64,000 bases of DNA, taken from contig CM049315.1 in assembly GCA_026874595.1 (NCBI GenBank), positions 73,081,416-73,145,415 of the forward strand. Reading direction: 5' to 3'. Origin of the DNA: Sipunculus nudus. Lineage: Eukaryota; Annelida; Sipuncula; Golfingiida; Sipunculidae. Of this stretch, positions 1 through 64,000 are shown one piece after another. The notes beneath the pieces are model-generated. The model searched no databases, was not told the DNA's origin, and saw only the letters and a list, made by a program, of their open reading frames with translations. Positions within the stretch are counted from its first letter, which is position 1, and every line of letters starts with the position of its first letter. Made by a program: the position numbers and the translations under genes.

Positions 1-922
1 CGGCCAGGTCTCTCGGTCCCGCAGGCCGGGAAACGCCTCAATTACGGTCTGGGCATGTAACAACTCGACCGTGACTGAGTTGTTTGATTCGTAGACAGCG
101 TCGTACTTCCCCACTCAGCCTCATTATTATGCACAATAGTAAAGCATGTGTTCACACCTACGTTTATGTTTGGGAATCAGTCTCGCGAGCCGGATCTTAA
201 TCAGGGTGCTTGTCATTTATTAACGAATGACAATCAGCGGGTCCCGATGATTAAGTTTACACAAACGGTTGATCTTTAAACTTTCGTTAAGGTCCTCGTG
301 AACACGTACATCAATAAAAACAGTGCGGCAAACATCGCACAATTTACTCATACATGAATAATTATGAATGCAAAATAAACAATGTTACATGTTTGAAATG
401 TCACACATACTCTGTCCCAATTACTTATGGCTACCAAGAATTTGGAATTTGCCTATCAAGATGAAATTGTGAACTCAAAAGTGTGTAACAACAGTCTTCC
501 ATATCTGCTTTCTTTAACCAGAAGTAATGATTGTATTCTGTGAATGTTCACATATTTCAGCCTGATACTACCGTGCTATTAGTATGCTATATTGATACAA
601 AGAGTTTCTCAACATTTGTACAAATATCATGGATATACAATATGTTTGTAATTTAATAACAAACACTGTATTTGTATATATTGTTTGAGTTTGTTATAAA
701 TAGGGTTGACGTGATTGTAAATATATTATTTTTTTATTGATTGCAGTAATTATACTAATACCCTGTATATACGTTTATTTTGTTGATTGTAATTAAAATT
801 TTAACTTTCGTGTTACATTTTAACTCCCCCCCCCTATCCTGGTCAAGTCCAGTATTACGGCCACTCCTGTATTAAAGCCACTTTCATCCAGTCCCGATGG
901 TGACCGTAATACAGGCGTTCTA

Positions 923-924
<2 letters not shown>

Positions 925-971
<47 letters not shown>

Positions 972-985
972 TATATATATATATA
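925..985. repeat. (TA)n microsatellite followed by (GA)n
   Basis: Nearly pure TA dinucleotides with one GA interruption, followed by a short GA tract to about 1001. Confidence 0.95.
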
Positions 986-1088
986 AAGAGAGAGAGAGAG
1001 AGATGTAGGAATAGCAATGCTTGTACATTGTATGCTACGTTTGTCTCTTTGTCTGTCTGTCTGTCCATCTCTATCTCACTCTCTCTCT

Positions 1089-1090
<2 letters not shown>

Positions 1091-1156
<66 letters not shown>
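1091..1156. repeat. (TA)n microsatellite
   Basis: About 33 uninterrupted AT units after a CT-rich tract. It ends only 36 bases before the splice acceptor of the first lectin exon, so length variation here could affect splicing. Confidence 0.95.
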
Positions 1157-1159
<3 letters not shown>

Positions 1160-1192
1160 TACGATAGATATTGAGCGAAATTATTTTTGCAG

Positions 1193-1291
1193 GTCGAGAT
1201 AGCTCAGGGAAAGGCTGTGTTATGTTTCAAGATTCTTTCTTTGAACCATCCCATTGCAATATACCGAAAGGATACCTTTGCACCCATTATG
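1193..1291 (+). CDS. Exon: C-terminal half of lectin-like domain 1
   Basis: The acceptor TTTTTGCAG precedes 1193 and the donor GTAGGT follows 1291; both ends are phase 1. It encodes GKGCVMFQ, then a second Cys, then PKGYLC, which matches the last strands of a CTLD (Cys...Cys...P.G.LC). The matching N-terminal half is not in the window. Confidence 0.65.
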
Positions 1292-2477
1292 GTAGGTCTG
1301 TCGAATAATTATTACAAGTAAGAAATCAATTTGCTTAATTCAAAATTCTAAATTCTGGAATAAAGTGTTTTAATTTTTTTTTTCAGAAAAATTTCGGCCG
1401 CCAGGAATACCATTGATAAACTGGATTCGTATTAGAAATATCAGCTACTCCGTTCATCATTCGAAGGCGGACTGGTGGACGGCGAAAGCAGCATGCAAAA
1501 CATGGGGTGGTCAAATAGCTGTGAAACCCGACCTATCGAGTATCACTGAAATTCTTAGAAAGAGAGACTTTGGAGTTGAAAAGTTATGGGTCGGTGCATA
1601 TTCGCTTCAAATAGAAATGGATGACAAGGGTAAAAAAATTGCAGATGATATTAATGAGAGAACCATATAATAATAAGTTCATATAGTGACTAGTGTGCTA
1701 ACGCAAAGGGTTGGTCTTGTTAATAGCTGCTTCGATGATGAGATCAGTCTATTATATTTACCGCTATTGGCAAAGCCCTGTTATTAACATGTATTCCTTT
1801 AAAATTAACTGTATTTTCTTTTTGCTTACTGTAGAAATAGATTTAAATTTTTCTTTCTGGGAGACTGGACTATCAACAGGCGATCAAGATAAGGGATGCA
1901 TAGTTGCAAAACTGAAAAATAAAAGTAACATTGTTTGGCAACCCTTTTTATGCAACAGCACAGCTGATGTGCTATGTAGTTCAGTGCACAAGTCAAACGA
2001 TTCTCATCGGAAAGGAATAAATACGTACACACCAACGCAAAGCGGTATGTATCGTATGGACTTCAGATCTAAAACTATTATTTATATATTATATGACTTT
2101 AGTTGTGCTTGGTTTGCCCTTGTACTTAAAACACTATCCAGGGAATGTACTTTATATAGCCTTACTTCTGTACGCCACACAATATTAACCAGGCAATGTA
2201 CGCCATGTAGCCTTTACCTTTGCAGACCAATTTGCTTCACGTCTCTTTTCTTTCATCTTGCGTTACAGTAGGCTCGTGCATTTTTTTCGTATGACCTTTT
2301 TATTGATAATTGTATCCGCCACTCTAGGTTATTTACAAAACTGGCAGATAAAAATGAAAATCTTATTCACTAACCACAGAGTCCGATATATAAGCTGCTA
2401 GTAAGGAGTATATTGAAAGCACAGCGATTGCGGGAACACTGACTGTTGGTAAAGACATATTTTATGGCATATATATG

Positions 2478-2508
<31 letters not shown>

Positions 2509-3583
2509 TGTACACATGTTAACACAAAAATGTATACAAGTACACAAGTGTACATGGATACAAGTTCATTTAATGATGAATGAATGCAATAATATGTGCA
2601 AGTCTAACTTATATCTATCTCTTTGTGCTGACATTGAAATTACATTTCAAACAAGTCACTTGCCCCTTTTATAAAAAAAATGTTTTCTCATATCATTTTC
2701 TATGATATATTGTTAATAACTTTATTTACAGGAAGAACCATTAATTCACCCATCCAAAACAGCAGTTTTTATGAGATTGTCGTTATGATATGCACCTGCT
2801 TTTTAGTGCTTATACACCTCGTCACATGTGTCCACAGCATTAGGTATCTTAGCGAGAGAGGGTAAGGAAAGCTTTAATCTTACGATAAAGCATATCATTT
2901 GCAATATAATTAACAATGAAAATGCATACACGTGTTTATATGTATAATAAACAAGGGATTTTATTTTTTTAAAAGATTTTTCATATGATTTAATATCTCC
3001 CTGGTCCGATGAGAGAACAATACCCTGTATATCATAACGTAACCTAGCCAATGTAAATTGCATACGTATGAAATATAAGAGAAATTGTATATCCTGTTTC
3101 TAGATATACCTCATCGACAGGCTATAATAACATGACAGATGGAACCATTTTGGAACCAGATTGGCAATTATTTGAACCAACTGGCCGAGACGCTGCACCC
3201 GGAGAACCCGTGGTAACGCACATTTTGTTTGGAGGAGTGAGACAATTGGACAGGCCCTTAGCGGAAGAGAATGCGGAGCAAATGAATGATGATGTCATGA
3301 AGTATAGTAAAAGACATGACCGCGAGTCGATTATAAATCCACCGAATCACTCTTGCACCGTATACGCAGATATAGAAGAGGGTGCATCCAATTTCATATC
3401 CCATGGGGAAGGTAAAATTATTATTCTGAAGATAAATATGGTTCAAGAGATGCTTTTATTGTACAAGTTAATAACAGAGAAGTTATTTATATTAAAGATA
3501 TTTAATATTTATGTAATATTTGGGGTTTTTTTGTAATTTTAGAATACGCGGAAATTCAGGATGTATTGGAGTTATCAACAAAG
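1193..3583 (+). CDS. C-type lectin-like transmembrane receptor (partial gene, six exons)
   Basis: Six exons join in frame: 1193-1291, 1387-1629, 1835-2044, 2732-2861, 3104-3411, 3543-3583. All introns have GT...AG ends and the phases match (1,1,1,2,1). The order is C-terminal half of CTLD1, CTLD2 over two exons, one membrane-spanning segment, then about 116 residues of tail. CTLD2 shows the family pattern: AKAACKTWGG, a WVGA core, then Cys pairs ending in FLC and VLC. The EPN/QPD and WND calcium-sugar motifs are absent, so classical sugar binding is unlikely. The tail has YNNM, TVYADI and EYAEI. Type I orientation is inferred. No signal peptide or stop is seen, because the gene starts upstream of the window and its last exon was not found. 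The function, immune or adhesion receptor, is inference. Confidence 0.72.
1387..1629 (+). CDS. Exon: N-terminal half of lectin-like domain 2
   Basis: A T-rich acceptor (TTTTCAG) precedes 1387 and GTAAAA follows 1629; both ends are phase 1. It encodes 81 residues including WWTAKAACKTWGGQIAV, the conserved W..A...C...GG.LA helix region of CTLDs, and LWVGAYSL, equivalent to the WIGL core. Reading through the donor gives only a short tail and a stop. Confidence 0.72.
1835..2044 (+). CDS. Exon: C-terminal half of lectin-like domain 2
   Basis: The acceptor CTTACTGTAG and donor GTATGT leave a 210-base exon, phase 1 at both ends. It encodes FWETGLSTGDQDKGC, then VWQPFLCNSTADVLC, placing three of the four CTLD cysteines as expected. 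NKSN and NST are possible N-glycosylation sites. A Ser/Thr-rich stalk follows (TYTPTQS). The open frame continues to 2271 but that part is intron. Confidence 0.7.
2468..2505. repeat. (TA)n microsatellite in intron
   Basis: A short TA array with one interruption, inside the intron between the lectin and membrane exons. Confidence 0.9.
2732..2861 (+). CDS. Exon: transmembrane segment of the lectin-like receptor
   Basis: The acceptor TTTATTTACAG and donor GTAAGG bound 130 bases (phase 1 in, phase 2 out). After a possible glycosylation site (QNSSF) come about 22 hydrophobic residues beginning EIVVMICTCFLVLIHLV, then a basic stop-transfer SIRYLSERG. This fits a single-pass membrane protein with the lectin domains outside. 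Confidence 0.68.
3104..3411 (+). CDS. Exon: cytoplasmic tail with YNNM and TVYADI motifs
   Basis: The acceptor GTTTCTAG and donor GTAAAA give a 308-base exon (phase 2 in, phase 1 out) that is open across its length. It encodes about 102 hydrophilic, acidic residues. Y-N-N-M near the start matches the YxxM and YxN patterns bound by PI3-kinase p85 and Grb2 SH2 domains in other animals. TVYADI near the end matches T-x-Y-x-x-[V/I], the ITSM form of the inhibitory tyrosine motif. Whether these are used in this organism is unknown. Confidence 0.65.
3543..3583 (+). CDS. Small exon: third tyrosine motif of the receptor tail
   Basis: The acceptor GTAATTTTAG and donor GTAAAC bound 41 bases, phase 1 in and phase 0 out. 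With the preceding G it reads EYAEIQDVLELSTK, adding a Y-x-x-I motif. At least one more coding exon must follow; none was identified downstream. Confidence 0.55.
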
Positions 3584-4633
3584 GTAAACTTTTCTTTAGT
3601 GTTCAAGAAAGCAAATATTTCACTGAAGTACACTCTTGATTTCATATTTTGTGACACACACACATCTTTTGAATAACTTATCAATTGAGAATGCTTTAAT
3701 ATCGATAGCAACGTATGGTTATTTTGTATGTACAATATACGCGAAAATATTTCTGATTAGAACTCGTGATTAATGGGTATTTCAAATATTTCGAACTAAT
3801 TTACAGGGATATGGTGTCATATGAATGCACACTTTACTTAAGTCCTCACACATGATGTGTAAGAAGAAAAAGGCATGTATTTATGGCAAGAAAACAGTTT
3901 TAAGGATGCTCACATTTTCACGGGAAATATTTTTAACTTAAAACTGTTTTCTACAGAAAGGTATACAATCGTCTTCTCACACACTTTAAGTGCATTTGTT
4001 TAAAAGGTTATTACGCAAGCAAACATACTTATATCAAATTAACAGAATATGAATTTCACAACAAGGTCTTAAAACATATACAGCTGTTGTACAAAATTTG
4101 CTTTATATGTTATAGTTATTTTACGAAGGATTTGCATCTTATGGGTGTCATGAAAAAATAGTGCATGCAGTACCATAAAACGTTCCACAAGAATACTCAA
4201 CGTCTTTTTTTCATGCAATGTATAATATAAATTAATACAAATGCTGGTCATTTTTATGTTTGAACTGAAAAAGCAGCGAAATCTAAGGGATTAATAAAAA
4301 TAATGCCGGTAAGCACGTTTAATATGCCATTTAATAAGATATTTAGACTAATTTCCAGGGTTGATATTGTTAATACATAATACATGGTTACAAGAATACA
4401 GTATGTTTTCATATGTGGTTATTATAATGTATCATTACTGGTAATTACTTATGAAACTCATTTACGTATCAACGCCTAAACAATGCTTGACGGTTATAAG
4501 ATATTAAAACTTATTTTACTTCTTTCCTTAATTCAGTCAAACACATTATGGTGTTTTGTGAGAAGACATGGCAAAGCAAATAACCACGTGGACGTAATGA
4601 AAGCTTATTGCTTTCACATGTTAAAGACCCACC

Positions 4634-4696
4634 ACCCGATCCGGCGGGATCGGGTCCCATGCGCACTGCGCATCTACCTTATATGGTAATATAAGG
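4634..4696. repeat. Three adjacent perfect hairpins
   Basis: Three palindromes follow each other: ACCCGATCC-GGCG-GGATCGGGT (4634-4655), ATGCGCA-C-TGCGCAT (4659-4673) and CCTTATAT-GGTA-ATATAAGG (4677-4696). Stems are 9, 7 and 8 bp without mismatches. The role is unknown. Confidence 0.85.
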
Positions 4697-5900
4697 AGCG
4701 ACATGGTGTTTGGCAACATTATCAAGCACGTGTACTTGCTTGAGCTCGGCAGATTACTGCAGGGCAGGTTTATTTAACCAGTGAAAAAGCATCAATTTTA
4801 GTTTCTCATCGCTGCTCCAAGTCTAAGTGCTTTGATGTCCCTTTGGATTATTGGATTACGTCAGCCTTCCGGTTTGACATGACCTCAAAACGGGCTCGCA
4901 CATGTTGACACTGACGGGCGCATGGCCGATCGAGTGATGTACGCAGTTATTATTTAACATGTTTCTTTGTAGGGATTTATAAAATGACACATCAAGTGAA
5001 CAAGGTAGGCGTACTAGTGGTCGTAACATAAATTACTTTAAAAAAAGGATTCCTTTAAAATACTGTAATAACAGTCCATGCACGACAGTGAAAAAACGAA
5101 CATGGCCGATGGCAGTGAAAAAAAATGGACATGACCGGCGACAGCATCGACCCGCTTGCTGTAGGCCCATACATGTTTGATTACCGCGCTTTATATGCCG
5201 TTTTGAAGACGCAGGCATATATAAATATATTTTGTTACGTTTTGTTTCAAATTTGTATATCGGCATGAAGGTAAAAAATATAATATTAATTGTCATACAT
5301 TTTGTTACCGCACTTGCGGGATTTGCTGAAACAAGACTTCGTTTAGAAGGAAGCCATGTGCCATGATGTGATATCGAACTACGAAGATTCTGAAAGTTTT
5401 GTGAACAAAATTATTTTGAAAGAAAATATGTAGTAATAGTATGACACTAAAACATTAATGTCTCTATAGAGAATATTATTAGCCTGATTTAGATGTATTA
5501 AGATTATCGACCACATGTCAGCCAACTGTTTTTCTTTTACGAAATATTTCCATATTTACCAGATACATACACTGGACTTGTATCTTTACGAATTTGCATA
5601 GGCAGAAATGAATAAAGATTTACAGAATCTGAGTATTTATATTTTTAGCTCTTTATATGCCTCTTGAACTTGTAACGTTGCGGTTTTGACATGCAACAAT
5701 GTAACACCACATCTGTTCAATGCGTGCGTGCACAAACAGATGGAAGTTTGTTATGACGAGCAGAAGGCCCATATGATCAAATGACAGTGACATTTCATGA
5801 AACAATATAATATTGAATGACGCTTGTTATTGGTTCATAACTGAAATGAGATTGTTTGGAGTCCCGGGTGTGTAATCCTCTGCTAAGAGAAATACAAGAA

Positions 5901-5913
5901 CCCCCCCCCCCCC
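5901..5913. repeat. Poly-C run
   Basis: Thirteen C residues followed by an A-rich tract; simple sequence. Confidence 0.9.
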
Positions 5914-7580
5914 AACAAAAAAAAACGAAGTTTGGATATATACATGATGTATATGTATATTTACATGCATGCATACCTACATGAATGTATCAATCAATGT
6001 GTGCTATGAAATATGAGGAACAAATATTTATAGTATCATATATGTCCAACTAATACCAGGAGCAGTGAAGACAGACGTGCAAAAAGAATCCTACATCCGC
6101 AACTGAAAAGTAAACCAAATTTCTCCTTATCTCCAGACTTATCTCTCCTCAAGATTTCACAGACGTTATACAAGACAAACAGAAAAAGGGGTGAACGCAT
6201 AACCTTATTGAAAATGTATATTTTTTATATGCTTTAACCCGGTGCGGGAAACCTGCATGAACAAACCTGATATATTTTATTGTTGTAAAGTGGACATCTA
6301 TGTTTTCAAAGACACCTGGCCAGGGAACGCTAAAAATGACCTATTAATATATCCTTGTCTTGAATTCAACTCTTATGTGGTAGTGCTTTATTAGGTAATC
6401 CTGATTAATTGTATATGTTCAAGCTGTACTATTAACTTTAAATGTACAGAACCACTTAGTGGGCCAGTATATTCATTTGTTTAACATCATGTGGACAATC
6501 ACCCCGGGTGTGTTTGTTCGGCCATATTAATTCTTCTTTTGATTACTAAGTATGATACATATTGGCTTCATATTTTGAACACAGCTTGATTGCTTCATCT
6601 AAATTCACTCTGAAGCTTTCATCATTGTACCTTATTTAGTAATATTGCAATTGTGATTTAAGTGGAATTTCTATGACAGTTTAAGATCTTAACTTTGTTA
6701 TCAATTCTACAGTAAGAAATAACTTTACATTAGTTTTATAAAATTTTCTGCTTGTAAAATTTTTGGGTCACATTTCATGTGTTTGTGAAGTTTCATTCAA
6801 TTTCATAAAGTAGTTTTTGTATAATGTGTCAGTTACATTAAGAAACACAAGTTTATGTTTTCTGCAGTCATAGTATATGTAAGTCTATCTCAACATGATG
6901 CTACCAGCCTTAATAAGGAACCAATCAGCTTCATGCTGGTAGCGTCAGGGTTATCTGTAATGAGGCTGCTAGATGTCTGGGCAGCGACAGATTTGAATTG
7001 ACCACTGCGCTGGACACCAAACTGACTGGTTAGCATACTGTGAACATGTATTTATCAATATACTGAAGTCTCTACCAGCTGATGACCTACCGTTTGTGCT
7101 TGCTAATTCCACACGAAAAAAAAGCTCCCGCGACCGCTACAACAGTTAGGTGACCTTATCCAGACAGTTGGAAAATAAACCAATAGCATTCTTCATGTTT
7201 TTAATCAGGCGAAGGAACAAAAACCTAATTCGCCGAATCTGTATACTGACCATGCAGGCTTCATACGCCAACACAGAGAAATGTTCTGATAATTATCTAG
7301 AATAAGTGGTTTAAAGGCCTACTTCCATGAAAAAAATAAAATGAAATACTACTGAAGGTTTATTCATTTACATGTATATGTATAAATTATGGTATTATAA
7401 AATCAAGCTTTGCGCATTTAACCGTTAAAATTTAAATCGAAAGACCCGTAATCCACCCCACTCAGGGGCCCCAAGCCAAACAGCAGCGTCCTGGCCAAGG
7501 CGATTGTGACGTCACAACCAGAACACACCGGGCGGTATTGTAATGGCATCAGTTGAGTTTAACACGATCTGAGATAAAAT

Positions 7581-7796
7581 ATGCCAAATAATTGCGTCGT
7601 CGGGTTGTGCAGTAACATCAAGGGTGATGGTGTGAGCTTAATCATATTTTAACAAGTGTATAAGCCACATGTTCGTGCCAAATGGACACGATTTCCTTTA
7701 CAGAAGAGGCCGAACTGGACCCGGCCGGGCATGATCTGGGAAGGGGATTTCCCAGGTTTGGCCACTGCCATGACGGTGCGGACAGACTTTTCCTGA
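7581..7796 (+). pseudogene. Degenerate THAP zinc-finger remnant
   Basis: The ATG at 7581 starts MPNNCVVGLCSN, the classical opening of a C2CH THAP domain with Cys at residues 5 and 10. After an in-frame TAA (7650-7652) the same frame continues to KWTRFPLQKRPNWTRP and then IWEGDF at the position where THAP has I-C-S-x-H-F. The C-x2-H zinc ligands are therefore replaced by W-x2-D, at almost exactly the canonical distance of about 50 residues. It ends at a TGA near 7796. It is probably the N-terminus of the dead transposase of the surrounding element. Confidence 0.6.
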
Positions 7797-9131
7797 CATT
7801 TAGTCGCCTTTGTTGCCACTTTTGTTGCCACTCTATATCCCTTACATGCTGCTAAATAGGAAATGATGCTGCTTTTCATCTTTACGACTCCTGTATCTCT
7901 TAGTCTTCAACTTTGCACCTGTTATTCCCCGACTCGGCCTTGACACGTTGGGAGCTGGCACTTCGAAGTCTGCACTGAGGCCGTATCGGGATTTCAAGCG
8001 ACGTGTAATATGACAGCCCACATATAGCTGCTTGTTGATCGTATAAGTTTAATAATATCAAACTGATCAATCAAATAATTAATTATTAAATGTGTTTGAA
8101 CGCTTGTAAATGTTAAAAAAACTTTATTTTTTATTTGGGACTTTTTTACAAGTTTCAAGACACATATGACCGAAGGGGTCACGTAAAGCTCGGTGCATGG
8201 TGCCTTGAGCAGCAAAGGCATTAACATTGGAGAAACAATTAATAATATTCTAAAAAATAAACACACGTTAAAAATCGTTACTCCTTATTGTTGACAATAA
8301 TCAAAATAATTCATTTTAATATTTCAAATCTTTTGAAATATCAGACAATTAACAATTTAAAAAATTATACCATGCATTTCAGCATATTTTAATTCTGTGC
8401 CCAAATAATATGAAAAAATGTAGTATATATATAACAAAATATCAAATCAATTACCCAGTCAGTCATAAAGAGAACTCCAAATCTGTTTCAGCAGACCTTG
8501 TTAGGCCTAGTATGATTTGCCATATACTGCACACAAAGATGTTACACTTGAACCTTCAGATGATACACTGGCCGAAGTACCCATGCATTTAGTCCAAATA
8601 TACCTATACACATACTGATCAACCTTACCAAAGACAACATGTGGGTAATTTTGTATAATTTTAAATGATAATTTATTGTAAATGTACTTTTCTTGGAATT
8701 AAATCTGCTATCATGCAGAGTATTATAACTGGAATGTATGGTTTCTGGACACATTTTTTTTTCATATTACACAATTCTAAAATTGGAGGATACTAAAAGT
8801 ATCCGTGAAATCCAGATAAACGGTTTTACATCAGCCCAAATAAAAACAGAGCCATTAAATAAATTTATTTGCACAAGTTAAGCCTAGCTGATGCAGTATG
8901 GCAAGAACTTTGACTATAACATTGCCAACATAAAACAGATTAATAATAGCCATGGGGCTTTCCGTCTGGTGGAGTGGCACTGTTACATAACGAACTGTAA
9001 CATACATACTGTGTATAATTATAATGTCACTGTGCGTGTGATTTTTTTTATAATGAAACATTACTCTTTTATAATTCATTTAAATATGTGAATTTCATGC
9101 ATTGTATTATATATTTCAAATGTATTAAATC

Positions 9132-9150
9132 TCTTCTCTCTCTCTCTCTA

Positions 9151-9211
<61 letters not shown>
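9132..9211. repeat. (CT)n-(TA)n compound microsatellite
   Basis: CT dinucleotides with TA interruptions, passing into about 20 TA units, inside the TTAA-flanked element. Confidence 0.93.
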
Positions 9212-9215
<4 letters not shown>

Positions 9216-9281
9216 TTATAAAAGGAAAGAGTGTAAATTATATAAATAATCAAATGTATGTATCATTTCCATGATGATGGG

Positions 9282-9296
9282 CGGGGGGGGGGGGGT
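9282..9296. repeat. Poly-G run
   Basis: About 14 consecutive G residues after GGC. Confidence 0.85.
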
Positions 9297-10340
9297 ACTT
9301 TAACTTAGTACCACCCTCCATCGGGATGGGTGTGGTACGTGGTACGTATACAGCTTCATTTAAAACTAGCCCCGTGTGTGGTACTATAAGGTTACATGTA
9401 TTTATGAGGTTAGGCCTGCCAAGTAAAAACTCGCTTTACGAAAAGTATATATAGTAATACAACTGCTAAACAAATAAGCGCTTATCAATGTCAAAACAAC
9501 AATTTTGCATTTCTATTTATAAAGCATGTATGTATAAATTATGATAAAAAGAAAGGACCAGCGCTTTTTTCATACAACAAAACCAAGTTGCTTATCAGCT
9601 GATTTTTGCAGAATCAAAATATGCCACCACGGCACCAGTCACAACATTGTTAATGTTATAACAACAAGAAACTTTGTTGCAAAGCGTCGCGAGCGATATT
9701 GAACAAACTCGACCAAGTCAAGAATCACCATCGGCATCTTGTACTACTTTACATTTTCTTGCTCTAAATATTTTATTAATGAATAATCTCGTTATTTTGA
9801 TAATAATCACCAGATTGAGAATATCCCTTAAAATTCCCACAGACTCCATCCTCGATTTTGTACAGCCTGCCATTTCGTCACTGGAATCAAACCTGTTGTC
9901 AGTGTTAGCGTGTTGGCTTGCAGCGGCCGCTGTCTGTGTCACCGACTTCTGTTTCTAACAACGTATACATGGCCCAAAATTACATGAGGCTAATGTCGAA
10001 GTTGCCATAAATCTACAGATCTAAATTCACCGCTTTATTCTCCTTTAACGTGTCTCAGACATTGTCATCTTACGATGATTCCTCCGCCTCGCTTGATCAG
10101 ATCGTCCCGTCGGCCTTTCTGAAACCACGTGGACGCGCAACCGGGGTTCTGGTTGTGACGTCACATACGTCCCAAGGGCTGTCTCAACTTTTTCAGGGGG
10201 CTCCCAGGACTCTGTTCACATATTCGTTCCTATCACGGGAAGTAGCTCCCCAATGTCAGTAATTTTTACATCAATTCTATTTGTAGGTTCATGCCTTTCA
10301 TATATGCAAAAACACCCAGAGGGTGGAAGTAGGCCTTTAA

Positions 10341-13300
10341 GTGATTGACACACACACACACACACACATATATATACACACAGGAGATATCAATAGCGAC
10401 AATGGCGATTAATTTGTTCTGTTACACAGGAAATAAATATATTTACTGAGAATTTATTTTTAAATATGAATACTACTTAATTTACAGAGGCAGCGCGACA
10501 TTTCAAATCTGGTGCTATATGCAAGGAATTATGGTTTCATGATTAAATAATTATTTCGTGATTGTCTTTGCTGAAATACTACCGTGGTTGTCTTCTTATT
10601 TGTGGTGGTTTCAAATTCCCGATATTTGAGGTCGCCCTCTGACCGCGAAATCGAAACCACGCAGTTTTGAATGCATATATACAAGCCCATGATAATTAAT
10701 TTCAGAAGCTGCCGATAGTTTGCGATAGTTGAGATTTATCTTCAGCTACGTAGTGATGTTCATCGAGTCTGGTGCATATACGTTAAATGATTCAGGGAGA
10801 ATGACAGGGCCCATTTAAAATAATATCGGTTGGCTTAGATGCAAAAACCGTGACCCTTTGCAAATGCGTGCTAACGCCGTCAGACGCGCCCGGCAGTTTT
10901 TCCTGTCCCCGGCAGTGATTAGCAACATATACGGCACTTAAATTAGTCTGGGCACATCCCTGCCTTTGATACTGAAACAAGGGGGCTCCCTACAGGCGTC
11001 CCTTGTTGGTTGAGCAGGTGATTACGACTCGACTTTTATATAACAGGAGTAAGATACCCTTATCAAGACAGTTTCCCTAAACAAACTTAATATACGACTT
11101 TGATTTTACAGGTTGGTTTCTTTTAATAAAATGTGAGTTAAAGTTGTTTTTAATGAGCCTCGGCCCTGAACATGTTACAGCCAGCGGGGTATATCTGGAC
11201 AGAGAAATAGAAGACCTAGATAACAGTGAAATAACCGGTTAATGAAATACTTTTTGATAATAAAATATACTACTAGACCAATGATAGAGCGCGAAAAAGG
11301 AACCCCGTGAAACTGTTAAAAATATAAAAACCGCAATTATTTAGCCCCCTTGATATAAAGGCAACCACAGTAAGTAAAAACAATCCCATTCTACCAACTT
11401 AAGAAGTTCATAACATCAGCAGTTATCCTTTATTTGAGTTTATAACAATAATTCAACAGATAGATATGCTTCATGAGAAGAAATATAAGTAATTTAAGTT
11501 TAGTGGACGTAGTGGTTTAATAAACGACACGTACACTGATTCCACCATATTTTGAGAAGGCACAACGCTCACTAAAACATGTGCAGTCTGTTATTGTTGT
11601 CATTGGGGTTTCATGTCACGTGACCTTCCAACTGCTATTTCAAACCCATGCAATCTGACAGTCCACCTCGGTACTAGAACTAACGATATCTACAATAATA
11701 CTTGATTTTATCACTCTAAAAATAACAGTAATTATATTTGATGCGTAAATAAGGTGTATGTTTTGTCTGGGAGAGAAACTCGCTCGATGAAACTTAAATA
11801 ATCATGTCTTTCTGAGCTGGGGGTGCCCGGTGATCGGCAGTGACAGCTGACCGGCTGGTGAGCAACATCGTCAGATATTGAAGAAAATATATAACGTATG
11901 ATAATTCTTATGGTCACATTTGATTCCTTGAGTTAAAATGCGTATATCAGACAAAAATTAGACAGGATAATGGCCTAAAATATAAGTACGATGACTTTTT
12001 CATGATTTTGGGCGTGGTGTCCTGGCAGGTATTTAAATTTCAATGACTGACAGCTACGCCATCTTGCGGGCCCTTCTTATACTCCGGGTGGGTCTTTAAC
12101 AACATCACCCAGTCAGAAGAACACCAAAGGAAATAAAACCATAAATCCCCTTTAATAGCTTATTCATAAAAGTTATTATATGTTAAAACATAAACCGTAG
12201 CATTATTACTTTGCAGGGATTAGGTAATGGTGATATGAATCAGTAATAATAATATATTGTTTTGGGTGGCAAGGTAATATAGTAATAGTTAAAGTAACAG
12301 CAACATTATAGTAATAGAAATTGTGGGCTAAAACAGTATTATTATTATTATTATTATAATTATTATTAAAACTAGGAATTCGTGACATATTAATTTGAAA
12401 TAAGGAGTTATAAATAAAAGATTAATCATATTTTGAATATATTTACATAATTTGAATCCTACCTATGCAAAAAATGCGTACAGATTTGGTTGCCTAATAT
12501 GCCTTAGGATTCAGTTTAAAACACGTATGCATTTGTTTTAATTTTGTATCATAGATACACGGGAAAATAAAACTACGTGGGAAGAACCATTGACTTGATA
12601 AAAAATACTCATAAACAGCACAGCATGATTTCCTACAAAACAAATTGTTTTCGAATTTTAGGATCTCAAAATCCAAGTGGCGGCTTGTACTAATTTTTCT
12701 AAACATTTAATTCCGGTATATTATAAGGATTACTTTTATAACTGGGTGACCTTAGGGACATGTTGATCATTAACTTGTTCCTTGTGGTTGTGGTTTTGTG
12801 CATTCGTTTTACATTGCAATAGAATAATTCGTATGTCTTTTGGGAAAAGAAACGACACAACTTTACTTTATGAGCATCATATGACCTAATATGTTTACAG
12901 CAACAATAAGTATTTTACACGGGATAGCTACTTTTCCGGCTAAAGTAAAGACATTATTTTTGTTATATTTGCATTAAACCCCCTTAAACATAAAGAAGAT
13001 AAACATACACATATGCTGTGAATATGGAACGAACCTGAGAACTAGGCAATAGGTGTGTTCCAGAATGTTCGCGGATAAAGGGTTCTTTTTCCAATTATAT
13101 GTTCCGCTTTTTTGTATTCGCTGAACGGAAGAAAACATGCCAAAATAATATAAGGACGGTCACAATCAGACAATCAGAGGAAAACCTGTCTTTCGATGAG
13201 GCCTATAATCAGTTAGATTTAAGAAACTGTAAATGTTGAATCTTATTCTATATTCTTATAGAATCTAATTCTTATTCTTATATTGTTTAAAGTTAATGGG

Positions 13301-14990
13301 TTTTAAGATAGACCCTGAGGAAGCTACAATATTCCGACACAGTTATCTTGAACCCTTTTGGTGATGTAATGTCATTACTTAATGGGTCAGGCGGTGTTGA
13401 ACCTACACAGAAGATTTCATGTCTATGTAAACTAAAATACATTCTGAACATATCCAATAACACCCGTTGAGACGTCATTTTTATTCAATATCAATATATC
13501 AATCGCTTACCTTTAACTTAATATATTTAATAAAACACTTATATATTTTATTTAAAGCTATTTTGTATATATAACCGTTTTTCTCGTACTAAGGATACAT
13601 CAAAAGAGTTATTATAATTTCTTTTTCAATTAATGTTTGATTGGTGAAAGATGTGTGCAATCCAAGAAAGAATATATAAATAAGTATGGAACGTTTGGTC
13701 TATGCCCCCTTGTGGCTGTATTATGTAAAAGACGTTAATATTAATGTTGGTAAAGACCAGCTTGTTAGTAACAATCTATTTCTCTTTAAGCTGACAAGTA
13801 ATAGGGAGGGAACGACCATAAGGCATGTGAGTTTTGAAATAATGTCAGACACAATTTAAGTTCATTCCTGTTTCTTGTTGATAGTTTTTTTTTTCAAGTA
13901 AATAAATCTCAAATGCTATTTCGAAATGAAAAAACAACACTTTCCAAACGTACAGGAACAATTCATTCTCTTCCATTTAAAGTTCATTTAGAAAAACTCG
14001 TGCTCAATAGTATTTAGAGAAGGTCTTTCAAAAAAAGTTTATTTTCACTTTATTTACAGCATTGAAAAATGCACAGATCAACAAAGCTGAATATTTGCAA
14101 TCAAAATCTTCCACAAAAAAATAAGACGCAATAATAATCATTTGCCATTTAGAAGTTTTACCCTGACGGGCTGTCCTTGTGTAATTATGGCGCCTGCAGT
14201 GACCTGCTTGGAATGATGTAGGCTTTTGTCACTATTAAGCGTTTAGTGTTCATTTCGTCTTTTGCATTATGTTCTATTATACTTTTCAAATATTATTTTG
14301 ACACAGACTGATACCATAATCTTGCTTTGCTTGTAACCTTGTAGCATATGACAAATTTGTAGCTACTGGAAAATATGCAAAGGAAGATGATATGTATATG
14401 TTGATGAGGAAACCAAAAGTTTGGTCTGAATAAAAATCACGCTACTTGGTGGTCTTATCAAATAATGAAAGGGGGGGGGGGGGGAAATCGGCGAACACTC
14501 CTAATCCCTGCATGCTATTTTATATATTATCCGAATGGTGGGGCAGCATCGGATGATTGAATTACCTACAAACTCTTTGGCATGGAATATGAATTTGCAA
14601 GTAGGACACAGCTACATGCTGGTGGGTACAGCTTTTGCTTTATGTTTAGGACTTGTAATCAATGTAAATATAAGATTTGGTACAGTATGAGCGAAGGGTA
14701 ATAATCACATTAAAGGACAGGTTTAGCGATATCTGTTCATCTTCACACGTAAAAATCAATACAAAAAAAATTATTTCATTTGACACAGACGTCGCTTAAG
14801 ACGCCAGGTAAAACATGAACTATACAGGAAATACATCCCTGATAGATGTAAGGCTATAACATGCAGTATTTAATGTCATCTGATGTATGAAAGCCGGTGA
14901 CATACTGTTTATAATGATGCCAGTTTTCCTAAAACCGGTCCCATCATGTAATATAACACGCCAGGGCACTTAAAATATCAGGTCACTATG
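10341..14990. other. Non-coding stretch, no gene seen
   Basis: AT-rich, with short open frames lacking any recognisable domain. It contains a (CA)n tract near 10350, an (ATT)n tract near 12340-12368 and a G run at 14471-14484. Confidence 0.5.
12340..12368. repeat. (ATT)n microsatellite
   Basis: Trinucleotide ATT repeat with one interruption. Confidence 0.85.
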
Positions 14991-16062
14991 ACCTAATTTT
15001 AAGTTCCCAAGGAGATTTTTTCTAGGACGATTCGTGCCCAGCTGACATTCAGGGTGGACTTATGACAAATTTTCCTTTTGGTCGCAGAATATTGTTCACA
15101 GTGACCTTATTTCATTTTTTGAGGATGTTTGCTTAGAACATCCCTAAATATTAGGTCAGAAGGTTCTAGGCTTAATGGATACAATTTGAGCCCTGTCTGA
15201 TTCTCTTGGTGCTCCAAAGTTTTCGGGCCGTAGGTGACAAAATGTAGACAACCATGACCTAATTTCTGGATTAACAGTAGATTCGTCTGGAACCCCCAAG
15301 GATGATCCGTTAGAAGATTCTAGGCCTCGCAAATACGATTTGTGCATATCTGAAATTTGGGGTGCTCATATGACCTATTGTTTATTATTATTCGAAATAC
15401 ATAGGTCGCAGTAACCTAATTTCAGGTTTAAAAGGACATTCCCCTAGGACCTCCCTTCATGTTACGTTAAAGGACTCTAGATATAAATAATACAATTTTT
15501 CCCCGTCTGACTCTCTGGTTCCTCACAATCATGTTTTCAGACTGTAGATCACAAAATATAGTTCAAGATGACTTAATTTCAGGTTTCCAAGGATATTTGT
15601 CTGGGACCCCACAGGATCTTGCGTTAGAAGATTATAGGCCTCATTGATACGTTTTGTGCCTAACTTAAATCCATATTGCTCGTATGACATCTTTTCCCTA
15701 TAGGTCACAGAATAAAAGGTCACATCGACTTAATTTCACGTTTCCAAGAAAAATTTCCGTAGGAATACCCAAAAAGTTTCGTTAAAGGATTTTAATTAGG
15801 CCTAATGTATACAATTTGTGCCCATGTCTTACTCTCTGGGTGCTCACAATCATGTTTTCGGGCTGTAGGTCATAAAATTTACGTCACCATGACCTAATTT
15901 TAGGTTTCCAAGCAGATTTGCCTACTACCTTCTGGGATTTATAGTAAAAAAATCTAGGACTAACTTTTACGATTCGTGCTCTGTTAACGGACAGACGGAC
16001 GGGCCGGACAACCGGACGGACGACGGACAATGGGTGATCGCTATAGCTCAGGTGAGCTAAAA
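14990..16062 (+). repeat. Degenerate tandem array, about 155-160 bp period, with mollusc-type repeat end
   Basis: The phrase TGACCTAATTTCAGGTTTCCAAGG recurs in varied form near 14993, 15098, 15256, 15413, 15567, 15726 and 15889. Each is followed by CTAGGACC..., GTTAGAAGATTCTAGGC and TACAATTTGTGCCC-type segments, so the period is about 155-160 bp. The array ends in repeated GACGGAC then ATCGCTATAGCTCAGGTGAGCTAAAA, the 3' signature of a repeat family I associate with bivalves. No protein is encoded. Related single units lie near 24950-25135 and 28010-28193. Confidence 0.7.
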
Positions 16063-16821
16063 GCAACCACATTGCACATTATGAAACGACCCAGTCACAT
16101 ATTTTCTGTTCAAGAATAAAGCATGTTTCAGTTATTTGACAATGTGTTGTGAAAATCAGAAAAAAAATCAGCATACAACTCCGGCTCTTCGGAGCATTAA
16201 TTTCAGGTGGGTACCAAGTAAACTGTTTATCACCTCATCGTTATGCTGATTAAATATGGTTCAATTATATGTAGTACATAACGATGCATGTTAAAGAATC
16301 TCAACACTAATCATCTAATTCCATTAATTCAGATTGTGAGAACAAGTGCTCAACCAAGTCATTGTTAGAATGTTTACACATATCTCATATATGCAAAACA
16401 TTATCTGTCTCTGGACAGTTTATAATTTTTTTTCTGCTGGCATATTTTACCTGTTTGTACTTTTCCTCGCTTACCTAAAGTGTACCGGTTGCAAGGGTAT
16501 AATGCCCTTTGCACATTTAAGAAATGTAATATTTAAAGTAAAACAGGTTTCATGAGGGTTCTTTAGGATGAATTAAGATTCTTTAACTTGAATGAGGGTT
16601 CTTGTGGACCATGTCTAAAATTTTGCCAGATTGTAGGACCACAGCTACTGTCAACGCGAATGTTAAACTCGTCAGGAAAGTTTAACTACAGTTAAACAAT
16701 CGTAAGTTAATAAGACAAGCGCCTCATATTATGCTTAAATAAAGCAAACGCATGGGAGATGTAATTCCTCAGCGTGTCAACCGACTGGTCTATATATCAA
16801 TATTGCTATTTATTACAAACG

Positions 16822-16822
16822 G

Positions 16823-16890
<68 letters not shown>
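16822..16890. repeat. (TA)n microsatellite
   Basis: About 30 TA units; it generates overlapping Ile-Tyr open frames that are not genes. Confidence 0.95.
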
Positions 16891-16892
<2 letters not shown>

Positions 16893-17382
16893 AGATATTA
16901 TTATTATATTCTATTCTCAGATATACCACAGTGAAGTCAGATTGCTAAATATACAGGATAATAATGATTTGTTAATAAAAGATATGTCTTTTATCACAGA
17001 TACAATCAGAGGAGTCTATATTCACACGTAGGGTGTCCAACTAACGCAATAGACAAAGTAAGACACGGCAACTGAGTATACCTCACTCAGATCGGCATTG
17101 TTGACATTCCTGGCTGTAAGCTATGTGTTCAGTGTGGCAACGATTTCAACATATTTATAAAAGCTCACTGATATTTACGTATGAAAAGTAATTTATCATC
17201 TTGGATTGCGGCGATTTTGTTTACATAATGTATGAATTGATGTAACATGCTTTGGACAGCTAGTGCTGCTTGTCATATTATTTTAACATCTCGATGAAAC
17301 AAAATATTATCTGCATTGAAATTTATCATATTTTACGGAATATGTATTAATTTGCTGATACTCCGTGATCTCACTACCGCTG

Positions 17383-17728
17383 CACTATGAATGAGGGTAC
17401 CCCTTATGTATAAGGAAATCGTATTTCCATTCTTTCATATTTTTTGTCGAAAGAAAGAATGAAATGAGGTTTTCTAAATAACCCTATTAACGGAGCTCCA
17501 TAACTGTCAAGGGTTCTTTACTGAACCCAACAATCAAAGGATTATAAGGTGTTCGAAAGAACACTAAACGTGTTTTAAAGAACCCTATGAGAGGGTTCAT
17601 TTAAGGGGCCTCAAGGTGTTTCAGAGAATCCTATAACGGGGTTCTTTAAGGAACTAAATAGGCTTCCATATTCGTTACGGGTAAAAAACCCTAAAGACTT
17701 CTTTAAAGCACCTTTCATTCGTAGAGTG
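17383..17728. mobile_element. Possible MITE with CACT...AGTG ends
   Basis: The left end CACTATGAATGAGGGTAC resembles the inverted right end (CACTCTACGAATGAAAGGT). Between them AGGGTTCTTT and AAAGAACCCT motifs alternate at least five times, giving strong self-complementarity. No clear target duplication and no coding sequence. Confidence 0.4.
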
Positions 17729-18960
17729 TAAAGTCACCTTTCCCTTACTAGGATACTACATCATTCTCGAATTGTCTTATCGTATTGTGTCATTTAACAC
17801 TACATCATTCTGGATTGTCAAATCATTATGTGATATTTAACATTACATTCTCTTCTCTTCTTATCATTATCCATTCTTTACTATTACGCATTCAATTTCA
17901 TTTATCACGGAAAGTACAGCTAATCATATTGAAAAATGTAATACACGTAATGTATAATTCATACATGTGACACACAGAGCAAACTCTTTCATTTCAAAAT
18001 AATCTTTCGTCAAGGGAAATTCAAACAATATGTATGTGAATTTAGTTTTGGTTGATAAATGTATACCTTGGTAAACAAACCTGTATAGGAAGCTTAAACA
18101 TTCTGAATTTATCGCTCCTGCACACACTCATATACACACACTAAAGGCTAACAGTAATGACCGAGACTAGCATATTATATAAAAAAATATCTTAAACGTG
18201 TTTACCTTCACTGATTTAAAAATGTTCTACTCTTAACAGTAAAATCACGAGATCTGATGGGAACCATGGAGCGCCCTAACGATCCGCTGCACTCTAGACC
18301 TCGTTACCCAGACTACCGGTACTTCTGTGCTGGACTTGTGCCACGTCAGTCCTTGTTTATTCACTGCCCGGACCAGCCATATCTTGATTCTTCTAGTCAC
18401 TGACGAATCACTCTCTCTCTAACCGGCCACACCTGAACGCCCTCTCTCGGCCTCGTTGACTAACCCTGCGTCAACCGTGCGGTTCTCTTGAGAGGTCCGC
18501 AACTCAATCAGTAGTACACCCTTTCACCCCTGCGCTTTCGGTCTCGCCGATGTGGTCTCATCCGGGGTAAAAGAAAGGTAACAGGAAGTAAAATACACAA
18601 AATACTCATAACATCTTTTGCCATGTCAAGTTCGACGGCACGTATGCCATGAGGGCCTACTGTCTAGAAAGGTTTCTACTCCAGAAACGTTACCTCATAC
18701 CCCTAGCAGTACACGATTCACAGTACGTGGCAGTTTTAACAAGATTTGTGATTCCTTGCATATTAATAAAAGCCCCGTATTTACCTCACAATAATAATCC
18801 CTGCATGGAGAGGACGTGGCCGATTGAACGGAAGCCCCCTTTAGACTATCCAGTAAACAGTTCAGCAGCTTTGCAATACATTTCCATAAAAAAAATAGCT
18901 GCCTTTCAACACTACGGTGCACTGGCGACAACATATACGTCAATCATTGTTAAATCGTGA
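17729..18960. other. No gene supported; includes a GC-richer block at 18230-18560
   Basis: The block 18230-18560 stands out by base composition and has a 48-codon frame starting MERPNDPLHSRPRYPDY near 18268, but nothing recognisable. It could be an old exon, LTR or transposon piece. Confidence 0.35.
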
Positions 18961-18989
18961 TAAACTTTTTTTTTTTTAATAGTCTTTAG

Positions 18990-19520
18990 CGAGCCCTTCT
19001 TTAAAGGTAAAATGCGAATATCGAATGTCGAATATCTCCGATATGAGTGATATTGATATTTGCATGTTATGAGTGATATTCGATTTTGAATGCGAATGTC
19101 GAATATCCTTAATTTGAGTGAAATTCGCATGATATATGTGACATTTTATGAAATAATGCAAACATGGAATATCGATTATCCTTGAATTGAGTTATATTCG
19201 ATATTGCATGTGAATATCGAATATAGAATATCCCTGATTTCAGTTGCATTCGAATTTCGCATGGTATGAGTGATATTCGATATTAGTTAGATATTATTAG
19301 TTAGATATTATTCGATATCCCCGATTTTAGTGATATTTGATATTGCATGCTATGATTAATATTTTATGTAAGAATGCGAATATCGAATGTCCCTGATTTG
19401 AGTGATATTTGATTTTTGCATGGTATGAGTAATATTCGTGTTTACATGCAAATATCGCATATCGAATATCCCTGATCTGAATTATATTCGATATTCGCAT
19501 GCGAATATCGCGTTTCGAAT
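18990..19520. repeat. Palindrome-rich GATATTCGAATATC array
   Basis: Varied copies of GAATATCGAATATC, TGATATTCGATATT and GCATG(CG)AATATCG, about 15 in 530 bases, separated by CCCTGATTTGAGTGA-like spacers. Most units are self-complementary, so the array could form cruciforms. No coding potential. Confidence 0.75.
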
Positions 19521-20112
19521 ATCGGTCCAACTTCAGTCTAATCAAAGATTTGTCCTTTCCACACATGGATTCATTTCTTGCTGTCGACATAAATGAGGCT
19601 GTCATCGATTCTTTTCCAGGATTACACAAACTATAAGTTTCCTTTATTACATTATTATCCAAACGTCATATGCCTTTCAATTGGTTTCTGTTTGAGTTTC
19701 TGCAAAAACAAGTCATCTAGTCTTTTAACCGAGTACTACATGCTCTCGGAATAATTTTTTTTTGCATATGCCCTCATCCTCTATTTGTCGGTACCAGACT
19801 CGGTTGAAGACACTAACACCGTGTCATGAGCAAGGGTTGGGCTTCTTAAACTTAGACCCTAACATCTTCTTCCATCGCTTTTTATAAAATATTCCGTTTT
19901 CTACATTTCTTGAATTGTTGCACATCAAAACCCCATGAAATATATTAACATGGATATATTTAGTGTTCTCCAGTTGAATTTCTGATAGAGTAGTACAAAG
20001 GACGGCCGAACTGTTCCGGTCCCTATACAAAGGATCGATACAAAATTTTTGAAGATTTTATTTTGTTTGGAAAATCCTACACTATTAACCCTTTTTTTAT
20101 TACCACAGTAAT

Positions 20113-20151
<39 letters not shown>

Positions 20152-20163
20152 ATATATATATAT
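20113..20163. repeat. (TA)n microsatellite
   Basis: TA array with a single TTTA interruption. Confidence 0.95.
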
Positions 20164-20968
20164 AACTATAAAACACTCAACAAAAGCCCCTAATTTATAA
20201 ATTTCAATATAGATATAATTAAGATATTTGAATGTGTAGTTGAATCATTAGCCAGCTTGATGTTATGAACACAGGGATATCCTGTATTTTTTATTCCCTT
20301 GTATATGATTGCATATTGTTATATGCAAGTTATACATATATGATAGAGAAATATACCATCTACTCTACACAATCCTATCATAAACGCTTTTATTAAAATT
20401 AGTAAGGCTTAAACTGCTTTATGCAGGGACCCCTCATTCGACTTAACAAAGTTGGACACAACCAGATTTCTCTGTATATAATATAAGAATAGTTTTACGT
20501 TCTTAAGGTTTTAGGATTTATAACATTATAAAAATGTACTTTATGGATACGTGCAATGTTGTATTAAATGCATTGAAGACGCAAGATCTACGAGTTGTGG
20601 GAGAAAGGAGAGATAGTAAATCTGTCGAAGCTCAGACAAATGTGACCTCGTCATCCCGAAAACGTCACTGCATCGACAGATGCATAAGAACGTTTATTCG
20701 TTCAAGGTAGTGTCACATGAAGATATATAATTAGGTAACGAAAGATGAATAATTCAGCATGCCAACGTAGCGTTTTTGTGTTTGTTATATGATAAAGGCT
20801 AAACTTGCACTTCGTGAAAATGTTTACTACCCTTGACTATAAATTGCCTCATTGAACTATTCTGGAACTATCATAGTTGTCCTCCTTTTATAATTAAGCA
20901 GGTAATCAAAAAAATATGAATATAATATCACAAACAATATTGTGTTAATATTATGTTAATATTATTTT

Positions 20969-20970
<2 letters not shown>

Positions 20971-21015
<45 letters not shown>
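20971..21015. repeat. (TA)n microsatellite
   Basis: About 22 TA units, just upstream of the transposase pseudogene. Confidence 0.95.
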
Positions 21016-21018
<3 letters not shown>

Positions 21019-21089
21019 GATGAATTGAGCCGGATGTGCACATGAAATAATTCCAGAAAAAAGGTACCGACTACTGGCTACTACAAAAG

Positions 21090-22060
21090 AAGGAACTTAT
21101 AGTGTGGCGGGCCCGATTTTGCGGGATATCAAGCGGTACTGAGGGGAGGCTCAGTCGATAGTCTATTTAGACGAGACACGGGTGAAAAGTGGACATGCGA
21201 GGGCATGCGAGTTTCTTAAAACACTTGCGAAATATAAAATAAAAAAACATGGATAATATAATAATATTTTATGATTTAATGGAGTAAAATATATACACAA
21301 TGTAATACATGCATGTCAATAATTTAAATTAAAATATAATATTTATAAAACCAGAAAATAATCAACGAAATAATTATTGTCCCCCCTGTTTAAAATGAAA
21401 GCATAAAACGAAGAGTATGATAATTTCTAGCACTGGCAGGGACCGTAAATGCAAGGCTCGCGGGTGTGGGGCACGGATCATTGTGATTGATGCCGGTACG
21501 GAGAAGGAGTTTGTCGAAGGGGCCAGCTTTGTTTTCAAGAGATCGGAAACAGCCGATTACCATAATGAGATGAATGAGGATAGTTTTATCAAGTGGTCCA
21601 AGATAATAATCATAAAAGAATATTATTATTTATTACATTTACACAGAAAGTATTCCTCTGTAGTATAGTTTGTCAGTTTAAAGAGAAATGGAGATGGTAA
21701 ATAGCGTACAGACGGAGTAAAATATTTTGATTGATTTGATCTAATTCAATTTTAAACTTGACTGTAACTCGGACATACGTAACAGCGACAGTTTCACCGG
21801 TGTAATGGACAAACACAACATGTTTTTAAAAAATGCAAAAGAAAGTTTATGCAATAAATAAACCTATCAGGCAAGAGGTATTTGTTTTCATTAGGAACAA
21901 CTCCTACCAAACATGGCGGCAGAGAGTATTATCGTTATGGACAATGCTCCGTATACAATGCTATATATTACAGCATGCTATCAGAGGCCTGTAAAACCCC
22001 TACCCGGAAATCAGAGCTACAACAGTGGTTGAGAGAACACAGCAAGTTTTTTTTAATAAT
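21090..22060 (+). pseudogene. Tc1/mariner-IS630-type DDE transposase pseudogene
   Basis: Three coding islands keep the order of a DDE_3-type transposase. Near 21110-21230, after a TGA, comes SIVYLDETRVKSGH, the first catalytic Asp block (Y-L-D-E-T-W-V in relatives). At 21425-21605 come ARIIVIDAGTEKEFVEGA and ADYHNEMNEDSFIKW, the usual G.R.I.LHAG...F and DYH.EM....F..W segments. At 21900-22050 come LLPNMAAESIIVMDNAPY, the second catalytic Asp, and after a frame change TPTRKSELQQWLREH with the candidate last acidic residue. AT-rich gaps (21240-21415 and 21610-21880) separate the islands and may be introns or insertions. Stops and frameshifts make it non-functional. Ends of the parent element were not found. 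Confidence 0.75.
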
Positions 22061-22486
22061 TTTCTTTAATAAAAATCTTTTCATAAATGTGGACCAAAAT
22101 AAAATGAATAATAATTAAATTAAAAAATATTTTTATATTTCATTATTTGTTCAAATTTTATAATCCATTCTTTGAAGTGTAAAATAATTTTTAACATATA
22201 TTTAAAAAAAATATAGCTTTACAGAAGCGAATCCAAGTTAGGGTGTGGGGAGGTCCGAAACCCGTTTTTCATAACAGTTTCGCGGCCGGGAACCCCTTTT
22301 CCATATACCTGCTCACATTTTCATTAGCAATTGCCATTCGGCCTCTTTGGTTAGGACCCCCCCCCCCCCTTCCCATTTTACCATATCAAGGATCCATCCC
22401 TGCTATAAGAACATGCATACCATTAATATATGTTGTTACGGGGTGACAAAAAAGCGGACCGAACTGTATCGCTACACTCTAAAATG

Positions 22487-22790
22487 GATCGGTTAAATTC
22501 AACCAAAAAATTGGTTGAAATCAACCGGTCTTCTCGGTTGATATGTGTCCAACCAATTAGCCGGTTGATTTCAACCGATACCAATTGGTTGATTTTTCAA
22601 CCAATATTTTTGGTTGAAATCAACCATGTGACTGGTTGAAATCAACCATGTGATTGGTTGAAAGCAACCAACAATAATGGTTGAAAACAACCAATACTGA
22701 ATCAACCAATTTGATTCAGATGACCATATTGGTTAAAATCAACCAAGAAAATTGGTTAAGAAGGAACCAACTGAATACCCTAGCAAAATA
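22487..22790. repeat. TTGGTTGA / TCAACCAA subterminal array (left)
   Basis: At least a dozen alternating copies of TTGGTTGAAATCAACC-like motifs in both orientations, highly self-complementary, just inside the left inverted end. Confidence 0.85.
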
Positions 22791-23690
22791 TGAAATGGTT
22801 ACAAAATGCAGTTGAATTCAGCCACAATTGCCTGAAAAAAACTAACATAAAAAAAATTTTGCATAAAATTGTGATGCAGTGTGCTCAAATATCATGGTGA
22901 AAAAGAATTAAATGTACCTTTGTACCAAGTAATGTCAAGGAATATTCCTCAGCCAGTCAAATGAACAAAATAAAACACAATTTGCACTTTGCATGATACT
23001 GCTGTTCCTCTGATTGTAGAAATGTAATGAAATTGGAAATATCACTCTGTGTGGCAGTACAAGTGCTCTGATAACCAGCTTGCATTCATACATCAACCTT
23101 TTGTCTGAAATGGTAGACACAAAACAAGAGCATTATATTTATAAAAATAATTGTTTAATAAGTCCAGTAAAATAACAATGTAACATATAATTAAATCATG
23201 CATGCAGTACACAACTTGTAACTGCACAACTGGTGACACAAGCCTCCATTTAAAAACATATATATACAAGTAAGATTTTCTAGAGTCCAATGCTAAAAAT
23301 TGAATTTCAGGAAATTGAATTCACAATTACTGATAATTTAAAAATGGACAGATAGACAGGTAGACAAACAGAGTTAATCACTTTATCTCCCTTTCTGCTG
23401 AAGCTGGAAAATGATTAACATATGTTTGAAGTACTCTGGAAGTGCAGTGTCATGGATACCTGACTCATAAAATGATGAAACAAGAGTCTACAGTCAATAC
23501 TGTTCCCTGATGACTGTCTTCATTCCATATGCCTGCATGCATCATGGTGTCTGAGAAACACAGCAACACTGAACTCAGTCACTGTTGATCTTCATCAAAC
23601 ATTTAGAAACTGAATTTCTAGATCTGAAAATACATCAAATTTCACATTAATAATAAAAGATGAAAATATGTGTTGGTGTAAATACTGTTC

Positions 23691-23693
<3 letters not shown>

Positions 23694-23746
<53 letters not shown>
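23694..23746. repeat. (TA)n microsatellite
   Basis: About 26 uninterrupted TA units followed by a short CA tract. Confidence 0.95.
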
Positions 23747-23750
<4 letters not shown>

Positions 23751-24507
23751 CACACACGCAATTTTAATCCAACCCCTTATAACTGCTTGTGATATAGGCA
23801 TACTTCATGCACAAGGAAGTACAAGAGGGCGAGACCTAAACAGTGACAAAACATGCAATTACATATTAACAGTTTGTTATGATGACGATAGACTACCTAT
23901 CATCAATGGATATTAAATTAGTCTGAACGAGGTAGGCCTACAAGTATAAATGTACTCATTATTGATTAAATATGTACTGTAACAGAATTCAGACTTTGTG
24001 CATATCTTGCAATTGTACAATAATACAAGAAGAAATACAATAGAATATGGGTCATCATAACATGATTTCAGGTGATGGAGATTTGCCCATTTCCAAAATT
24101 TCAAAGTTAGAAAGTTCCAAACATATTTGTTTTGCTTATCTGAATTTCAATGCTAAAACCATGTACTTTCTTAAAGTTCACAGAACATTAGTCATAGTGT
24201 CCAAACTTCAGGATTCAAAGGAGACCTCCCTAGATATTGAGTATGAATGGCCTAATGGTTAAATATATGCCTTGTCAGTCTTTCAGGCTGCTCAAAATTA
24301 TGTTTTCGGCCCGTATCTCACAGAATAAAGTTCACTATGTCCTACAGTTTTTGACAAAATGCTATCAAATTTTCATATTATAATAGTTTTAATCTTTGCA
24401 TTTTGTACATACAAAATGTCAACTGTGCTGACAGGAAAGCAAATGTGCAATGGTCAAGGTTAGACAAAATTTAAAGGTCTGATATTACCTTTATGACAAT
24501 AACTTAA

Positions 24508-24752
24508 AAAGATTATAAAAATCTGTTATATGCTAGAAAAAAATATATAAATCTGTTATATGCTTGAACAAAATTTAAAAAAAAATCTGTTATATGCTTG
24601 AAAATTTTTGTTATAAAAAAATCTGTTATATGTTTGAAAATTTTTTTTTATAAAAAAATCTGTTATATGCTTGAAAATTTTTTTTATAAAAAAATCTGTC
24701 ATATGTTTGAAATTTTTTTTTATAAAAAAATCTGTTATACGCTTGAAAACGA
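24508..24752. repeat. Minisatellite, about 38 bp unit
   Basis: Seven copies of a unit containing ATCTGTTATATGCTTGAAAA followed by a poly-T/poly-A bridge. The units drift slightly (GCTTG, GTTTG, ACGCTTG). Both strands show repetitive open frames here that are artefacts of the repeat. Confidence 0.9.
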
Positions 24753-24939
24753 CTCTTATCTTCAACATCTATCATGTAAAGTAAGTCGATATCTTTCCTG
24801 ATGTTTTCACAAGATACATTTTATTTGGGTAAATAACTGCTACAAATTGTGCAATTGTCACCCAATTTTTGACAATAAAGTGCAACAATTGGCTTTTACT
24901 GAAAAATGGAGGTTTCTCCTTAATTTCTCATAAAAAATG

Positions 24940-25137
24940 TAGTCACAGTGACCAATATTCAGGTTTGTTAGAAAATAAGGACATCTACCTGGATGTCAAA
25001 TTTTGGATTCACTGAACCAGTGGTTTTGAAACGTGGCATGTAAACGGAGATCGAGCTGGACAACCAGACCGATAATGGACAAATGACCATAGCTATATTT
25101 GACATAACGTATATACAGGTAGTCATCTGAGCTAAAA
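24940..25137 (+). repeat. Dispersed mollusc-type repeat unit
   Basis: TCACAGTGACC..ATTCAGGTTTG, then TGGATTCACTG...GGTTTTGAAACGTG, ending in ATGGACAAATGACCATAGCTATA...CTGAGCTAAAA. It is the same family as 15900-16062 and 28010-28193. Confidence 0.65.
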
Positions 25138-25246
25138 ATGGTGCTACATAAATATTCCCTTTAACACAATATCAATTATTCTCAATTGAATGATAGCTCT
25201 TATTTCTAGAATTGTAAGAAATCTAAAAGCCTAAATCAGTATATAC

Positions 25247-25360
25247 CTTCTGAACATCAATAAATGCTGCCTTTGCTTCTGCTATGGCGGGCTTTGCATT
25301 TCTTCCTCTGTGCTGGAATCAGTTTTGGCAGTAAACGAAGCATCATAGCACTAATGGCAC
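25247..25360 (-). pseudogene. Exon-like remnant inside the 9.4 kb element
   Basis: Minus strand. The acceptor TTTCTTTCAG precedes 25360 and the donor GTATAT follows 25247. The phase-1 frame reads GAISAMMLRLLPKLIP and then becomes basic. From about the middle another frame reads AKPAIAEAKAAFIDVQK up to the donor. Together they suggest one exon with a frameshift. The product is not recognised. Confidence 0.4.
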
Positions 25361-26655
25361 CTGAAAGAAACCAGGAATATAACAGAATGTCAACTTGTAG
25401 GACAATAACAGATTTACTACTAAAAATTTAGTTTCTCGACCAATAAACAAATTTCATGGAATGTCCACAGGCATTATGAAAATCATGATCCTGCTGATCA
25501 TGAAGTGGTCAAGATTTTGAAGCAAACTGGTTTGATAACCTTCCTTGTAGATATATATACCATAACACATGAGTGGTCATATGGAGTGATTGATAAAGGG
25601 ACTATTTAAAAGTTAAATGTGTCCATTAGTCATTTTTCTCCATGAAATGCATTTAAAACTGTTTAAAATGTTAATGATGAGTCAGAAACAGGTTTAAAAG
25701 AGACCATTACATCAGCTTTATTATACATATAAAGATGTAAGAGGGCAGATTTATAAAAAGTCACATACATGTCACTCTCAAAATCCATCTGGAACCTCTG
25801 TATAAACAACAAGGGATCCATCAGTCACAGTGCTCAGCTGAAGTTGACCTTGAGGTAAAAATCTGAAAATGGAGGTAATGTCTGATATGAAGAGGTAATA
25901 TAGACCTTGGCTGGATGGTATGATTGGTTTGTATCATGATGAGTAAGAAATTGTTGCAAATAATATTTTGTGACCTGACCATGTGTTTTCTAATGTTAAA
26001 ATTAAAGCATGTGCGCGGTTTGTGAACATTAGATGTATATTATTACCATAATCATTGGTTGGCTTTTTGATAAATTGATGACAGTACAGTAGTTTACACA
26101 TTTGTTTGATTGGGTCTATTTTTTATTAATATTTTTTATATTATTAAATATATGTATTTTTTATTTTATAAAATGTATACAGTTGAAATATAACTTATGT
26201 TCCCAGTCCACAGGTGTAAGGACTTGGTGGTGGTGTGGGGGTGGTATGACCGGAGTTACAACATCTCTGACTGGTAGACAAACAAAGCTGATAATATATG
26301 GTTCAATTATTTCTTAATTTTTTTATTATATCAATTTTTTTAAAGTTTAACATCTGAAATATTACACAATTGAGTATATAAGTTTTTTTTCAAATTTCAG
26401 ACTTTAATAGCTTAAATCCATACACATACAGCATATGAAAGTTATTTCAACAGTGCTTATAGGAAAAATATCATAATAAATATATATTTAATGATAACGG
26501 AGAGATGATGGACAGACAGAGCTGATCACTTTATGTTCCATTCTCCTGAAGCAAGAATGTGTTTCAATTAGATCTTAATTTTTTCTAATCCAATTGTTTT
26601 TTAAATGAAATAAATTTTACACACTTGCACAGGCGCAAAGGAATCATTGGTAGCG

Positions 26656-26667
26656 GGGGGGGGGGGA
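26656..26667. repeat. Poly-G run
   Basis: About 12 G residues. Confidence 0.85.
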
Positions 26668-27288
26668 TTAACAACACTTCTGCATATATACATACAGGGC
26701 AAACAAAGCCTGATCTCCAATTCTGCTGAGGCAGGAAAATAATGAACAAATGTTTGTATTAGATCCTCATTTTTTTTTATCACATCAATTTTTTTTAAAT
26801 TTTAAGTATATATTTCTATACATTCCCAATATAACATATATATCTGAATATAAAAGTTAATTCATAATTCTAAATGCATCATCATATATCTCAATCTTGT
26901 CAGTTAACCCCACATCATGCATACAAATGCATATTTATTTTTTTACCACACAAATATATCTTTTAAATTTGCAGAACAATAAATATCTAAAAATAATACT
27001 TGAATCAGATTTCACAATTTTTCATTGTGCCTTTATTTATTTGTAATTTGCTTCATATTTTATAAATTTATGCATACTGATGGGTTTAATTTTAATATTT
27101 TAAAATCATTTAAAAGGAAATTGATTTCTTTAAAAGGCTACATTAACCCAAATGGCTTCTTCTGGATTACTCAATGAATTACTCATTCAAGGAAAGTTTT
27201 GTATATTGGAGTGGAAACAGCATTACAGTTGAGGAAATACAGGGCAAACAATAACAATTACTGCATAACACTTGGTGGGTAGGGTTGG

Positions 27289-27308
27289 CGGGGGGGGGGG
27301 GGGGGGGG
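27289..27308. repeat. Poly-G run
   Basis: About 19 G residues, one of the longest homopolymers in the window; possible quadruplex former. Confidence 0.9.
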
Positions 27309-28009
27309 TGGAGTTGATATGAGAATAACTGTACACCTGTCACAGCAGGGGATCTCCCCTAGTGACCTGTAACAAATCAGGAACCCTGGCATAGCTAACT
27401 TAACTTCTAGTGACCAGGAGTGGGCTGCCTGCATCTGGACAAAGCACGTGACTATAATAAGAGCCTGAACAAAAAAAATTCAATTATTAGCCTAAATTTT
27501 GAGCTTTTATTTTCTAATTTCAGGTTGAAACAAATTAAATACTAAAGTTTACATGCTGTGAAAATTTAATCAACAGTACTCACAGGAAAAAAAAAAAAAA
27601 CGTGCCATGGTCAAAATTGAAGGTACTTATTTTATTTTTATGCTAATAATTTTAAAAAATTTAATAATTCAGATCTAATCTTGGGTATACAATTGAATCT
27701 TAATTTAAACAAAGTTATATACTTGAACGAAAGGTCTCTAGCTTCCAAAATTTTCATGTTAGGTGAGTAAATTTCCTGAATTTGTAATTTACAAAGTCCA
27801 TTATATTCGGGCCCACAACTTGAAGAAATTACACTTAACAGACTTAATTTCCAGCATTTATATGGAAAATATATAGGAGAATACCAGTACTTCTGGTAAA
27901 TATTAAGAAAGAAAAACAGACAGATCAGTGGTTTTGATATAAGGCAGTCCTGAAGTGTGATAATAGGTTTTTAAATGGAAACCTGAGGTTTTTCCTTAAT
28001 TTCTCAAAG

Positions 28010-28193
28010 GAATGAAGTCGCAGTGACCCAGTTTCCGGTTTGGTAGGAGATTTTGGGGACATCTAACAGTATGCCAAATTTTGGATTCATAGGTATAATG
28101 ATTTCAAAACGTGCAAATCTAACGGACGGACAGACGACAGACAATGGACAATGACTATAGCTCAGATAACGTATAGTCAGCTGAGCTAAAAAA
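28010..28193 (+). repeat. Dispersed mollusc-type repeat unit
   Basis: GTCGCAGTGACCCAGTTTCCGG, then CCAAATTTTGGATTCA...ATTTCAAAACGTG, then GGACGGACAGACGACAGACAATGG and a terminal CAGCTGAGCTAAAA. It closely parallels 24940-25137. Confidence 0.7.
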
Positions 28194-28435
28194 AATTTAG
28201 GCAGCTTCTGTAGTCTAACAGGTAGAACACATGATTTATACCTGGGAGGTGGAAAGTTAAAATCATAGCCTAGAAGTAGTGTGCTTGTCTTGGACGGGCC
28301 ATGAAAGCCATGATTGTTACAGAAGATGGACAAGATACTGAAACTTGTACCACCGTACTCAACTGATTAGCAGACAGATTAAAATCATGTACAATATTTC
28401 AAAAAGAACTATACACCTACTTATAAGGTGGTCCA

Positions 28436-28670
28436 AGATTACCTGCTGATGGCTCAGATGAATTCAAACCAGCTATCATCTTCATGCTGTCTGGGTATTT
28501 CACTGCCACCTGGTTCTTATCCTTCAGCTAGGATGGCTGCCATGTCATCTCATTTAGCCATCAACTCCATCATGCCTCCTCATCCAGATATATTCCGAAG
28601 AAGTCTCCCTCTACCTATGAATGTCAAGTTAGCCAAATCAAGAATCAGTTTGCTTGGAATAGTTTACTGA
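28436..28670 (-). pseudogene. Coding remnant inside the 9.4 kb element
   Basis: On the minus strand one frame reads IPSKLILDLANLTFIGRGRL, then GGMMELMAK, DDMAAILAEG, EPGGSEIPRQHEDDSWFEFI, broken only by three stops (TGA, TGA, TAA). A second frame, bounded by TCCTAG and a donor GTAATC (28443-28527), reads LKDKNQVAVKYPDSMKMIAG. The plus strand also has an 80-codon open frame here. I favour the minus strand because the neighbouring exon-like blocks lie on it, but the call is uncertain. No family recognised. Confidence 0.4.
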
Positions 28671-28984
28671 TAGATCAGGTATTATATAAAACCTTGAATT
28701 CACCTACACAAAGTAAAATAATGAAATCATTTACATGATGAAAAAGATTGGGTGCCTCTGGCTTCTCACATTAGTATTGTAGGAGACTTTTTATTCTCAG
28801 GTTGAAGAATCTGACCATTGTAAACAGGATCATGCATGCAACACGTCACTAGTAACTTGTTTACCTTTAGCCTAAAGATCCATTGGGATTATAGTATCAT
28901 CTGAAAGAGTATTTTCACTGGTAGGACTAATGATTGTAATATAGATTTTTTTAATAGAAAATCAGGAAGTAATTACCCATATAC

Positions 28985-29096
28985 AGGGGCGGATCCAGGA
29001 TTTAGAAAATGTGTCATACAGACCCTTATGTGTGTGTCTGTGACTCCATCCCCCCCCCCCCCCCCGAGTCCTGGAACTTAAAGATAAATTGACGCC
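28985..29096. mobile_element. Short MITE-like repeat starting CAGGGGCGGATCCAGG
   Basis: It starts with CAGGGGCGGATCCAGGATTTAG, a hAT-MITE-like end found in many animals, and contains a C16 run. It ends near GATAAATTGACGCCACTG; the same terminal phrase recurs at 59968-59992, which shows a dispersed family. Confidence 0.5.
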
Positions 29097-29137
29097 ACTG
29101 GCTGTAAGAATTAGCAAACCTTAGATATCTCATTTAC

Positions 29138-29285
29138 TTTATATCCAAACATGGGCCTTCTTCTCCACAAATCCAGGGTAACCTCGACACCCTGTCTCTA
29201 CCATGTACTCGTGCATCCTCTCTCAGTTCCTGATATTAATGCTGGAGCCACTTGGTCTCGAGCTTGATGGAGGCAGTGTCTGGAT
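29138..29285 (-). pseudogene. Second exon of a gene inside the 9.4 kb element
   Basis: Minus strand. The acceptor TTTTATGTTACAG and donor GTAAAT bound 148 bases, phase 1 in and phase 2 out, matching the upstream exon 31550-31637. It reads DPDTASIKLETKWLQH, an in-frame TAA (29236-29238), then YQELREDARVHGRDRV and PWICGEEGPCLDIK. The single stop in otherwise protein-like sequence marks recent decay. No family recognised. Confidence 0.45.
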
Positions 29286-29669
29286 CTGTAACATAAAATT
29301 ACCAGTACTCAGAAATACTATATATACCGTATGAATCTGTATTAAGCAGGCCCCAGGCAGAGCTGATTCATTTGGATTCAATTTGCATTTTTTTTTGCGG
29401 GAAAACAAGTCATAATAGAATAACTACTTATTAAAACTACTTCTACTAAAATAATAGTTTCCACTTTACCAGTGAAATGTTCTGTTTTAATACTTACTTC
29501 CAAGAGTTATTCTATTTTTCAAGAAATGGAACATTTTTTCTTTAAAGGGGAAAACAATTTTGTACTGTTTAATAGAAGAAGGGGAACCTTTTATTTTTGA
29601 ACACATTGTGCACACATGGAAAACAACTTGGCTTCATGTCATATTGCACCAACTTGTAATTTAAGTGAT

Positions 29670-29711
29670 AATATATATATATAATTATATATATATATAT
29701 ATATATATATA
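29670..29711. repeat. (TA)n microsatellite
   Basis: TA array with an AATT interruption, followed by more TA-rich sequence to 29760. Confidence 0.9.
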
Positions 29712-30458
29712 AATACATATATATTTATATAATACACATGCACACACATATATATATATTAAATACACATAGCGGTATATTTTTTTAATACCGTTGAAAG
29801 TTTCCGTATTTGAATTGCCCTACCTATGTTTGATAATTTATGAAAAAAAACATGACGGTGCATGTATGTCCAGCACTTCAGCCCATGCTCAGTTATGCGT
29901 GACATGCTCTCTCAGACCAAACATGTACGCTCGCACTTGGTATTCTCTGCACCAAAGGTGTGTTGGCCCATGTAACTATTTAACTGGTCTTATGCCACTG
30001 CAATGATGTTCAAGTTCCACTGATAAAGAATGAAAGGAATAAATGGTATAGCACTGAGAACCTGACAAGTTGGTATTCTCACTGAAATTGGATTAAATCC
30101 TGTTGGGTCTCCAATAAAATATAGGCAAAACCTGCCTCCTCTTACCTTGATCATGTTCTAGGTAAATAAATCATTATTCTTGTAAGTCGTTTGAGTCAGG
30201 GTTACATTTGCACTGAAAAGACATGATTTGGGTTTTATCTGACACATGACTTCTTGGCCTTGACCCTTTTATTCCAAGCGGCCAGGGTCTTCCTGCACAC
30301 AGAACACAGGGTGACCCGAAAGAAATGAACATGCTGTGTAAAATGATGAAACTTAAATTGGACCACACCAACAATTAATGAGAAAGCCTGTGAAAAGACA
30401 ATATATATGACAATATAAACATATATAAACACACATATCAATATTATATATACACTAT

Positions 30459-30503
30459 AATATATATATATATATATGTGTGTATATATATATATATATA
30501 TAC
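30459..30503. repeat. (TA)n microsatellite
   Basis: TA units interrupted by TGTGTG. Confidence 0.9.
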
Positions 30504-30745
30504 TTATTTAGTATATACTTATAAAGCATATATATATAAATATATATTCATTTAAAATATCTTTTGAAGATGTTACTGTTTTAATGTTATTTTATAAAGG
30601 AATATATTTGTTTTATATTCCTGTGACGTCACACAAACATGTTTTTAATATTTCATTTTATTTGTACTTAATTTCTATTCATATTAAACATTTAAATATT
30701 CATTGGAAGGGGCATATGACATATTAAAGGCATTGGAACCGAAGC

Positions 30746-30760
30746 CCCCCCCCCCCCCCC
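30746..30760. repeat. Poly-C run followed by (CA)n
   Basis: About 15 C residues passing into CA dinucleotides. Confidence 0.85.
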
Positions 30761-30841
30761 ACACACACACACAGACACATCCCACACAAAAATTGAAAGT
30801 TGGGGTGGGGGCAATTTAATGGAATAGTTTTGCCCATATGC

Positions 30842-30842
<1 letters not shown>

Positions 30843-30922
<80 letters not shown>
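30843..30922. repeat. (TA)n microsatellite, among the longest here
   Basis: About 40 uninterrupted TA units; produces Ile-Tyr open frames on both strands. Confidence 0.97.
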
Positions 30923-30927
<5 letters not shown>

Positions 30928-31051
30928 AAATTTTAATTGTGTAAAATTACCTGAAATCTCTATATTTTTTCTTAAACATTTTGTATGGGCCAACTTGGCC
31001 CAAGGTTAGTGTCCTTCTGTAAAGATTTCCTATGGGATTTTTGTCACCAAT

Positions 31052-31091
31052 ATATATTATATATAATATATATATATATTATATATATATT
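31052..31091. repeat. Imperfect TA-rich palindrome
   Basis: TATATTATATATAATATATATATATATTATATATAT; a TA-rich self-complementary tract. Confidence 0.85.
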
Positions 31092-31549
31092 TTTCAAAGA
31101 AATGATGTTCCCACGGGCCACGCCTATGTTTCTTCTAACATCTGTCAAACAAATAAATTTAGTCTGCGCATGCGCACTATTTGACAGCATGCATGGTTTC
31201 CTTCGTATCGTGCTCCCTGTGGCAGAACAGTCAGCCATTAATTTTTATTTACACCAAAACACTGCTTCATATTCATAAGAAAAATTAAGAAGGGTACAAA
31301 AAAATAAAAGAACATTTTCTCTTTGGAATATGAACATTTTTAGAATCGGATGACTTAGAATATGCAAGATGTTATTGGATTCTAATGAAGTGATCGAATG
31401 TTTTTTAAATCATCAATCGATTATGACGGCAATGAATTTAGCGTGTCGGTTTTAAACCAAATACACTGGTTAAAGTCAGTTCTAAAAATACTTTACAGCC
31501 AAATTAAATACCAAAGCCAGTGAAATCTAACCAGAAAAATAAGCCTTAC

Positions 31550-31637
31550 CCTTTATATGACCTGTGAAAAACACCCAGGTCCCTTGCTCCTGCTTCAACT
31601 TCAGCTTTTCAAGTATCTTCTTCACAAATTTGTCCAT
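31550..31637 (-). CDS. First exon (ATG) of a gene inside the 9.4 kb element
   Basis: On the minus strand an ATG at 31637 starts 29 codons, MDKFVKKILEKLKLKQEQ then GTWVFFTGHIK, ending at the donor G|GTAAGG in phase 1. The phase fits the acceptor of 29138-29285. It lies 270 bp inside the right inverted end and reads inward, as expected for a gene carried by the element. The peptide is basic and helical and resembles no family I know; it could start a transposase or a captured host gene. Confidence 0.5.
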
Positions 31638-31761
31638 GTTGAACTAGATGACGCTACAAAACACGTGGACTAACACGCAGCTCCTATGCAGCGTCCAATG
31701 AGGAAAGGCGATCGCGCACGTGCTCCCGTGTCAGAAACAAATCTAAATGTTACTTTGTATC

Positions 31762-31900
31762 AGATTATCAGTTTGCGGGCAACCAATTGGCCGCGGTCGG
31801 TGTCAACCAATATTCTGGGCTCTACTCAAACAATATTTGGTTGATTTTAACCAATATCTGCTTCAACCAATTAAATTGGTAGCTGTTTCAACCAATCCGT
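31762..31900. repeat. TTGGTTGA / TCAACCAA subterminal array (right)
   Basis: Fewer and more diverged copies of the motif seen at 22487-22790, here just inside the right inverted end. Confidence 0.75.
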
Positions 31901-31925
31901 TTTTAGAGTGTAGTGAAGTTTGCTT

Positions 31926-32000
31926 TGCTAGCGAAGCGGTTGGTACGCCGGACTTGTACGCCACCGACCTATGTTCGACTCCCGGATCGGCCCAGGATTT
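31926..32000 (+). ncRNA. tRNA-derived SINE head or tRNA pseudogene
   Basis: GCTAGCGAAGCGGTTGG resembles a pol III A box and, 45 bases on, GTTCGACTCCC matches a B box (GGTTCGANTCC). The acceptor stem is not convincingly paired, so this is more likely the 5' head of a SINE than a working tRNA. It starts 14 bases after the TA flank of the 9.4 kb element. Confidence 0.5.
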
Positions 32001-32285
32001 TTCCCCTCAACAATTTGTCTTCGTAACAATCTACTCATTATTATAGACATTGGATACAGCAGTGATATGCTATCTGTTGAGCTTAAACAACTTGCTATAA
32101 GGGCGATACCTGAGAAAGGTATATCATTGCAATTCTGTCGAATTGTATTGCATAGTATGAAACAGTTTTGCATTATATAATTTGTAATTTAATATAATAT
32201 TTGTTATGCAGGTATTGATTAATATCATATCATATATTATATACTTTTGTAATTTGTATTATATAATATAATCTAGTATTATTGT

Positions 32286-32461
32286 AGGGATAAAGGTCAG
32301 AGTCATGGCAGTTTTAAGGACTATGCAAATGGCAAGTATACGGGAAAGGTTTTCCCGACTGTTCCGCACGATGCGACAACTTCCTTGTGAATGCGTGGAA
32401 GCAGACGATAAAACTTTGGACTTGTGCCCGGTCTCCGTCCAGAGGATGTGGTTTTGTGATG
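32286..32461 (+). CDS. Candidate exon, unrecognised
   Basis: An acceptor-like TTATTGTAG and a consensus donor G|GTAAGT (at 32462) bound about 176 bases. One frame is open throughout and reads MAVLRTMQMASIRERFSRLF, then LPCECVEADDKTLDLCPVSV and QRMWFCDG. Other frames give GSFKDYANGKYTGKVFPTVP and then, after a stop, WKQTIKLWTCARSPSRG, which also look protein-like. Which frame is real, if any, cannot be settled by eye. Confidence 0.3.
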
Positions 32462-32639
32462 GTAAGTACACAACGTTTAATTTGGTTTTTATTAGTTGCC
32501 CAGTCTGGCGTACACATATTACAGCGAAATTATTACCGAGAACGGAAATTCCAAATGAACGGCGCAGGGGAAGTGCGGGTAGTTTTGGATGTTTCCATAA
32601 GTGCCAAATATTCTGATTTGGGGAGATAGATACATATTC

Positions 32640-33600
32640 ATAAATTTTTGCTCCTATTATATTCTTCTAAGAATTATGAAATTGACAATTCATTTAAAGC
32701 AAACTAGGTCGGGCAGTCAGCACTAGCTGTGAACATTAAAATTTACAATCTGGGTCATAGAACTGTTGTATTATGGGGAGGCTTTGTTCTAGAGGTGACA
32801 TTGGATGTAGTTGTTGAACAGCTGTCTACACATCAAAGTTTGATTAGGATCCTGGTTCAATTTGTGGTATCTGACTAATTTTCTGTCTTCGATATTTTAG
32901 ACATTGTTATGATATGAGCGTCTGTTACATTTTCTTTTTTTCTCATTACATGAAATGTTTTCATTGTGCAACATATACAAGTGATTCATTGAAGAAAATA
33001 GCAAGCAATAAAACCAGAACATATCTTCTCATTGCATTTTAGCTTATTAGTGTTGGTCGTTGACCGGCCGAGTGGTCAGGTGTACATTACATCCAGGGTT
33101 CTGAAATGAACAAGTTAACGGCATGCCATGTTGTAAGTTTCAGTGTCACAGCTGGTTCAGAACGTTCTGTCATGTATCATTCTCCCCGCCTTGACTGAAC
33201 GTAGCTTTTTATCAAATATATTGTTTCGCTCCATAATTTTGAGTGTTTTAAATGTTTTTATTGGAGCCATTTCCAAATAATACTCTAAAGCGTAAATTGT
33301 GTATCAAGTATGAGGGTTTATCTACCATCAATGGCGACATCTGTTGATGAAGATTGAAACAAAATGCCACCTCTATTATATTATTAAAGACCGTGGTTGA
33401 AATATCGTAAAGCTGCTCATTCACTACCTTTTGAAAAATAAAAAGAATTTATGTGATTTCTGGCTTCCTCTCTGTATATATCAATGATCCAAGGGTAATT
33501 TTGGTTGTGAAAAAGTCTTATAACGCCTTAAATTCGTGAAGGATGAATGAACTAGTATATCAACAACATGATGATAAACACAGCAATGTTGACAAACGGC
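32640..33600. other. No gene seen; diverged SINE-like piece near 33060-33170
   Basis: GACCGGCCGAGTGGTCAGG (33061-) resembles the A box of tRNA-Ser/Leu-type SINEs. The following TTGTAAGTTTCAGTGTCACAGCTGG recurs at 40268-40295, so a dispersed repeat is present. The remainder is unremarkable. Confidence 0.4.
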
Positions 33601-33610
33601 AAAAACCTAC

Positions 33611-33716
33611 CTAAGGTGGTAGGCTGAATATATGCGGAGGTAGAAAGCTCCGGCTTATCCTTCTTGCTGCCAGATGCCCTTGTTGAATTTGTTTTGATTA
33701 TTTTAGCGGGCCCTCG
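33611..33716 (-). CDS. Candidate exon, Ser/Lys-rich, unrecognised
   Basis: Minus strand. The acceptor TTTATAATAAG precedes 33716 and a strong donor G|GTAGGT follows 33611 (phase 0 in, phase 1 out). It reads RGPAKIIKTNSTRASGSKKD, then KPELSTSAYIQPTTL, a hydrophilic stretch. It lies downstream of the stop of the transporter gene on the same strand, so it would belong to another transcript or to an alternative 3' end. Confidence 0.3.
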
Positions 33717-33941
33717 CTTATTATAAACACAATGATATAAACAAAACAATCAGCCTGTATGTGGTGATTTCCACGTTTTCTTGCCTATTTTCTCATATTT
33801 ATTTTCTGAAATATTGACCCAAAAGGTTAGTTAGTGTCTACATTATACTTGGGAGTTTGTACAGTTTATACCTTGATAGAACTGAGGATAAACCCTCCCG
33901 CGGATACGTGTTGAGAGATGTTGGAAAGTTTGCTTAAATCT

Positions 33942-34052
33942 GCGTTTCTGTTGGATCAGGCATTTCTATTGATCAGGCATTTCTATTGATCAGGCGTTTC
34001 TATTGATCACGCATTTCTATTGATCAGGCATTTCTATTGAGCAGGCATTTCT
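33942..34052. repeat. 17-bp minisatellite at the transporter stop codon
   Basis: Six or seven copies of CATTTCTATTGATCAGG (variants GTTTCT, ATCACG, GAGCAGG). The last copy contains the CTA that is the stop codon (TAG, minus strand) of the transporter gene, so the array forms the start of its 3' UTR. Confidence 0.85.
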
Positions 34053-34176
34053 ATGGAAGTTCCAAGTACTGTCCCTTGTTTTTGTCCTCCCTTCTTGACA
34101 CAGGGATTATGATCATTACACACATAGCTATAACACCGGGAAAAACAGGAAAAACACCGAATCATACGCATTTGTC
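34051..34176 (-). CDS. Last exon of the MCT-like gene, with a frameshift
   Basis: The frame set by the upstream exons reads TNAYDSVFFLFFPV and then hits TAG. One base later, the neighbouring frame reads VIAMCVMIIIPVSRREDKNK to a TAG at 34051-34053. The switch falls at TTTTTCCTGTTTTTCCC, two T5 runs (A5 on the plus strand near 34141-34155). A single extra T would restore the frame, so a sequencing indel is a live alternative to a mutation. Confidence 0.7.
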
Positions 34177-35948
34177 CTGTCCCGGATAAAACATGGTAAT
34201 ACAACACAAACCAAATAAAATACAGGAAAACGGGACAAGTTGTTGTGCTGACCAAAATCTGCGAAATATTAATACAGACTTCTAATTCATTTAACATAAC
34301 TGCCACACTTGATTTATTTACAGATTTTTTTTGCTTCACCATTTAGCAATATCATCTTGTGTTACACATGATAATTTATGTTTTCACGTTTCCTTTCCCT
34401 TAAGCCGGTGCATATTGCTCCGATACTGACGTATGCGTTTGTGGGTTTTGTCGAACTAATATGAGAAGCTTCCCAACAAGATTTTTACTCTGCCGTGTGA
34501 CGGAATCAGGATTTCATTTTACATGCCAAAGAATTTTGGACTAAAGGTCGGCCCCGGTTTAGTATGAACACGGGAATCATTTTTATGTAGCCGTTTTTTA
34601 CATTTTAGTGGTTGCGCCCGGTCCAAAGTCCGCGCGGCGCAGCATAGAGAAAATCATGGTAACCTTCACGAAAAATTGGGCCAATATAAAAAATGTCTGT
34701 ATTGACCAACGTTATGTCCTTATTTATATGTTCAGATAAACGTAACACGACAACGATCGGACTTATATCCGCTTTGCTTATAAAAATATAGTTGTTGTTG
34801 TTAGATAAAAATAACACAGGCTAATCCATTGGACATTTGTTTAATAAATGTCGCATGACATCATATTATATTATAGGACACTAACACGTGATCATTTGTT
34901 TGGCACAAGTTCTTGTTACGCACCCGAGAAAGGTGTAGTAACCATGGACGCCAAACCTATCATCACCAAACTGAGGACAAATGACCGGGTTATGACGTCA
35001 AGACCAAACAGGTCGTACAGTGCCACTGGTATCATCACAATATGGCCGCCTGCCAAACGTTACAGCAAACATTCGAGTCGAGCAAACAGTGAAATACACG
35101 TCCATCGGAACCTAACAGGGAGTACAGCGTCAGCGGTATCATCAAAATATGGCCGAATGCCAAACACTACATTGGAAACAAACATATGAACTACATATCG
35201 GAACCGTACAGGTCGTGTGTCAATATAATCCGCGATATCATGAATTCGATGATTAAAAATATGACCCCCTTCATAAATTTAAGATTCCCTGAGAATAATA
35301 TTTGATGGCAACAGGGGATCTAATTCATCCAGTCATTAGTATTTTGATGAGTTTCCATCGCACAGAAAATCATGTATTTTACTATTTAATAAATATATGG
35401 CGTTTTTATCTTCAAGGCCAGCAGTAGAGAAGCTTGCTGATAAAAGTGGGCGTTATTGCCACTACAAGAAGTAAGTGGTTGCACGGTATGTATTTTACTT
35501 CACGAGCCTTGTGCAATTGTACAGAAATAACAGTCTTCAATTCCAGATTAAAGAACTAGTACCAAAGTTGCTTTACTTGTCAACAACTAGTTACTATGGA
35601 AACAAACGTGGGTTGATCATTTATTTTGAACTATAATGTCTACATCACGTTTCAGTGACGAATATATATTAACGTTGGAACTTAAAGATTCTCATGACGG
35701 TGTGTCACGCTATTACTAGCTAGTTCTAACGCTATGCAAAAATCAATGAATGTCCTTAATTATCCTTTGGAAGAAAACAGCTTAACGTTAAACTCACGAA
35801 ATCCTCTGAATGTGCATTACCTTAAATACTCACCTGCTGCGAAGCCATATGTAGTAAGAATGATGTACATGGACTTGAGTGTTCTACAGGCTGGCACCAG
35901 AACGAGGCAGACACCGGTTAAACCAACATTAAGCGTTTGCAGACATGT
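34051..35948 (-). CDS. Monocarboxylate-transporter-like protein (SLC16/MFS), C-terminal half
   Basis: Three minus-strand exons join: 35948-35834, 35049-34920, 34176-34051. Junctions are phase 1 (GCAG|GTGAGT to GGCAG|GCGG) and phase 2 (GC|GTAACA to ACAG|GACA). Spliced, they give LQTLNVGLTGVCLVLVP, YIILTTYGFAAGG, VALYDLFGLDVITRSF, IGLASMVTTPFSGA, AYDSVFFLFF and VMIIIPVSRREDKNKG. These match TM9-TM12 of MCT transporters: the lfG...G turn, the v.ldl.Gl....af.l segment, the G.a....P..G signature, Y..vF and the final basic RRE. Such proteins move monocarboxylates or related organic anions at the plasma membrane; the substrate cannot be told. N-terminal exons must lie at higher coordinates. The last exon has a frameshift, so the gene is either decayed or the sequence has an indel. 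Confidence 0.78.
34920..35049 (-). CDS. MCT-like gene, TM10-TM11 exon
   Basis: A 130-base exon bounded by GGCAG and GTAACA. It encodes GHIVMIPVALYDLFGLDV then ITRSFVLSLVMIGLASMV and TTPFSG, the most diagnostic part of the family. The plus-strand 113-codon open frame over the same bases is a shadow. Confidence 0.8.
35834..35948 (-). CDS. MCT-like gene, TM9 exon
   Basis: It encodes LQTLNVGLTGVCLVLVPACR, then SMYIILTTYGFAAG, and ends at a strong donor GTGAGT. The upstream edge is unclear: an in-frame TAA sits at 35949-35951 and no AG acceptor lies between it and the coding sequence. A mutated or non-canonical acceptor (for example AC after TTAATTTAAAC) is possible. Confidence 0.7.
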
Positions 35949-36299
35949 TTAAATTAACAAAAGGAAGGAAATAGCAGTATGTTTTTTATATTATTGTGTT
36001 ATGTTACATTTGCATAGTCACATTTTACCTCTCTGACCTTTGACCCTATAACAATACAAGTAATGCATTTTTTGTTAAACTGAAAACAAGTTGTAACATA
36101 AAAAAAATGATTTACTATGTTTTATGGTGCAAACCTTTTTTAAATGTTCATAAGTATTAAATCTTAAGATATTTTAGATAACTTTTTTATAAAATGTATA
36201 CATTACTATATTATATTTCATATATCAAAATTAAAAAGGAAACACACACGCAATGAATAAGTTATTTGGTTTATATGAATATCCGGTTAAAATGAAATC

Positions 36300-36300
<1 letters not shown>

Positions 36301-36350
<50 letters not shown>
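36301..36350. repeat. (TA)n microsatellite
   Basis: About 24 TA units. Confidence 0.95.
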
Positions 36351-36351
<1 letters not shown>

Positions 36352-36445
36352 ACAATAGAGATTCTTCTGGTGGAGATCTTAAATTTATGAATAAAGGCAT
36401 ATACTTTTCAAGAGTGATAGCTTGTTATATAATAAAGTTCCCTTA

Positions 36446-36615
36446 CCGATAATTTAAAACAAAATAAACCGGTAATGTAGTAACACTGTAACAATGTAGC
36501 GAACATACATAATCGTTTGAGATCCATTATCCAAAATGCAACCCATCTAAACGATTGTTGAAGACTTATTATATACTTTATCTCCAGGTAGTTCTTTGAT
36601 AAGTTTCTTGCATAC
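36446..36615 (-). CDS. Candidate upstream exon on the transporter strand
   Basis: Minus strand. A strong acceptor TTCTATTATTTCAG and donor TCG|GTAAGG bound about 170 bases. One frame is open throughout (YARNLSKNYLEIKYI then FATLLQCYYITGLFCFKLS), with a hydrophobic second half. It could be an earlier membrane exon of the MCT-like gene, but the similarity is not convincing; another frame starts VCKKLIKELPGDKVYNK before a stop. Confidence 0.3.
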
Positions 36616-36850
36616 CTGAAATAATAGAAATACATTCTATGGATAACGTACTTTGTTGTATACTTGTACTAGTGTTCTATGCCGCAAAGCAAACCATTCA
36701 ACCAAAAAAGATTTCACAATACGGATCGTCTGCATAATTAACAATATAACATTTTAACTAGTAACCCATGGGTATCGACGCTCAGCTGAATTGGTTTTTT
36801 TACTGGTCTTTTAATTGGATATACAAATACTTTTATATAAAACAAAAACA

Positions 36851-37492
36851 GGGGCCTGGTTCCAATAAGCAGAAATGGCCATATTCACCCAGTGTGAGCC
36901 GATACTTTTTCGGACTCACAGGGGACCTAAAATATGTGGTATTGGTACCAAACATTAATTTTCGTGCTCGAACAAGTAAGAAATATCTGGATATACCTAA
37001 AAAAATATTATGGTCAGGTTTGGGTATATGTAGGTTAGAGGGACCTTTTTCAAGGTCGGCCCATTTTGTGGCGTCAAGAGTGAGCAGACATTAAATATTG
37101 TAGGGCAGCAGAGAATGTTAGGCATTAAATGTATGAGGGAAAATATATTGGTTCCAGATGGGGGAGACAGGAGACTTTTTTTTCTGAGAGGTAGTCATAA
37201 TTTTGTGATGTTTGAGGAGATTGAATGTGTCAGTGCTGGTGGTGTTGGCATCGCTCGGCAGGTGGCGACATCTGTGGTGCACTATAGTAAACTTCAGAAG
37301 CTGGTCTCTAGCGAAAAAACGAGATACGGAACCACCTGTTTTTCTGGAATAAAATAAAATTTCAGGTGTTGATCTTGAGTTTGATGTATAACGTGATGCC
37401 AAACACTCGATAGGAAAAAACTTTTCCAGTGCACCCAACATGAGCACCTTTTATGATAATATATAGGGCTTGGAAATACGTCCCTCTAACCT
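36851..37492 (+). repeat. Direct repeat, copy 1 (about 640 bp)
   Basis: The segment from GGGGCCTGGTTCCAATAAGC to ACGTCCCTCTAACC recurs, diverged, at 37875-38554. Within it one frame reads TLNIVGQQRMLGIKCMRENI, which faintly resembles the N-terminal PilJ-type (NI.GRQRML) sensor motif, but stops surround it. It is probably a transposon-derived or duplicated non-coding unit. Confidence 0.75.
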
Positions 37493-37699
37493 GTAGGTGA
37501 ATCTTGGGAAAGGCAGATGTCTCTTTATACCTCGGGAGAAAAAACACAACAGACAGTAAGTAAAACCGAAACTTCTGAACAAACTTTACTTTTATGTCAG
37601 TATGAAATATACTGAATATGTTGAAATAACTTTTTTTCCCAAAACTTTTCAAAATACAAGAATTTTAATCACGGGTACCCCTATTATCGCTAGAATGAA

Positions 37700-37796
37700 C
37701 ACCTGACTCAACAAGCCCCCCCCCCCCCACTTTTTATCCCATCCCTCCCCGCCATTCTAAGCCCCCCCCCCCTTAAAAAGTGCCCCCCCCCCCCTT
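37700..37796. repeat. Cluster of poly-C runs
   Basis: Three runs of 11-14 C residues (near 37716, 37764 and 37785) between the two direct repeats. Confidence 0.9.
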
Positions 37797-37874
37797 TCAA
37801 ATAAAATCATATCTTACTTGAATTAATAAAACAAAGCCAGTAGTATGTGTAAAACTTTAATATAATACAATAGC

Positions 37875-38554
37875 AGAGGGCCTGGTTCCATGATGCAGAA
37901 ATGGCCATATTCACCCGGTGTGGGCCGATACTTTTTCGGACTCACAGGGGACCTAAAATATTTGGTATTGGTCCCGAACATTTTTTTGGTGCTCGAACAA
38001 GTAAGACCTATCTGGATATACCTAAAAAAATAATTATGGTCAGGTTGGGGTATATGTAGGTCAGAGGGACCTATTTCCAGGACCGTTCAAGGTCGGCCCA
38101 TTTTGTGGGTGGCGTCAAGAATGAGCAGGCATTGAATATTGTAGGGCAGCAGAGAATGTTCGGCATTAAATGTATGAGGGAAAACATATTGGTTCCAGAT
38201 GGGGGGGGGGGGGGGGGGGGGACAGAAGACTTTCATTATTTTTTTCTCAGAGGTAGTGATAATTTTTTGTGTTGTTTGAGGAGATTGAATGTGTCAGTGC
38301 TGGTGGTGTTGGCATAGCTCGGCAGGTGGCGACATCTGTGGTGCACTATAGTAAACTTCAGAAGCTGGTCTCTAGCGAAAAAACGAGATACGGAACCACC
38401 TGTTTTTCTGGAATAAAATAAAATTTCAGGTGTTGATCTTGAGTTTGATGTATAACATGATGCCAAACACTCGATAGAAAAATCTTTTCCAGTGCACCCA
38501 ACATGTGACCTTATATGATAATAAATAGGGCTTGGAAATACGTCCCTCTAACCT
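37875..38554 (+). repeat. Direct repeat, copy 2 (about 680 bp)
   Basis: Colinear with 36851-37492 with about one mismatch in ten by eye. It is longer by a G21 run (38201-38221) and several small insertions; the reading frame is equally broken (EQALNIVGQQRMFGIKC). Confidence 0.75.
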
Positions 38555-38790
38555 TAAAAGCCCGATCGAGTTAGCAAGACAAGCTGTGACACTGAAATGT
38601 ACAAGCCTCAAAGAGTGATGTCAATTTCAATGTCCTTGATGACCTGTGTTCACAGATCGTTCATATGAACCAAGTGACACAACCTACACCACGCCAGCGT
38701 TGGTTTCCTTTATAATTGGCCTTCCACAGTGTCACCTTAACCCATTGAACTGGCTGGTCTCAGGTCAGCTGTCACACAAGCAGTGGGTAA

Positions 38791-39460
38791 AGGCAGGAAT
38801 GGAAGGCTATTTGTGAAATCTCAACCAAGCTAAAAAAGGCAATTCAAAATTTATCAAGTAAGATTGTAAATATATCTTCCGAAAATCAGCAGCTCACGTC
38901 CAGACTGGAACATCCGGAGAGGCTAGCCAGTGCCGCACAGAAACGGAAAACGATCTTTTTACAGATGTATAATGAAAAAATTGGTGCACTGGAATCAAAG
39001 TGTGATAAAAAGATGAATGAGCTGAGCAGTATCAAGGAAAAGATCACGTGACTGTGTCAAACGAATTAATTTCAGAGAACAGACAACGGGAAACGAATTT
39101 TATAGATATGTGCTGAGAAAGTAGAAGAGAAACTGGGAAATATGACGGAACGTTTCTGAAAACAAAGCTGCTTAATTCGGAAATAAAAGTTACTAAACAG
39201 AAATTTCTTGACGTGATGAAAGAAAGTGAGATGACAGCAGGTAAAAACTAAGGCTTGTGTCGAACCATCATCAACAGTCAACGACTGTTTCAGCTTGGGC
39301 GCACTAATATGCAAACAAAAGTAAAATCAACGTATGCTTCAACACTACGAGGGACGCCAGATGCGACCAGAGATGAACAAACCGCTAATCGGTTGTATCT
39401 TCTGGTGTGGAGGTAGGTAGTGAGAAGGAACAACTGACGCCAGTTGTTCACAACCATACT
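38791..39460 (+). pseudogene. Coiled-coil protein remnant (retroelement ORF1/gag-like), left part
   Basis: From 38791 to the TGA at 39049 a frame reads EWKAICEISTKLKKAIQNLS, then SENQQLTSRLEHPERL and YNEKIGALESKCDKKMNELS. This is charged, Leu-spaced and coiled-coil-like. It continues after frame changes (VSNELISENRQRETNF, then EKLGNMTERF) to about 39410. A codon-like tail resumes after the foldback element at 40085-40199 (NNAETNSGNKPDKQTPHSEA). The pattern suggests an ORF1/gag-type protein of a retroelement interrupted by a later insertion; no catalytic domain is seen. Confidence 0.45.
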
Positions 39461-40075
39461 GACCCTGTTACGACCCATAATGTAATAACCGGCCCATAAT
39501 GTAGCAACGTCCCATATTGTAATACAAACGAGCCATAATGTAATTACGGCCCATAATATAATAAAAACTACCCATATTGTATTTACCATACCCTGCCAAT
39601 ATTGTAATACAATCGCAGGTGGGTAAAACGGCCCATATTGTAATAAAATCGCAGGTGGGTAAAACGGCCCATATTGTAATAAAATCGCAGGTGGGTAAAA
39701 CGTCAAATAATTTTAAAATTCAAAATTCATGCAAATTGACGAATGTGTAGGTGAACATACAAGTATATCTAACTATTTGTTTAAAGCGGTGACCAAGCTT
39801 ATATGAGCAAAATTTGCCATGATTCATGTTATCCTTTTGTTGAATCAGTGTTTAAATTGGATGATAAATTATTTAAACGGATTAGACAGGATATTTTTTT
39901 AAAATGAATATATATATATATTCTTTTTGTTATTACATTATGGGCCGTTATAACAGTATGGGCTAGTTTTATTACAATGTGGGCAGGGTATGATTATTAC
40001 ATCATGGGTCATTTTCATTACAATATGGGCCGTTATTACATTATGGACCGTTATTACATTAAGGGTCGTAACAAA
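39461..40075. mobile_element. Foldback-type element with GGCCCATAATGTAATAAC arms
   Basis: The left arm (39461-39700) is built from repeated GGCCCATAATGTAATAA-type units. The right arm (39925-40075) is the same in inverted orientation (TTATTACATTATGGGCCG). The outermost bases pair as TTACGACCC...GGGTCGTAA, and the order of variant units is mirrored, including CATACCCTGCC. The left arm also has three direct copies of CGCAGGTGGGTAAAACG about 36 bp apart (39615-39695). The AT-rich centre encodes nothing. A target duplication is not obvious. Confidence 0.7.
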
Positions 40076-40084
40076 TGTAACAGT

Positions 40085-40199
40085 TGGTTACAATAAAATA
40101 CCTATAATTGCGGATAACAATGCTGAAACAAATTCTGGTAACAAACCAGATAAACAGACACCTCATTCCGAAGCTGTGACGGTAAAAACCACAAAGTAA
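40085..40199 (+). pseudogene. Coding-like remnant right of the foldback element
   Basis: GYNKIPIIADNNAETNSG then NKPDKQTPHSEAVTVKTTK to a stop. It is hydrophilic and coding-like, and may be the continuation of the coiled-coil remnant at 38791-39460. Confidence 0.3.
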
Positions 40200-41767
40200 T
40201 GACAACAGCCCTTTTCACTGAGTGCATACAGGCGCATCACGGGACCTGACATAAACAAATCTTACCTTGTAGGTTTCAGAGTCACAGCTGGCTTTGATAA
40301 GTTAGGTCATATAGTGCGGGCGCACCTGTGTTAATTTTACTTCACTTAATTATTCGCTCAAACTACACTTGTCTCTATGAGACATCACGTAGGATGTGAT
40401 TTAACTGTCTACGAAATACCACTGCACGACTTGTCTATATTTTTTCACTTACCCAGAAATCTTTTTTTTTTTTACCCAGAAATCTTTGATTTGCTAAATT
40501 TTCCTACAAACGCTACGATTTGCTGCGGTTAACTACAACATTAAATTGTCGTTTTTTGCTGTCACACTGTTTCTTCAGGAGCATGTTTTCTTGTCGTGAA
40601 CATGTTCCTGTTCATAAAGTCAGGGAGACTGACCCCCATCTGACCTAGCTGTGACATTGCGTATGATCACGATTTATTTTTTGCACAAAATGGTAGTCGA
40701 GGATCCAGTTTTATAATAATACTGAAGCCACTTTGGCATTCATTGGGAAAATCTTTAGAATTTTCTTTTTTTTTTCAATAAAAAAAAAAAATTATAACAT
40801 ATTTTCGTGATAATAAAAAGCCAGTTTACAGAATATGTATATACAAATTATCCCTGGTATTTTAAGACGCATTCTTAGTGTAGTTATTTCACCTGAATCG
40901 TCATCTTAATTGCCACGCCTCGGATAAACACGTTTTGGTCTTGCACTTTCAGGCATGATGCCTAGTGTGTCCTAAGTGGGTCATTTTCCATGTGTTCACC
41001 AAAATCCTGAACCATTGAACGATATTTTCCAAGGGGCGATGGTAGATCCTGTTATCAAAACACATTCAAGTGTTGTAGTACACTGGTTTATCACCAGGGG
41101 CCAGCACTAACTATATAATGCTGGAAACATGATAATTTATGAAAATGCGCTGACAAATAAATATATATATAAACTGGGTTTTTGGATTATTTAAAATGAA
41201 TTAATCACTAAATAAAGATATACTTAAACAAAGTGTATATCTGTTATACAATTCTGGTCTGAATGAGGTGAAGTCAAAACTGATCCTTCCAATTAGTCCT
41301 GAACAAGTTTGTTGATACGATGTCTTTTTCTGGACACATACATTATACAAATAAAGATGAAATTAATTAACTTCTTACTTCACATCGTGGGTTCAACAAA
41401 TGAAATATCAGAGCAAATATAAATAATTAAAAACTGATTCATGGAGAGGTCCTTTAATAGTCGTCTTTCTCACAAATTTCAATAATTACAGCAGATGGCT
41501 CGAAACATGAAATAGCTTATTTGGATAACCTTATTGGGGGAAAGCCGTAATTTTTACATAAATTTCGGTCACACACATATATGGCACTTTGTGAAGCTCA
41601 CCTAAAAAAAGACGGAGGTCTCATGCTGAATGGCGGCAGCATTATACTTATTATATTGCCTAAACAAATATAGCGGTAATACATGACACAATGTATATCA
41701 ACTGATTCCCGATTGGGATGTGGTCTGGACCAATCGCCGACTGGTCAAGATCGGGATCTGGGCCTTG

Positions 41768-41836
<69 letters not shown>

Positions 41837-42085
41837 TACACGTTTATTCTTCCTTCATAGAAATTCTAAAAATATATTCGGAATAATACTTATTTATAAT
41901 GGCATAGCTAAACAATAATGAGATTGATGTACCGGTACATTAGCGAATAGCCCAACATGAAAGTTATTGCAGTCTACCAAATTTCTCATTTATTAGCAGT
42001 TATATATTTGCATTAACTGTACATACAGATCTTTAACTTCTTTATCAGAATGTTTATATATAGGTATATGTGTCTTTTATTTCAG
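40200..42085. other. No gene seen
   Basis: AT-rich sequence with stops in all frames. A SINE-like phrase shared with 33140 lies at 40268-40295. Confidence 0.5.
41769..41834. repeat. (TA)n microsatellite
   Basis: About 33 uninterrupted TA units. Confidence 0.97.
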
Positions 42086-42183
42086 CAATAATTGGATATC
42101 CGCCCTCCAGACTTGTTCACCACATTATTCATAATCGTATGGCAATACCTATGGACTGCCTGGAGAATTTATTAGATTTATAG
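42086..42183 (+). CDS. Candidate alternative terminal exon, unrecognised gene
   Basis: A good acceptor (GTCTTTTATTTCAG) precedes 42086. The phase-1 frame reads IIGYPPSRLVHHIIHNRM then AIPMDCLENLLDL and stops at TAG 42181-42183. The exon at 42758 also begins in phase 1, so the two could be alternative 3' ends of the same transcript whose upstream exons were not found. Confidence 0.4.
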
Positions 42184-42757
42184 ATTTATTGATAGAACAC
42201 AGCAACAATGAATTCAAAGGTACAGTACGATTATAATAACCAACCAAATATTCGCGGAAAAAAAGTATTATAGTACAACTAAAACATATCTGATATCATA
42301 ACCAAACAAGCCCTTCGTCCTTAACACCAGTTTTCACATGATCACCAAGGTACAAAACATGTAAAACTAGAAATTTGCAGGTGGCAGCTCATTTTTCCAA
42401 AATGGTTTTGTCTTCCAAAAATATCCAGATTCCAGATGGTGATCCCGGTCACCCAAAAAAAAATAATCAGTTGTTCCTTGTATTATAAACAAGCCATCCT
42501 GAAAAATTCGTCAAAATTCGTTAAGAACGTTAAGAAGAATAATGTTGCTAACAGACAAACAAACAATTAAACATAAGCCAGCAAAAAGCAGCATCATCCC
42601 CGCCGCTTTGCGTAAATAATAGAAACTTGATGTGTAATATGGTCACATTCCTTGTTTGGTGTTTGGTGACAGAAAAAGAATTTTTAAACAATATGAGTTC
42701 CTTCCGTTTGCGGTTGGCCTGTAATAAAAATGTGGATTACATCTTTGTTTTAAACAG

Positions 42758-44073
42758 AACATCTGAGAGGATCGCACAACAAGTATGATGAGGGACAGCT
42801 GGCGAGGGCTAGAGGTATGGCCGGTTCCTTTGGCAAGAAGCTGGAAAATATGTTTATGAGAGAAGTGGGTGACACGTGTCTTTCAAAGACTCACAAGACC
42901 ATTGTCAAGATATATGCTGCGGATGTGGCCAAATTTGATCAAGGTAGATCACTTTTCTTCCTAGCTCTACTTTACCTCGTGTTCTACTGCAATAAAATTA
43001 AGAAAACTTGTCACCATTGGCAGAGGAGGATGGATATTGATCGTATAATGACAGAGGCACTGTGTACATGATTCAAAGTCTGATGGGCAGACCCTCTTAT
43101 GCATATATTACACCAAAGAACAACATTTATTGTGATGTGAATAATGCAGAATCGACAGCGACCTAAACGCATTTTTATTGAGATGGTTTAGAGAAAGATT
43201 TTATTCACAACATTTAATTTTTTTTAATAAACGTAAATTTATAGGTTCCACTGAGCTCTTTTACTTGTCCCAATAATTACAGAAATAATAAAGATATCCC
43301 CTACATCCACAGAGCTTGAACTTAGGTTCAACGGTGTCCCAACGTTTCGTGCCCATGCCATTTTGATCCCAAAGCCAATTGAGGTTAGCCAATTACCGTT
43401 TTGGTCCTGCGTAATCGCCATTTCGGTCCCGGCGAATGCATGGTGTTTGCCAAATCGTTCCCACTTCGTGGAGACGACAGCGATGTTATATGCAAGTTGT
43501 AGCTCATAGCTGTGCAGACCATAACTTATAATCTAGCACAAATACACCTATGTGATAATACGAAATCCTATCTTATGGTCGGAGCGGGAACACAATGGGA
43601 GAACAGTTCGAACAATTAATTAATATGAGTAGATCCCACCCTGCCTTGCGAGAATGCTTTTTCACAGACGAGCCAGCGTTACGGAAACTCCTCTGTAAAA
43701 CTGCTGACCTCGACCGGTCTCTTTAATTTGCCGCGACAAATCCCTTGTTTTTATGCGCAAGGTGTCAAGTAAGTAAGATATATGGATGTTTATTCAGACC
43801 GGCTATGTATTCAGACGCGCTATCGAGACGCTTTCACTTATATTATCACCCACGTTGCAAGGTTCCCATCGGGAGTGGTTTCTTCAAACTTTATTTAAGA
43901 TAAACTGGATATATAAGGCCGCATGTGTCAGAATTCAGAAATACGTCAAGATTTTCAAATGTAAGTTTCATTTAATAAGCGCGGTCATAAAAAGGAAATC
44001 TGCGATAACATATATGCCTTTCAAGATACACCATGCAAAAACAACCTCAAATGAGGTTGTGTCTGCTTCAAGG

Positions 44074-44117
<44 letters not shown>

Positions 44118-44731
44118 CGATATATCTTTCACAAGTCAGAGTTTGTTTAATTTTGGTCTTACAATGTTATATAAGCCTACAGTGTTATTATGTCAACTAA
44201 CAAGACATTTGTGTCATATCATGTGAGACCTAAAAAATACTTTGTAAACGTTCATACAGTGGGTTTCCTCTGATAAAATGGGATACATTTCAGCCTGCTG
44301 AATGACACATTGCCAAGAAAGGACTATATCAAATCATACTTTGGATGTGATGTCATGTGAGATTCAAGAATGAACTCCTCAGTTTAATGTTTAGTGATTG
44401 CCAAGACGTGGTTCACTTGTCAGAAATGTATCATATAGTTCATAATGTTTGATTATTTGAATGGACCTATATAGAACAAAGCCTTAAATAGCTGAAAAAG
44501 TTAAATTAATGCAGCAGAGAAAAGCACTTTTGATTTTAAAAATTCACTCAGCGTATTTGCTAGAGTAAGAAATAGACTTAAATGGACATATAGAAACAGC
44601 TAAATACAGTTGTGTTTATACACTCATTTGCCCTTTTTGCAGAATACAGCAAACAGGAGCTCTTCAAAGAAGTCGCAGGTCGAGTTAGCTTTCCTGCATT
44701 TGTGCACACATATGGAGCTTATGACACCTAA
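42758..44731 (+). CDS. 3' end of an unrecognised protein gene (two exons)
   Basis: Exon 42758-42943 follows a T-rich acceptor (TTTGTTTTAAACAG) and ends at G|GTAGAT; it is phase 1 at both ends and encodes EHLRGSHNKYDEGQLARARG, GSFGKKLENMFMREVGDTC, then KTIVKIYAADVAKFDQ. Exon 44643-44731 (acceptor TTTTTGCAG) continues EYSKQELFKEVAGRVSFPAF, VHTYGAYDT and a TAA. Frames and phases fit exactly, and the composition is protein-like. No transmembrane segment or known motif is visible. I do not recognise the family; upstream exons are missing. The host gene could be interrupted or very long. Confidence 0.55.
43239..43445. repeat. Short degenerate tandem repeat
   Basis: Read on the minus strand, GGGACCGAAATGGCGATTACG, GGACCAAAACGGTAATTGGC, GGGATCAAAATGGCATGGG and GGCACGAAACGTTGGG are four variants of one unit of about 27 bp. 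The open frame over it is an artefact. Confidence 0.5.
44077..44114. repeat. (TA)n microsatellite in intron
   Basis: About 19 TA units within the intron of the unrecognised gene. Confidence 0.95.
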
Positions 44732-45314
44732 ATATTTGAACGACTTCAGTCATACTCCGAGGATCTTGATGCAGACACACTGGGATTTAAAGTAAAAAAA
44801 TAATTAAATTATACATGAAAACCCTTTAAGCAGTAAAACCTATACAGATTCTTTAGTAACTGCAATAGTATAGTTTACACGTTTTTCCAATAAAATCAAC
44901 CTTCTTTACAGCTCAATCAGATATCTCTTACCCTGCTTCAAGTTGCATATCCATTTTAATTGCATATCCTCAAGAATCTTTGTGATACCTCAGATATCAG
45001 TAATTATTGCAACTAAGCTCTAGCATGGTACAATCATCCTTTTATTTCATTAGTAATATTTTCATTTTACTGTTATTACCAGTATTCTTGGTGATACCTC
45101 AAATCATATAGTTACTGGTACATAAATGCAGCAAGGCCCAGTATTTTCATTTAATTAGTATTTCAGGTTTTCTGTATTCTTGGTCATATCTATATCTCAG
45201 TGAATGGTGGTTATTGAATGTGCCCCGGGACCCTGTCGCGGCTTTGAGGACAGCTCTCTTTCATGTGATTTCGGAAAATGAAAACAGGTCACGAGCTTAT
45301 TCCTTACACCAATC

Positions 45315-45523
45315 TTGGAGCTATATCACGGTCACAGCAACAGCACCGGCCGCGTCACAGGGACTTCGCAAGAGCAGAGAATGCATCAAGTACCAGAGTC
45401 ACTTGTGGGCTAAGTACTCGCCTAGATATGTTAGACCAAGGCTCCAAGAAGGCTACATTCATAAACCAATTACATGCAGTTATACTTTGGCGAGGTGGAT
45501 GCAGATTATCTGTAAGAAAATGT

Positions 45524-45581
<58 letters not shown>

Positions 45582-46235
45582 ACAGATGTCCCTTTTATTG
45601 TGCAGCAGTCTTACATGTGTCTGTGTAGCGCTAGCATTGTCCGTTGCCATGGATTGGAGACGGCTGAGCTGGGCCGGCCCACGTGCGTACCCTGGCGTGT
45701 ATAGACACAGCGCTCGTCTGGAAATTTCTGGGCTGTACGCGTGTCTTGTAATGTTCTTTCGACATGTGTATTATGTATTGTTGTTTTTTTTGGATTGTTC
45801 GTGAAATGGAAAGTTCTCGGCTGGAGGTGAAAAGTTATAAATAAGGGGCTGTGTTTAGAGCCGAGAGAGAAGAGAAAGAGAAATAATCCAGCGGACACGG
45901 AAGAGTGTGAGTCAGTTTTGACCTATCCGATAAATGCAGTAGTTACAGGGATTCTGAGAACTCTGAGCTTTACTTTTGACTATCTGAACTGTTTACGTGG
46001 ATTATTGGTTTTAAAGGACTTGTTGTAGCTGTGACAGTGGTGGTATCCAGGTACTGTACACTACATTTATTACACTGTGTAATTGTATTGATTTGCTGTT
46101 GTACTGTTGTCACTGTGTAATTGTATTGATTTAGTGTATTGTAATATTAGGATTGTTTTAAGAATAAATTAAATTTATTTGTTAACAAAAAAACAATGAC
46201 TTCTTTATTCATTCCCCTAGACATTTCACGCTGCC
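45315..46235 (+). repeat. Tandem unit copy 1
   Basis: It contains the (TA)n tract 45529-45577, the TATAAATAAGG box near 45836 and AATAAA near 46163. The 100 bp upstream (45214-45314) is coding-like (VAALRTALFHVISENENRSR) and unique to this copy. Confidence 0.85.
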
Positions 46236-46443
46236 TTGGAGCTATATCACGGTCACAGCAACAGCACCGGCCGCGTCACAGGGACTTCGCAAGAGCAGAG
46301 AATGCATCAAGTACCAGAGTCACTTGTGGGCTAAGACTCGCCTAGATATGTTAGACCAAGGCTCCAAGAAGGCTACATTCATAAACCAATTACATGCAGT
46401 TATACTTTGGCGAGGTGGATGCAGATTATCTGTAAGAAAATGT

Positions 46444-46495
<52 letters not shown>

Positions 46496-47150
46496 ACAGA
46501 TGTCCCTTTCATTGTGCAGCAGTCTTACATGTGTCTGTGTAGCGCTAGCATTGTCCGTTGCCATGGATTGGAGACGGCTGAGCTGGGCCGGCCCACGTGC
46601 GTACCCTGGCGTGTATAGACACAGCGCTCGTCTGGAAATTTCTGGGCTGTACGCGTGTCTTGTAATGTTCTTTCGACATGTGTATTATGTATTGTTGGTT
46701 TTTTTTGGATTGTTCGTGAAATGGAAAGTTCTCGGCTGGAGGTGAAAAGTTATAAATAAGGGGCTGTGTTTAGAGCCGAGAGAGAAGAGAAAGAGAAATA
46801 TTCCAGCGGACACGGAAGAGTGTGAGTCAGTTTTGACCTATCCGATAAATGCAGTAGTTACAGGGATTCTGAGAACTCTGAGCTTTACTTTGGACTATCT
46901 GAACTGTTTACGTGGATTATTGGTTTTAAAGGACTTGTTGTAGCTGTGACAGTGGTGGTATCCAGGTACTGTACACTTCATTTATTACACTGTGTAATTG
47001 TATTGATTTGCTGTTGTACTGTTGTCACTGTGTAATTGTATTGATTTAGTGTATTGTAATATTAGGATTGTTTTAAGAATAAATTAAATTTATTTGTTAA
47101 CAAAAAAACACTGACTTCTTTATTCATTCCCCTAGACATTTCACGCTGCC
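46236..47150 (+). repeat. Tandem unit copy 2
   Basis: Differs from copy 1 by a two-base deletion near 46335 (GGGCTAAGACTCG against GGGCTAAGTACTCG), a shorter TA array and a handful of substitutions. Confidence 0.85.
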
Positions 47151-47359
47151 TTGGAGCTATATCACGGTCACAGCAACAGCACCGGCCGCGTCACAGGGAC
47201 TTCGCAAGAGCAGAGAATGCATCCAGTACCAGAGTCAATTGTGGGCTAAGTACTCGCCTAGATATGCTAGACCAAAGCTCCAAGAAGGCTGCATTCATAA
47301 ACCAATTACATGCAGTTATACTTTTGCGAGGTGGATGCAGATTATCTGTAAGAAAATGT

Positions 47360-47417
<58 letters not shown>

Positions 47418-48074
47418 ACAGATGTCCCTTTTATTGTGCAGCAGTCTTACATGTGTCTGTGTAGCGCTAGCATTGTCCGTTGCCATGGATTGGAGACGGC
47501 TGAGCTGGGCCGGCCCACGTGCGTACCCTGGCGTGTATAGACACAGCGCTCGTCTGGAAATTTCTGGGCTGTACGCGTGTCTTGTAATGTTCTTTCAACA
47601 TGTGTATTATGTATTGATGGGTTCTTTGGGATTGTTCGTGAAATGGAAAGTTCTCGGCTGGAGGTGAAAAGTTATAAATAAGGGGCTGTGTTTAGAGCCG
47701 AGAGAGAAGAGAAAAAGAAATATTCCAGCGGACACGGAAGAGTGTGAGTAAGTTTTGACCTATCCGATAAGTGCAGTAGTTACAGGGATTCTGAGAACTC
47801 TGAGCTTTACTTTGGACTATCTGAACTGTTTACGTGGATTATTGGTTTTAAAGGACTTGTTGTCGCTGTGACAGTGGTGGTATCCAGGTACTTTACACTT
47901 CATTTATTACACTGTGTAATTGTATTGATTTGCTGTTGTACTGTTGTCACTGTGTTATTGTATTGATTTAGTGTATTGTAATATTAGGATTGTTTTAAGA
48001 ATAAATTAAATTTATTTGTTAACAAAAAAACACTGACTTCTTTATTCATTCCCCTAGACATTTCACGCTGCCTA
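47151..48074 (+). repeat. Tandem unit copy 3
   Basis: Slightly more diverged than copies 1 and 2. It continues past the unit into TAGTGTTACAGAATCTG and GCTCGTCACGACTATGTGA, a flank also present after the diverged copy near 59810-59866, so the parent element extends beyond the unit. Confidence 0.85.
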
Positions 48075-48089
48075 GTGTTACAGAATCTG

Positions 48090-49040
48090 TTTTTTTTTCT
48101 ATCTCCATAACAAACTTAATGCTCGTCACGACTATGTGAAACAAATAATTACACAAAAAAGTATGAACATTTTCATAAATATTTCAAGTTAATTCAAATA
48201 AGAAGAAGAGTGACTGTGACGTGGATGAATTATAGTGTTCTCTATATGCCGTTCCTTGCAAGAACTCTGGGCAGTGTTTGAACTTTGCCTTTATTGAAAA
48301 AAATAGGAAACGTAGTGACGCAAATATTGTTCAATTTAGTTTCTTTTCAGTGCATGTTGAAATAAGACTGGTACGTATAACCCGCGTGACCTTTGGGTAT
48401 TTTTTTGCAAAATTTTATGTCACATGCATCGTTTTACATGTTATGTAAACTGTTACATGTTATGGGAACTGCCTGAAATAATTCTGAATGCATTTATGGT
48501 TTTCTCATATTTTGTCATACTAGGTAAATTCCTGATTTAATATATGTAACATTTTTATAGCTTTTTTTAAATGTCTTTGAATAAATTAAAAAAAAAAATC
48601 AGGTTCATGGTAAATTTAACGAACGTTTATTCTTTAGATACATTCCAGCTTGATGTTTATTTGGGAAAAAGTACCTGATTACTTATTCTGATGATAATTA
48701 GATAATTACTACTTTAGGCATTGTTGAATATATCCAGGACAGTTATACAACATAGAATTAAGTGTGATTGTGGGTATTATCGTTTATAATTGTAATATTG
48801 TACAAGATATGCCCTAAAATATACTGAATGTATTTATATTTCACATCAGCTTTCATGGTATATTATCATGTGACTTCGCAGGCAGTTGTTTAATTTCTTT
48901 TTTATTTGCCGTGCTTCACTAAACATGTATAGCACATCCCAAATGATTTGTGTTGATTAAACCTATTGGAGTGACAGTGACATCTTAATGTGAGTCATCA
49001 AGCCAATATACAACCCTACCCATAATGAGATGAATGTTTG

Positions 49041-49090
<50 letters not shown>

Positions 49091-49225
49091 TGGGTGTAGG
49101 TGTACGGTGCTTGTGTGTGCACAATAACAAGCAATGCAGATCCTCAAACCATATTAAAACATATTCAAACTTAAAGAATGGAAAACTAAAAAAGATTCTT
49201 TTAAACTTTTCCTTACGTGATTATT
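48090..49225. other. No gene seen
   Basis: AT-rich with a (GT)n tract at 49051-49088. The 49030 open frame is that microsatellite in translation. Confidence 0.5.
49051..49088. repeat. (GT)n microsatellite
   Basis: About 18 GT units. Confidence 0.95.
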
Positions 49226-49429
49226 ATGCTTTATAACAACGTTATTGAACAGCGTTCTGCTAACCAAACAAAACTCCACACTTTAACGTTCCAATCAGGT
49301 TATATGGTAACGTTATGCTGACATTCGGCTAACCTTCCCAGAACGTTCTGGGAACGTTATTTTGTTAGCTAGGTTTGCAGGTCTGACAAAAAGTTTTGTT
49401 ACAAAACAAGTTTTGTTTTTATTATATCG

Positions 49430-49903
49430 CAAAGGTTTCTTACATTCATTACGCACCGGTTCTAGTACACTGTTTCTTGAGGGAGTCCATGACTGTGCTG
49501 ATCTGTCTGATCGCAAAATCGTTTCCTGTATTTTAACCGTAACCAGGCCACGTCAATGCAAAAGACTTGTGACCTCGCGGAACATCCGAGCGATTTCGCT
49601 TTATGAAGTGCGGTCTCATATTAAGGAGATGGTAGCATCTGCAGAATTAGGTCAGTCAGCCTGTTTTGACCTGGACTCTCTCGTTGTCATGTACAATGAT
49701 GGGCTCAGACATGCATGTTCTTGACCGCTGTGCACCGTCTGTTACTAGAATTGTGAGAGATAAGACCTTCGGCCTCGTGGTTGCCTGATGACATCAGAGT
49801 TGCACGCCTTAAACGGAGGTAAGCGGAAAGACGCTGGCGAAGTTCAGGTCTAACTGTCCATCGTGAAATCTTCGTCAGAGAAAGAGCTGTGGTCAGTGCC
49901 TCC
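49430..49903 (+). pseudogene. CR1/L2-type retrotransposon ORF2, endonuclease end and linker
   Basis: From about 49430 the frame gives GSSTLFLEGVHDCADLSD, equivalent to the end of the endonuclease domain where SDH is expected (here SDR). Next come RNIRAISLYEVRSHIKEM and LDSLVVMYNDGLRHACS, the linker with the L...YN..L....D..AP pattern of CR1-like ORF2 proteins. After a stop at 49722 the pattern continues (DRCAPSVTRIVRDKTFG, then RRWRSSGLTVHREIFVRERA across frames). It ends abruptly at GTGCCTCC next to a G21 run. The reverse-transcriptase part resumes at about 51950. Confidence 0.72.
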
Positions 49904-51880
49904 GGGGGGGGGGGGGGGGGGGGGTCGGCCGGTACATCGTACCGGGGCCAAAAAGGGCCCGGGCTGGCGAAAAATAAAAAAGTTGGAAGTATGGAAGACT
50001 CATCTAAATTATTTATTTAAGTGACATATTGATCTTAATCCGGATTCCGGAGTGTAAAGAATGGGCCCGGCTGATTTTCGGGATTTTCACAGGAGCCTAT
50101 ATGTAATGCATGAACATTATATTTTTAACGTGTTTATTAAGTGGAACCAGTTGTTAAAGGGGACCCTATAGTGAAAATATTGTCCAATAAAAAGTTTATA
50201 AATGAAAATAAGGAAGACTTTCTTTTTTGCAATAACTTTTACATGTTTTGAATCAGGTAGGTCTGTGGGGCCCGGTCCACCAAGGAGTTGTATTAGGCCT
50301 GGGGACTATGTATATTTTATTTGTTTATCTGTTACATGGTTTCAATGAGGAGGATGTGAGGTGGCCTTTGGAGGCCAAAGGATTTATCAGTCTAAAAATT
50401 ACTTTAAATAGCAATTTCTTTTGGCTTGTGTGTATCTTTTTGTATGACTTTAATCATGCGGGACCGTTCAAAGGGGCCATAGTTTTCTGGGGAAGTTGGA
50501 CTTAAATACATAAAAAATGGAAAATGTATAATTAGTTTTAAGTGTCATTCTGCTTTTAATCCAGACTGATCGCTGCGAAGTTTTTTTTTTTTTTTGGGGG
50601 GGGGAGGGGGTGTCAAAGGGGGCCCGGCCTGGTGAAAGTGTCTTAATTAAGGCCCAAAAAAAACTGGAAATAGGCCTATGGGGAGACTTTTATATTTGAG
50701 ATATATGTTTGAACAGCTTCTACAAAAAGGTCTTTCAGCAAATTGAACCTGATCAAGAATTTTTTAAGGACGACAATGGCACAAGGTCGTCTTGCTGATT
50801 TGCCAGATTGAGTCGAAACTTGCCCGATCAATTGATTTCGATCTTGTCATCAGAAACTTTTCACAAAGAAAGGCAAGAAAAGCCCATTTTTAGCACAGCT
50901 GACGGTCAGCAATGCCAAGAATGGGCCTCGGTATAACAGCATACATATCATAACCGTCATTCCTTGATGCTATATGACTAATGAGCTCTCCTTGAAAATC
51001 TAAATTATATTTTAGCTGTATTGTTAACTATGAGTTATTACACGTTTACTATAATTGGTCCAATCTGAGTAAAACAATATTCACAATCAGCAGTGATAAT
51101 TTCTCTTTCAATGGCCTTGCAATTAATGTATTCATTATAATTGTGTTTGCCTACTTTTTAATATCGATGTAAGCAGATGTTGGCACCTAAATTCAGTTGC
51201 TTTGATTAAAATGATTATGTAAACTCCTAAACTGCCATTTAGGTTTCTGAGTAAAAACACATCCACAGGCGCCTGTGGTTTGGTTATTGTCCGCATGAAG
51301 TGTTTATTTAAAAGAAAGTACACTTCTTGTCAGCCTGTCACCAAACGAAATATGAAAACGATTCCTAATGCCCATTATACAGAATTTATCCATAGATGAC
51401 CAGGAACTTTTCCCGAAAAAAATTGCTAAAATTTCCCACAAGTGGCTGCACCAAGGGTCCAATGATATCTGTATGGACAGTTTAATCGGCTAGGTTATAC
51501 CGTATGTGGCCTCGACTACATTTCATGTTTCTATTTCTTTAAAGCTATGATACATATTGAAATTTATATCCACATTACCATTAACTCCATATCCCCCATC
51601 ACCATGCACTATTTGGATAATCAAACGGCTCTGTTATTTAGATCCTTAGACTCTTTTGGACATTTTGTATTTCTTTTCTATTTTCTTATGCGGTGCTTTC
51701 AATAAAATGTTCTCAGTTACGTGTCACAAATAAGGCAAATTGTGCTCATCAGCTCCACAATAGGCAATTGACCTATTGGTCACCTATAATTTATTTTAAT
51801 ATGTGCCACGCATATTTTTAAATTTGATTTTCTCGGGTTTTTAATTACGTGTATTCCTATTTTCATAGTTTTTCAATATA

Positions 51881-51917
<37 letters not shown>

Positions 51918-51950
51918 GTGCTGGGAGGGGGCAGGGCCGCAGGGGCTCGG
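49904..51950. mobile_element. About 2 kb of other sequence splitting the CR1-type element
   Basis: It starts with a G21 run (49904-49924) and ends with (TA)n then (ATA)n (51878-51917) and a short GC-rich piece. Inside, GGGCCCGG-type blocks recur at about 49965, 50265 and 50625, suggesting a diverged internal repeat. No coding sequence, inverted ends or target duplication seen. Insertion is inferred from the retrotransposon protein resuming on the far side. Confidence 0.5.
51878..51917. repeat. (TA)n-(ATA)n microsatellite
   Basis: TA units passing into about nine ATA units directly upstream of the reverse-transcriptase segment. It resembles the 3' tail type of this retrotransposon family. Confidence 0.9.
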
Positions 51951-53976
51951 CAACGTTTTTGTACCGCCTTAAAAGAATCCTCTCGGAGGCCCTGGCTGTA
52001 GTGAAAGCAGTCATTTATCAGCCTAAGAGACAATTCTACATGGATAAGATTGACTCCATTTCGTCATCAAAACAGCTGTTTTCTGTGTCTGGTGAGCTTC
52101 AGGGCAAGTCCCGGATTATACCTTTGCCAATTGATATACCTCGCTGTGACCTTCCGAAACGTTTCTGTGACTTTTTCTTGGCCAAGATTGAAGGTATCCG
52201 TCGGGAACTTGACTCTTGTGTATGTGAACCTCCTAATTTTGATATTTATGATGGTCCCACTATGTCCTGGTTTACACCAGGGACTGTTCAGGAGATACAT
52301 GAACTTATAATGTCATCACCAACAAAAAGCTGTATACTTGATCCCTTCCATACTCCCCTTCTTAAGCAATGCATAGATGACCTTACTCCATTGATTACAT
52401 TCATTATAAATATCTCTCTATCAACAGGTACAGTCCCTTTTCAGTTTACAGAGGCTGTCCTGACCCCACTTTTGAAGAAGCTGGGATTAGATCCAAATGA
52501 CCTAAAACATTTTAGGCCAGTTTCAAACCTTCCCTTCGTTTATAAAATCCTTGAGAAGACTATTTTTAAAGAGGTTACAATGTCATCTTTATGAAAATAG
52601 CTTAATGGAAATCCATCAGTCCGCGTGTAGAAGGCACCATATAGCACAGAGACCGCCGTACTGAGTGTCATGGATGTTCTACTGATGGCGGCAGACGAGA
52701 GACTCGTTTCTCTCCTAGTATTGTTGGACCTCAGTGCAGCGTTTGACACGCTTGATCATTGCATTTTGCTTAAAAGACTAGAAATTACCTTTGGTATACA
52801 CGGCACCGCGCTTTCATGGTTTACTTCATACCTTGCCAATCGTTCCCAAGCTGTTATGGTCGACGGTAGAAAATCAGACCCATGTACTTTGTTGTATGGG
52901 GTTCCCCAGGGATCCGTGTTAAGACCTATATTGTTCACTTTATATTCACAGCCCCTATCTCGCATAATATCCGCACATGATTGTTCTTTTCATAAGTATG
53001 CTGATGACACTGAACTGTCAAAATGTAGTCAACCAGGTGAGTTCAGCTATTTTTAGTTAAGCATACAAGCTTGTATTGAGGATATACTATCATGGATGAC
53101 CAGCAACAAACTTAAATTGAATACTGACAAGACTGAAATTATGCCTGTCGGATCTAAACCCCTTCTAAGGATGACTCACAATGAGTTTATTAGCATTGGG
53201 GGCTGCACTGTTCCTTTACAAAATTCAGTGAAGTATCTAGGTGTTAAGATTGATCGTAATTTTTCAATGCATGATTATTTTAGTAGTTTATGTCGTGCGG
53301 CCTTTCTCGAGCTCCGCCGTATAGCTTCAATCCGGCGTTTCCTCTCTATTAATGCGTGTTGTCGGTTCATTTGCGCCACAGTAATATCTCGCCTGGATTA
53401 CTGTAATTCAGTTCTTGCTGGGTTACCTGCAGAGCAAGTCTCGCGGCTACAGATGGTCCAGAGTAATGCTGCGCGTCTCATTCTTAAGAAGCGTAAGACC
53501 GACCACGTCACCCCGCTGCTCAAACGGCTTCCCGTCAAGTACCGCGTACAATACAAAATTGCTGTTTTTGTTTACCGCCGTATTGATGACTCACTTTCAT
53601 CATATTTGACTAAAAAAATAATAACCTAACGGCCTTTGCATACGCTGCCCTCGGCTGGCGGACATCTTCTTAAAGTACCAAAGTGTAATATGGAAATCGG
53701 TGAACGTTCCTTCCGTCTCATAGCCCCAAAAGTTTGGAATTCACTTCCCATTACACTTAGAAAATCTCCAACTCTTGTATCATTTAAAACTAATTGCAAG
53801 CTTTTTGTAATTAATATGCATCACTTTTTTTCTGGGTCAGGCACAGGGAGTAGATTTCAATGAAATTGTATGCGAGTATGTGTGTTTTTGTGTGTGTGTG
53901 TGAATTGCGCTGAGTCCGACCATCGGAGAATTGGCGCTATGTAAAGACTATATTATTATTATTATTATTATTATTA
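51950..53976 (+). pseudogene. CR1/L2-type non-LTR retrotransposon, reverse transcriptase and 3' end
   Basis: Codes for a reverse transcriptase in the expected order: KSCILDPFHTPLLKQC, DLKHFRPVSNLPFVYKILEK, LVLLDLSAAFDTLDHCILL, GVPQGSVLRPILFTLYS, HKYADDTELS (catalytic A-DD box), NKLKLNTDKTEIM, VKYLGVKID and the C-terminal SFRLIAPKVWNSLP. It is dead: frameshifts near 52590 and 52650, TAG at 53054 and TAA at 53627 in frame. The 3' end TTGGCGCTATGTAAAGACTA followed by (ATT)n to 53976 is typical of CR1/L2-type elements, which end in short microsatellites. The 5' part lies at 49430-49903. Confidence 0.92.
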
Positions 53977-54189
53977 AATGCAGTGCCACTTAAAGATTAA
54001 TTGGCTTTAAACAATGGGTGATAATAGGGGGCGTTACTTTGTAAACAAGGTGATGTCTAAATTTATCTGTATTACCTACTGAAGTGATAGTCTATTAATC
54101 ATGATATTTAATCACATTTAGCCCGAAATGATTTATTGTTTAAGATATTTAATTATGAGTATAAATTTATTATTTATTGAGTTTTACAG

Positions 54190-54340
54190 AGAGATACCCA
54201 AACTGGTTTGCAAGTATGAAGGCGAAAATAGCTAGCGCAGACAAAGGTTTCAACGTGTTATCAGAGCATATATGCTCAAGACACTTTGAGGACAACTATT
54301 TTGTTATTGTCATGTCTCTTTCGTGGAGCAGCAAAATGTA
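54190..54340 (+). pseudogene. THAP domain, C-terminal half (exon-like)
   Basis: After an acceptor-like GAGTTTTACAG the frame reads RYPNWFASMKAKIAS, then GFNVLSEHICSRHFEDNYF. C-S-R-H-F with the Cys at 54273 and His at 54282 is the intact C-x2-H half of a THAP zinc finger, preceded by the conserved W. The frame stops at TAA about 54339. The N-terminal Cys pair was not found nearby. It could be an exon of a host THAP gene or a transposase fragment. Confidence 0.55.
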
Positions 54341-55162
54341 AACACTTAATATGATAAAAACATATAAAGCCTCACAGAATGTGTATGGAAAGTCTTTATT
54401 GCAATCCATGTACACACTAATTTTCCAGTGGCAATATATTTTTTTCAGGGAAAATGTTAATTTTTCCAGTACAGTTAGCATGAGCACGGTTTTTTATTAA
54501 TACTTTACTTAAAACTTGCACTCTGCTTGGAAGTATTTACGATTAGTCTTAGTTTCTTAGTACTGCTGCAACCAGTGTGTAAAGGTACTTGTCGTAATTG
54601 CCACACAATACATAACAAGCATATATTAGACTTCAGGAATCTGGCATGTTGATACAATATCATGTGAACACATACTTGTCAGCCACATAATGAATAATGT
54701 GCCAAGAACTTAACCGGCATGGATTCCTTTTCCATGAACAACAATATTTAGCATACACATTACACATCATTTCATACAATTTTCAATTTTACAAGTTTCC
54801 CACATCACAAATTAGTATTACATCATGACAATGTAAAAAAATGTGGAAAAATTATTACAATAAATTGAAAAATATAGATATATTCTGAATTAACAATAAA
54901 GCTAGCTGTGGTAAAATCCAGACGTGGTGATGTGAAACCCCATATATACACGCACTACACAGTCTTCCTTTCTCTGCTGTTCCTGAGCAAGAATGGGAAC
55001 GTATTGTTGTTAAGCATGTCATACAGTCATTGTTGTTTATATGTCACATGCTAGTGGAAACTGCAAGTGTTGCTGCTTTGGTTACTTGGCAGTTGTAGCT
55101 CACCATCTCTATCCCATTTGGGTATCCCTTAAATTTGTATAAAGACATCGTGTATAAATCAT
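54341..55162. other. No gene seen
   Basis: AT-rich; stops in all frames. Confidence 0.5.
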
Positions 55163-55327
55163 TTAGTTTACAGAAGATGAATAGGTTCTGCATTTCCACT
55201 GGTTGCTCAGGTAACGGGTTTTGAAGACCTCTTTCTTAACTGAGACGCAGGTCTGATGGAACCAGCCTAAGCATGTGGAACATTGAACGATTCTTACCTC
55301 TCCATTGTCGGGCAACCTATATATACA
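55163..55327 (-). pseudogene. PHD-finger remnant
   Basis: Minus strand: CIYRLPDNGEVRIVQCSTCL then GWFHQTCVSVKKEVFKTRY and QWKCRTY. This is the Cys4-His-Cys3 PHD pattern (C.C...C..C..WFH..C...W.C..C), but the second and last cysteines are Tyr (C-I-Y and C-R-T-Y). PHD fingers occur in ORF1 of some CR1-like retrotransposons, and a dead CR1/L2-type element lies 1.2 kb away. It could therefore be an ORF1 relic or an exon of a chromatin protein. Confidence 0.6.
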
Positions 55328-55509
55328 GTGAGTGGGGACTGTTAAAGGAGGCCTTATTGTGCTGGTGAAAGCACTGGTGAACAATGCTAGAAAGACAGGA
55401 TGTGTTAATCAGTCAAGACTTGCGGGGTATATCGATATTGCTGCGACTATCGATGGCATTATACATAACGACACACTGCCAAACAAAAACGGCCGAGATA
55501 TAGTTCCTG

Positions 55510-55510
<1 letters not shown>

Positions 55511-55557
<47 letters not shown>
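55511..55557. repeat. (TA)n microsatellite
   Basis: About 23 TA units. Confidence 0.95.
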
Positions 55558-55559
<2 letters not shown>

Positions 55560-55620
55560 AAAATAACCACCCCTCGTTATAAGGAATTATCAAGCAGAGA
55601 AATCAGTAGCCACTTTCGGA

Positions 55621-55624
<4 letters not shown>

Positions 55625-55670
<46 letters not shown>
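55625..55670. repeat. (TA)n microsatellite, hAT insertion site
   Basis: The array ends exactly where the CAGACATGGG end of the next element begins; TA sequence resumes at the element's other end (57685-), so the element appears to have inserted into a TA array. Confidence 0.9.
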
Positions 55671-55674
<4 letters not shown>

Positions 55675-57684
55675 CATGGGTCGAATACAAGAGAAATCTA
55701 TTCGAATACGAATACGAATACAGAAGGGGTACAAGAATACAAATTCGAATACAAATACTCTAAAACGGAAATGTATTCGAATACAAATACGAATACAAAT
55801 ACAAACGTATTCATGAATACCAATATGAATACAATTTAATGAAACAAAAAGAAACTATCAAGGATCATTTTTGTTTAATAGAATTAACTACAATCATCAT
55901 ATATTCACACTTGCAAAATGTATTTTAGTCCAAAATCTAAATATTTATGCAATCCGCTGTGTAAGCATATACATTAACCCAAATCGCATAATGACGGAGT
56001 ATTATATATTATGGCAGATTGTTACACTACCTGTTGTTACACTGCTTGTCAATGAAACCAGAAAGAGAGAGAGAGAGAGAAATAGGGGACGATTTATTAA
56101 ATTTCAGATTGATAACGCATTTAAAATAAAACAAATAAGAGAGAGAGAGCAATTTATTATATATAATTATTTAAAAAGGAGACGGATTTATTAAAATTAA
56201 TTTTTTAATTATTGTAATTGAAATAAATATTAGACTTTCTCAGTACAATCATGAACATATCCTATATTAAATATATATTTTTAGCTGGAAATTTAAAAGA
56301 TTTCAAATGTTTATGAAGACTAGTTTTTGCAGCCGTTAAAACAGTGTTATAGGAAACCTCTGTATAGGAAACTTCCGTGCGGCTATTTAACTAATTAATT
56401 GGTTGTTTCTGTTGGCCTCTGTTTACACTGATAATTAACTAACACAGACTACCGCTGACGGTTGCAGCATGCTGACTCTAACAATTACGACACCCCAGGC
56501 TAGCCCAGAACTAGCCCTGGAATATTTGCTCTTATATCAAATCTACACACTAGATTTATAATTAATTTACTTGTTACAATAATATAACTATAGAACAAGA
56601 ACTATAAAAAACTAACAAACTACAGAACAGTAAAAATGTGTGTGTGTGAGAGCCCTACCAGGCCCAAACCAGCCCCACGGGCTGCGTTGGCCCGTAACCG
56701 CCCCGCACCGCGGGCCCCCGCGGGCTGACCTTTTTTCAGAATTTTGTGGGGCGATGCGGGCCAAAAATAATTCTCTGCGGGGCGGGGCAGCTGCTGGCTC
56801 AAAGATTGGATATGCGGGGCGGGGTATGTGATATTTAAGTGCGGGTTTCTGGGGGTCGAAAACATGGTTAAATAGCGAGAAGATGATCACATTTTACTTA
56901 AATGTTAAGCACAGCAAGTCATTTTATGTTCTTCGGTTACTCAATTTTTCGGAATTACTAAATAGCACTCGTGAAATATAAATTCCCTGAGTTTTGAGAA
57001 AGATTCATCTTTGCAGAGACCATTTTTCAGAATATTGCAAATGTACCTGGGAATAGCGTTGTATAATTATAGACTGTTCAGCACTGTAGGCCTATACTTG
57101 TGGCCAGTCTCAGATATAATGTAGAGCACCAGGATTATGCCTGTGATGTTATAATAGTCACAGCATGGGTGCATCTAGCTCTGTCACCAGATGGATATAG
57201 CTTTACATACTGCAAAGACTGATTTGTGACAATCATAGATGATCATATGAGCACTGTCTAGTTAAAAGGACTGCATTAGCAAAGCAGATGGAGATAATGA
57301 GCATGGGGCTCATTTGATATCTATTCTTGTGCACACAACCATGATGTAGAACTGACTGATCTGACTCCCTCTGTACAGTTCCATACCCTTCCCCTTTCAG
57401 CTAATTAGCTGATCATGGCTTGACAGGATTAAGCGCTTTGTCAAATAAAAGGTGTGAACTGTGGTGAGCAAATGGATAAAGAACAAAAGGTAAACAATAT
57501 TAATGTATACTGCATGTATTCATGAAAAGTATTCATGAATGTGAATACTTCTGCAATGTATTCGAATACGAATACAAATACTTTGTACTTTTTACAAATG
57601 TATTCGAATACGAATATGAATACTGAAAATACCTGTATTCGAATACAATGAATATGAATACTGATTACGAATACCCCATGTCTG
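55671..57684. mobile_element. hAT-like non-autonomous element with GAATAC-array ends
   Basis: The left end CAGACATGGGTCGAATAC mirrors the right end (inverted, CAGACATGGGGTATTCG). An 8-bp flank ATATATAT/ATATATAC fits a hAT target duplication, though it lies in TA repeats. Just inside both ends are arrays of GAATACGAATACAAATAC (55684-55850) and the inverse (57555-57675). CAG(A/G)...TGGG ends and 8-bp duplications are known for hAT elements. The interior encodes no transposase; it has GA repeats near 56060 and a GC-rich block at 56640-56860. Confidence 0.65.
56640..56860. repeat. GC-rich block inside the hAT-like element
   Basis: Sharply GC-rich against an AT-rich background, with GCGGGCC/GGCCCGC and GGGGCGGGGC words in both orientations that could fold. 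Open frames on both strands here result from base composition. Confidence 0.7.
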
Positions 57685-57749
57685 ATATATACATATATAT
57701 ATATCGAATCGACAAACCTGAAGCGCCAGCCACGTCATGTATATAAATA

Positions 57750-57967
57750 CAGGAGCGGATCTAGGATTTAGGAAAAATAGGGTCCATCGCAGGAGGACTA
57801 ATGACAAAACCTGATCGAATTAAAGGTTTCAGATCCAAAGGAGGAGGAGGGGTGTCCAGACCGCAAAAAGGGTCTGAAACCCTTAAAAATGATTGCGGCT
57901 GCTGAACAGGGGCAGGAGGGTGTAGGAGGTCCGGAACCCCTGGACCCCTCCCCTGGATCCGCTTCTG
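57750..57967. mobile_element. MITE-like repeat with CAGGAGCGGATC ends
   Basis: The left CAGGAGCGGATCTAGGATTT mirrors the right end (inverted, CAGAAGCGGATCCAGGGG). About 218 bp, no coding sequence; same family as 28985-29096. The target duplication is unclear. Confidence 0.6.
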
Positions 57968-58649
57968 AAAATAGTTACAGCAATGACTGTAAATTAGGAA
58001 AGTAATAGAACATGTTTGAAGAAGACATAATCATAGTCATTCTGATGCAAGGTTTTAATTTAATTAATGAAGCAGGATTATGTATACTGTCGTTATAATA
58101 AAGATAAATCCCTCGCTCAGCTCCTAATTGCAAAGAAAGACTCTGGAGACCAGTCTTTTCTTGTTGTGCCGGTGATGCTGATACGCATGCGCAGGTTTTA
58201 TATCCTGCCATCATCTTCGTCCATTATGTTGGCCAGCTGTCGGTCAATATGGCGGTTGCTGGCGTGAATAAATATTTTTGTCTCCCGAGTAATTGCATTA
58301 GGTTTCTAATCATGGGGACAGAATGTCACGCATTTTATCTACTTGAACAATCTAAAGAACCAAAACAAGTATGTGCAGGTAGAAATATTTTGCTCATTAG
58401 CAAGAGTGATTTTTTTCCTCCCGTGATTAAAAACAAACATATTCTTTTACCAACATATTCGAACAATCATAGGGGGCACCCCAAGAGCCTGACCGGGGGG
58501 GGGGGCGTATTAGATGTGCTGGTTTTCAACTTCGGTGGGACAATATTTTGATGTGATTTTTGATAATAAGCTTAAGTTTTGCTGTTCCCAAGAATTTTAG
58601 GGGGGAAAGGGTACTCGCTCCCCGGGGTCCTCCCTCCCTCCCTGGTTTA
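57968..58649. other. No gene supported
   Basis: Several short open frames on both strands (58067-58551) without recognisable domains; a G10 run near 58496. It may be 3' flank or intron of the receptor gene on the minus strand. Confidence 0.4.
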
Positions 58650-63275
<4,626 letters not shown>

Positions 63276-64000
63276 CTAATAATCAAATTATACTATTAGA
63301 TCCCTGTAATATTATGCTACTGTGCCTAGCTTTATATTTACGCTGATTTCAAATTCCCGATATTCGCGAAACGGAAAATACACTAAACATGAACCGCTCA
63401 TGTATAAGACGTTCCATCAGCATGAAGAATTTCTCCAAAAGATAAAATAACCAACCAGACAATTTAGTTTTAAATCAGCCAAATAGTTGAATGGTCTGCC
63501 CACATTAAGAAAAAAATGTAATTATAAAGCCGAACCATACTATTCTGCCAGAGATCGTGAGTTTTTTATCTCCTAAAAATGTTGTCGTGGTCACGAGTTG
63601 ACATTCCTTGTATAAGTTACATCCATACAAAATCGTGGACAAGTAGACCATTGATGTCTGCAGGCACTCGCGCAAACGGAACGGAATGACAGAAAATAAG
63701 ATTTTTCTGTGCACATAATACACGCAAGTGGTCAAATGTGGCTTTATTTAAGAAATCTTAAAACACTACTTGAGTGTGCGCTTCGAAACTCCCTTAAATC
63801 CTCCATCGTTATACATGTGAACGGAGGACCCATGTATGGGGGTTAGCACTATTAGAGACAAGATAATACGCTAGACATGTCATATATTCTAGGCAAGTAT
63901 CATAAATACTGCGTTATAAGAAGATGTTATTTAACCACCAAAATGTCATACACTATTTGGTCTTTCCATCCAGTCTAAACGGTTCAGAATTTTTGTGTTT
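63276..64000 (-). other. Upstream of the M3 exon; no firm exon
   Basis: On the minus strand an acceptor-like TTATGTGCACAG at about 63712 leads into ILFSVIPFRLRECLQTSMVY, LSTILYGCNLYKECQ, where an M1-M2 pore segment is expected. No consensus donor in the right phase was found, so I do not call it. Confidence 0.25.

Follow-up and report, generated by a model that had tools for sequence, protein, structure and literature searches.

The 64,000-nucleotide stretch of Sipunculus nudus DNA analysed in this study (the window) probably contains a genuine gene of an already known type, which we read, with somewhat better than even odds (roughly 0.55), as encoding a type I receptor with at least two C-type lectin-like domains (CTLDs) and a cytoplasmic tail in which two tyrosine motifs jointly dock a tandem-SH2 protein, with a slight lean towards a kinase of the Syk/Shark type. 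The six exons in view represent the 3' part of the gene, and both of its ends lie outside view (Table 1). The confidence placed in this reading and in the rival readings discussed below overlaps, and the figures do not sum to 1.

Table 1. Features of the window, with their positions, strands and the evidence on which each assignment is based
Feature	Position	Strand	Basis
Exon, C-terminal half of first CTLD (KGC...C-x7-C), phases 1-1	1193-1291	+	Open frame, splice borders, cysteine spacing
Exon, first half of second CTLD (WWTAKAACKTWGGQIA, LWVGA), phases 1-1	1387-1629	+	Frame, patterns, PDB matches with next exon
Exon, second half of second CTLD (GC...W...C-x7-C) and start of stalk, phases 1-1	1835-2044	+	Frame, patterns, Pfam match with preceding exon
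Exon encoding the stalk, the only transmembrane helix (IVVMICTCFLVLIHLVTCV) and the juxtamembrane residues RYLSERG, phases 1-2	2732-2861	+	Hydropathy
Exon encoding the cytoplasmic tail, including YNNM (3123-3134) and TVYADI (3357-3374), phases 2-1	3104-3411	+	Exon finder; other frames with 8 stops each
Probable exon, EEYAEIQDVLELSTK in context, phase-0 donor	3543-3583	+	Weakest of the six
Alternative small open exon GIYKMTHQVNK, could replace 3543-3583 after the tail exon	4973-5004	+	Good borders
Ionotropic glutamate receptor, C-terminal exons (ligand-binding lobe, last membrane helix)	58659-58934 and 60268-60537	-	PDB match
Reverse transcriptase RVT_1	52502-53251 (ORFs 51869-53626)	+	Pfam, E 7.1e-24
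Weak PHD-finger match	55187-55300	-	Pfam, E 0.00047, 20.6 bits (cut-off 24)

When joined, the six forward-strand exons give 343 codons interrupted by neither a stop nor a frameshift, with intron phases of 1, 1, 1, 2 and 1, a terminal donor of phase 0 and intact AG/GT borders throughout, and both the number and the coordinates of the phase-compatible exons proposed in an earlier sequence-only reading proved right. Compared with every forward-strand AG and GT in the window, the acceptors of the six exons ranked between the 87th and 99.6th percentiles and the donors between the 93rd and 99.7th, as scored with simple generic matrices not trained on the source species. The alternative frames of the four middle exons carried 2-8 stops each, while a second frame was also open in exon 1193-1291 and all three frames were open in the 41-nt exon 3543-3583. 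A crude exon finder run on both strands returned 12 non-overlapping candidates over its threshold, the highest being an exon of a glutamate receptor (33.7), followed by the tail exon (29.4), for which the start was placed at 3121 (versus 3104 in the gene model). The finder recovered two of the six exons, chose for the exon starting at 1387 a read-through to a stop at 1670, and left four of the six below threshold.

It is distinctly unlikely, in our judgement, that the exons do not all belong to one gene, with exon 3543-3583 being spurious, or that the gene is a degenerating copy. Exon 3543-3583, which supplies the motif EEYAEI, is nevertheless the least certain part of the gene model, and several observations would agree with its being spurious. 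In addition to being open in all frames, it has an acceptor at the 87th percentile, and 3 of 20 mini-exons found by chance on the forward strand between 4000 and 63000 also contained a YxxI/L/V motif. Thirteen exons were able to follow the tail exon within 3412-6000; 12 of these end in a stop (3543-3583 is counted here, its donor score of 3.0, as rounded, being evidently just below threshold), and the remaining one, 4973-5004, ends in a donor of at least 3.0 and has better borders than 3543-3583. The failure of the crude finder on four of the six exons points the same way, as does the lack of a convincing last exon downstream: when phase-0 exons starting between 3600 and 16000 were ranked, none of the best 30 was convincing. 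Given the phase-0 donor at 3583, the gene would have at least one further exon, or the intron would be read through to a stop. Read onward, the exon reaches a stop at 3676 and an AATAAA stands at 4293, so that an unspliced gene ending is possible. What argues against a spurious exon or a degenerating copy is that the frame is kept across all six exons, with no damaged border or internal stop, and that the YAEI of the small exon echoes the YADI of the tail exon. At the other end of the gene, the first half of the first CTLD presumably lies upstream of the window; a search for it in 1-1192 gave a sole candidate above threshold, which comprised 15 codons (score 4.6) and had no CTLD features. Two AT-dinucleotide arrays (926-985 and 1091-1156) are located just upstream of exon 1193-1291.

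Judged from the sequence, the assignment of the extracellular part to CTLDs is plausible, and weak by profile. The second CTLD (1387-1629 joined to 1835-2044) matched Pfam Lectin_C (PF00059) with 19.2 bits (E 0.0022) and the whole joined protein with 18.1 bits, compared to a curated cut-off of 22.6, and by the cut-off rule the protein is therefore not filed as a Lectin_C member. No Pfam family was found up to E 1 in the unspliced forward frames of 1-9 kb, which makes the profile match conditional on splicing. Matches to PDB sequences were uniform in kind: all nine matches of the second CTLD up to E 10 were to CTLD proteins (MRC2, codakine, NKG2D and CD69), comprising four to MRC2 at E 0.0019-0.0022 and five others at E 0.015-0.51, and all five matches of the longer protein were to CTLDs as well (best E 0.0056). 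Four of five CTLD patterns, all composed after the gene had been seen, matched the gene; three of these four were unique to it in six frames, one also occurred in unrelated sequence on the minus strand, and the fifth pattern (WIG...W..G type) matched nowhere in six frames, the gene included. The cysteine spacing of exon 1193-1291 (GC, C-x7-C) resembles that of the second CTLD; on its own, this exon gave no Lectin_C profile match and only a spurious match at E 0.042. Neither EPN/QPD nor WND was seen by eye, and ETGLSTGDQD and VWQPF stand at about the corresponding places, as located without a structural alignment. Classical Ca2+-dependent sugar binding is therefore not expected, although bivalve CTLDs with aberrant motifs are described as still able to bind in the available text of PMC12842671. 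The 195 extracellular residues in view contain six N-glycosylation sequons.

The best 19-residue hydrophobic stretch of the protein has a mean Kyte-Doolittle value of 2.82, compared to 0.96 for the runner-up, and the transmembrane helix (IVVMICTCFLVLIHLVTCV) contains no K, R, D or E, which makes pairing with an adaptor through a charged residue unlikely. For the protein to be type I, a signal peptide would have to lie upstream of the window. Beyond the helix, 126 tail residues are in view, of which 23 are D/E, 10 are K/R and six are tyrosines. YNNM fits both YxxM and YxN, TVYADI fits the ITSM pattern TxYxx[VI] (one site), and EEYAEI, in which the codon preceding the tyrosine straddles the intron 3411/3543, fits YxxI; a strict ITIM ([S/I/V/L]xYxx[I/L/V]) is absent from the 126 residues. 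YADI and YAEI are spaced 13 residues apart (YADI-x13-YAEI), with the intron falling inside the pair. The ITAM consensus is YxxI/L x6-12 YxxI/L, and the tail contains no pair at a spacing of 6-12, the observed 13 being one past the usual limit. In a hemITAM, the tyrosine is preceded by an acidic stretch and a glycine. In EEYAEI the +3 residue is I and the tyrosine directly follows an E, so that the site does not correspond to a hemITAM, which the available text of PMC5932189 gives as a single YxxL.

The first reading of this DNA had described a lectin-like membrane receptor with CTLDs, one membrane helix and a tail carrying three different tyrosine motifs, one of them of ITSM type. Such a receptor is supported by the CTLD signature, the helix and the motifs taken together, and the single helix by the one strong hydrophobic stretch. 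The plural in CTLDs holds in part, since one domain (the second) is complete and the first is seen only as its C-terminal half. YNNM, TVYADI and EYAEI are all present as text; however, TVYADI and EYAEI could together make up a single ITAM-like unit. The ITSM fit of TVYADI stands.

When the tail was shuffled 100,000 times, 4.1% of the shuffles contained an ITSM, 13.3% YxxM, 29.2% YxN and 23.0% an ITIM; at least two YxxI/L/V sites were present in 27.5%, an ITAM-like pair in 2.2% at a spacing of 6-12 or 2.5% at 6-13, and an ITSM together with two YxxI/L/V sites and YxxM in 0.26%. Because the motif set was picked after the sequence had been seen, these figures overstate the case, and the rarity of the motifs relative to chance is only moderate. 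The possibility that the tail is a homologue of a known protein was dropped, as it matched no PDB sequence and no Pfam family up to E 10.

This modest rarity of a set chosen post hoc, along with the fact that four of the six tail tyrosines fall outside the YADI/YAEI pair, would also suit an endocytic or adhesion receptor of mannose-receptor-like kind, in which most of the tyrosines would serve internalisation or be incidental, and there would be no immune switch. The best PDB matches, to MRC2 at E 0.0019, belong to the mannose-receptor family (MRC2/Endo180), and members of that family share tandem CTLDs and type I topology with the gene described here. In the mannose-receptor family, N-terminal cysteine-rich and FNII domains precede the CTLDs. 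MRC1 and DEC-205 are listed without an evident ITAM or ITIM in the available text of PMC5932189. We nonetheless consider a purely endocytic or adhesive role unlikely, as NPxY is absent from the tail residues in view, and YADI/YAEI and the CD28-like YNNM sit in good kinase-substrate and SH2 contexts.

In the reading that we favour, the CTLDs would recognise a ligand, either protein or glycan, in the absence of a classical Ca2+/EPN-WND site, and clustering by the ligand would lead to phosphorylation of the tail by Src-family kinases. Tyrosine sites of this type are phosphorylated by Src-family kinases, and once phosphorylated, YxxM binds PI3K p85, YxN binds Grb2-type SH2 domains and paired YxxI/L motifs bind tandem-SH2 proteins. 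In this scheme, pYNNM would dock PI3K p85 or Grb2-type SH2 domains, and the pYADI/pYAEI pair would jointly engage a tandem-SH2 protein. The pair would favour a Syk/Shark-type kinase (activating or phagocytic) slightly over an SHP/Corkscrew phosphatase (inhibitory). The lean is based on the use of Syk by the reviewed mollusc CTLD receptors and on a spacing near that of Draper; since the YADI/YAEI spacing is one past the ITAM limit and close to that of Draper, reading the tail as ITAM-like is no worse supported than reading it in ITIM/SHP terms.

The opposite outcome, in which phosphorylated TVYADI (as an ITSM) together with EEYAEI recruits a phosphatase of the SHP-2/Corkscrew type and dampens haemocyte activation, is a tentative and somewhat unlikely alternative. 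TVYADI also fits a SHP2 SH2 preference, which speaks for an inhibitory receptor, and one TxYxx[VI] site is shared with the vertebrate ITIM/ITSM receptors (PD-1, the SLAM family and DCIR). By its exact match to the ITSM, which is the consensus given in the available text of PMC8211107 and is found in only the 4.1% of tail shuffles noted above, TVYADI may keep a phosphatase open as the binding partner. Inhibitory signalling by IgIT in oyster haemocytes has been published, according to a title cited in PMC11999971, and the phosphatase Corkscrew is named within the Draper module in the available text of PMC8092387. However, the gene differs from PD-1, the SLAM family and DCIR in having no strict ITIM and a tail for which the PDB gave no match up to E 10; the residue at -2 in EEYAEI is E, and neither T nor S/I/V/L; and the reviewed oyster CTLD receptors with tail motifs signal via Syk, as far as the available texts describe them. 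A more elaborate proposal, which we regard as improbable, treats YNNM as a CD28-like costimulatory site, TVYADI as a switch and the mini-exon as the carrier of a second YxxI, such that inclusion or skipping of 3543-3583 toggles the tandem-SH2 unit; if this were true, splicing would control a switch between activator and inhibitor within one receptor, where other systems use a pair.

Comparisons with described receptors, made here by description from the available parts of the cited articles, place the gene near several of them. The oyster proteins CgCLec-TM1 and CgCLec-HTM have a CTLD, a membrane helix and a hemITAM and signal through Syk and ERK to IL-17, and additionally to TNF in the case of CgCLec-HTM (PMC13027682, PMC12842671). 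Both resemble the gene described here in that a CTLD, a membrane helix and a tail tyrosine motif occur together, and in CgCLec-HTM the helix is likewise C-terminal to the CTLD. CgCLec-HTM is described as single-domain with QPS/WHD, CgCLec-TM1 as having one carbohydrate-recognition domain, and both as carrying one hemITAM, whereas the gene described here encodes two or more CTLDs that lack these site motifs, together with three sites of the YxxI/M type. The razor clam ScCTL-1, a protein of four CTLDs whose membrane helix is C-terminal, shares the multi-CTLD layout and the helix position but differs in its CTLD site motifs, and no tail motif is described for it in the available text of PMC12842671. 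Draper and MEGF10 are single-pass proteins with two spaced YxxI/L sites in the tail (YXXI-X11-YXXL in Draper-I compared to YADI-X13-YAEI here; PMC8092387, PMC13148388), and Draper-II has an insertion within its YXXI-YXXL unit, where an intron falls inside the corresponding unit here. In contrast, the EMI/EGF ectodomain and the tail NPxY of Draper/MEGF10 are both absent from the part of the gene in view.

Pfam searches of the window covered the forward strand at 1-29 and 44-54 kb, and the minus strand at 54-64 kb. Judged by its introns, the glutamate receptor and the CTLD, the sequence very likely comes from an animal genome. The two glutamate-receptor exons, which lie approximately 55 kb downstream of the lectin-like gene on the minus strand, matched 256 PDB sequences up to E 0.001 when joined (best match the kainate receptor GluK2, E 4.7e-12) and went unrecognised by Pfam both joined and in unspliced frames. 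The element containing RVT_1 is probably a non-LTR retrotransposon. Near-identical frames (e.g. ITCSYTLARWMQIICKKMLPYIYIY) are encoded three times, at about 45.1-45.8, 46.0-46.7 and 46.9-47.7 kb, with the copies about 0.92 kb apart. Neither RNA families (at the gathering threshold) nor tRNAs were found.

The layout of the receptor had initially been taken to suggest a paired-receptor-like immune system, a proposal that the 64 kb do not sustain, as BLAST and pattern searches revealed neither a second CTLD gene nor a partner with a charged helix. When four parts of the gene were compared by BLAST with 1637 stop-to-stop frames of the window (at least 25 residues each), no second CTLD gene was found, and the sole non-self match below E 0.01 linked the membrane helix to a hydrophobic minus-strand frame in the gene's own intron (2508-2603, E 3.7e-4). 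A weak match to the CTLD end of the first exon occurs on the forward strand at 22217-22324 (33% over 33 residues, E 0.13) and does not have the CTLD cysteine pattern. The pattern search of prokaryotic contigs gave 28 matches, of which none was confirmed, as expected for an animal gene.

Signalling through tyrosine motifs outside vertebrates is not new, having already been described in molluscs, tunicates, cnidarians and amphioxus. In the parts of the literature available here, tyrosine-based tails are reported for the oyster IgIT receptors (PMC11999971, in which the motif of CgIgIT2 is called an ITAM, yet a cited title says that IgIT signalling inhibits), for Botryllus FcoR and Hydractinia Alr (PMC12065747) and for amphioxus BbLcLRR (PMC8211107). 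An oyster Siglec homologue is described in PMC5877582, whose available text assigns ITIMs to mammalian Siglecs and mentions none for the oyster protein. C-type-lectin-like proteins number mostly more than 100 in gastropods and about 200 in bivalves (300-500 in many species), with few in cephalopods, according to the available text of PMC10140915. No published description of the three motifs in this order with two CTLDs was found, in a search that was not aimed at the combination and in which subscription journals were sparsely represented.

The gene alone does not show a paired-receptor system. If the tail works as drawn, however, the gene would add one more multi-CTLD, multi-tyrosine receptor to the ITAM/ITIM-type signallers of invertebrates, and its tail would provide a natural setting in which to see whether two YxxI motifs 13 residues apart bring in a Syk/Shark kinase or an SHP phosphatase.
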